Positions 1 through 37,557 of a stretch of 37,557 bases of DNA are shown piece after piece. Positions within the stretch are counted from its first letter, which is position 1. Every line of letters begins with the position of its first letter. The position numbers were made by a program, and so were the translations under genes. The notes beneath the pieces were generated by a model. The model made no database searches and had not been told where the DNA came from. It saw only the letters and a list, made by a program, of their open reading frames with translations. This DNA comes from Peterkaempfera griseoplana. GTDB lineage: Bacteria; Actinomycetota; Actinomycetes; Streptomycetales; Streptomycetaceae. The DNA lies in contig NZ_LIQR01000249.1 of assembly GCF_001418575.1 (NCBI RefSeq), positions 1-37,557 of the forward strand, given 5' to 3'.

Positions 1-657
1 CACCAGCCGCCGCCGCAGCACCGGGCCCCGCCGCAGCTGGGCCAGGCCGTCGCGCAGCGCCCCGGTGGCGTCTCCGCGCCGGCCGGGTGTGCGGCGGACG
101 CGGGTCTCGGGCAGCGCCCGCGCCACCGGAACCGCCAGCAGGGTGGCGGCGATGCTCGCCAGTCCGACGGCCTGGTAGCCGCCGAGCGCCAGCACCGGGG
201 CGGCCAGGGCGGTGGCGGCCGTCGCCGCCGTGGTGGCGGCGGCCTGGGAGCGTCCGATCAGCCGGGCGTAGTCGGCGGTGGCGCCCAGGGTGGCGAGTTC
301 CTCGTACACCAGGGCCTGCAGGGTCCCGGAGCGGAGCGATCCGCCGACGCCCCAGAGGACGAAGCCCAGGGCGAAGGAGGTGTAGCAGGGTGCGAACGTC
401 CACAGGGCCCAGGCCGCGGCCACCGGCAGCGGAGCGACCGTCAGCAGCAGCCGCCGGGAGACGGAGTCGGCCCACAGGCCGGTCGGCACCTCGAGCAGCA
501 CGGCGGTGGCCGACCAGAGGGCGAACAGTGAGGAGATCTGTGCGTCCGAGAGTCCGTGGTCGGCGAAGAGCACCGCATACACGGGGTAGAGGAGGACGAA
601 GTCCTCGGCGAACGCATAGGCGTAGAGGCCGCGGGCCAGCCGCCGCCGAGATGAGGA
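1..657 (-). CDS. MFS transporter, N-terminal part, truncated by the window edge; start uncertain
   Basis: The minus strand carries an open frame that runs off the left edge and reads as a major facilitator superfamily N-terminal half. Helix 1 contains GLYAYAFAEDFVLLYPVYAV, followed by a DHGLSDAQISSLFALWS segment, the loop EVPTGLWADSVSRR (the MFS motif A region, G-x-x-x-D-x-x-x-R-R), and further helices ending in a basic loop. The substrate cannot be told. The start is a problem: the natural ATG (673-675) would give MTRRH and then an in-frame TGA at 658-660, and no ATG or GTG follows until inside helix 1. Changing that TGA to CGA would restore a good N-terminus, so this may be a nonsense mutation, a sequencing error, or a gene using an unusual start. 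A CebR-type box lies 29 bp upstream of the ATG. The family call is fairly sure; the functional state is not. Confidence 0.7.
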
Positions 658-703
658 TCAATGTCGTCGGGTCATGTCTCGATGGTAGGACCTGCAGGGC
701 TCG

Positions 704-717
704 CGGGAGCGCTCCCA
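704..717. promoter_or_regulatory. CebR-type operator 1 (CGGGAGCGCTCCCA)
   Basis: This is a 14-bp dyad matching 13 of 14 positions of TGGGAGCGCTCCCA, the established box of CebR, the LacI-family cellobiose-responsive repressor of Streptomyces. It sits immediately upstream of the MFS gene on the minus strand. Binding by CebR is inferred from the match and from the neighbouring cellulase gene. Confidence 0.75.
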
Positions 718-779
718 CGAGAAACCCGTCCATGCTCCTTCGGGCGTTCGTCGTTCGAGAAGTTAAGGCGACTCCCCGC

Positions 780-811
780 TTGACGCCATGACAGGCCACT
801 GGCTTTATATG
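780..811 (+). promoter_or_regulatory. Candidate promoter of the GH6 gene
   Basis: A TTGACG hexamer (780-785) is followed by an AT-rich TTTATATG stretch (804-811). The implied spacing (18-20 bp depending on the hexamer chosen) is a little long, so this is a weak call. If it is right, the second CebR box would lie downstream of the transcription start and act as a roadblock. Confidence 0.3.
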
Positions 812-883
812 AACCGGCATTTCGAACGCATCGACACCTTCCACGAGTCAAAGGCCGTAGGGCCCGCATCCGTGTCCTCATCG

Positions 884-897
884 TGGAAGCGCTCCCA
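884..897. promoter_or_regulatory. CebR-type operator 2 (TGGAAGCGCTCCCA)
   Basis: This dyad matches TGGGAGCGCTCCCA at 13 of 14 positions and lies 20 bp before the GTG start of the GH6 cellulase. CebR represses cellulolytic genes until cello-oligosaccharides are present, so the location fits the established regulon logic. cebR itself is not in the window. Confidence 0.85.
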
Positions 898-917
898 CCC
901 ACCCGAGGAGAGACCGC

Positions 918-2132
918 GTGCGCAGTACCCGTATCGCCAAGGGCCTGACGGCAGCCGCCGCAGCCGTCGTGCTCTGCGCCACCGCCACGGCCACCGCCGA
1001 TGCCACCCCGGCCCCCCGTCCGGGCCCCGACCGCGGACTGCCCTCCGGCAGCCACTTCTACGTCGACCTCCACAGCAGGGCGGCCCAGCAGGCCGTCACC
1101 GACCTCAAGGCAGGGGACTACAAGGACGCCACCGCGATGGCGGAACTCGCCTCGTGGCCGGTGGCCCAGTGGTTCAACGGCACCGCCGACCCGGCGGACA
1201 CCACCGCCGCCATGGCCCAGCTGCAGCAGAAGGCGGCACGCCAGGGCCAGACCCCGGTGGCGGTCGCCTACAACGTCCCCGGCCGGGACTGCTCCCAGTA
1301 CTCCGCCGGTGGCGCGGCGAACTCCACCGAGTACGCCGCCTGGATCGACGCGCTCGCCAAGGGCATCGGCAGCCACCGCACCGTCGTCGTGCTGGAGCCG
1401 GACGGCCTCGCGCTGAGCCCCGCCTACTGCGGCGGCACGGCGGAGCAGCAGACCCAGCGGCTGGCCGAGATCAGCGGCGCCGCCAAGGAGCTTGAGCAGC
1501 GGTCAGCCGCCACCGTCTACCTGGACGCCGGCCACAGCGCCTGGCAGAACACCGGCACCATGGCGCAGCTGCTGATCGACGGCGGTATCGCGGACGCCCG
1601 GGGCTTCTTCCTCAACGTCTCCAACTACCAGACCGACAGCGACCTGGTGCGCTACGGAACCCAGGTGGCCAAGTGCGTCTGGTACCTGGGCCACACCCCC
1701 GGTGCCACCTCCGCCGACTGCGCCAACCAGTACTGGCCCGCGGCCGACGCCGACGCCTGGTACACCGCGCACGTCCCGGCCGACGCCGACCTTCCGCACT
1801 TCGTCATCGACAGCAGCCGCAACGGGCTCGGCCCCTGGACCCCGGCGGCCGGCACCTCCTACCCGGACGCGCAGACCTGGTGCAACCCGCCCGGTCGCGG
1901 GGTGGGCACCCGGCCGACGGCGAACACCGGCACCCCGCTGCTGGACGCCTTCCTCTGGGTGAAGGTCCCCGGTGAGTCCGACGGCACCTGCACCCGCGGC
2001 ACCGCCGGTCCGGCCGACCCCGTGTACGGCAGCGTGGACCCGGTGGCCGGCGGCTGGTGGCCCGACCAGGTGCACGGGCTCGCGGCCAACGCCAGCCCGA
2101 AGCTGACGTTCAACACGCATGTGATCGGCTGA
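918..2132 (+). CDS. Secreted glycoside hydrolase family 6 cellulase (endoglucanase or cellobiohydrolase)
   Basis: Hydrolyses beta-1,4-glucosidic bonds of cellulose outside the cell. The GTG start has a GAGGAGA ribosome site seven bases upstream and gives a Sec signal peptide (basic MRSTRIAKG, alanine-rich core, likely cleavage near residue 29 after ATADA). The GH6 signatures are clear: VAYNVPGRDC (Asp124), VVVLEPDGLA (Asp162, expected catalytic acid), FVIDSSRNGLGPW (about 296-307), WCNPPGRGVG and WVKVPGESDG (Asp355 region). The protein is 404 residues and ends at the catalytic domain, so it lacks the cellulose-binding module common in the family. The GH6 call is secure; endo versus exo action cannot be decided from sequence by eye. 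A CebR-type box just upstream suggests induction by cellobiose. A GC-rich hairpin follows the gene. Confidence 0.95.
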   Translation: MRSTRIAKGLTAAAAAVVLCATATATADATPAPRPGPDRGLPSGSHFYVDLHSRAAQQAVTDLKAGDYKDATAMAELASWPVAQWFNGTADPADTTAAMAQLQQKAARQGQTPVAVAYNVPGRDCSQYSAGGAANSTEYAAWIDALAKGIGSHRTVVVLEPDGLALSPAYCGGTAEQQTQRLAEISGAAKELEQRSAATVYLDAGHSAWQNTGTMAQLLIDGGIADARGFFLNVSNYQTDSDLVRYGTQVAKCVWYLGHTPGATSADCANQYWPAADADAWYTAHVPADADLPHFVIDSSRNGLGPWTPAAGTSYPDAQTWCNPPGRGVGTRPTANTGTPLLDAFLWVKVPGESDGTCTRGTAGPADPVYGSVDPVAGGWWPDQVHGLAANASPKLTFNTHVIG

Positions 2133-2133
2133 C

Positions 2134-2170
2134 ACCCGGACGTTCCCGGACGTCCCGGACGTCTCCGGGC
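2134..2170 (+). repeat. Short tandem CCCGGACGT repeat
   Basis: Directly after the cellulase stop codon the motif CCCGGACGT or CCGGACGT occurs three times at 10-11 bp spacing, followed by a partial CCGGGCGG. It is likely simple slippage-derived sequence; no function is evident. Confidence 0.5.
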
Positions 2171-2180
2171 GGTGACGACG

Positions 2181-2205
2181 CGGCCCCGGCACTCCGCCGG
2201 GGCCG
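2181..2205 (+). terminator. Hairpin terminator after GH6 gene
   Basis: A perfect 10-bp stem (CGGCCCCGGC / GCCGGGGCCG) with a 5-nt loop lies about 50 bp after the cellulase stop. There is no long T run, as is usual in Streptomyces. Confidence 0.6.
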
Positions 2206-2367
2206 TACCCGTGCCGGCGTCGGTTCCGGCGCCGGCGCTCGCGTCGTCGTGCGCCGTCCGGCGTCCTGAGGTGTCCGGAATGCCGGATCTGTGGAACCGT
2301 GGCCGGCAGGTGAGGCGTCCCCTGAACCGTGCACCTGCGAATCCCTCTCCATCTGGAGGTGTGTGCC

Positions 2368-2871
2368 GTGGTCCCGACCATCGCCCGTCGTTTCGCCGCA
2401 GTCGGCAGTGCCGCGCTGCTCGGCCTCGGCGGTGCCCTCGCGGGCGCCGTCCCCGCACATGCGGCCGGTTCCGCCGTGCGCACCTGTACGGTCGCCGACC
2501 TCCGCCTCTCCATGGGCAGCCGGGACGTCGGGGCCGGACAGCTCCACTGGCCGATCAGGTTCACCAACCGCAGCAGCCGCACCTGTGTGATGCGGGGCTA
2601 CCCCGGCGTCAGCGTCCTCGACCGTGCAAACCGGCAGATCGGCGCCGCCGCGACGCGCAGCGGTCAGTCGTTCGGGACGGTGACTCTGCGCTCCGGCAGG
2701 ACCGCCGTCGCCGTGGTGCACACCACCAACGGCCCCATCGGCGGACCCTGCCGGGCCACCGGCTCCTCACTGCGGGTCTTCCCGCCGGGGTCGTTCCGGT
2801 CGGCGCTGGTACCGGCCGCGCTGCGGGTCTGCTCCAACGTCTTCAGCGTCACCCCGGTGACCGCGTCCTAG
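2368..2871 (+). CDS. Secreted DUF4232 domain protein
   Basis: The GTG at 2368 has a GGAGG site nine bases upstream and opens a 167-residue protein with a Sec signal peptide (IARRFAAVGSAALLGLGGALAGA, cleavage after VPAHA). The mature part has the DUF4232 pattern: CTVADLRLSMG near the start, FTNRSSRTCVMRGYPGVSVLD in the middle, and C-terminal FPPGSFRSALVPAALRVCSNVFSVTPV. Four cysteines (CT, TC, PC, VC) could form two disulfides outside the cell. The domain is widespread in actinobacterial secreted and lipoproteins; its function is unknown. No lipobox is present, so this form should be released or loosely cell-associated. An in-frame upstream start at 2329 exists but has no ribosome site. Confidence 0.85.
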   Translation: MVPTIARRFAAVGSAALLGLGGALAGAVPAHAAGSAVRTCTVADLRLSMGSRDVGAGQLHWPIRFTNRSSRTCVMRGYPGVSVLDRANRQIGAAATRSGQSFGTVTLRSGRTAVAVVHTTNGPIGGPCRATGSSLRVFPPGSFRSALVPAALRVCSNVFSVTPVTAS

Positions 2872-2880
2872 GGCCGCCGT

Positions 2881-2900
2881 GCCACCGCTGCCGCGGTGGC
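2881..2900 (+). terminator. Hairpin after DUF4232 gene
   Basis: An 8-bp perfect stem (GCCACCGC / GCGGTGGC) with a TGCC loop begins ten bases after the stop codon, a plausible rho-independent terminator without a T tract. The stretch from here to 3172 shows no convincing gene on either strand. Confidence 0.5.
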
Positions 2901-3172
2901 CGGCCTCCACACCCGGCCCGGGACGGGGGGACCGGACGCCCGGGCCAGGTGTGATGCGGTGACGGCCCTCCTCGTGCGGCTCGCGGCGGCGCGGTGCGGC
3001 GAGGTCCGTCCGTACCTGGCGCGATGCGGGCACAGGCTGCGGGCTTGCCCCGTGCGGGCGGGTCCTCACGGCGGCCGTGGCGCCGGTGCCGGCGACGGGC
3101 GGGTTGCCCGGGCCGCGGAGGCGGCGGCGTCCGTGATCCTCGAACGGTCCGCCGTCGCCCGCCCCCGAGGTA

Positions 3173-3204
3173 CAGCTGCTGCTGCACCGCCGACGCAGCA
3201 GCTG
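3173..3204 (-). terminator. Hairpin downstream of the small minus-strand gene
   Basis: The inverted repeat CAGCTGCTGC / GCAGCAGCTG (10 bp, 12-nt loop) lies 38 bp beyond the stop of the gene ending at 3242, on its downstream side, and may end its transcript. Confidence 0.45.
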
Positions 3205-3241
3205 ACCCTTCCTCGTGCGGGGTGGCGGTGCCGCCACCGGA

Positions 3242-3523
3242 TCAGTCGAGCGGTCCCACCACCGCCCCGCCGCCGGCCTGCACGGCGCGTACGGCCTGCT
3301 GGTGGATGGCACGGCCGGTGGCCTCGTCGGGGGCGGGCACCGGGCTGCCCTGCAACGTGTACCAGTCGCTGGCGCCCGTGTACTGCACGGTGACCCGGGC
3401 CTCCTCGTCGGCCCACATGGTGTGCACGGTCAGATCGCCGGTGATGACGCCGACTTCGACGGTCGTCGCCCCGCCGGCCCCGGCGATGATGCCCTGGGTG
3501 GTCCAGGTCGCCCAGGTGTCCAC
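3242..3523 (-). CDS. Small conserved-looking hypothetical protein (93 aa)
   Basis: The GTG start has a well-placed GGAGG ribosome site (about 3529-3533), and codon third positions are strongly G/C, so it looks translated. The product begins MDTWATWTTQGIIAG and contains a beta-rich middle (GDLTVHTMWADEEARVTVQY, then GASDWYTLQGSPV) and an acidic-to-helical tail (DEATGRAIHQQAVRAVQAGG). There is no signal peptide or membrane segment, so it should be cytosolic. I do not recognise the family. It stands alone between convergent-looking terminators and the monooxygenase promoter region; no functional inference is made. Confidence 0.6.
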   Translation of the reverse strand: MDTWATWTTQGIIAGAGGATTVEVGVITGDLTVHTMWADEEARVTVQYTGASDWYTLQGSPVPAPDEATGRAIHQQAVRAVQAGGGAVVGPLD

Positions 3524-3848
3524 AGTGCCTCCGTTGATCAGTTGGGATGCGGGTGATCAGAGCGGCCACCAGTCTCCCCTGCCGCCGGTCCGCGCTCGCA
3601 CCCGGCACGCCGCCGTACGGCCCGGCGACCCCCCACCGGCGCTTTCGGCGCATCCCCGACTGCCCGGGGGTCCCTGCGACGGGCGGCACGCGACCTCTGC
3701 GGCCGCCCGGAGGACGCCGTCCCGGGCCCGGTCAGCCGGCTGTCAGCCAACGGTGACGCGACGGTCAGCCCCGCCGCCGAAGCTGGGTCCGCCGCGGGGG
3801 AGACGCCTCCGCGAGCGAGACGCCCGAGCGGCAGAAGCGGAGCCCCCG
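3524..3848. other. Intergenic stretch of about 325 bp, no gene seen
   Basis: This divergent spacer should hold the promoters of the small minus-strand gene and the monooxygenase. GTGACG-CGACGGTCA near 3751-3765 is an imperfect dyad. No clear -35/-10 pair or coding sequence is visible. Confidence 0.5.
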
Positions 3849-5000
3849 ATGCTGAACACCACGATCCTCATCTCCGGCGCCAGTGTGGGCGGTCCCGCGC
3901 TCGCCCACTGGCTGGCCCGCTACGGCTTCCGTGTGACGGTGGTCGAGCGGGCGCCGGCACTGCGCCCGGGAGGCCAGGCGGTCGACGTCCGGGGACCGGC
4001 GCTGGAGGTCGCCGAGCGGATGGGGGTCGCGGCCGAGCTGCGCGGCCTCACCACCGGGATGCGCGGTCTGACCATGGTGGACGCCGAGGGGACCGAGCTG
4101 TTCAGCACCAGCGAGCGCACCTTCACCGGCGGTGAGCTGGACAGTCCCGATGTGGAGGTCATGCGGGACGACCTCGCCGACCTGCTCTTCCGTGCCGCCC
4201 GGAAGGACGTCGAGTACCTCTTCGACGACTCGATCACCGCGCTCGACCAGCACGCCGACGGAGTGCGGGTGACCTTCGAACGCAACGCCCCCCGGGACTT
4301 CGACCTGGTGGTGGGCGCCGACGGGCTGCACTCCAACGTGCGCCGCCTGGCCTTCGGCCCCGAGGCGGACTACATCCACCACCTCGGCACCTATCTGGCG
4401 GTCTTCAGCGCCCCCAACTTCCTCGGCCTGGACCACTGGCAGATGTTCCAGCAGGGCGCAGAGGTGGGCGGCGGGGTCATGAGCGCACGGGACAACAGCG
4501 AGTCCCGGGTGTACATGGGATTCGAGTCCCCCGAGCCGCTGCAGCTGGACCACCGGGACGTCCCGGCTCAGCGCCGCCTGCTCGCCGACCGCTTCGCCCG
4601 GGCCGGCTGGGTGTGGCCCAAGGCCCTGGAGCACATGTGGGAGGCGCCTGACTTCCACTTCGACTCCATGAGCCAGATCCGGATGGACAGCTGGTCGCAG
4701 GGCCGCGTCGTGCTGCTGGGCGACGCGGGGTACTGCGGATCGCCGCTGTCCGGCCAGGGAACCAGCATGGCGATGGTGGGCGCCTATGTGCTGGCCGGCG
4801 AACTCAGGGCGGCAGGCGGCGACCACCGGGTGGCCTTCGCCCGCTACGAGCGCGAACTGCGGGAGTACGTCACGGGCAACCAGCAGCTGGCGCTCACCAA
4901 CCGGGCACGGATGGAGGCCCAGCTCTCCGGTGCCGAGCCCGACCCCTCCCTCGCGGACTTCGACGAGGTCGCCAACGGGATCGCTCTCAAGCGGTACTGA
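3849..5000 (+). CDS. FAD-dependent aromatic-ring-type monooxygenase (PHBH fold)
   Basis: A class A flavoprotein monooxygenase that would use NAD(P)H and O2 to hydroxylate an unknown small molecule. The ATG start gives 383 residues beginning MLNTTILISGASVGG, the dinucleotide-binding motif at 8-15 followed by WLARYGFRVTVVERA. The second FAD motif DLVVGADGLHSNVRR sits at 152-166 (Asp158), and the third, GDAGYCGSPLSGQGTSMAM, starts at 291. This order and spacing are those of the PHBH/TetX-like group. A longer frame reaches back to 2994 but its extra part is arginine- and proline-rich shadow sequence, so the ATG at 3849 with the upstream AAGCGGAG is preferred. It stands alone; the convergent neighbour is an AraC regulator. 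The substrate cannot be inferred. Confidence 0.9.
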   Translation: MLNTTILISGASVGGPALAHWLARYGFRVTVVERAPALRPGGQAVDVRGPALEVAERMGVAAELRGLTTGMRGLTMVDAEGTELFSTSERTFTGGELDSPDVEVMRDDLADLLFRAARKDVEYLFDDSITALDQHADGVRVTFERNAPRDFDLVVGADGLHSNVRRLAFGPEADYIHHLGTYLAVFSAPNFLGLDHWQMFQQGAEVGGGVMSARDNSESRVYMGFESPEPLQLDHRDVPAQRRLLADRFARAGWVWPKALEHMWEAPDFHFDSMSQIRMDSWSQGRVVLLGDAGYCGSPLSGQGTSMAMVGAYVLAGELRAAGGDHRVAFARYERELREYVTGNQQLALTNRARMEAQLSGAEPDPSLADFDEVANGIALKRY

Positions 5001-5037
5001 CCGGGGAGCGCCGGGCCGCCGGGCCGCGTCACGCGGC

Positions 5038-5069
5038 GGCGTTCCGGCCCGGTGGCGTTCCGGCCCGGC
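5038..5069. repeat. 16-bp tandem duplication between convergent genes
   Basis: GGCGTTCCGGCCCGG followed by T or C is repeated twice head to tail just after the monooxygenase. With the upstream CCGGGCCG it can pair into GC-rich hairpins that may end transcription from both sides. Confidence 0.55.
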
Positions 5070-5206
5070 GGGGCACGGCCGGCGGTGACAGGGCGACCGG
5101 GCGACTGGATGGGCCCGCGCAGGCTCGGGGCCGACCACCCGGGTCGTGTGCGGGGCGGAATCAGCGGTCGCCAGGGGAGCCACCGACAGCGCCGTCCGGC
5201 GGGGCG

Positions 5207-6031
5207 TCAGCCCCGGCCGGCCCGGGGGCGGCTGAGAAGCCCGGTGCGGGCGTACCGGCCCGGGGTGGTGCCCACGATCCGCTTGAAGTGCCGGGTGAGA
5301 TGGGACTGGTCGTAGAACCCGGCGGCGGTCGCCACCTCGCCGGGCGGCTGTCCGGCCAGCAGCAGACGGCGGGCCAGGTCGACGCGGCGGGAGGTCACGT
5401 ACTGGTGCGGGGCGATACCGAACGCGGCGCTGAAGGCACGGACCAGGTGGGTGGGGTGGGCGTGGACCTGGCGGGCGGCCTCCTCCAGGGTGATGACGTC
5501 GAGCAGCCGCGCGTCGAGGAGGTCGCGCAGGTCCTCGGCGACACCGCGTCCGGGCCCCGCGCCGCCGACGGCCGCCCGGGGTCGCAGATGCTCGCGCACG
5601 CGCTCGACGACGAAGGCCAGACGGCACTCCGCCTCGAACTCCTCCCCCCGGTCGGCGAGCGCCGTGTGCAGCTGTCCGACACGTCTGCGCAGAACGGGAT
5701 CGGTGAGGTCCGGGCCGTCGACCGCCGGCCCGATGAAGCTCTCGTCCAGCCGCGTCGTGTCGAGGTAGAGCACCCGCTTGCGGAAGCCGTGCGGGGTCGC
5801 GGGCGAGCCGTTGTGCGGGACCTGCGGCGGCAGCAGGCTGACGGTGTCCCTGGGGGTGCCGCGCTCATGGCGGTCCAGGTCGTAGCGGACCGCGCCGTCG
5901 TCGACGATCAGCAGCGTCCAGGTGTCATGGACGTGCATGGGGTAGGCGTGCTCGGTGAAGTGGGCGTGGAAGACCTCCATGACGCCCGCGACCGGCGGGC
6001 GCCAGGCAGAGATCTCCGGGCTGGACGTCAC
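5207..6031 (-). CDS. AraC family transcriptional regulator
   Basis: A 274-residue DNA-binding regulator. The N-terminal part is a cupin-like effector domain (YPMHVHDTWTLLIVDDGAVRYDLDRHE). The C-terminal part is the double helix-turn-helix, with ITLEEAARQVHAHPTHLVRAFSAAFGIAPHQY for the first unit and PPGEVATAAGFYDQSHLTRHFKRIVGTTPGRY for the second. The GTG at 6031 (VTSSPEISAW) is chosen because it falls at the edge of the short divergent promoter region; an internal ATG (MEVFHAHF) is an alternative. It is divergent from the DUF2000 gene with only 49 bp between, a pairing that suggests it controls that gene and itself. The effector is unknown. Confidence 0.9.
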   Translation of the reverse strand: MTSSPEISAWRPPVAGVMEVFHAHFTEHAYPMHVHDTWTLLIVDDGAVRYDLDRHERGTPRDTVSLLPPQVPHNGSPATPHGFRKRVLYLDTTRLDESFIGPAVDGPDLTDPVLRRRVGQLHTALADRGEEFEAECRLAFVVERVREHLRPRAAVGGAGPGRGVAEDLRDLLDARLLDVITLEEAARQVHAHPTHLVRAFSAAFGIAPHQYVTSRRVDLARRLLLAGQPPGEVATAAGFYDQSHLTRHFKRIVGTTPGRYARTGLLSRPRAGRG

Positions 6032-6080
6032 GCAAAGAACGTACAAGACCGGGATGGGGCGCACGCCGGAGTCTTGAAGC

Positions 6081-6566
6081 ATGAGAACCAAGGACGAGAC
6101 CGGGACCGCGAGCGAGACCGGGGCCGGCACCACGACCGGCAGCCCCACTGCGCCGGTCCGCTTCGACACCAAGATCGCTGTACTGCTGCGTGACGACCTG
6201 GAGCCCTGGCAGCGGCTGAACGTGACCGCCTTCCTGGTCAGCGGACTCGGCACCGTGTCACCCGAGGTGGTCGGTGAGCCGTACGCGGACGCCGACGGCA
6301 CCGCGTATCTGCCGATGTTCCGGCAGCCCGTCCTGGTCTTCCAGGGGAGCAAGGAGACGCTGACGGCCGCGCACGGCCGGGCGCTCTCCCGCTCACTGCC
6401 GACGGCCGTCTTCACCTCGGACCTGTTCGGCACGGGCAATGACCGGGACAACCGGGCGGCTGTCCGGGCGGTCAGCGGGAACCAGCTCGATCTGGTGGGC
6501 GTGGTTGTGTACGGGCCGCGCAATGCGGTGGACAAGGTGCTCAAGGGTGCGCAGATGCACCCCTGA
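6081..6566 (+). CDS. DUF2000 family protein
   Basis: A 161-residue cytosolic protein. After a Thr/Gly-rich low-complexity start (about residues 1-30), the DUF2000 core begins FDTKIAVLLRDDLEPWQRLNVTAFLVSGL, then PMFRQPVLVFQGSKETL, and ends VVVYGPRNAVDKVLKG. DUF2000 resembles the peptidyl-tRNA hydrolase 2 fold, but the biological role is not established. It is divergent from an AraC regulator 49 bp away, which probably controls it. The ATG is the only sensible start; its ribosome site is weak (GGAGTC), so a leaderless or near-leaderless transcript is possible. Confidence 0.85.
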   Translation: MRTKDETGTASETGAGTTTGSPTAPVRFDTKIAVLLRDDLEPWQRLNVTAFLVSGLGTVSPEVVGEPYADADGTAYLPMFRQPVLVFQGSKETLTAAHGRALSRSLPTAVFTSDLFGTGNDRDNRAAVRAVSGNQLDLVGVVVYGPRNAVDKVLKGAQMHP

Positions 6567-6571
6567 GTGCA

Positions 6572-6670
6572 CAACTCCGCGAACCGCTCGAAATTCGCGA
6601 AATTCGCGAAGTCTGTGAAATCAGCCAAGTCCGGGAAATCATCCGACGTCGCGAAATCCGCTGACAATTC
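6572..6670. repeat. Eleven-unit degenerate 9-bp tandem repeat, consensus GAAATCCGC
   Basis: From 6572 to 6670 the sequence divides into eleven 9-mers without a single slip: CAACTCCGC, GAACCGCTC, GAAATTCGC twice, GAAGTCTGT, GAAATCAGC, CAAGTCCGG, GAAATCATC, CGACGTCGC, GAAATCCGC and TGACAATTC. It is much less GC-rich than its surroundings. Being a multiple of three it stays open: it would encode Glu-Ile-Arg-like tripeptides on the plus strand and Ala-Asp-Phe-like tripeptides on the minus strand. It starts right after the DUF2000 stop codon. No start codon with a ribosome site is evident for either reading. Confidence 0.85.
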
Positions 6671-6734
6671 GCCGCCCGGGTGGAATCCCTGAACCTGGGA
6701 GACCTCGGGCGGTCGCGGCACCAACACAATCGGG

Positions 6735-7394
6735 ATGAACGGTGATCCCGTGATGCTGCGCCCTGTGTTCGAGGGCGATCTTCCGCTTCTGCACCAGTTT
6801 CTGACGGGCCCGGAGGCGACCGAACCGTTCCAGCGGACGGTCGGTCGGACCCCGGGCGGGCCGGCGGCGCCGGTGGGAGCGGGACGGTTTGCCGGCCACG
6901 AGGGCGGCCGGTGGGCAGTGGTGTCCGGCGCGGGCCGGCACGGTTCTGTCGCCTGGCGGAGGGACGTTTCTTCGCGTCATTCCCGCTGCCGGAACATCGG
7001 GGCGCAGCTGCTGTTGGAGAGTTGCATCCGAGGATTGGGTGCTCGCGCCCGGCGACTGTCGGTGCGTTGTCTGTTCGTGTGCTCTCCGGCCGTGAGGATC
7101 AAGGCGGGCGCCGAAAGAGAGAACGCGGCGAGGTCGCATGTCGCGGAGAAGTGTGGATTCCTTTGCGGCGGCGTGCTGCGCAGCAGGGTGTTTCGGGACA
7201 GGGGCGGCGGGACGTGGTGCGTCAGAGCGTGCCGAGCGGTGACCAGCTGCCGGCCGGACGTCTGTGACGGCCCAGCTCAGATGGGTCGTACGGCCGCCGG
7301 AGCACGCGCGGCGGGGTGGGGTCCGGGATGCGCCGGGTGCCTGTGCTTTCACGCCCCGAGGGGATTTCCTGGTACTTCTTCCGGGGCCGGGTAA
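6735..7394 (+). pseudogene. Degenerate GNAT acetyltransferase, probably decaying
   Basis: The frame opens MNGDPVMLRPVFEGDLPLLHQFLTGPEATEPFQ, the recognisable start of a common Streptomyces GNAT N-acetyltransferase. It later shows GSVAWRRD, NIGAQLLLES with a damaged acetyl-CoA loop (IRGLGARARRL), HVAEKCGF and GGVLRSRVFRDRGGG. The order is right, but the Trp/Arg-rich segment after EPFQ is replaced by Gly/Arg-rich sequence, several conserved residues are lost, and the tail after about 7240 has no resemblance. Codon third positions are less G/C-biased than in neighbouring genes. There is no internal stop or frameshift, so a diverged but expressed protein is possible; decay is the more likely reading. 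Confidence 0.5.
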
Positions 7395-7851
7395 AGCTTT
7401 TCCCATCGATCTGCCCATGGCGGTCCGCCCTTCGGTCAGGCCGGGGGCGGAAAGGTGTGGAAAGTGTCGCGCAATCGATGAGCCGGGTGCGGGCCAATCC
7501 AGAATCCTGCATCATCAGCATTGCTTTCCGCTGACCCGCTAGGGGATTTCGCAGGACGTTCGCCGAGGCCCCGGAAAAACCCTTCGTAATGGGCGTTTTT
7601 CGCAGGGCCGGGCCCACGGCCGGGCCGGTCCGGCAGGTCGCGTGCCGGGGCGCTGCGACCGCGGCGGGGCGCGGGGGAGTGGATGCGGTGTGCCGACCGG
7701 CGAGGCCCGGTGCGGACCCCTCGGCGAGCCTGGGGCCCCCTTTCCGGTGAACCCCCGGTCTACGCGCAAAGAATCTTTGGCATGAACTCTTCCCCTGAGA
7801 GGTCCCTGCTTGCTACTAAGTGGTAGCCAGCTTTCCTGTCAGGGAGGTTCC
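7395..7851. other. Gene-poor stretch with two dyads upstream of the SGNH gene
   Basis: No convincing gene is seen. The part from about 7390 to 7600 is less GC-rich and includes an imperfect A-rich/T-rich hairpin (7575-7600) that could end transcription from the left. Closer to the esterase are a perfect 13-bp palindrome CAAAGAATCTTTG (7767-7779) and a looser dyad GCTAC-N6-GTAGC (7812-7827), both candidate operator sites. Confidence 0.45.
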
Positions 7852-8646
7852 GTGAGACGCACCAAGTCGTTGTCCGCTCTTGCCACGCTGATCCTTGCAA
7901 TGGTCTTCGGCCTGGCAATGACCGGCCCCGCCCATGCCGCCGGGCCGGCGTACGTGGCCCTGGGTGACTCCTACTCGGCCGGTAACGGCGCGGGCAACTA
8001 CGACAGTTCGAGCGGTAACTGTCACCGCAGTTTCAGCGCCTTCCCGTACCTCTGGAAGAACGCGCACTCCCCCTCCTCCTTCGCCGACACCTCCTGCTCG
8101 GGCGCGGTGACCACGGATGTGACCAACAGTCAGCTCGGCCCGCTGAACTCCTCCACCGGGCTGGTCTCCCTCACCATCGGCGGCAACGACGCAGGGTTCT
8201 CCGACGTCATGACCACCTGCGTGACGGGCTCCGACAGCACCTGCGTCTCCCGGGTGAACCAGGCCGAGAGCTATGCGCAGAACACCCTCCCCGCCCGGCT
8301 CGACGCCACCTACAACGCGATCCGGGCCAAGGCGCCCAACGCCAAGGTGGTCGTCCTGGGCTACCCGCGCATCTACACCCTCAACACCTTCTGCGTCGGC
8401 CTCTCCAGCACCAAGCACACCAAGATCGACGAGGCTGCCGACGTCCTGGACTCCGTGATCGCGAGCCGCGCCGCCGCCCATGGCTTCGTCTTCGGGGACG
8501 TCCGCACCACCTTCCAGGGCCATGAGCTGTGCTCCGGCGACGACTGGCTGCACTCCCTGGTGATCTCGCCGAGCTGGGAGTCGTACCACCCGACCGCCAG
8601 CGGCCACTCCGGCGGCTACTACCCGGTCCTCAACGCCAACAGCTGA
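7852..8646 (+). CDS. Secreted SGNH/GDSL-family lipase or esterase
   Basis: An extracellular ester hydrolase of 264 residues. The GTG start has AGGGAGG four bases upstream and encodes a signal peptide (VRRTKSLSALATLILAMVFGLAM, cleavage after AHA). The mature enzyme starts GPAYVALGDSYSAGNG, which is block I with the nucleophile Ser in GDSYS. Block III is IGGNDAGF (oxyanion Asn), and block V is SYHPTASGHSGGY with the catalytic Asp/His region at the C-terminus. Six cysteines in the mature part fit the three disulfides known for Streptomyces SGNH lipases such as those of S. rimosus and S. coelicolor. It is monocistronic with its own hairpin terminator. The natural substrate is unknown. Confidence 0.95.
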   Translation: MRRTKSLSALATLILAMVFGLAMTGPAHAAGPAYVALGDSYSAGNGAGNYDSSSGNCHRSFSAFPYLWKNAHSPSSFADTSCSGAVTTDVTNSQLGPLNSSTGLVSLTIGGNDAGFSDVMTTCVTGSDSTCVSRVNQAESYAQNTLPARLDATYNAIRAKAPNAKVVVLGYPRIYTLNTFCVGLSSTKHTKIDEAADVLDSVIASRAAAHGFVFGDVRTTFQGHELCSGDDWLHSLVISPSWESYHPTASGHSGGYYPVLNANS

Positions 8647-8676
8647 CCACCCCCACGAGCGCACCGGCGCACACAT

Positions 8677-8715
8677 GAGTCCCTGTCCGCGGCACTCCGC
8701 GAACAGGGACTCTTT
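8677..8715 (+). terminator. Strong rho-independent terminator after the SGNH gene
   Basis: A 10-bp perfect stem (GAGTCCCTGT / ACAGGGACTC) encloses CCGCGG-type inner pairing and is followed directly by TTT. It lies between convergent genes and could serve both. Confidence 0.85.
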
Positions 8716-8764
8716 GCTGCGGTACGGCGGACCGCGGCTCCGTCAGGCGGTGCGGGACCGGGGC

Positions 8765-9868
8765 TCAGCTGCCTCCCCGGGCCGCCGACAGCCCGGCGGC
8801 GACGGCGACGATCGCACAGAGGAGCAGCCACGCCCAGGGATTGCCGAAGTTGAGCGTCCAGCCGATGCCGAACCGCTTGCCGACCACCACGGCGGGGTCG
8901 TTGCGGTTGACGTACAGCACACCGGCCTTCCAGAAGCGGTCGTCGTCGCGCGGGACGCCGGTCGCGGAGCCCGCCCCCGCCTCCGGGGCCGCGCCCCGGA
9001 GCCGGTAGCCGCCCTGACCCATCCTCAGCAGGACGACGAGCAGTGCCACGGTGCCGATCGCGACCGGAAGCGCAGGCAGGGCGGCGGCGGCACCGGTGAG
9101 CCGGTAGGCCTGCCAGGCCTGGAGCGCTCCGAGCAGCAGGCCGACGTTGATCAGCGCGGCGAGCAGCAGCAGCCCGCGGGCCGTCACCGCCAGGAACCTG
9201 CGGTACCGGGCGGTGGAACCGGCGGCGTCCGCACTGTCGATGTCGGGCCTGGAGCGGTAGGTGAGCAGCAGCATCACGGTGATCACAGCGGTGACGAACA
9301 CCTGGCCCACCACCATGGAGAAGGCGCTCCAGAGCGACTTGTCGGCCCAGCGGTCGACGGTGCCCGTCGCGGCGAAGTGGACGGCCAGCCGGCCGGGCAG
9401 GGACGGGTAGCGCACGATGCCGACGACAAGCGTCGCGACGGTCACGGCGACGGCAGGTGCGGCCCAGAGCAGCGGGAACCTCTCCGGCTCGGTGCGCCAC
9501 GTCGTGTCGGTGGTGATCGTCTGCCGCGTTCCCTCGTACCAGCCCTCGGCGGTCTTGGCCGCGGTGATCCGCTCCCTGGCGAGCTGGAAGCAACCGAACC
9601 CGGCGGCGATCTCGGCCGTAGCGACAAGGGCGACCAGCCATGCCGGGCCGGCGGTGAGCAGGACCGCCGCCACCGTGAAGCAGAGGGCGAGCACTCCGGT
9701 GCGCCAGTGGTAGGCGCGCCGTTCGCGGCGGATCACCTCCGAGCCGGTCCGGCCGGGGGGCACCCGCACCCCGAACTGCAGGGTGGGCCGGGTGAACGCC
9801 GGCATCACGCAGAGCACCGCCCCCACGAACAGGACGGTGAGCCCCGCACTCAGGCTCTGGGCGGTCAT
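8765..9868 (-). CDS. Multi-pass membrane protein, DUF1648/DUF5808 type
   Basis: A 367-residue inner membrane protein with about eight hydrophobic segments (LTVLFVGAVLCVMPAF, VLALCFTVAAVLLTAGPAWLVALVA, AVAVTVATLVVGI, FVTAVITVMLLLTY and others). The DUF1648 motif YPSLPGRLAVHFAATGTVDRWADKS is seen in the middle, and the DUF5808-like C-terminal part has DDRFWKAGVLYVNRNDPAVVVGKRFGIGWTLNFGNPWAW. Proteins of this type are found beside YtrA-type GntR repressors, in systems linked to envelope or antibiotic stress; a direct function is not established. Its ATG overlaps the end of the GntR gene by four bases, indicating translational coupling, and there is a GGAGA site within that gene. Confidence 0.85.
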   Translation of the reverse strand: MTAQSLSAGLTVLFVGAVLCVMPAFTRPTLQFGVRVPPGRTGSEVIRRERRAYHWRTGVLALCFTVAAVLLTAGPAWLVALVATAEIAAGFGCFQLARERITAAKTAEGWYEGTRQTITTDTTWRTEPERFPLLWAAPAVAVTVATLVVGIVRYPSLPGRLAVHFAATGTVDRWADKSLWSAFSMVVGQVFVTAVITVMLLLTYRSRPDIDSADAAGSTARYRRFLAVTARGLLLLAALINVGLLLGALQAWQAYRLTGAAAALPALPVAIGTVALLVVLLRMGQGGYRLRGAAPEAGAGSATGVPRDDDRFWKAGVLYVNRNDPAVVVGKRFGIGWTLNFGNPWAWLLLCAIVAVAAGLSAARGGS

Positions 9869-10389
9869 GATCGGCTCTCCTTCGGGGGCTGCGGGCGCTG
9901 TGCCGGGGCACTGCCGTGCTCCGGGGTTCCGGGCGCTGCGGATGGTTCCGGCCGTCCGGCCGTCTCGGGCCCGGCCGCGGTGTCCGGAGCACCGGGTGGT
10001 GCTCCGCGGGTGGTGAAGTCCTCGACGGCCCGTCGGCAGTGGTCGACGATGTCCTGGGGGCCCAGCCCCTGGGCGGCGGCCTCGGCGAGCAGCGTCCGCA
10101 GCCGGGCCGACCACTCCTCCACATAGCCGGGTTCGGGGGGCCCGCTGCCGGTGTCGCGGTGGATCACCGCGCCGGACTTGCGGTTGATCCGCACCAGGCC
10201 CTCCTGTCGGAGGATGTCGTAGCTCTTGTTCACCGTGTGGAAGTTGATGCCGAGGTCCGTCGCCAGCTGCCGGGTGGAGGGCAGTGCCGACCCGGCCGGC
10301 TGGGTGCCCCGCGCGATGGCCTCCACGATGCGGTCCCTGATCTGCTGGTAGATCGGCACGGGACTGTCGGGTTCGATGCTCAGCAGCAT
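9865..10389 (-). CDS. GntR family regulator, YtrA subfamily
   Basis: A 174-residue repressor. The winged helix-turn-helix occupies about residues 10-75 (PVPIYQQIRDRIVEAIARG, LPSTRQLATDLGINFHTVNKSYDILRQEGLV) and the short C-terminal helical segment without an effector domain is typical of the YtrA subfamily. The last 50 residues are a Pro/Ala/Gly-rich tail. The ATG has a GGAGG site six bases upstream. It is the first gene of a two-gene operon with the membrane protein that follows. YtrA regulators normally repress their own operon, and the AT-rich sequence just upstream (about 10402-10425, CTACAACAGCTATAACAG on the minus strand) is the likely operator-promoter. Confidence 0.9.
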   Translation of the reverse strand: MLLSIEPDSPVPIYQQIRDRIVEAIARGTQPAGSALPSTRQLATDLGINFHTVNKSYDILRQEGLVRINRKSGAVIHRDTGSGPPEPGYVEEWSARLRTLLAEAAAQGLGPQDIVDHCRRAVEDFTTRGAPPGAPDTAAGPETAGRPEPSAAPGTPEHGSAPAQRPQPPKESRS

Positions 10390-10401
10390 GGCGCCTCCGG
10401 A

Positions 10402-10430
10402 ATCTGTTATAGCTGTTGTAGAGCAGATTT
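10402..10430 (-). promoter_or_regulatory. Probable promoter-operator of the GntR operon
   Basis: An AT-rich island in otherwise very GC-rich DNA. On the minus strand it reads CTACAACAGCTATAACAG, an imperfect dyad with a TATAAC element about 20 bp before the start codon. The position fits autoregulation by the YtrA-type GntR protein. Confidence 0.45.
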
Positions 10431-10660
10431 CAGGAGATCGTCAAGGCTGCACCCTGCCCGGCAATGCCCGGCGGGCCGGGCGGTCGGCGGTCCCGGTACC
10501 GGGGTGCGTCTGACGGCCCGTCGGGTGTCGGCTAGGCTGCGACGCCGCGCGACCCCGCCGGACGCCGGGTGACCCCCGCCGGTCGCCGCCCGACCCCGCC
10601 GGTGGACCGGAGCCGGCGACCCACGCCGCCCGCCCCGGCGGCCCGACCGGAGGACCGCAC

Positions 10661-11863
10661 GTGACCGTGGACATCGCCGACTTCGCCACCCCCGACCCGG
10701 AGCGCCCCCCGGTGCCCATCACCGTCGACTGGGCCGCGGTCGAGCAGTGGCTCGGGCTGCGGTTGCCGACCGACTACAAGCGGCTCATCAGCACGCACGG
10801 CCCGCTGGACTTCGGCGAGTACCTGTGGATCCACGGCCCCTGCGCCCAGGGCGACCAGTTCGACTTCGGCTCCTGGGCGGCGTCCGTCCACCGCAGCGCA
10901 CGGATCGACGCCCGGATGCAGCCCGAGCACGAACAGCCCGTCATCCACCCCCGGCCGGGCGGACTGCTGGCGTGGGGCCGCAGCCGCCGCAGCGACATCC
11001 TGTTCTGGGACACCTCCACCTCGGCCGACCCCGACGACTGGACCGTGGTCGTCCGCCACATCCACCGCCCGCCGGGCAGCGGCCTGCGGGCCTGGCACCC
11101 GTACGACCTCACCCTCACCGGCTATCTGCGCCACACCGTGCGCACCGCGGCGGATGCCCCCGCCCCGCACGGCCCCATGATCGGCCCGCTCCCCGGGACC
11201 ATGGCACGGACCGCCTTCCTGGCCACGGCAGGCCCCTGGGACCCGCCGCCGGCGACCGCTCCGCGGCTCACCGCCGAGCAGCGCCGCGTCGCCCTGGAGA
11301 CCGGCTCGGGCCTGGAGGCGCTGCGCCTGCTCTCCCCGCCGCCCGCCCGCCCCTACCTGGGCGACGGCGACTGGGCGGACCTCCACGCGGAGCTGGGCAC
11401 CCGGCTGCCGCAGGAGTACCTCACCCTGATGGAGCTCTACGGTTCGGGCTGCTGGAGCAACTGGCTGCGCTTCCACACGCCGCTGCGCACCGACGACAAA
11501 CGCCGCTTCCTGCGCCATGTCGAGTACGTGGCGGAGGCCTACGGGAGCCTGGGGGAGGACGACCCGGAGCAGTACCCGCTCGCCATGTGGCCCGAGCCGG
11601 GCGGGTTCCTGCCGTTCGCCAACTCCATCGACGGCGACCACCTGGGCTGGCTCACTGAGGGAGCCGACCCGGACGCCTGGCCGCTGGTGGTCTGGCCCCG
11701 CCACGCGCCCCAGGGGCCCCCGCTGGAGACCGGGCTGATCGACACCCTGGTCGCCTGGCAGCGCGGTCACCTCGAAGCGGACGGCTTCGCCGAACTGGAC
11801 CAGGACGACGACCCGGTGGAGTTCGCCTCCTTCGCGCCGTGGGACGACCACGCGTACTGGTGA
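10661..11863 (+). CDS. Tandem SUKH (SMI1/KNR4) domain protein
   Basis: A 400-residue cytosolic protein with two SUKH-type halves. The first has WAAVEQWLGLRLPTDYKRLISTHGPLDFGEYLWIHGP (about 22-58); the second has WADLHAELGTRLPQEYLTLMELYGSGCWSNWLRFHTP (about 235-271). Later pieces typical of the fold include LPFANSIDGDHLGWLTEG. SUKH proteins are known as immunity proteins against polymorphic toxins and also occur as stand-alone proteins of unknown role in Streptomyces. No toxin gene is next to it, so immunity is only a possibility. The GTG start has GGAGGAC nine bases upstream. It converges with the S4 protein gene. Confidence 0.85.
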   Translation: MTVDIADFATPDPERPPVPITVDWAAVEQWLGLRLPTDYKRLISTHGPLDFGEYLWIHGPCAQGDQFDFGSWAASVHRSARIDARMQPEHEQPVIHPRPGGLLAWGRSRRSDILFWDTSTSADPDDWTVVVRHIHRPPGSGLRAWHPYDLTLTGYLRHTVRTAADAPAPHGPMIGPLPGTMARTAFLATAGPWDPPPATAPRLTAEQRRVALETGSGLEALRLLSPPPARPYLGDGDWADLHAELGTRLPQEYLTLMELYGSGCWSNWLRFHTPLRTDDKRRFLRHVEYVAEAYGSLGEDDPEQYPLAMWPEPGGFLPFANSIDGDHLGWLTEGADPDAWPLVVWPRHAPQGPPLETGLIDTLVAWQRGHLEADGFAELDQDDDPVEFASFAPWDDHAYW

Positions 11864-11916
11864 GCGCCCCCGCCGGCATCGGCAGGCCCGCTGCCCGGGG
11901 CGGTGTCCGTCCGGCC

Positions 11917-11935
11917 GGCCGCGCTGTGCGCGGCC
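11917..11935. terminator. Hairpin between convergent SUKH and S4 genes
   Basis: A perfect 8-bp stem (GGCCGCGC / GCGCGGCC) with a TGT loop lies in the 114-bp gap between the convergent genes. Confidence 0.5.
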
Positions 11936-11977
11936 CCGGCGGCCCGGCCGCGCACCGGGCCGGCCGTACGTGCCGGG

Positions 11978-12355
11978 TCACAGGCCGCGCAGCCGCTCCA
12001 GATCCCGCCGGTCACGCTTGGTCGGGCGTCCTGCGCCGCGGTCGCGGATGCCCATCGCGGCCATCTCCTCGCGCGGAGGCGGCGGCGGGCTCTTGTCGAC
12101 GAGGCATTCGGCGGCGGCCGCAGCCCCCACCCGCTTGCGCACCACCCGGGAGACCACCACGATCCGCTCCCGCCCGGCGTGGAACAGCCGCACCTCGTCC
12201 CCGGGCCGCACCGCGTGGGCGGCCTTGACCCGCTCGCCGTTCACCTTGACGTGGCCGGCCCGGCAGGCCGAGGCGGCCAGCGAACGCGTCTTGGTGAGGC
12301 GTACCGACCAGATCCAGCTGTCGACCCGTACGGCGGTCTCGTCCTCCGAACCCAT
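11978..12355 (-). CDS. S4-domain RNA-binding protein (Hsp15/HslR-like)
   Basis: A 125-residue protein with the S4 RNA-binding fold at residues about 10-70: VRVDSWIWSVRLTKTRSLAASACRAGHVKVNGERVKAAHAVRPGDEV. The basic C-terminus (GRPTKRDRRDLERL) follows the Hsp15 pattern. Hsp15 in E. coli binds stalled 50S subunits carrying nascent tRNA and helps recycling; the same role here is inferred from family. The ATG of MGSEDETAVRVDSW is preferred since the S4 domain begins directly after it; an in-frame ATG at 12400 and a GTG at 12373 would add a short unconserved leader. Confidence 0.9.
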   Translation of the reverse strand: MGSEDETAVRVDSWIWSVRLTKTRSLAASACRAGHVKVNGERVKAAHAVRPGDEVRLFHAGRERIVVVSRVVRKRVGAAAAAECLVDKSPPPPPREEMAAMGIRDRGAGRPTKRDRRDLERLRGL

Positions 12356-12605
12356 GCCCCGACCATAGTCCACGCCCGCCCCACCGGGTCGGGCCCGCAT
12401 CCCGTCGCCCAGGTGATCAAGGTGTGAAACGGCGTCGACGGCCGCGTCCCTTTCCTGACACGATCACGGCGTGCCTTCGCACCGGGGGGTACCGGCGTCG
12501 GGCCGGCCCTCCGCGTACCCGCGACGGCACCGCCTGCACCTCCTGCGTTGCCGCACCATGTGCACCGCCCGCACCGTCGTCCACGCCGCCGAAGGAGCCG
12601 CCGCC

Positions 12606-13448
12606 ATGACCGCACCCCGGGAGACCGCCGCCCAGCCCGAGGGGCGGCTCGACCGTCCCGGCGCCGAACTGGACTGGAGCAGCGAAGGGGAGGGACCGCT
12701 CGTCGTCCACGCGCACGGCATGTTCGGCAGCCGTGCCTCGGACGACCGCTGGGGGCTCTTCGACTGGGCGCCGCTGACCGCGTCCGGGCGCCGCCTGGTC
12801 CGCTATGACGCCCGCGGCCACGGCCGCTCCACCGGCCGTCCCGAGCCCGGTGACTACCGCTGGCCGCGGCTGGCCGACGACCTGTTCGCCGTACTGGACC
12901 ACCTGCAGCCCACCGGTCCGGTGGATGTGGCGGGCGCGTCCATGGGGACGGGCACCCTGCTGACGGCGGCCGTGCGGGAGCCCGCCCGGTTCCGCCGGCT
13001 GGTGCTGATGATCCCGCCCACCGCGTGGGAGACCCGGGCGGCCGCCGCACAGGGCTACCTGGACGGGGCGGACGCCGTGGAACGCGACGGGATGCCGGCC
13101 TTCCTGGCGGCGATGAGCGGGGGGACCCCGCCGCCGGTCTTCGCCGAGGCCTTCGCCCTGCTCAGCCAGGAGGACGTGGCCGCGGTTGCGGCGGGCCCCG
13201 ACGTCAGCGAGACGCTGCTGCCCTCGGTGCTGCGCGGAGCCGCCGGCTCGGACCTGCCCGATCCGCAGGCGCTTGCCGCGCTGCCCCACCCGGCGCTGGT
13301 CCTCGCCTGGGAGGGCGACCCGGTGCACCCGGTCTCCACCGCCGAACGGCTCGCCGAGCTGCTGCCCGGCGCGGAGCTGCACATCTCCGGCACCGCTGCC
13401 GAGGTCCGGGGCTGGGCCGGGCGGATCGCCGCCTTCCTCGCGGGCTGA
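12606..13448 (+). CDS. Alpha/beta hydrolase
   Basis: A 280-residue cytosolic alpha/beta hydrolase. It shows the oxyanion region HAHGMFGSR, the strand-loop RLVRYDARGHGRSTG, and the nucleophile elbow GASMG (Ser near residue 116). The Asp region is AWEGDPVHPVSTAERLAELLPGAELH. A catalytic His at the usual C-terminal place is not evident: the segment reads SGTAAEVRGWAG, so the enzyme may use another His or be inactive. An AAGGAG site lies ten bases before the ATG. It stands alone and converges with the histidine kinase gene, with a strong bidirectional terminator between them. Substrate unknown. Confidence 0.85.
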   Translation: MTAPRETAAQPEGRLDRPGAELDWSSEGEGPLVVHAHGMFGSRASDDRWGLFDWAPLTASGRRLVRYDARGHGRSTGRPEPGDYRWPRLADDLFAVLDHLQPTGPVDVAGASMGTGTLLTAAVREPARFRRLVLMIPPTAWETRAAAAQGYLDGADAVERDGMPAFLAAMSGGTPPPVFAEAFALLSQEDVAAVAAGPDVSETLLPSVLRGAAGSDLPDPQALAALPHPALVLAWEGDPVHPVSTAERLAELLPGAELHISGTAAEVRGWAGRIAAFLAG

Positions 13449-13449
13449 C

Positions 13450-13486
13450 GGCGGTCGGGACGGCCGGGGGGGCCGTCCCGACCGCC
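13450..13486. terminator. Bidirectional 16-bp hairpin terminator
   Basis: A perfect stem GGCGGTCGGGACGGCC / GGCCGTCCCGACCGCC with a GGGGG loop sits in the 43-bp gap between the convergent hydrolase and histidine kinase genes, and can serve both. Confidence 0.8.
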
Positions 13487-13491
13487 CCGGC

Positions 13492-15075
13492 TCAGCCGGC
13501 GGCCGGTGCGGGAAGGGTTTCCGGACCGGCCCCGGGGTCGATCGGCAGGGACACCTGGAAGCGGGTGTCACCCGGTTCGGACTGCACCCGGATGTCGCCG
13601 TGGTGCTTGTTGACGACGATCCGGTACGAGATGTCCAGGCCCAGCCCGGTGCCCTCGCCCACCGGTTTGGTGGTGAAGAACGGTTCGAAGATCCGCGGGC
13701 GGATCTCGGGCGGGACACCCGGCCCGGTGTCACCGACCTCGATCAGCAGCCGGTCCTCGTCGTACCGGGTCCGCAGGGTGAGGGTGCCGCTGTCGCCCAT
13801 CGCCCCCAGCGCGTTGTCGATCAGGTTGGTCCACACCTGGTTGAGTTCCGCCCCGTAGGCCAGCAGCTGCGGGGCCGAGCGGTCGTACTCCCTGACCAGA
13901 CGGATCCCCGGCGGGATCTTGGCCTGCAGCATCACCACGGTGGCATCCAGCAGCTCGTGCACATCCACCGTCTGCTGCGGTGCCCGGTCCAGCTGGGAGT
14001 ACTGACGGGCGGCGCCCACCAGGTCGGAGATCCGGGACACCGAGTCCTCGATCTCGCCCATGATCAGCTCGGTGTCGACGCTGTACGCGATCCAGCGCAC
14101 CGCCGACTCGAGATTGTCGGCCCCCACCGACTCGGCGACCGAGGAGAGCCACTCGCCGTCGATGCCGCCGGCGACCAGGGTGGGCGCCAGGTCCCAGCTG
14201 CCGGACACCTTGTGGTCCTCCAGCCACTCCCCGAGCTCGTCCTCGGCGTCGGCCGCGGCCAGCGCGGTCATCGGCTCCGCCGAGGTGGCCCGCTCCACCG
14301 CTGCGTCCTGCAGCTCCACCAGCTCGTGCAGCCGCCGCCCGTCCAGCCGTCCGTCGGCGATCAGGGCGAGCTTGCGCCGCATCCCGGAGATCCGCTCGCG
14401 CAGCGCCGAGGTGGCCCGGACCGCCGCGGCGGCCGGGTTGTTGAGCTCATGGGTGAGCCCCGCGGACAGCGAGCCCAGGGCCACCAGCCGTTCCCGCTCC
14501 CCGAGGATGGTCTGGCTGGCGCGGGCGCCGAAGAACAGGCCCTCCAGCAGATGCAGTCCCATCGGGAACCAGGTGCGGACGGCGGTGGCGAACTCGTCGG
14601 CCGGGAGCACCGCGAAGTCGCAGTCCACGATCGCCCGCAGGGTGTGCGGGTAGACCTGCTCCACCTGGTCGCCGAGATAGGACTGGGTCGCGCCGGCGTA
14701 GACCCCGCGCTGGTCGGTCCGGGACACCTCGATGTCGTCGCCGTGCAGCCGGCGGCTCATCGCCACCGCGCCGGACAGCAGCACGAAGAGGCAGGTGGCG
14801 GGCTCGCCCTCGGAGAACACCGTGGTCCCCGCGGCCCGGTGGTCCACCCGGATCCGCTCGGCGAGCCACTCCAGCTGCTCGTCCTCCAGCCGTTCGAAGA
14901 GGAAGAGGGTGCGCAGCTCAGCGGGGGTCAGCCGCCCGTCCCGGCTCTCGTCCGGGCTCCCCGTGCTCCCGTCCGGGGCGTTCTCGGACTCGTGCTCCTG
15001 CTCGTACACCGCTTCCCCGTCCGCCGCGCCGCCCCTGCCGTTGCCCGCGTTCTCCCTGCCCGCGCTCGCGTTCAC
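13492..15075 (-). CDS. Histidine kinase with N-terminal cyclic-nucleotide-binding-like domain
   Basis: A 527-residue soluble sensor kinase with no membrane segment. Residues about 57-165 form a CRP/cNMP-binding-like beta-roll (LFLFERLEDEQLEWLAERI, GTTVFSEGEPATCLFVLLSG). The phosphoacceptor motif is GSLSAGLTHELNNP (His209), and the ATPase domain has NQVWTNLIDNALGAMGD (N box), DTGPGVP (G1) and GEGTGLGL (G2). It starts with a GTG that overlaps the previous gene's TGA by four bases and has GGAGG inside that gene, so it is translationally coupled to the receiver-flavoprotein. The two almost surely form one signalling pair. Whether the beta-roll binds cAMP, c-di-GMP or nothing is not visible. Confidence 0.9.
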   Translation of the reverse strand: MNASAGRENAGNGRGGAADGEAVYEQEHESENAPDGSTGSPDESRDGRLTPAELRTLFLFERLEDEQLEWLAERIRVDHRAAGTTVFSEGEPATCLFVLLSGAVAMSRRLHGDDIEVSRTDQRGVYAGATQSYLGDQVEQVYPHTLRAIVDCDFAVLPADEFATAVRTWFPMGLHLLEGLFFGARASQTILGERERLVALGSLSAGLTHELNNPAAAAVRATSALRERISGMRRKLALIADGRLDGRRLHELVELQDAAVERATSAEPMTALAAADAEDELGEWLEDHKVSGSWDLAPTLVAGGIDGEWLSSVAESVGADNLESAVRWIAYSVDTELIMGEIEDSVSRISDLVGAARQYSQLDRAPQQTVDVHELLDATVVMLQAKIPPGIRLVREYDRSAPQLLAYGAELNQVWTNLIDNALGAMGDSGTLTLRTRYDEDRLLIEVGDTGPGVPPEIRPRIFEPFFTTKPVGEGTGLGLDISYRIVVNKHHGDIRVQSEPGDTRFQVSLPIDPGAGPETLPAPAAG

Positions 15076-16730
15076 TGCGCCTCCAGATAGCGGTGCACCA
15101 GCGACACGGCCATCGCGCCCTCGCCGACCGCGGACGCCACGCGCTTGACCGAATCGGCGCGTACGTCCCCGGCCGCGAAGACACCCGGCACGCTGGACTC
15201 CAGATGGTAGGGATCGCGGGGCAGCGTCCAGCCCGGCGGCCGGTGTCCGCCGGCCAGCAGATCGGGACCGGTGAGCACAAAACCCCGCGGGTCGCGTGCG
15301 ACCACCCCGGTCAGCCACTCCGTGCGGGGCTCGGCACCGATGAACACGAACAGCCAGGAGCAGTCGACGGTGTGCGTCTCACCGGACCTGGCGTCCCGCA
15401 GCACCACCTGCTCCAGGTGGTCGTCGCCGGACCCGCCCGCCACCTCCGTCCAGGGGTGGACCTCGATGTTCTCGATCGCGTCCAGCTGCTGGATCAGATA
15501 GTGCGACATCGACCTGCGCAGGTCACCGCTGCGGATCAGCAGGTGCACCCGGCGGGCGTGGCGGGAGAAGTGCACCGCGGCCTGTCCGGCCGAGTTGGCC
15601 CCGCCCACGATGTACACCTCCTCGCCGCGGCAGCTGAGGGCCTCCGTGGTGGCGGAGCCGTAGAAGAGGCCCGCGCCCGTGAAGTCCGCGAGTCCCGGTG
15701 CGTCCAGCCGCCGGTAGGACACCCCCGTGGCCAGCACCACCGAGTGCGCCGTGATGGTGCTGCCGTCCCCGAAGCGCAGCACCCGGCCGGCGCCGGCCGC
15801 GTCCAGACCGACGACCTCACGGGTGGAGAGGATCTCGGCGCCGAAGCGCAGCGCCTGCCGCCGGGCCCGGTCGGTGAGCTGGGCGCCGGAGACACCGTCG
15901 GGGAAACCCAGGTAGTTCTCGATCCGGCTGCTCTGACCCGCCTGGCCGCCGGCGGCCTGCCGCTCCACCAGTACCGTCCGCAGGCCCTCGGAGGCGCCGT
16001 ACACCGCGGCCCCCAGCCCCGCCGGACCGGCCCCGACCACCACCAGGTCGTAGAAGTCCGAGGTCGGCCGGGTACTCAGCCCCACATGGGTGGCCAGCTC
16101 GGACTCGGTGGGCGCCACCAGCGACTTGCCGTCCGCCGTGACCACCAGGGGGACATCCTCGGCGGTCAGCCCGGCGGCGGTGAGCAGACTCGCGCCCTCC
16201 GGCTCCTCGGCCTGCAGCCAGCGGTACGGCACCAGGTTGCGGGTGAGGAAGTCCCGTACCGCGAAGGACGGCGCGGACCAGCGGTGGCCCACCACCCGGG
16301 TCTCCGAGACCGCCGGGTCGGGCGCCGAGAGCCAGGCCTCCAGCAGCCCGTCGATCACCGGATAGAGATTCTCCTCGGGCGGGCTCCAGGGCTTCAGCAG
16401 ATAGTGGTCAAGGTCCACCACGTTGATCGCGTCGATGGCCGCGCCGGTGTCCGCGTACGCGGTCAGCAGCACCCGCCTGGCCAGCGGGAAGAGGTCCATG
16501 ACGGCTTCCAGGAACTCGATGCCGTTCATTTGCGGCATCCGGTAGTCGGCGAGCACCAGCGCCAGCTGCTCCCCGCGCAGCTTGATCTCGCGCACCGCGT
16601 CCAGGGCGTCGTCCGCGGAGGCGGCGCGGACCACCCGGTAGCGCTCGCCGTACCGGCGGCGTACATCGCGCGCAACGGCTCGGGAGACCGCCGGGTCGTC
16701 GTCCACGGTGAGGATCGTCGGATTCGCCAT
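15072..16730 (-). CDS. Response-regulator receiver fused to thioredoxin-reductase-like FAD oxidoreductase
   Basis: A 552-residue fusion. Residues 1-125 are a receiver domain with acidic pocket VDDD (10-12), phosphoacceptor Asp62 in LVLADYRMPQMNG, LLTAYAD and LLKPWSPPEE. A middle region (about 145-235) resembles a thioredoxin-like or linker segment (GHRWSAPSFAVRDFLTRNLVPYRW). The C-terminal part is a thioredoxin-reductase-type flavoprotein: YDLVVVGAGPAGLGAAVYGASEG for FAD, VYIVGGANSAGQAAVHFS for NADPH, and VFAAGDVRADSVKRVASAVGEG for the second FAD contact. Where thioredoxin reductases have the CxxC dithiol, this protein has LFYGSATTEAL, so the redox pair is missing. The chosen ATG has GGGGGAC upstream; ATG at 16742 is an alternative. 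It is coupled to the downstream kinase by a four-base overlap. Confidence 0.92.
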   Translation of the reverse strand: MANPTILTVDDDPAVSRAVARDVRRRYGERYRVVRAASADDALDAVREIKLRGEQLALVLADYRMPQMNGIEFLEAVMDLFPLARRVLLTAYADTGAAIDAINVVDLDHYLLKPWSPPEENLYPVIDGLLEAWLSAPDPAVSETRVVGHRWSAPSFAVRDFLTRNLVPYRWLQAEEPEGASLLTAAGLTAEDVPLVVTADGKSLVAPTESELATHVGLSTRPTSDFYDLVVVGAGPAGLGAAVYGASEGLRTVLVERQAAGGQAGQSSRIENYLGFPDGVSGAQLTDRARRQALRFGAEILSTREVVGLDAAGAGRVLRFGDGSTITAHSVVLATGVSYRRLDAPGLADFTGAGLFYGSATTEALSCRGEEVYIVGGANSAGQAAVHFSRHARRVHLLIRSGDLRRSMSHYLIQQLDAIENIEVHPWTEVAGGSGDDHLEQVVLRDARSGETHTVDCSWLFVFIGAEPRTEWLTGVVARDPRGFVLTGPDLLAGGHRPPGWTLPRDPYHLESSVPGVFAAGDVRADSVKRVASAVGEGAMAVSLVHRYLEAQ

Positions 16731-16803
16731 GTCCCCCATCATGCTCCGTTCGGGCCCCCCGCGCGCAGGGGAACCGCAGGCCCGGGGGTGTTCGGGCACT
16801 CCA

Positions 16804-16818
16804 CTGACGCGTCGTCAG
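16804..16818. promoter_or_regulatory. Perfect dyad CTGACG-CGT-CGTCAG
   Basis: A 15-bp inverted repeat with 6-bp arms lies in the divergent region between the receiver-flavoprotein gene (start 16730) and LtrA (start 16883). It has the form of a TetR-family operator and matches three other sites in this window (19425, 21255, 26275). The protein that binds it is unknown. Confidence 0.55.
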
Positions 16819-16882
16819 AAGCCCACTCGCCCGGCCGTGCCCGGGCCCGGCCCGGCGGCCGCCAGGAGGTGCCGGAGCCGCC

Positions 16883-18301
16883 GTGACTCCACCCGTCCGC
16901 ACCGTCGCGGACGGTGAGCGCCGGCCGGGTGTCCTCCGTGCCCCGCCGCCCTGTCCCGTCCTGCCGCGCTGCGCCCCGCTCCGCACCTCGGGCGGCGGCG
17001 CCCGGCGCGCTGCACCGGCGCCCGGACCCCCGGCACGGGACCATGCCACGGTGCATCGGAACCCGCCCCAGGAACCGCAACCCGAGCCGGCCCCCGGACC
17101 CGGCGCCGGCCCGTACCGCCGAACCCGGCGCGCCCTCCCGGCCGTCGTCCGGATGACCGCCCGGGACCCGGCCGAGGCCCACCGCTCCACCACCGCGCTG
17201 GAACTGCTCTTCGACCTCTGCTTCGTCGTCGCGGTGGCACAGGCCGGCATCCGTCTGGTCCACGCCCAGACCACCGGGCACCCCGCCCACGGCCTGGCCG
17301 GCTATCTCTCCGTCTTCTTCGCCATCTGGTGGGCCTGGGTGAACTTCTCCTGGTTCGCCTCCGCCTACGACTGCGACGACGTGCCCTACCGGCTCGCCAC
17401 CCTGGTGCAGATCTGCGGCGTCCTGGTGCTGGCCGCCGGCGTCCCCCGCGCCTTCGAGCACGCCGACTACGGGCTGGCGGTGGTCGGCTACCTCATCATG
17501 CGGCTCGTCATGACCGGCCAGTGGCTCAGGGCCGCGCACGGCGAGACCGGACCCGCCCGCACCACCGCACTGCGCTACGCCGCCGGACTGATGGTCATTC
17601 AGGCCGGCTGGGTGGTCCTGCTGCTGCTCCCCGCCGGGGCCTGGACGCCCGGCTTCCTGCTGCTGGTGGTCTGCGAGCTCTCACTGCCCGGGTACGCCGA
17701 ACACGCCCGGCGGACTCCCTGGCACCCCCACCACATCGCCGAGCGCTACGGCGCGTTCACCATCATCACGCTCGGCGAGAGCGTGGCGGCGGCCACGGTG
17801 GCGGTGCAGTCCGCCGTCGACGAGACCTCCGAGCTGGCGGAACTGCTGCCGATCGCCGCCGGCGGCCTGCTGATCGTCTTCGCCGCCTACTGGATCTACT
17901 TCGCCGTGCCCATCCACGAGCATCTCGCCTCCAACCGCCAGTCGTTCCTGTGGGGGTACGGCCACTACCTGGTCTTCGGCTCCGCCGCCGCGATCGGCGC
18001 CGGGATCGAGGTGGCCGTGGAGCAGACCGTGGGCAGGGCCCACATCCCGGCGACCGAGGCGGCCGCGGCCCTGACCGTGCCCACCGCCGTCTTCCTGCTC
18101 TCCGCCTGGCTGCTGCACGCGCGGCACTTCAAGGTCGTGCTCTCCCAGCAGCTGGTGCTGCCCGTGAGCGCGCTTCTCGTTCTGGCCTGCACCTTCGCCG
18201 GACGCCACGCGGCGCCCCTGGCCGGGCTGGTGGCCGCAGCCGCGGTCGCCGCCGGGGTCGTCCTCGCCGCCGGTACCCCCGAGCACCGCACCGCTCGATG
18301 A
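16883..18301 (+). CDS. LtrA family membrane protein
   Basis: A low temperature requirement protein A family member, an integral membrane protein of unclear function named from Listeria. After a Pro/Arg-rich N-terminal stretch (residues 1-90) the family block begins: DPAEAHRSTTALELLFDLCFVVAVAQAGI, then about twelve hydrophobic segments including FFAIWWAWVNFSWFASAYD and RYGAFTIITLGESVAAA, a hallmark of the family. The GTG at 16883 has GGAG five bases upstream and is chosen for that reason; ATG at 17154 (MTARDPAEAHR) begins exactly at the conserved region and is a real alternative with no clear ribosome site. It is divergent from the receiver-flavoprotein gene. Confidence 0.88.
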   Translation: MTPPVRTVADGERRPGVLRAPPPCPVLPRCAPLRTSGGGARRAAPAPGPPARDHATVHRNPPQEPQPEPAPGPGAGPYRRTRRALPAVVRMTARDPAEAHRSTTALELLFDLCFVVAVAQAGIRLVHAQTTGHPAHGLAGYLSVFFAIWWAWVNFSWFASAYDCDDVPYRLATLVQICGVLVLAAGVPRAFEHADYGLAVVGYLIMRLVMTGQWLRAAHGETGPARTTALRYAAGLMVIQAGWVVLLLLPAGAWTPGFLLLVVCELSLPGYAEHARRTPWHPHHIAERYGAFTIITLGESVAAATVAVQSAVDETSELAELLPIAAGGLLIVFAAYWIYFAVPIHEHLASNRQSFLWGYGHYLVFGSAAAIGAGIEVAVEQTVGRAHIPATEAAAALTVPTAVFLLSAWLLHARHFKVVLSQQLVLPVSALLVLACTFAGRHAAPLAGLVAAAAVAAGVVLAAGTPEHRTAR

Positions 18302-18383
18302 CCACCCCAGCCGAGCGGCGTCCGGCAGCGGGGCGTACGGTGCGGTCCCGGCACACTGCCCTGTCGCACACATGGGGGGAACA

Positions 18384-19358
18384 ATGAGACACAAGCTGGC
18401 GTATGTCGCCGGGGGCCTGGCGGGCCTCGTCGTGGTGATCGTCGCGCTGACCGGACTGCTCGGCGGATTCGACCGCACAGACGGCGGTGAGGTCGCGGTG
18501 GTCCGCAACGGCGGCATGTTCGACGACCGCAACATCCGCCAGATCATCCAGCCCGCCTCCGGGCTCACCTGGACCGGACTCTGGTCGACCAGCCACAAGT
18601 ACCCCAGCCAGCAGCGGTTCTACACCATCACCGCAGCCGCCAAGGCCGGTGACCGGCCCGGCGTCGACGTCGTCCGGACCCCGTCCACCGACGGCGTGGA
18701 CATGGGGATCGAGGGCACCCTGTACTTCACCCTCAACCTCGACCAGAAGACCCTGCGGGACTTCGACAACAAGTTCGGCACCCGCACCTTCACCGGCGCC
18801 GACGGCAACCGCTACCACGCCTACGACGGTGACCTGGGCTGGTCCGCCTTCCTCGACCAGATCATCCGCCCGGTGATCGACAACGACCTGCGGGAGCAGA
18901 TCTCCAACTTCCGCTGCGCCGAGCTGGTCTCCTCCTGCGCGCTGGTGCAGAACACCGGGACCACCGGCGTGGGGAAGGCCGGCGCCCCGGGCGGCCGGAC
19001 CAACAACGGCAACATCGCCGCCGTCCAGAACGCCGTCAACAGCTCCCTCGCCGAGGACCTCAAGGCCACCCTGGGTGACGACTTCCTGGAGGGCCTGCGC
19101 TTCAACCTGGTGCGGGTCACCCTGCCGGACAATGTGCAGTCCGCCGTCGACAAGGCCCAGGCCGCCTTCGCCGCCGTCTCGGAGGCACAGGCGAAGGTGG
19201 CGCAGGCCAAGGCCGACGCCGCGGCCAACGCCGCACGTCAGCAGGGTTACCAGAAGTGCCCGGCCTGCGCGACCATCGACGAGATGAAGGCGATCCCGCC
19301 GAACGTGACCACCTTCGCCCCGGGTCAGAACTTCGCCATCACGGCCCCCGCCAAGTGA
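18384..19358 (+). CDS. SPFH/band 7 (prohibitin-like) membrane-anchored protein
   Basis: A 324-residue protein with one N-terminal membrane anchor (AYVAGGLAGLVVVIVALTGLLGGF, about residues 6-29) followed by an SPFH domain: EVAVVRNGGMFDDRNIRQII, VVRTPSTDGVDMGIEGTLYFTLN, and the helical stalk VQSAVDKAQAAFAAVSEAQAKVAQAKADAAANAARQQGY typical of stomatin/flotillin proteins. A CPAC motif follows the coiled coil (KCPACATIDEMKAIP). Such proteins oligomerise on membranes and scaffold microdomains or proteases; the specific role here is unknown. The ATG at 18384 is preferred because GGGGGA lies directly before it; an in-frame ATG four codons earlier is possible. A terminator follows. Confidence 0.9.
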   Translation: MRHKLAYVAGGLAGLVVVIVALTGLLGGFDRTDGGEVAVVRNGGMFDDRNIRQIIQPASGLTWTGLWSTSHKYPSQQRFYTITAAAKAGDRPGVDVVRTPSTDGVDMGIEGTLYFTLNLDQKTLRDFDNKFGTRTFTGADGNRYHAYDGDLGWSAFLDQIIRPVIDNDLREQISNFRCAELVSSCALVQNTGTTGVGKAGAPGGRTNNGNIAAVQNAVNSSLAEDLKATLGDDFLEGLRFNLVRVTLPDNVQSAVDKAQAAFAAVSEAQAKVAQAKADAAANAARQQGYQKCPACATIDEMKAIPPNVTTFAPGQNFAITAPAK

Positions 19359-19365
19359 CGTCGCA

Positions 19366-19400
19366 CCTCCGGCGCCCCCCGCCAGGGGCGGCGCCGGAGG
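19366..19400 (+). terminator. Hairpin terminator after the SPFH gene
   Basis: A perfect 11-bp stem (CCTCCGGCGCC / GGCGCCGGAGG) with a 13-nt GC-rich loop starts eight bases after the stop codon. Confidence 0.75.
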
Positions 19401-19423
19401 CCGCGACCGCACCACGCCGTAGA

Positions 19424-19440
19424 ACTGACGTCACGTCAGT
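19424..19440. promoter_or_regulatory. Perfect 17-bp palindrome ACTGACGTCACGTCAGT
   Basis: This odd-length perfect dyad (central C) lies 46 bp before the ZTP riboswitch, where the folD promoter should be. Its core CTGACG-TCA-CGTCAG matches the site at 16804. It is a candidate TetR-family operator that would add repressor control to riboswitch control. Confidence 0.6.
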
Positions 19441-19485
19441 GGAGGCCGGGGCGGCTCCGGCCGGGCCGCAGCCGGTACCATGGAT

Positions 19486-19567
19486 CCGGGCCGTGACTGG
19501 CGCTTGGGTGGGGCACCACCGGGGAGCGGTCCGACGTCGATCGTCCCTGTCGCGCGCCTGGGCAACT
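19486..19567 (+). ncRNA. ZTP riboswitch (pfl motif)
   Basis: The leader of folD carries the conserved blocks of the pfl/ZTP aptamer in order: GCCGTGACTGGCG, then GGGTGGGGCACCACC (the P2 helix), GGGGAGCGG, and the 3' block GCGCGCCTGGGCAACT, which forms the pseudoknot-containing second half. The ZTP riboswitch senses ZMP/ZTP, which accumulates when 10-formyl-THF is short, and turns on folate one-carbon genes such as folD; the gene downstream fits exactly. The ribosome site AGGAG (19581-19585) follows 13 bases later, suggesting control of translation start or a short terminator switch. Boundaries are approximate. Confidence 0.88.
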
Positions 19568-19591
19568 CACCGCGCTGCTCAGGAGTGACGT

Positions 19592-20452
19592 ATGCCCACG
19601 ACCTCGACGGCCCGTCCGATGGACGGCACCGGCCCCGCCCGCCGCATCACCGAGACCGCCTCCGCAGCCGCCGCGGACATCCTGCGGCGCACCGGGACGG
19701 CCCCCTGCCTGGCGACCGTGCTGGTCGGGGACGACCCCGCCTCGGTGACCTACGTCCGTATGAAGCGCTCCCGCTGTGAGAAGGCGGGCATCCGGTCACG
19801 GCATGTGGCGCTCCCCGCCTCGGTCAGCACGGAAGCCCTGGTCGAAACCGTGACCGGCCTCTCGCAGGACCCCGGCGTCCACGGCATCCTGCTGCAGCAC
19901 CCGGTGGGACCCCACATCGACGAGCGCGCGGCCTTCGAAGCCATCGCCCCCGAGAAGGACGTCGACGGGGTCACCATGCACTCCTTCGCCGCCATGGGGT
20001 TCGGCCTGCCCGGCTTCGTCTCCTGCACCCCCGGGGGAATCATGCGCCTGCTGGACGAGTACGGCGTCGACCCGGCGGGCAAGCACGCCGTCGTGGTCGG
20101 CCGCAGCCCCATCCTCGGCAGGCCCGCGGGCATGCTGCTCCTGCAGCGGGACGCCACGGTGACGTACTGCCACTCGCGCACCACCGGCCTCTCCTCGATC
20201 ATGCGGGAGGCCGACATCCTGCTCGCGGCGGTGGGCCGCCCCCGTTTCATCACAGGGGCCGACATCAAGCCCGGCGCGGTGGTGGTGGACGCGGGCTACA
20301 ACCCGGGCAACGTCGGGGACGTGGACTTCGACACCGCCCGGGAACGCGCCGGTCTGATCACCCCCGTCCCGGGCGGCGTCGGACCGATGACCATCGCCGT
20401 CCTGCTCGCCCAGACCGTCGAGGCCGCCGCCCGCGCGCTCGGCGTGGGCTGA
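19592..20452 (+). CDS. folD: Methylenetetrahydrofolate dehydrogenase/cyclohydrolase, divergent FolD
   Basis: A bifunctional enzyme that converts 5,10-methylene-THF to 10-formyl-THF, using NAD(P)+ and then hydrolysis. The 286-residue length is normal. The substrate motif TYVRMKRSRCEKAGI contains the YxxxK pair (Tyr54, Lys58, catalytic). PEKDVDGV and the NADP-binding VVVGRSPILGRPAGMLLLQRDATVTYCHSRT are clear, as is the terminal TPVPGGVGPMTIAVLLAQT signature. It is divergent in two spots: the usual QLPLP motif reads LLQHPVGPHID, and the segment after DVDG is VTMHSFAAMGFG. This looks like a second, regulated FolD paralogue, not the housekeeping copy. The start is fixed by AGGAG seven bases upstream. 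A ZTP riboswitch precedes it. Confidence 0.93.
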   Translation: MPTTSTARPMDGTGPARRITETASAAAADILRRTGTAPCLATVLVGDDPASVTYVRMKRSRCEKAGIRSRHVALPASVSTEALVETVTGLSQDPGVHGILLQHPVGPHIDERAAFEAIAPEKDVDGVTMHSFAAMGFGLPGFVSCTPGGIMRLLDEYGVDPAGKHAVVVGRSPILGRPAGMLLLQRDATVTYCHSRTTGLSSIMREADILLAAVGRPRFITGADIKPGAVVVDAGYNPGNVGDVDFDTARERAGLITPVPGGVGPMTIAVLLAQTVEAAARALGVG

Positions 20453-20542
20453 ACACCGCGGTACGCCGCACAGCCCGCTGCGCCCGCCGCCGGACCGCCG
20501 CGCACCGCCGTGCGGCCCGGCACCCCGCGCCACGCACCGGAC

Positions 20543-20585
20543 AGCGCTCCTCCGCACCGGCCCCGCGCCGGTGCGGAGGAGCGCT
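20543..20585 (+). terminator. Perfect 18-bp hairpin after folD
   Basis: The arms AGCGCTCCTCCGCACCGG and CCGGTGCGGAGGAGCGCT pair completely around a 7-nt loop, about 90 bp after folD. No T run follows. It is a strong transcription end structure or mRNA-stabilising hairpin. Confidence 0.75.
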
Positions 20586-20791
20586 CCGGGCGCCCGCCGG
20601 GGCGGAGTTGCGGCCCCACCACCCCGGCCGTAGCGTCGATGAGGTATACAGCGGCCGGCCGGCAACGCCTCGGCGGACCCGTCGACGAGCCCGCGCCGCC
20701 ACCCCGTGCAGGCGCCCGGTCCCGGCGCCGCCAGGCGACCGAGCAGCCCCGCGCCAGGCCACCCCTGCCCCCGGGGAGGGAAGGAGCCGAC

Positions 20792-21148
20792 ATGGAGTCC
20801 AAGCTTCGCGCAGCCGTCGCAGCCGCAACCCTCGCAGCGACGCTCACGGTGGCACCCGCGGCGCACGCCGCACCCGGATCCCCCCACGACAGCACCGACT
20901 GCCCGGCGGGCAACTACGTCTGCCTCTACCTCCAGCCCAGCTATGTGGGCCTGCTCGCCAGGGTCGCCGTCGGACCGTCCAACCCGGACGTCAGCACGGC
21001 GGCGAAGTCCGTCATCAACGCGACGGCGTCCCAGTGCTTCAGGGTGTACGACCAGCCCGACTACACCGGCCAGAGCCTCACCGTCAGGCCCCGGAACGGC
21101 ACGAACATGTCCTTCCCGATCAGGTCCTACCAGTGGCTCTCCTGCTGA
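20792..21148 (+). CDS. Small secreted protein, peptidase inhibitor family I36-like
   Basis: A 118-residue exported protein. AAGGAG lies five bases before the ATG, and the signal peptide is MESKLRAAVAAATLAATLTVAPAAHA with cleavage after AHA. The mature part has the pattern DCPAGNYVCLYLQPSYVG, then QCFRVYDQPDYTGQSLTV and a C-terminal cysteine, i.e. the beta/gamma-crystallin-like fold seen in family I36 inhibitors such as Streptomyces SMI. Four cysteines fit two disulfides. Inhibitor activity is inferred from family resemblance only; many homologues are untested. It stands alone downstream of the folD hairpin. Confidence 0.75.
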   Translation: MESKLRAAVAAATLAATLTVAPAAHAAPGSPHDSTDCPAGNYVCLYLQPSYVGLLARVAVGPSNPDVSTAAKSVINATASQCFRVYDQPDYTGQSLTVRPRNGTNMSFPIRSYQWLSC

Positions 21149-21773
21149 CGCGGAACCGTATGCACCGCGCGTCCCGGCCTTCCGGGGCGCGCGGCCTTTC
21201 TCCCGCGACAGGGGCAGCCGGCTCCCAGGGCGAGCTGCCGGGTCCCCACCCGAGCTGACGTGACATCAGCAGATGCACAGCAGGGGCGAACTGCTCATGC
21301 CGTCCCGGTTGATCATGACCAGGGTGTCGTACCCGCTGACCCGAGCGCAGCAGCCCGAGGGAGCCCAGCACGGTGATCCCGCCGAGGCCGGCCTGCCACA
21401 GGTGCGTCGTCCCTCGCGCAGGGAGCAGCCGGAGACACGCTCGGCGGCGGAGGAACCCGGCTGCTTCGCGGCGACGCCGGACGTCTCCCCGTACGGTCGC
21501 CCTCAGCGCCGACCCCGCCACGTGAAGGCGCCGTCGCGCGTCCGGCGGGAGGTGGGCGCCCTTGAAGCGGCCATGGCGACGGACGGCCGGGCCGCGCGGG
21601 CCACGGCGGTGGTCTCCCCGCCCGGCGGGCGCCCTGCGTATCCACCGCCGCTCAGCCGTGCATCAACCAGGTATCAACCTCGCCGAACGGCGCTGACCAG
21701 CAACCGGGCCCCGCCGCCCGCACGGTCCGGCGAGGCATGATGGGGGACCGACCCGAACCGCGCCGCCCGATGG
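21149..21773. other. Gene-poor 625-bp stretch with an operator-like dyad and a possible gene remnant
   Basis: No intact gene is seen. At 21254-21270 lies GCTGACGTGACATCAGC, a dyad with one mismatched pair that resembles the 19424 palindrome. On the minus strand from about 21400 down to 21271 there is coding-like composition that shifts frame once: HLWQAGLGGITVLGSLGLLRSG in one frame, then GYDTLVMINRDGMSSSPLLCIC and a stop in another. This may be a frameshifted remnant of an unknown gene. The rest should include the promoter of the response regulator. Confidence 0.4.
21254..21270. promoter_or_regulatory. Near-perfect dyad GCTGACGTGACATCAGC
   Basis: A 17-bp inverted repeat with one mismatched pair. 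The core CTGACG-TGA-CATCAG agrees with the perfect CTGACG-N3-CGTCAG dyads at 16804 and 19425 in 11 of 12 arm positions. It lies 500 bp before the response regulator, so its target is unclear. Confidence 0.45.
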
Positions 21774-22487
21774 ATGCCCATGTCTGACTCCCCTCCCGTG
21801 AGGATCCTGCTCGTCGAGGACGACGAGGTGATCCGCAGATCCGTGGCGATGGCCCTGGAGCGCTACGGCTACCACGTGACCACGGCCGGTGACGGGCTGA
21901 CCGGACTGGAACTCTCCCGTGAGGGCGGCTACGACCTGCTGCTGCTCGACGTCATGCTGCCGGGCCTGGACGGCATCGGGCTGTGCCGCCGGATCAGGGA
22001 GACCAGCACGGACCCCGTGCTGATGATGTCCGCGCGCAGCGACTCCCTCGACGTGGTCTCCGGGCTGGAGGCCGGCGCCGACGACTACGTCGTCAAGCCC
22101 GTCGACACCCCGGTCCTGGTCGCCCGGATCCGGTCGCTGCTGCGCCGGGCGGCGTACACCCCCGGGGAGCGGCCGGAGCAGGCCGGAGACACCGAGCCGC
22201 ACGGCCGGCTGGTCTTCGGCGACCTCACCGTCGATCCGGCGGCGCTGGAGGTGCACCGGGACGGGAGGCGGATCGCCCTCGCCCCGACCGAACTGCGGCT
22301 CCTCCTGGAGTTCGCGGCCAACCCCGGCGTCGTACTGAGCCGCCAGACCCTGCTGCGCAATGTGTGGGACTACGGCTGGGACGGCGACTCCCGGGTCGTC
22401 GACCTGTGCGTCCAGCGGCTGCGCAGAAAGATCGGCGCCGACCGCGTCGAGACGGTCCGCGGCTTCGGCTACAAGCTGCGGCGCTGA
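21774..22487 (+). CDS. OmpR/PhoB-family response regulator (CseB-like)
   Basis: A 237-residue DNA-binding response regulator. The receiver has the acidic pair EDD (15-17), phosphoacceptor Asp59 in LLLLDVMLPGLDG, MSARSDSLDVV and DDYVVKPVD with the conserved Lys. The C-terminal winged helix has RRIALAPTELRLLLEFAANPGVVLSRQTLL and DSRVVDLCVQRLRRKIGADRVETVRGFGYKL. It resembles the CseB group, which controls envelope-stress sigma E in S. coelicolor, but no sigma factor gene is adjacent. The start is either the ATG at 21774 or at 21780; neither has a good ribosome site. It is the first gene of a TCS, DD-carboxypeptidase and VanJ-like cluster. Confidence 0.9.
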   Translation: MPMSDSPPVRILLVEDDEVIRRSVAMALERYGYHVTTAGDGLTGLELSREGGYDLLLLDVMLPGLDGIGLCRRIRETSTDPVLMMSARSDSLDVVSGLEAGADDYVVKPVDTPVLVARIRSLLRRAAYTPGERPEQAGDTEPHGRLVFGDLTVDPAALEVHRDGRRIALAPTELRLLLEFAANPGVVLSRQTLLRNVWDYGWDGDSRVVDLCVQRLRRKIGADRVETVRGFGYKLRR

Positions 22488-22501
22488 GCAGGAGGGCCGA
22501 G

Positions 22502-23821
22502 ATGCCGTTGACACACGCGCTGCTGAACCCCCGCTCGGTGCGCTGGAAGACCATCGTCCTGGTGGCCCTGGCCTGCGCCGCGATGGCGCTGACCGTCGGC
22601 GTGCTGGTGCACAGGTCGACCCTGGAGCGGTCGATGCACGAGGGCGCCGTCAGAGCCGCCGACTCCCTCGACAGGGAGATCGACGACGCCCGGGCCACCG
22701 GCGCGGCACCGCCGCTGAAGGCCCCGGGCGACCTTCCGGACGCCCTGCTGCACCAGGTGCGGCTGCACGGCGAGGGCACCTTCTACGAGGACCAGCGGTA
22801 CCACCCTTCCATCTGGGCGGCGAAGATCCAGGACGGGAAGCTCTACGCCATCGAGGCCGACATGACCGCCGACCTGCTCACCCGGCAGGCCCTGGACCGG
22901 CACATGTGGAAGTACTCCCTGGTCACCCTTGCCGTCGTGGTCCCGATGACGGCCCTCGCCACGGAGCTGCCCACCAGGCGACTGCGACGGGTGGCCCGTA
23001 CGGCGCGCCGCATCACGGCAGGCGACCTGGACGCGCGTACCCGGATGGGGACCCGGGGCGGCGACGAGATCACCGAGATCTCGGCCACCGTCGACACGAT
23101 GGCCGACAGTCTGCGCGACCGCATCGCCCGCGAGCAGCGCTTCACCGCCGATGTCGCTCACGAGCTGCGCACCCCGCTGATGGGCCTGGTCACCTCCGCC
23201 GACCTGCTGCCCGACGGGGAGGCGACCGATCTGGTCCGGGACCGTGTCCATGTACTGCGCGACCTGGTCGAGGACCTGCTGGAGATCTCCCGTCTGGACG
23301 CGGGCGCCGAGCAGGCCCAGCCACGCGAGGTGCACCTCGCCGAACTGGTCGAGGAGTCGGTGGCGAGGACGGGGCTGCCGGCGACGGTGAGCTCGGCGGG
23401 AGCTCCGCAGGTCGAGACCGATCCGCGCCGCCTGGACCGGATCGTCTCCAACCTCGTCGTCAATGCGCATCGGCACGGATCCGGGCCTGTGGAGATCGCC
23501 GTCTCGGGTCCGGCCATCACGGTACGGGACCACGGGCCGGGGTTCCCCGCCGACCTCCTGGCGGACGGCCCGCAGCGGTTCCGCACCGGCACGGCGGAGC
23601 GGGGCCGTGGGCACGGCCTCGGCCTCACGATCGCCGCCGGTCAGGCGGCGGTGATCGGAGCGGACCTGCACTTCAGCAACCACCCCGGCGACGGGGGAGC
23701 GGTGGCGGTCGTGCGCCTGCCGGCTCCCCGACCGGCACCCCTCGGGTGGCCGGAAGACGGTGACGGTGCCAGTGTCGGTGCTGTGGGCCGGGGGACCGGC
23801 GGTACCGGCCCCCGGCCGTAG
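22502..23821 (+). CDS. Membrane sensor histidine kinase (partner of the OmpR-type regulator)
   Basis: A 439-residue two-pass sensor. TM1 is about 17-37 (TIVLVALACAAMALTVGVLV), an extracellular sensor of about 100 residues follows (ERSMHEGAV to LDRHMWK), then TM2 at about 138-154 and a HAMP-like region (RRLRRVARTARRITAGDLDARTRM). The phosphoacceptor motif is FTADVAHELRTPL (His220). The ATPase domain has RIVSNLVVNAHRHG, VRDHGPGFP and GRGHGLGLTIAAGQA. The tail is Pro/Gly-rich and unconserved. GGAGGG lies seven bases before the ATG, 14 bases after the regulator stop, so the two are an operon. The signal is presumably an envelope perturbation, inferred from the following cell-wall genes. Confidence 0.92.
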   Translation: MPLTHALLNPRSVRWKTIVLVALACAAMALTVGVLVHRSTLERSMHEGAVRAADSLDREIDDARATGAAPPLKAPGDLPDALLHQVRLHGEGTFYEDQRYHPSIWAAKIQDGKLYAIEADMTADLLTRQALDRHMWKYSLVTLAVVVPMTALATELPTRRLRRVARTARRITAGDLDARTRMGTRGGDEITEISATVDTMADSLRDRIAREQRFTADVAHELRTPLMGLVTSADLLPDGEATDLVRDRVHVLRDLVEDLLEISRLDAGAEQAQPREVHLAELVEESVARTGLPATVSSAGAPQVETDPRRLDRIVSNLVVNAHRHGSGPVEIAVSGPAITVRDHGPGFPADLLADGPQRFRTGTAERGRGHGLGLTIAAGQAAVIGADLHFSNHPGDGGAVAVVRLPAPRPAPLGWPEDGDGASVGAVGRGTGGTGPRP

Positions 23822-23990
23822 CCCGAGCCCCGCCCGCCCACCGCTGCCGCGGCTTCGCCGCTCCCGGCCGATACACAACTGATGGCTTCCCGAGCACCCG
23901 CGACGCCCCGGCGCCGGGCGTCCGGACATACCTCCCCCGCAGTGTTGCCGCCGTACCGATCACGTGCGTCAGCCCCGGAGGTGGCTTCCG

Positions 23991-24953
23991 ATGTCCCTGT
24001 CCCGTTCCCGCCGTCAGCAGCTCATGGGAGGGGTGCCGGCGCTGCTCCTCCTGGTGGCACTGGGCCTCACCACGAACAACACGGCGTCTGGTGGTTCCGG
24101 CCCCCTGGACGCTCCCACCGCAGGTCCGGGCGAGGGCCGGCTGACCCTGGCGGGCGGCCCGTTCCCCTGGCCGGCCGAAGGCCAGGGAGCCGTCGAGGTC
24201 GACGGCATGCCCCTGGGCTCGTGGGGCGACCAGCGGCCGGTGCCGATCGCCAGCCTGACGAAGGTCATGACCGCCTATGTCGTCCTCAGGGACCATCCCC
24301 TCGGGCCCGGCGAGCCCGGGCCGCAGATCGAGGCGGACAGCGAGGCCGCGCACGAGGTGGGCGTCGGCGACGAGTCGACCGTGCCGGTCCGGGCGGGTGA
24401 GAAGTACTCCGAGCGGAAGCTGCTGGAGATGCTGCTGATCCCCTCCGGGAACAACATCGCCAGGCTGCTGGCGCGCTGGGACGCCGGCAGCCAGGAGGCC
24501 TTCGTGAGGAAGATGCAGCGCTCCGCGAAGGAGCTGGGGATGGACCACACGACGTACACCGGGGCGAGCGGCGTGGAGCCGACCACCAGGAGCACTGCGT
24601 CCGACCAGCTGAAACTGGCGCGGCAGGCCATGAAGGACCCGGTGTTCCGCGCCGTGGTGGCGAGCCGGACCGTGGCTGTGCCCGGCGCGGGCTCGCTGGC
24701 CAACACCAACACTCTGCTGGGCACGTCGGGCGTGGTGGGCCTCAAGACAGGCTCCAGCACACCGGCGGGCGGCAACCTCCTGTGGGCCAGTGAGGCGCGC
24801 GTCGGCGGCCGGACCCGGCTGCTGCTGGGCGCCGTCCTGCACCAGCGGGCGAACACCTCGGCGGCCGAGGGACTGCGGGCGGCCCTCGAGAACAGCAAGG
24901 TGCTGATCGACAGGCTCCGCGACCGCCTGACCACGGCACGGACGGAGGGCTGA
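23991..24953 (+). CDS. D-alanyl-D-alanine carboxypeptidase (low-molecular-weight PBP, S11 family)
   Basis: A membrane-anchored DD-carboxypeptidase that trims the terminal D-Ala of peptidoglycan stem peptides. The 320-residue protein has one N-terminal hydrophobic anchor or signal (LMGGVPALLLLVALGL), then all three penicillin-binding motifs: SLTK (Ser88 nucleophile, Lys91), SGN (152-154) and KTG (252-254). It is shorter than PBP5 and lacks its beta-rich C-terminal domain and amphipathic anchor. The ATG has CGGAGGT eight bases upstream. It is followed after five bases by the VanJ-like gene, so the two are co-transcribed, and it follows the two-component genes by 169 bp. Loss of D-Ala ends can change glycopeptide targets. 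Confidence 0.92.
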   Translation: MSLSRSRRQQLMGGVPALLLLVALGLTTNNTASGGSGPLDAPTAGPGEGRLTLAGGPFPWPAEGQGAVEVDGMPLGSWGDQRPVPIASLTKVMTAYVVLRDHPLGPGEPGPQIEADSEAAHEVGVGDESTVPVRAGEKYSERKLLEMLLIPSGNNIARLLARWDAGSQEAFVRKMQRSAKELGMDHTTYTGASGVEPTTRSTASDQLKLARQAMKDPVFRAVVASRTVAVPGAGSLANTNTLLGTSGVVGLKTGSSTPAGGNLLWASEARVGGRTRLLLGAVLHQRANTSAAEGLRAALENSKVLIDRLRDRLTTARTEG

Positions 24954-24958
24954 GCACC

Positions 24959-26092
24959 ATGACGACCGCAGGTCCGCAGAGCGCCGTGGAGCCGGGCGGT
25001 GCAGCGGCCGGGTACGACGAGCAGCCGGACCCGGCGGGCGTGACGGCGGAGGGCACGGACGCGTCGTCGGGCAGGGAGCGCGGCGGCCCCCGGCGACGGC
25101 CGCGGCGTTCCCTGCCGCGATGGTCGCCCCTGCCGCGGAACCGGTGGTCGCCACCGCTCGGTCCCCGCGGGATGCTGACGGCCGGCCTCTCCGCCCTCCT
25201 CGCCCTGCTCCTCCTGGGCCACCGGTGGATCCCCAACGCGCCGGGCCACCTGGGCAGTCTGGTCGACACCCTGCTGCCCTGGACGGGCCTGGCGATCCCG
25301 GCGCTCTGGGCCACGGCCCTGCTGCGCCGGTCGCCGACGGCCACGGTGGCCGTCCTCCTGCCGACCGTGGTCTGGGCTGCGCTCTTCGGCGGCACCCTCG
25401 TCCCCAGGTCGTCGCCCGGCGGGCACCTCACCGTGGTCACCCACAACGTCAACCAGGCCAACCCCGACCCGCTCGGCACGGCGCGGAGCCTGATCGCCGC
25501 CCGGGCGGACATGGTGGCGCTGGAGGAGCTGAGCCCTGCGACGGCACCGACGTACGAGCGCGCCCTCGCCGCCGCCTATCCCTACCACTTCTACCAGGGC
25601 ACGGTCGGCCTCTGGAGCACCTCGCCGCTGCGCGATGCGCACGCCGTGCCGATCATGCCGTGGACCCGGGCCGTGCGCGCCACGGTGGAGACCCCCGAGG
25701 GCCCCCTCGCGGTCTACGTGGTGCACCTGCCGTCGGTACGGGTCACCCCTGCCGGTTTCACCACCGGGGCACGTGACGCGGCGCTGGACCGGCTGACCGC
25801 GGCGCTGCGGGCGGAGCGCGCCCGGAGCGTCGTGGTGATGGGCGACTTCAACGGCTCCACCGACGATCGCGCGCTGCGCCCGCTGACCTCCCGTATGTCC
25901 TCGGCCCAGTCCACGGCGGGCAGGGGCTTCGGCTTCAGCTGGCCGGCCCGGTTCCCGGTCACCCGGATCGACCAGATCTTCGTCCAGGGGGTGAGGACCA
26001 CCTCGGCCTGGACCCTGCCGGCGACGGCGAGCGACCACCTTCCCGTCGCCGCCCGCCTGGACCTCGACCCGGCCGGAGACGGGAAGCACTGA
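24959..26092 (+). CDS. VanJ-like membrane EEP-superfamily phosphatase
   Basis: A 377-residue protein: about 60 cytoplasmic Arg/Pro-rich residues, three hydrophobic segments (LTAGLSALLALLLLGHRWI, LPWTGLAIPALWATALL, TVAVLLPTVVWAALFGGTLV), then an extracytoplasmic endonuclease/exonuclease/phosphatase domain. Its catalytic motifs are visible: THNVNQANPD (Asn), DMVALEELSP (Glu), VMGDFNGSTDD, and SDHLPVAARL (Asp-His). The layout and long conserved blocks match VanJ of S. coelicolor, a membrane protein that confers teicoplanin resistance and is thought to act on lipid pyrophosphates. Similar function is inferred. It starts five bases after the carboxypeptidase with GGAGGG upstream. A vanHAX set is not present here. 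Confidence 0.88.
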   Translation: MTTAGPQSAVEPGGAAAGYDEQPDPAGVTAEGTDASSGRERGGPRRRPRRSLPRWSPLPRNRWSPPLGPRGMLTAGLSALLALLLLGHRWIPNAPGHLGSLVDTLLPWTGLAIPALWATALLRRSPTATVAVLLPTVVWAALFGGTLVPRSSPGGHLTVVTHNVNQANPDPLGTARSLIAARADMVALEELSPATAPTYERALAAAYPYHFYQGTVGLWSTSPLRDAHAVPIMPWTRAVRATVETPEGPLAVYVVHLPSVRVTPAGFTTGARDAALDRLTAALRAERARSVVVMGDFNGSTDDRALRPLTSRMSSAQSTAGRGFGFSWPARFPVTRIDQIFVQGVRTTSAWTLPATASDHLPVAARLDLDPAGDGKH

Positions 26093-26274
26093 CGGCTTCC
26101 CGGCCGGGGGCGGGCCCTGGACACTCCGGCCGGCCTGGACGGGAGCGGCCTCGACGTGGGGGCGTGCGTGGTGGGCCGGGCAGGGAGGACCCCGGGAACG
26201 TGCGGGTGGGTGAAGGCCCTGAGGTCCTTGGGCTGTCCGGCACGGCAAGGCCCTCGTCGTCCCGGCATCGACTA

Positions 26275-26289
26275 TTGACGGAGCGTCAG
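26275..26289. promoter_or_regulatory. Orphan dyad TTGACG-GAG-CGTCAG
   Basis: A TGACG/CGTCA inverted repeat of the kind bound by TetR-family repressors, set in a locally AT-rich patch (ACTATTGACG...AGAATAG). No gene starts on either side within 100 bp: the VanJ-like gene ends at 26092 and the NmrA gene ends at 26379. It may mark a lost promoter. It is the fourth site of the CTGACG-N3-CGTCAG type. Confidence 0.5.
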
Positions 26290-26378
26290 AATAGCGACAC
26301 AGGCGCTGGTTCGACGCCCTGTGCGCCCGACGGTCCGTCCCGCCGGGCCGCCGTCGGGGTCGGCCGATCGCCCAGGGC

Positions 26379-27350
26379 TCACCCGGAGCGGCCGGGCGCG
26401 GCCGGGTGTCCAGGGGTGTCGAGCAACCGGGCGCGCAGTGCTGCGGCGCCGCCCTGGGCGAGCCAGTCCGCGAGGGTGCGCAGCCCGGGGTGGATGACCC
26501 GCAGTGCCTCGATGTCGGCGTGCCAGCGCTGGCCGGACTGCCAGTGCCGCCGGACCGCGGCGATCTCCGGGTTCAGCGCTGCCGCCTCCTCGTGGGTGAG
26601 CTGTTCGTAGCGCACCGGGACTCCGGTTGCGGCGCCGATGGCGGCGACGGCGTCGGCCGGGGTCGGATCGTCACCGGCCAGCTCCAGAGTCCGTCCGGCG
26701 AACCGGTCCGGCTGCTCGAAGGCAAGGGCGGCGAACTCGGCGATGTCCTCGACGGCGATGATCTGGACGGGCTCGTCCGGCGGGAAGAGGTGACGGTGGA
26801 CGCCGTCGACGAACCCTTCGAGGCCCATGCCGGGCGCCGTCAGGTAGTTCGTCATGAACCGCACCGGACGCAACACGGTCACCAGCGGGAGCCGCGCGCG
26901 CAGATACTCCTCGATGCGCCGCTTCCCCGGGGCCGCGAAGGCGTCACCGGAGGTCGAGGCGACACCGGTGAACACCACCTGGCGCACCCCCGCGGCCGCT
27001 GCCGCGTCGGCCAGGGCCCGGCCCCGGGTGAACTCCAGTTCCTGGTCGGTGCCGGACGGCCCGTAGACGACCGGCGGCACGGCGAACAGCGCGGCTGCGC
27101 CCTCCAGGGCGGGCGCCAGACTTGACGGATCGTCGAAGTCGGCGATGGCCAGCTCGGCTCCTGCGTCCGCCAGCGCCACGGCGGCGGGTGCGGCCTTGTC
27201 CCGCACCAGTGCGCGTACCTGCCGGCCTCCGGCCAGCAGCCGGCGTGCCGTCGCACCGCCCTGGTTGCCGGTGGCTCCGGTCACCGCGACCGGGCCGTCG
27301 GCGGGGCGCCGGGCCGGGCCGCCGGCGGACGGGGTGGGTTCGGCGGTCAT
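26379..27350 (-). CDS. NmrA-family NAD(P)-binding protein (atypical SDR)
   Basis: A 323-residue cytosolic Rossmann protein. The dinucleotide motif is VTGATGNQGGATARRLLAGG (about 24-43), followed by VRALVRDKAAPAA, FAVPPVVYGPSGTDQELEFTRGRALADAAAAAGVRQVVFTG, and VTVLRPVRFMTNYL. This is the NmrA/HSCARG-like group, whose members include nitrogen-regulation and redox-sensing NADP binders and also true reductases. Which applies here is unknown. GGAGG lies six bases before the ATG. It is divergent from a TetR regulator (109 bp apart) with a perfect dyad between them, so that regulator likely controls it. Confidence 0.9.
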   Translation of the reverse strand: MTAEPTPSAGGPARRPADGPVAVTGATGNQGGATARRLLAGGRQVRALVRDKAAPAAVALADAGAELAIADFDDPSSLAPALEGAAALFAVPPVVYGPSGTDQELEFTRGRALADAAAAAGVRQVVFTGVASTSGDAFAAPGKRRIEEYLRARLPLVTVLRPVRFMTNYLTAPGMGLEGFVDGVHRHLFPPDEPVQIIAVEDIAEFAALAFEQPDRFAGRTLELAGDDPTPADAVAAIGAATGVPVRYEQLTHEEAAALNPEIAAVRRHWQSGQRWHADIEALRVIHPGLRTLADWLAQGGAAALRARLLDTPGHPAAPGRSG

Positions 27351-27420
27351 GTCGTCCTCCCTCTCCCCGGGGGCCGGTTGCCATGGACGGGATGGTGAAC
27401 CCGGGGACATCTGCAATACT

Positions 27421-27433
27421 CCAACCCGGTTGG
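27421..27433. promoter_or_regulatory. Palindrome CCAACCCGGTTGG, probable TetR operator
   Basis: A perfect 13-bp dyad (CCAACC-C-GGTTGG) lies between the divergent NmrA and TetR genes, immediately after a GCAATACT stretch that could be a -10 element for the TetR transcript. Autoregulation and control of the NmrA gene are the obvious reading. Confidence 0.65.
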
Positions 27434-27459
27434 GTCGGGCGCACAAGGGGTTTCGTGAC

Positions 27460-28200
27460 ATGACTGCAGCGATCAGCGGCGGGGACCGGGCCGACGCCCG
27501 CCGCAACCGGGCCAGGGTGCTGTCCGCCGCCAGGCAGGCGTTCGCCGAACAGGGGGCCGACGTCCCGCTCGGCGTGATCGCCCGCCGGGCCGGCGTCAGC
27601 GCGGGCACCGTGTACCGGCACTTCCCCGGCAAGGAGATCCTCCTGGAGGCGGTGTTCGTCCTGCATCTCGACGAACTCGTCGCCTCCGGTGAGCAGCGGG
27701 CTGCCCGGTCCGCGCCCACCGAGGCCTTCTTCGGGTTCCTGCTGGACGTGGTCGAGAAGTCCCAGGGGGGCGGGCACCTGTGCGACGTCGTGACGGACGA
27801 CGCCGGCTGGCCGCGCCCGGTGCTCAGGGCGTCCGTACTGCGGTTCCGTCAGGTCCTGACCGCGCTGCTCCACGCGGCGCAGCGGGCCGGTGGTGTCCGT
27901 GCCGACATCGGCCCCGACGATGTCGTCTCACTCACCGTCGGGTGCGCCTCGATGCTCACCGCCCGCCGCGATCGAGCGGCCGGACTCAGGCTCGTCCGGC
28001 TGACCCTGGACGGACTGAGGACCCCCGGTTCGGTCACGGAACAGCAGTCCTTCCGTGACAGCCCCGGTGTCCGCCGGGAGACCGGGGCCGGCTGTGCGGA
28101 GTGCGGGGCCGCGCTCACCGTCCGGGCCACCGGCCGCCCGATGCGCTACTGCGGAGCCACCTGCCGGCAGCGGGCCCGCCGCCGACGGCTCGCGGGGTGA
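27460..28200 (+). CDS. TetR-family regulator with C-terminal zinc ribbon
   Basis: A 246-residue repressor. Its helix-turn-helix is at about 17-58 (RARVLSAARQAFAEQGADVPLGVIARRAGVSAGTVYRHFPGKEILLEAV). The ligand domain ends near residue 190. It then carries an extra 40 residues with CAECG (Cys212, 215) and RYCGATC (Cys231, 235) followed by a run of arginines, a zinc-ribbon-like module seen appended to other actinobacterial regulators but uncommon on TetR proteins. The ATG has AAGGGG ten bases upstream. It is divergent from the NmrA gene and should repress it through the dyad at 27421. The effector is unknown; the ribbon could sense metal or thiol state or add DNA contacts. Confidence 0.9.
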   Translation: MTAAISGGDRADARRNRARVLSAARQAFAEQGADVPLGVIARRAGVSAGTVYRHFPGKEILLEAVFVLHLDELVASGEQRAARSAPTEAFFGFLLDVVEKSQGGGHLCDVVTDDAGWPRPVLRASVLRFRQVLTALLHAAQRAGGVRADIGPDDVVSLTVGCASMLTARRDRAAGLRLVRLTLDGLRTPGSVTEQQSFRDSPGVRRETGAGCAECGAALTVRATGRPMRYCGATCRQRARRRRLAG

Positions 28201-28232
28201 CGGGCAGGCCGGACGACGTCAGCGCTCCGGGT

Positions 28233-28256
28233 CGGGGGCCGGGCCCCCGGCCCCCG
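28233..28256. terminator. Hairpin between convergent TetR and lipoprotein genes
   Basis: A perfect 10-bp stem (CGGGGGCCGG / CCGGCCCCCG) with a GCCC loop fills the 59-bp gap between the convergent genes and can end both transcripts. Confidence 0.7.
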
Positions 28257-28259
28257 GCC

Positions 28260-29522
28260 TCAGCCGAGCCAGAGGTCCCGGTTGCCCGCGATCAGCACGC
28301 GCCCGTCCGCGAGGGTGGTCACCGCGGTCGGGGGGTCCTCGCTGCAGCCGAGGCCGCCCCGCTTCCAGCCTGTGGTCGTCCCGTCGCCGACCCAGACCGC
28401 ACCGCATTCCACCGTGGGGGCGTCCGGCCTGGACTTCGGCCGGACGGCCGAACCGACCAGGACCGGGCGGCCAGCGGAGTCGACGGTCGCGGCGATGATC
28501 TCGCCGGTGCCCATCTCCGCACTGTCCACCCGGGTCCAGTGGGTGCCGTCCCGACTGGTGAGGACCAGCGGGAGGGAGTTGTAGAAGGCGCCGGCTTTGG
28601 CGTGGCCGCCCACGGCGAACCAGTGGCCCGACGCGTACAGGACGCTGCGCACCCGTGTGCCCGGCGGCGTCCCGGTGATCCTGCCGGACGTCCAGTGCGC
28701 GCCGCCGTCCGGGCTGTGCCAGAAGGGGATGGTGCCCGTCGGGTGGAAGTCGAAGGCGTTGGTCGCCGCCGCGCCGAAGCCGACGACATCGTCGGCGTTG
28801 ACGCCGAGGCTGCCCACAGGGGTGGACGGCTGCCCTCCGCCGACCGGCGGCAGCGGCACGCGATGCACGGTGGCGCCCCCGTCGTCGGACGCGAACACAT
28901 AGGGGGACTCCACATGGCCGACCGTCTGGCCACCGCCGATCAGCAGGCGTGAGCCGACCTGCACCGCGGCGTTCACCGAGGCGTCGTCGGCGGTCTCCTG
29001 CTCCGGGTGGTTGTTGAACGTCAGCGGGAGCGCGGCGAGCCGGGACACTTCGCCGCTCGGCTCCCGGCGGGTCACACTGCCGCCGACGCCGATCAGCGAA
29101 CCGTCGTCCCACGGCACCACCACGTCGCCCGGCAGACCGCCGCCGGTCCAGCCGCTGCGCATGGAGTACGGCAGGTCCGCCTCGCCTGCGGCGGCCGGCT
29201 TCGGGGTGAGGGAGAGCTTCGTACAGCCGTCGGAGCCGGACCAGTTGACGTTCACATAGCGGTAGCCGTTGGCGAAGGTCCCCTCGCCCAGAACGCAGTC
29301 GCCCATGGGCACCAGCTGCCGCAGCCCCTCACCGGGCGCCGCGTACCCCTTGTCGTGCGGGCCGGTCACCGCCGGGTAGTCCACCGCACCCGCGTACTCG
29401 GTGAAGCCGAGCTTTGTCGCGCTGGTGTCCCCCTCGTCGTTCCGGCCGCAGCCGCCCAGTAGCAGCGCCGTACACACCGCCAGGCTTGCAACGGCGGAGA
29501 GCCTTCCCCCAGGTGTTCTCAT
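28260..29522 (-). CDS. Lipoprotein with BNR/sialidase-like repeats
   Basis: A 420-residue lipoprotein. The signal peptide ends with the lipobox LLLGGC (Cys25). The mature part has several Asp-box-like repeats of beta-propellers: FASDDGGATVHRVPLP, FWHSPDGGAHWTSGR and LTSRDGTHWTRV, with intervening VGGSV, VGGHA and IAGNRD strands. This suggests a surface-exposed propeller that binds or recognises a ligand; catalytic residues of sialidases are not evident, so enzyme activity is not proposed. GGTGGGGGG lies directly before the ATG. It stands alone between the TetR gene (convergent) and the arsR gene (same strand, upstream). Confidence 0.8.
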   Translation of the reverse strand: MRTPGGRLSAVASLAVCTALLLGGCGRNDEGDTSATKLGFTEYAGAVDYPAVTGPHDKGYAAPGEGLRQLVPMGDCVLGEGTFANGYRYVNVNWSGSDGCTKLSLTPKPAAAGEADLPYSMRSGWTGGGLPGDVVVPWDDGSLIGVGGSVTRREPSGEVSRLAALPLTFNNHPEQETADDASVNAAVQVGSRLLIGGGQTVGHVESPYVFASDDGGATVHRVPLPPVGGGQPSTPVGSLGVNADDVVGFGAAATNAFDFHPTGTIPFWHSPDGGAHWTSGRITGTPPGTRVRSVLYASGHWFAVGGHAKAGAFYNSLPLVLTSRDGTHWTRVDSAEMGTGEIIAATVDSAGRPVLVGSAVRPKSRPDAPTVECGAVWVGDGTTTGWKRGGLGCSEDPPTAVTTLADGRVLIAGNRDLWLG

Positions 29523-29640
29523 CCCCCCACCCTAGAGACCGTCCGGTCGATCGTGTGCGGAGCCGGACGACCAGGGCGGCCGCGGTGACGGTGCCGAGAA
29601 GGTCGCGCCCGGTGGCGGCGGCCCGCCCACCGGCAGGGAC

Positions 29641-29677
29641 GCCTGGGTCCGCCCCCGCTCCGCGGGCGGACCCAGGC
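29641..29677 (-). terminator. 14-bp hairpin after arsR
   Basis: The arms GCCTGGGTCCGCCC and GGGCGGACCCAGGC pair perfectly around a 9-nt loop, 44 bp beyond the stop of the minus-strand ArsR gene. Confidence 0.75.
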
Positions 29678-29720
29678 CAGGAGGGACAACACCCTGCAAC
29701 ACCCGGCATGTCGCGATGCG

Positions 29721-30068
29721 TCACTGTGTGCCGCGGAGCATCTCCGCGAGCTGGGACATCATGTCCTCGTCGCGCTTGTAGTGGATCCACTTGCCGATGC
29801 GCGTGGACCGTACGAGGCCCGCCCGCTCCAGCGTCGCCATGTACGACGAGACCGTCGACTGCGCCAGCCCCGACTTGGCCTGCAGATGGCTCGCGCAGAC
29901 CCCGACCTCGTCCCGATCGGCGATCGGCTCCCACTGCGAGAACTCGCCGTGCGGGTCCCGCAGCCAGTTCATGATCTGCAACCGCGCGGGGTTCGCCAGA
30001 GCCTTCAAGGCCTCGACCGCGTCCAGGGGGCTCCCGTTCCCTGGGCCCGTTGCGTGTGACGTCGCCAC
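29721..30068 (-). CDS. ArsR-family transcriptional regulator
   Basis: A 115-residue winged-helix repressor. It shows the ArsR pattern ALKALANPARLQIMNWL, the recognition region HLQAKSGLAQSTVSSYMATLERAGLVRSTRIGKWIHYKRD. A single cysteine (VGVCASHLQ) lies just before the recognition helices; the metal-binding CxC of arsenic sensors is absent, so a different signal is likely. The GTG at 30068 has GAGGAGGAG upstream; the frame continues farther back but without a start as good. It is divergent from an NmrA-family gene, and dyads with ATCG/CGAT arms lie in the shared promoter region, which suggests repression of both. Confidence 0.88.
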   Translation of the reverse strand: MATSHATGPGNGSPLDAVEALKALANPARLQIMNWLRDPHGEFSQWEPIADRDEVGVCASHLQAKSGLAQSTVSSYMATLERAGLVRSTRIGKWIHYKRDEDMMSQLAEMLRGTQ

Positions 30069-30092
30069 GGACTCCTCCTCGCATCCACGCAC

Positions 30093-30107
30093 CATCGTAT
30101 CTCGATG
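30093..30107. promoter_or_regulatory. ArsR-type operator dyad CATCG-N5-CGATG
   Basis: A perfect 15-bp inverted repeat CATCGTATCTCGATG, 25 bp upstream of the ArsR start. On the minus strand it contains TACGAT, a possible -10 of arsR. It shares the ATCG...CGAT arms with the site at 30150. Confidence 0.6.
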
Positions 30108-30142
30108 TGACGAACTGGGCCGCACTCTCCCGGCAGGACACA

Positions 30143-30170
30143 TTGACACATCGCGATATGGCGATATGAT
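30143..30170 (+). promoter_or_regulatory. Promoter of NmrA-family gene with operator in the spacer
   Basis: TTGACA (30143-30148, perfect -35) and TATGAT (30165-30170, one mismatch to TATAAT) are 16 bp apart, unusually close to consensus for this GC-rich genome. The spacer and first -10 base hold the dyad ATCGC-GATATG-GCGAT (30150-30165), and the 8-bp unit GCGATATG is directly repeated (30153-30168). A repressor bound here would block polymerase. The divergent ArsR protein is the obvious candidate. Confidence 0.75.
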
Positions 30171-30257
30171 CTTCTCGTTCACGCTCGATCGAGGTGTGGT
30201 CGGCGCCGCTGCCGGCTACCCGCACAAGCATCGGGCCCACAGGAGAGGGAGTGCGCG

Positions 30258-31211
30258 ATGCCCGAGGCCGGCAAGCCGTTGATCGTCGTTGCGGGTGCGA
30301 CCAGCAAGCAGGGCAGGAGTGTCGTCACCTCCCTGCTTGAGAGCGGGAGATTTCAGGTGCGGGCCCTCACCAGGGCCGCCGACTCCGCTCAGGCCCGGAG
30401 CCTCGCGAGGATGGGCGCACAGATCGTCACCGTCCCCCTGGAACCGGGTCGTCAGCGCGAGTTCGTGCAGGCGTTCCGATCAGCTGACGGGGCCTTCCTC
30501 ATGACGCCGCCCGTCGCACCGCCATCCACTGTCGAGTTCCCCCTCGGACGTCAGCTCGCCGATGCCGCGGTCGAGGCGGGCGTGGGACACCTGGTCTTCA
30601 GCGCGCTCGAGAACGTCCAGGAGAGGTCATCGGGCACCAAGTACGCCCCGCACTTCACCGACAAGGCGCTCGTCGCCGAGCACATTCGGACCCTGCCGAT
30701 CGCGCACACCTTCGTCATGCTCTCGTTCTTCTACACCAACGCGCTGGAGTACTACGCCCCTCGCATCAACGGCGACACGGTGCTCATGCCCTTCTACCTC
30801 CCCGAGGACTTCCGTGCCCCGTTCGTGGACCCGCTCACCGCGACCGGACCGGCCGTCCTTGAGGTGTTCTCCAACCCGGGCGCCTACGTCGGCGCCTCCC
30901 TGCCGGTCGTCGGTGACGTCATCTCCCCGGGTGAGATGGTCGATGTGTTCTCCCGCGTCACCGGGCTCAAGGCCGAGTACCGCAACGCCTGCTCCAGGGA
31001 AGGCCTGCTGACCTGCTTCCCAGAGCTGGGAGAGAACCCTTTGCTGGTCGATGAGATCCTCGGCATGGCTGAATACGCGGTGGAATTCGGATACTTCGCA
31101 GAGCACCGCGACATGGAGTGGAGCCGACGCGTCGACCCCGACGCACTGAGCTGGGAGCAGTTTCTCCGTAGGACCGATTGGCGCGGTGAGCGGGTCTCCT
31201 TCGGCAGCTAG
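30258..31211 (+). CDS. NmrA-family NAD(P)-binding protein, second copy type
   Basis: A 317-residue Rossmann-fold protein of the NmrA/HSCARG group. The start PLIVVAGATSKQGRSVVTSLLESG carries the GATxKQG dinucleotide motif (about 13-19), followed by FQVRALTR, DGAFLMTPP, AGVGHLVFSALENV and FVMLSFFYTNALEYY. Proteins of this group act as NADPH/NADP sensors or reductases; a function here is not known. AGGAGAGGGAG precedes the ATG. It is divergent from ArsR with a strong promoter and operator. It is only distantly alike to the NmrA protein at 26379-27350 (different loop and tail sequences), so not a recent duplicate. Confidence 0.88.
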   Translation: MPEAGKPLIVVAGATSKQGRSVVTSLLESGRFQVRALTRAADSAQARSLARMGAQIVTVPLEPGRQREFVQAFRSADGAFLMTPPVAPPSTVEFPLGRQLADAAVEAGVGHLVFSALENVQERSSGTKYAPHFTDKALVAEHIRTLPIAHTFVMLSFFYTNALEYYAPRINGDTVLMPFYLPEDFRAPFVDPLTATGPAVLEVFSNPGAYVGASLPVVGDVISPGEMVDVFSRVTGLKAEYRNACSREGLLTCFPELGENPLLVDEILGMAEYAVEFGYFAEHRDMEWSRRVDPDALSWEQFLRRTDWRGERVSFGS

Positions 31212-31271
31212 CCACGATCTCGTCGTTGTTCGCCGGGGGAAGGGCATGTCGGTGGCCCGGCGGGTGCGTTG

Positions 31272-31388
31272 CTGACCACCCGTCGGACGAACTGGAAAAA
31301 TCTGCGGGACTGCCGACTCAAGGGCAACGGGGTTCACCAGGCCATGCTCGGCATCGCCCGCCTGCACAACCTCGCACTGGCCGGTTGA
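31272..31388 (+). pseudogene. Transposase C-terminal remnant (DDE type, IS5-like)
   Basis: One frame reads RTNWKNLRDCRLKGNGVHQA followed by MLGIARLHNLALAG and a stop. This closely matches the end of actinobacterial IS5-group DDE_Tnp_4 transposases. Only 38 codons remain, with no catalytic Asp/Asp/Glu part and no visible inverted repeats, so it is an immobile scar of a former insertion between the NmrA and GNAT genes. Confidence 0.75.
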
Positions 31389-31412
31389 GCGGTCCCGACG
31401 GCGGCGGCATGC

Positions 31413-31883
31413 TCACCTCAGCGTCAAGTGCACCAGGTCGATGTCCTGGTCACGAGCCCGGGCGAAGCACCGGCTCCTCCCCGTGACGATGAAGCCGCAC
31501 TTCTCCAGCACGCGGACGGAGCCGGCATTGTCAGCGGCGGCGTCAGCGTGCAGCGGCCGAGCGGGCTCCAGCCTGAGCAGTTCAGCCAGGGCCGCAGTGG
31601 CAATGCCCTGGCCCCAATGCGCTCGCCCGATGACGTACGTGACCTCACGCTCCGACGGCGGGCCGAAGACGGCAGCGTGTCCTGCTACAGCGCCGTCAGC
31701 GAGAACGGTTCGCAGGATCACGGACGGGTCCGAGCGCACCTTCGTCCAGTGTTGGTCGAAGTGGCCGCGGTCGTAGTGATACTTCCTGGTCACGGCTGCC
31801 ATCTGCTGCAACTGGGGATCCGTCAACTGCTGCCAGAAGATCGGCAGGTCGCTGTCCTCAAGCTCGCGCAGAGATATACCCAT
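31413..31883 (-). CDS. GNAT family N-acetyltransferase
   Basis: A 156-residue acetyltransferase starting MGISLRELEDSDLPIFWQQLTDPQ. The acetyl-CoA-binding motif A is YVIGRAHWGQGIATAALAELL (the WGQGIA loop at about residues 90-95), and motif B includes ADAAADNAGSVRVLEKCGFIVTGR with the conserved Asn and CGF. It looks intact, in contrast to the GNAT remnant at 6735. It is less GC-biased at third positions than its neighbours and lies next to a transposase scar, so recent arrival is possible. The start ATG is followed by a normal N-terminus; a GGGAGAG site lies about 14 bases upstream. Substrate unknown. Confidence 0.88.
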   Translation of the reverse strand: MGISLRELEDSDLPIFWQQLTDPQLQQMAAVTRKYHYDRGHFDQHWTKVRSDPSVILRTVLADGAVAGHAAVFGPPSEREVTYVIGRAHWGQGIATAALAELLRLEPARPLHADAAADNAGSVRVLEKCGFIVTGRSRCFARARDQDIDLVHLTLR

Positions 31884-31963
31884 AGGCGCAGTCTCACTCT
31901 CCCGAAGATCGGTCCCAGGTAGCTCGTTCAGACTAGGCCCAGCTTGCAGTTACGGGACGCCCT

Positions 31964-33856
31964 TCAGTCGGCGAACGCCGCCCGCGCCCCCGCCGCGCGG
32001 ACCGCCGCGGAGAGCCCGCCGATGTCGTAGGCGCCGTGGTGGCGGCGGCCGTTGACGAAGAAGGTCGGGGTGCCGGCCACCCCGCTGAGGTCGGCGGAGT
32101 CCACGTCCTCCGCCACCCGGGCAGCGCCGGCGTGGGTGCGCAGCGCCAGGTGGAAGCGGTCGAGGTCCAGGCCGAGGGCCTCGGCATGGTGGACCAGGTC
32201 CACCAGCCGCAACTCGCCCTGATGCTCCAGCAGCCGGTCGTGCATCTCCCAGAAGGCGCCCTGCTCCGCCGCGGCCTCGGCGGCCTCCGCGGCCAGCTGC
32301 GCGGAGGGATGGACGTCGTGCAGGGGCAGATGCCGCCAGACGTACCGGACATCACCGAAGTCGGCGAGCAGCTCACGGACCACCGGCTCGGCCAGGCCGC
32401 AGTACGGGCACTCGAAGTCGCCGTACTCCACCACCGTGACCGGCGCCCGGAACGGGCCGCGCACATGGTCCCGCTCGGGGTCGACCGGGGCGGCCAGGTC
32501 GACGACCGTACGGTCGGTGCCCAGCAGCGCCCGGACCCGCAGCCGCTGCGGCAGCAGGGCGATCGCCCCGGCCACCACCCAGGTCGCCGCGAAGGCGCAC
32601 ACCACGGCGGCCAGCACTCCCACCTTTGCCTCGTCCAGGCGGTCACCGGTGAAGGCCAGTGCCGCGATCAGCAGTGAGACCGTGAACCCCACCCCGGCGA
32701 TGGTGCCGCCGCCCACCACCGCGCCCCAGCCCACCGGCGGATACAGCCGGCCGCGGCTGAGCAGGGCCGCCAACCCGGTGCTGCCGATGATCCCGACCGG
32801 CTTGCCCAGCAGGTACGCCGCCAGGATGCCGAGGGTGACGGGGGAGGTGAAGGCGCGGGACAACAGCTCGCCGTCCACGGTGACACCGGCGTTGACCAGG
32901 GCGAACAGCGGTACCAGCAGATAGCTGGTCCAGGGGTGGTGCAGCTGCAGCAGACGTTCGTTGGGGGAGAGCGCCGCCGCGAGACCCTGGCGCACCGAGC
33001 GTTCCAGCTCGGGGGTCGGCTGCTCGCGGAAGGACCGGAAGAGGCTGCTGGCCCGCTCCAGATCACTGCGCGCCGCCGGATAGGCGTACGTCAGCAGACC
33101 CAGGGTCAGCCCCACCACCACCGGGTCCACCCCCGACTCCAGCATGGCGAGCCAGGTCAGCGCCCCGAGCAGTGCATACACCGCGCCCCGCCGTACCCCG
33201 GCGGCCCGCACCAGCAGGATCACCCCGAACAGGGCGACGGCGGTGAGCAGCGCCGGTACGCCGAGCGGGCCGCTGTAGACGACCGCGATGGCGGCCAGGG
33301 CCAGCAGGTCGTCGACCACGGCCACGGTGAGGATGAAGGTGTGCAGCCGCGCGGGGAACCGCCGCCCCAGCAGCGCCAGCATCCCCAGGGCGAAGGCCGT
33401 GTCGGTGGACATCGCCGCTCCCCAGCCGTGCGCCGTCGGCCGGCCCGCGTTCACGGCCAGGTAGACGGCGACCGGGACCAGCATCCCGCTGAGGCCGGCC
33501 AGCAGGGGAAGCGCCACCCGGCGGCGTTCCCGCAGCTCGCCCATGTCGAACTCACGGCGCGCCTCCAGGCCCATCACGAGGAAGAAGAAGGTCATCAGGC
33601 CGCTGTTGACCCATTCGCGCACCTCCAGCGACACCCCCCAGCGGCCGATCCGCAGTGAGATCACCGTGCGGCAGAAGGCGTCGTAGGAGCCGGGGGCGGC
33701 GTTGGCCCACACCAGGGCGGCGACGGTGGCGGCCAGCAGCACCACCGCGCTGGCCGTCTCGGTCCGCAGGAAGTCGACGAGCGGGGTCCTCCGCCCGTGG
33801 CTGCAGACGGTGTGGCCGGTGTACGGCGTTTCGTCGGCCGGGGGACTCTCTGTCAC
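31964..33856 (-). CDS. nhaA: NhaA Na+/H+ antiporter fused to a DsbA-like thioredoxin domain
   Basis: A 630-residue fusion. Residues about 25-440 are Nha[45 protein letters not shown] (Asp152), and the ion-binding [12 protein letters not shown] (Asp182, Asp183), with a dozen membrane segments. Residues about 470-625 form a DsbA/thioredoxin fold: [22 protein letters not shown] (Cys483-Cys486 pair) and the cis-proline [11 protein letters not shown]. NhaA exports Na+ in exchange for protons. The fused domain's side of the membrane depends on topology; NhaA with its twelve helices would leave it in the cytoplasm, making it more thioredoxin-like in role. This fusion is known in actinobacterial NhaA proteins; its purpose is unclear. 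Confidence 0.93.
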
Positions 33857-33991
33857 CAGGCCATTCTCACCGGACGGATACGCTCACGGCCCGGCGCCGC
33901 CCCGCGCGGCCGGCGGAACCGGGCCGGAGCCCCACCTCCGACCCCGGGCCCTCCGGCCCGCTCCCGTCCGCTCCGGCCGCCAGCTGCCCAG

Positions 33992-35047
33992 TCACGCGGA
34001 CTGCCGCAGCACCAGCGTCGGATGGAACACCGCGGACGGGGTGGACCGGCCCGCCTCGCCGAGCCGGCGCAGCAGCAGCCCCGCCATCTCGGCCGCCATC
34101 TCCTCGACCGGCTGCCGCACGGTGGTGAGCTGCGGATCGCACGCCAGCGCCGCGCTGCTGTCGTCGAAGCCGACCACCGCGACGTCCTCGGGCACCCGGC
34201 GCCCCTCCCGGTAGAGGACCGGCAGGGCGCCCAGGGCCATCAGGTCCGAGGCGATGAACACCCCGTCGATCGCCGGGTGCTCGGCGAGCAGCCGCTTCAT
34301 CGCCTCGGCACCCCCGGCCTGGGTGAAGTCTCCCTCCACCGCGACCACGTCGGGCTCGCCGAGTGCGGCCATGGCGGTGCGGAAACCGGTCAGCCGGTCC
34401 TGGCCGGCGGGCATGTCCAGCGGGCCCGACAGGGTGGCGATGCGGCGGCGTCCGAGCCCGACCAGGTGCTCGGCGGCGAGCCTGGCGCCGGCCTGCTGGT
34501 CGACGTCGACATAGGCGATGGGGGCCGCCGAGCGTGTGGGCCGTCCGGCGAGCACCGTCGGCAGGCCGGTGCGGGTGAGCAGCTCCGGCAGCGGGTCGTC
34601 GGCGTGCGAGGAGAGCAGCACCACTCCGTCGACGTGGCCCTGGCGCAGGAAGCTGACCAGCTGGCTGCGTGAGGCGTCGTCATCGGCCAGCATCAGCAGC
34701 AGCTGGATGCCGGCGGGCCGCAGCACATCGAGGAGGCCGCCGACGATGCGGCCGAAGTGCGGGTCGGTGAACATCCGGCCGACGAAGGGTCCGGAGACGG
34801 CCCGCTGCTCGCGCTCGGAGACGACCAGGGCGATGGAGTCGGCGCGCCTGGTCACCAGGGAGCGCGCGGCCCGGTTCGGTACATAGCCGGTGGCGGCCAC
34901 GGCCTGTTCCACCGAAGTGCGCAGCGCCGGATCCACCGTCTGTGCGCCGTTGATCACCCGCGACACGGTGGCCCGGGACACCCCTGCCACCTGGGCGACG
35001 TCCTCCAGGGTGACGGGGCGGGTCCGGGGCGCTTCGTCTGCGGTCAT
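33992..35047 (-). CDS. LacI-family repressor, probable regulator of the GH16 gene
   Basis: A 351-residue repressor. The helix-turn-helix is at about 12-40 (PVTLEDVAQVAGVSRATVSRVINGAQTVDPALR) with the hinge NRAARSLVTRRADSIALVVSE, followed by a periplasmic-binding-protein-like ligand domain (GRPTRSAAPIAYVDVDQQAGARLAAEHLVGLGRRRIATLSGP, FIASDLMALGALPVL, VAVVGFDDSSAALACDPQLTTVRQP). It is divergent from the secreted GH16 enzyme. Two AGAGCGCTCT-type palindromes lie between the genes, one near each start, so it most likely represses both and is released by a beta-glucan-derived sugar. The ATG follows AAAGGCCGG. Confidence 0.93.
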   Translation of the reverse strand: MTADEAPRTRPVTLEDVAQVAGVSRATVSRVINGAQTVDPALRTSVEQAVAATGYVPNRAARSLVTRRADSIALVVSEREQRAVSGPFVGRMFTDPHFGRIVGGLLDVLRPAGIQLLLMLADDDASRSQLVSFLRQGHVDGVVLLSSHADDPLPELLTRTGLPTVLAGRPTRSAAPIAYVDVDQQAGARLAAEHLVGLGRRRIATLSGPLDMPAGQDRLTGFRTAMAALGEPDVVAVEGDFTQAGGAEAMKRLLAEHPAIDGVFIASDLMALGALPVLYREGRRVPEDVAVVGFDDSSAALACDPQLTTVRQPVEEMAAEMAGLLLRRLGEAGRSTPSAVFHPTLVLRQSA

Positions 35048-35128
35048 CCGGCCTTTATACCGGGTGTCCCGAGGCGCCCGCCCGTGGGAGGCCGATGACG
35101 CGGGCGGGAGCCGTCGGGACACCCATGC

Positions 35129-35144
35129 GAGAAAGCGCTCTCTC
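35129..35144. promoter_or_regulatory. LacI operator 1 (GAGAAAGCGCTCTCTC)
   Basis: A 16-bp dyad with the central CGCG-type AGCGCT of LacI-family operators, one base different from the perfect site at 35292. It lies 82 bp upstream of the lacI start, consistent with autorepression. Confidence 0.8.
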
Positions 35145-35291
35145 GTCTCGGAGTGTCCAGGGGGACCGGGCAGTTCGTCAACCGGGCGATGGATGGCCGT
35201 GCCGTGACGGGGGCGATCGCGGATTCCCGAACGGCAAGGCCTGTCCGAGTTCTTGACGCGTCGGCAACAACGCCGCAATCATCGGCTGACC

Positions 35292-35307
35292 GAGAGAGCG
35301 CTCTCTC
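35292..35307. promoter_or_regulatory. LacI operator 2, perfect palindrome GAGAGAGCGCTCTCTC
   Basis: A perfect 16-bp palindrome 21 bp before the GH16 start codon, overlapping where the 5' leader or promoter should be. With the partner site 163 bp away, a DNA loop between the two operators is possible. Confidence 0.88.
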
Positions 35308-35328
35308 CACAGTCAGTCAGGAGCCGCC

Positions 35329-37500
<2,172 letters not shown>

Positions 37501-37512
37501 CACACCGCTCCA

Positions 37513-37557
37513 CCCACCTCGGTCCCCCGGCGCCGCGCGCCGGGGGACCGAGGTGGG
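37513..37557 (+). terminator. Perfect 21-bp hairpin terminator after the GH16 gene
   Basis: Arms at 37513-37533 and 37537-37557 pair completely around a 3-nt CGC loop, starting 12 bases after the stop codon. The window ends at its last base, so a following T run cannot be seen. Confidence 0.9.

Follow-up and report, generated by a model that had tools for sequence, protein, structure and literature searches.

The analyzed window, a 37,557-nucleotide stretch of the Peterkaempfera griseoplana genome (contig NZ_LIQR01000249.1), contains two genes on the minus strand, a receiver-flavoprotein gene (16730-15072) followed by a histidine kinase gene (15075-13492). The four-base overlap described in the initial annotation is visible at 15072-15075; the strand of both genes was left unstated there. 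The flavoprotein translation (15072-16730, minus strand) begins MANPTILTVDDD. The genes and their features are as follows:

15072-16730, minus strand: receiver-Grx-like-TrxR-like flavoprotein gene (P0003; 552 aa; stop-free translation, Pfam matches, start Met shared by homologues)
16356-16730, minus strand: receiver domain, residues 1-125 (Pfam Response_reg, residues 6-118, E 6.5e-13)
16547-16545, minus strand: phospho-acceptor Asp62 of the receiver (invariant in 43 homologues)
16077-16304, minus strand: Grx/mycoredoxin-like domain, residues 143-218 (CPxC replaced by WSAPS)
15075-16064, minus strand: TrxR-like FAD/NAD(P)H domain, residues 223-552 (Pfam Pyr_redox_2, residues 227-538, E 9.6e-34)
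15630-15665, minus strand: site of the lost CxxC, F356-Y-G-S-A-T-T-E-A-L-S-C367 (Y357 in 214/215 members, G358 in 198/215, E363 in 190/215, A364 in 198/215, C367 in 155/215)
15576-15605, minus strand: NAD(P)H loop GGANSAGQAA, residues 376-385 (G376, N379, A381 and Q383 in 215/215, S380 in 214/215)
13492-15075, minus strand: soluble CNB-fold histidine kinase gene (P0004; 527 aa, GTG start; translation, Pfam HATPase_c and cNMP_binding, AF2 model)
14602-14928, minus strand: CRP/CNB-like sensor, residues 50-158 (cNMP_binding, PF00027, E 1.4e-9; beta-barrel in the AF2 model)
14449-14451, minus strand: predicted phospho-acceptor His209 (LTHELNNP; invariant in 41 homologues)
14122-14355, minus strand: helical insert between the DHp helices, residues about 241-318 (AF2 helices 246-265, 271-287, 293-302 and 307-317)
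13531-13980, minus strand: HATPase (CA) domain, residues 366-515 (HATPase_c, residues 410-513, E 2.2e-25; N, G1, F and G2 boxes)

The draft assembly comprises 802 contigs, which might raise the suspicion of a frameshift, chimaera, mis-assembly or chance ORFs; however, such an artefact is refuted by collinear full-length homologues of the flavoprotein in 80 loci (69-83% identity), and we regard its probability as practically nil. Chance is likewise excluded as the source of the observation, because conservation of the substituted site extends across 215 relatives. A scan for promoters and terminators yielded nothing. The ltrA gene (16883-18301, plus strand) was considered as a functional partner, but among 134 loci it neighbours the pair in just 3, those of the window, of Nostoc L089 and of Deinococcus L091, and its presence was treated as coincidence.

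The first gene was originally described as a receiver-flavoprotein fusion with a phosphorylatable receiver, and both parts are real: the receiver retains Asp62 and the acidic pair, with D10, D11, D12, D62, T90 and K113 invariant among 43 close homologues. The description overlooked, however, a third domain between them (about residues 143-218), which is Grx-like. A profile of this domain (A3) has mycoredoxin Rv3198.1 as its best PDB match (2lqo, E 5.4e-8), the AF2 model gives it a beta-alpha-beta-alpha-beta-beta-alpha order, and it is collinear with the corresponding part of the CPDC-bearing Grx-TrxR fusions L129, L226, and L227. Pfam Glutaredoxin matches 7 of 31 members (best E 1.4e-4) and the homologue L129 at E 3.5e-10. 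Homology and fold are those of a glutaredoxin, but the CPxC/CxxC active site is present in 0 of 215 members.

The TrxR-like core gives a full-length alignment with TIGR01292 at 212 bits, below the cut-off of 343. The FAD motif G233xG235xxG238 and the C-terminal G521-D522, both expected of a low-Mr TrxR, are invariant; across the family, G233/G235/P236/G238 and the NSAGQ loop hardly vary. Both nucleotide motifs had been called intact; this is true of GxGxxG and the GGANSAGQAA loop, but among the three 2'-phosphate arginines (HRRxxxR of TrxR) only R400 is conserved (129/131), the second position being mostly Gly and the third variable, which leaves the family with one NADPH-phosphate arginine out of three. 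At the expected redox site the protein reads FYGSATTEALSC, with SATT at the position of the redox-active CATC of TrxR, which the genome's own ordinary thioredoxin reductase (L003) carries as CATCDG. The only cysteines are Cys367 and Cys457, so that no CxxC exists anywhere in the protein, as was claimed at the outset for the TrxR domain. The dithiol-less family (n = 215) shares the motif Y-G-[SA]-x-x-[TS]-E-A at this site. A replacement disulfide between Cys367 and Cys457 was rejected: Cys457 occurs in 16 of 215 members, and both cysteines together in only 14. The AF2 model (pLDDT 82) resembles flavin-reducing TrxRs (5mh4 FR, Z 32.5, rmsd 2.1; 1f6m, rmsd 2.5) and fits flavin-oxidising ones far more poorly (5mjk FO, 7.4; 1trb, 7.4), an arrangement that would be geometrically suited to NAD(P)H-to-FAD transfer, although AF2 may settle on one or the other TrxR conformation irrespective of function. 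The fold search with this model retrieved TrxRs at Z 32, with AhpF as the best full-length Foldseek match.

The kinase shows the H, N, G1, F, and G2 boxes, with His209 and the box residues invariant in 41 homologues. Besides HATPase_c and cNMP_binding, Pfam reports a weak HisKA match confined to residues 200-230, because the helical insert splits the long DHp helices (171-240 and 319-363 in the AF2 model). A fold search with the whole model (pTM 0.37) usefully matched only the catalytic part. The CRP-like sensor proposed initially is present as a CNB fold, but the canonical cyclic-nucleotide contacts are missing: the phosphate-binding cassette lacks its Glu (A129 in 38/41) and has no conserved Arg. 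Judging from these residues, the domain is unlikely to bind cAMP or cGMP in the usual way. The more distant kinases L104, L109, and L113 retain GE...PR. In agreement with the proposal of a soluble kinase, the hydropathy scan revealed no membrane-like segment in either protein (maximal 19-residue values of 1.46 for the flavoprotein and 1.26 for the kinase). The frequency of the pairing had been singled out for checking; a CNB-fold kinase occurs in 80 of the 80 nearest database loci and lies immediately downstream in 79, which upholds the picture of a cytosolic two-component pair with a dithiol-less flavoprotein output.

The missing dithiols are a conserved family trait and not a local mutation. 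Both the TrxR and the Grx sites lack them in 215 of 218 aligned members; the three exceptions (L129, L226, and L227) are plain Grx-TrxR fusions, and no receiver-bearing member, including the close homologues that might have contradicted the initial annotation, has an intact CxxC. Two further CxxC motifs were set aside, CPAC of L136, which lies upstream of the likely start, and CLNC of L131, which is outside the active sites. In 10 members the module is entirely free of cysteine, which means that it cannot depend on thiol chemistry. The module was found in 30 of 149 sampled Actinomycetota genomes and on replicons of cyanobacteria, Deinococcus, and Burkholderiales; existing annotations call its genes thioredoxin reductases or simply FAD-dependent oxidoreductases. 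CNB-fused forms (L094, L131, L133-L135, and L002) also lack CxxC in the Grx-like/TrxR-like module. Two separate origins of the CNB fusion are drawn by the tree, but the AU test (p 0.22) also allows a single clade. The receiver Asp is lost in 23 of 186 scored copies. Within this wider set, Asp62-bearing copies have an adjacent kinase in 149 cases and none in 14, and copies without Asp62 have one in 0 of 23, an association that mostly reflects one tree split and gains no independent support from a paired test (one supported pair).

Two other gene types recur beside the module. A UBP zinc-finger gene adjoins it in 33 of 217 loci, which belong to the receiver branch as well as to the CNB branch. 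The gene is mostly on the same strand, either overlapping the module, as in S. fungicidicus and on a Nocardia plasmid, at its start or directly after the kinase; it also lies next to the dead-receiver, kinase-less copies L111 and L213. The window contains no such gene, and the genome's two copies are located elsewhere. In eukaryotes, the UBP zinc finger binds ubiquitin tails. An association of prokaryotic UBP fingers with TrxR may already have been described by Burroughs and Aravind around 2011. NAD kinase genes adjoin the pair at 14 loci, arranged in at least two ways, which points to NADP(H).

The architecture itself is not new, since REC-thioredoxin reductase is already in print as 'Mycobacterium-like' (PMC5847659). 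With its Asp phospho-acceptor, Thr/Lys switch residues, and TrxR-like fusion, the protein belongs to the REC-TrxR response regulators of Galperin et al., whose passages on this group are silent on the missing CxxC, the Grx-like domain, the CNB kinase, and the zinc-finger and NAD kinase neighbours. In our literature search, neither the double dithiol loss nor the kinase pairing nor the zinc-finger link turned up, and a search by the NCBI product names of the family gave no matches. The same dithiol-less module occurs in the CNB-TrxR forms listed above; their group, in which the CNB is fused directly and not connected via kinase and receiver, also comprises ATII-TrxR and Cupriavidus relatives (PMC6544261). 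For ATII-TrxR, a CNB 'thioredoxin-disulfide reductase' of 552 aa, reduction of DTNB and thioredoxin by either NADPH or NADH has been reported, and Cys376-Cys467 was put forward by the authors as a redox pair (PMC6544261). The premise of the initial annotation that TrxR needs its dithiol conflicts with this assay of a relative known by description only. The nearest dithiol-bearing relatives found, the Grx-TrxR fusions, have the same domain order (33-36% identity) but keep CPDC and CATC and carry neither receiver nor CNB. A precedent for a TrxR fold with FAD and NAD(P)H but without CxxC is given by the TrxR-like ferredoxin/flavodoxin NADP+ reductases (FNR1/FNR2, YumC type; PMC10294844); our protein shares this combination, although its sequence is nearer to TrxR than to FNR and it has additional receiver and Grx-like domains. 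AhpF likewise places a thioredoxin-fold domain N-terminal to a TrxR core, but it has two Trx folds, dithiols in both parts, and no receiver, and the flavoprotein scores only 148.8 bits against the TIGR03140 cut-off of 502.9. For the bacillithiol disulfide reductase YpdA/Bdr, too, the score lies below the cut-off (TIGR04018, 54.9 bits against 339.9).

At the level of sequence, the domain order, phosphotransfer residues, FAD and NAD(P)H loops, double dithiol loss, replacement motif, and kinase pairing are established. From these we tentatively propose, with close to an even chance of being right, that the protein is a phosphorylation-gated, dithiol-free NAD(P)H:acceptor flavoenzyme serving as a two-component output. 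The CNB-fold domain of the soluble kinase would sense a ligand or partner, and the kinase would phosphorylate Asp62; phosphorylation might then shift the receiver and the degenerate Grx-like domain against the TrxR-like core, switching hydride transfer from NAD(P)H to FAD on or off. Electrons would exit the flavin directly to an external acceptor (a protein, a quinone, O2, or a small molecule), as modelled on the CxxC-less ferredoxin/flavodoxin reductases. The whole family probably passes electrons to something other than thioredoxin. Against the flavoenzyme stand the two lost NADPH-phosphate arginines and the thioredoxin reduction reported for ATII-TrxR (PMC6544261), and a simple oxidoreductase scheme does not account for the recurrent zinc-finger neighbour. 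It is conceivable, if somewhat short of an even chance, that the family represents a portable dithiol-free NAD(P)H/flavin module from a Grx-TrxR fusion, with both dithiols lost and a new active-site motif, wired via kinase and receiver or a fused CNB and partnered by the UBP zinc-finger protein; phosphorylation would then control electron flow or flavin signalling and not DNA binding.

The zinc-finger protein would be the prime candidate partner if the flavin were instead a redox or NAD(P)H sensor, tuned by the receiver or CNB, whose conformational change the partner reads. The recurrence of its gene in both branches, even beside dead-receiver copies, agrees with this, as does the substituted site, which is the surface where TrxR meets thioredoxin; two interchangeable input domains would also suit a switch. 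However, most loci, including ours, lack this neighbour, and the NAD(P)H and FAD loops retain full enzyme-like conservation, and we consider a sensor unlikely, though far from negligible. More doubtful still is persisting thioredoxin or disulfide reduction, either by the flavin directly or via Cys367, which lies five residues past the lost pair, alone or with Cys457. The frequency of Cys367, the ATII-TrxR activity with its Cys376-Cys467 spacing of 91 (90 for Cys367-Cys457), and the trxA gene, which closely precedes the CNB form in L133-L135 as well as in this genome (L004), speak for it. On the other side, Cys457 is rare, cysteine-free modules exist, the genome has its ordinary CATC enzyme, and the accessible part of the ATII-TrxR report describes no cysteine mutants, carry-over of host TrxR being possible (PMC6544261). 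A pseudo-enzyme scaffold, with neither domain catalytically active and both acting solely as a body for dimerisation and regulation, would accommodate the loss of both dithiols and, in some copies, of the receiver Asp; we hold it to be very improbable, since residues of the FAD and NAD(P)H loops and of the substituted site show 90-100% conservation over wide divergence, and a dead domain is disfavoured because Y357, G358, E363, and A364 persist at the lost site.

If the proposed gated flavoenzyme is correct, the name thioredoxin reductase would be wrong for the whole family, and a bacterial two-component system would control redox chemistry directly. The joint dithiol loss and the conserved replacement motif make the question testable with one purified protein, and the UBP zinc-finger neighbour offers an as yet unexplained functional lead. 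The genome's own CNB-fused copy of the module is split over L004 and L002.

The receiver-flavoprotein P0003 and the histidine kinase P0004 are encoded by a gene pair in which, as the initial annotation stated and the sequence bears out, the P0004 gene starts on the final four bases of its P0003 neighbour:

16730-15072, minus strand: P0003 gene, ATG start, 552 aa (translation)
P0003 residues 6-118, minus strand: receiver domain (Pfam)
P0003 residues 227-538, minus strand: Pyr_redox_2 domain (Pfam)
15075-13492, minus strand: P0004 gene, GTG start, 527 aa (translation)
14122-14355, minus strand: helical insert (~80 residues) that separates the paired DHp helices of P0004, predicted in an AF2 model

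The Pfam domains of P0003 support its description as a receiver fused to a TrxR-type flavoprotein, and hydropathy of both proteins revealed no membrane segment, in agreement with the proposed soluble kinase. Residues ~140-220 of P0003 have no Pfam match; however, a profile built from 31 diverse homologous stretches of this middle domain best matches the mycoredoxin Rv3198.1 (2lqo, E 5.4e-8), followed by GSTs and other glutaredoxins, and seven of the 31 members match Pfam Glutaredoxin directly. Moreover, L129, a Grx-TrxR fusion with 36% identity to P0003 over residues 141-550, has an ordinary glutaredoxin at the matching place (E 3.5e-10) with a CPDC motif. Thus, the architecture of P0003 is receiver - Grx-like - TrxR-like, with WSAPS where the glutaredoxin CPxC would stand.

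At the TrxR site, the CATC motif of the genome's ordinary thioredoxin reductase (L003) aligns with SATT in P0003, which contains only two cysteines in its entire length. We aligned 218 family members, taken from contigs in GTDB, from whole genomes and from plasmid records; of these, 215 have no dithiol at either the TrxR or the Grx site, so that the reported absence of CxxC extends to nearly the whole family; the other three (L129, L226 and L227) retain both dithiols and lack the receiver. None of the 189 rows whose N-terminus resembles a receiver has either dithiol, and the module of ten aligned rows has no cysteine. Because the defining CxxC was looked for and is absent, the P0003 gene is assigned to the REC-TrxR architecture and not to the thioredoxin reductases. 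The vacated TrxR site shows no drift, since Y357 (214/215), G358 (198/215), E363 (190/215) and A364 (198/215) are conserved; the adjoining NAD(P)H loop, NSAGQ, hardly varies among the dithiol-less members. On a 70-row tree with only two outgroup rows, L129 and L003, a well supported branch separates the dithiol-less forms from these two. The simplest history would be that one Grx-TrxR fusion lost both dithiols once, and then joined receivers and CNB domains.

P. griseoplana has a second copy, a directly CNB-fused CNB-Grx-like-TrxR-like paralogue, also without CxxC and preceded by trxA and a UBP-type zinc-finger gene, which is split at contig ends:

L004 982-1863 (contig C109): one part of the paralogue
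L002 2-988 (contig C340): the other part

Plasmids of Nocardia, Rhodococcus and Streptomyces (L133, L134, L135) carry the order clpB - trxA - UBP zinc finger - CNB-TrxR with cbpM upstream, described here as a heat-shock-like mobile cluster. Some genomes (G028, G042) have up to six module copies.

CxxC-less enzymes of the TrxR fold are known as FNRs (PMC10294844), and P0003 shares this absence with them. REC-TrxR proteins were noted, in a census of archaeal two-component systems, as a Mycobacterium-like combination (PMC5847659). Our literature search, which covered few subscription journals, found no paper on the double dithiol loss, or on the hidden glutaredoxin domain, CNB-kinase pairing or neighbour genes of REC-TrxR proteins.

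The kinase adjacency noted initially is recurrent: a CNB-type kinase is present in 80/80 closest database loci, immediately downstream in 79 and ~4 kb away in L078. Of the Asp62-bearing receiver copies in the wider set, 149 lie next to a kinase and 14 do not, whereas those without Asp62 have one in 0/23. These counts are compatible with a phosphotransfer pair, but most of the split follows a single clade, and testing the association on pairs drawn from the tree added no support. Eleven loci (L101, L103, L106, L107, L111, L119, L120, L123, L125, L126 and L128) have receiver-like domains without the phospho-acceptor Asp and without an adjacent kinase. P0004 combines a cNMP-binding-like domain, a weak HisKA match and a HATPase domain (Pfam); its His209 is invariant and all ATP-binding boxes are present among 41 homologues. 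The cNMP-domain label holds for the fold; however, cAMP/cGMP sensing by P0004 seems doubtful, since in its own clade the phosphate-binding cassette has neither its Glu nor its Arg. Some distant kinase homologues (L104, L109, L113) keep both residues.

From the observed parts, their conservation and their pairing, we infer phosphotransfer, gating and an acceptor: P0004 would sense a signal and phosphorylate Asp62, the phosphorylated receiver would gate NAD(P)H-to-FAD transfer, and electrons would exit the flavin to an external acceptor. As a whole this scheme is tentative, with a little under an even chance. In the AF2 model of P0003 (43 homologues, pLDDT 82), the TrxR part superposes at ~2-3 A on flavin-reducing TrxRs (5mh4, 1f6m), against ~7 A for structures in the flavin-oxidising arrangement (5mjk, 1trb, 2a87); the former arrangement would suit an enzyme with no disulfide for its flavin, a weak hint from a single model with no control. 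The best full-length fold match is AhpF.

The main rival, rather unlikely in our estimate, is a flavin-based sensor acting via a UBP zinc-finger partner. Such genes occur near the module in 33/217 loci, in both branches (annotated in L133-L135 and L137), mostly on the same strand, where they overlap the module start or directly follow the kinase; the window contains neither a UBP zinc-finger nor an NAD kinase gene. Disulfide reduction without a dithiol, which we consider improbable, draws on one published assay, which reports thioredoxin and DTNB reduction by the CNB-type relative ATII-TrxR and names Cys376-Cys467 as a redox pair (PMC6544261). This spacing matches C367-C457 of P0003, but the latter pair is found in only 14 aligned rows.

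Among other neighbours, the divergent LtrA-family gene (16883-18301, plus strand) was rejected as a partner, its neighbourhood not being conserved. NAD kinase genes lie near the module in 14 loci, representing two or three lineages and not 14 independent events. Loci of Actinoplanes type and of Dactylosporangium have the gene upstream (at 24 bp in L085), and those of Microbispora and Planotetraspora have it downstream of the kinase gene. Family membership was confirmed for L073, where the NAD kinase (L073:4440-5690) also carries a GNAT-type acetyltransferase domain; in Actinoplanes-type loci this fusion gene sits just before that of the receiver-flavoprotein. Streptosporangiaceae have a CBS-domain gene divergent from the receiver-flavoprotein gene (L011:5057-5926; L067:5197-5922, the latter with an additional BON domain).
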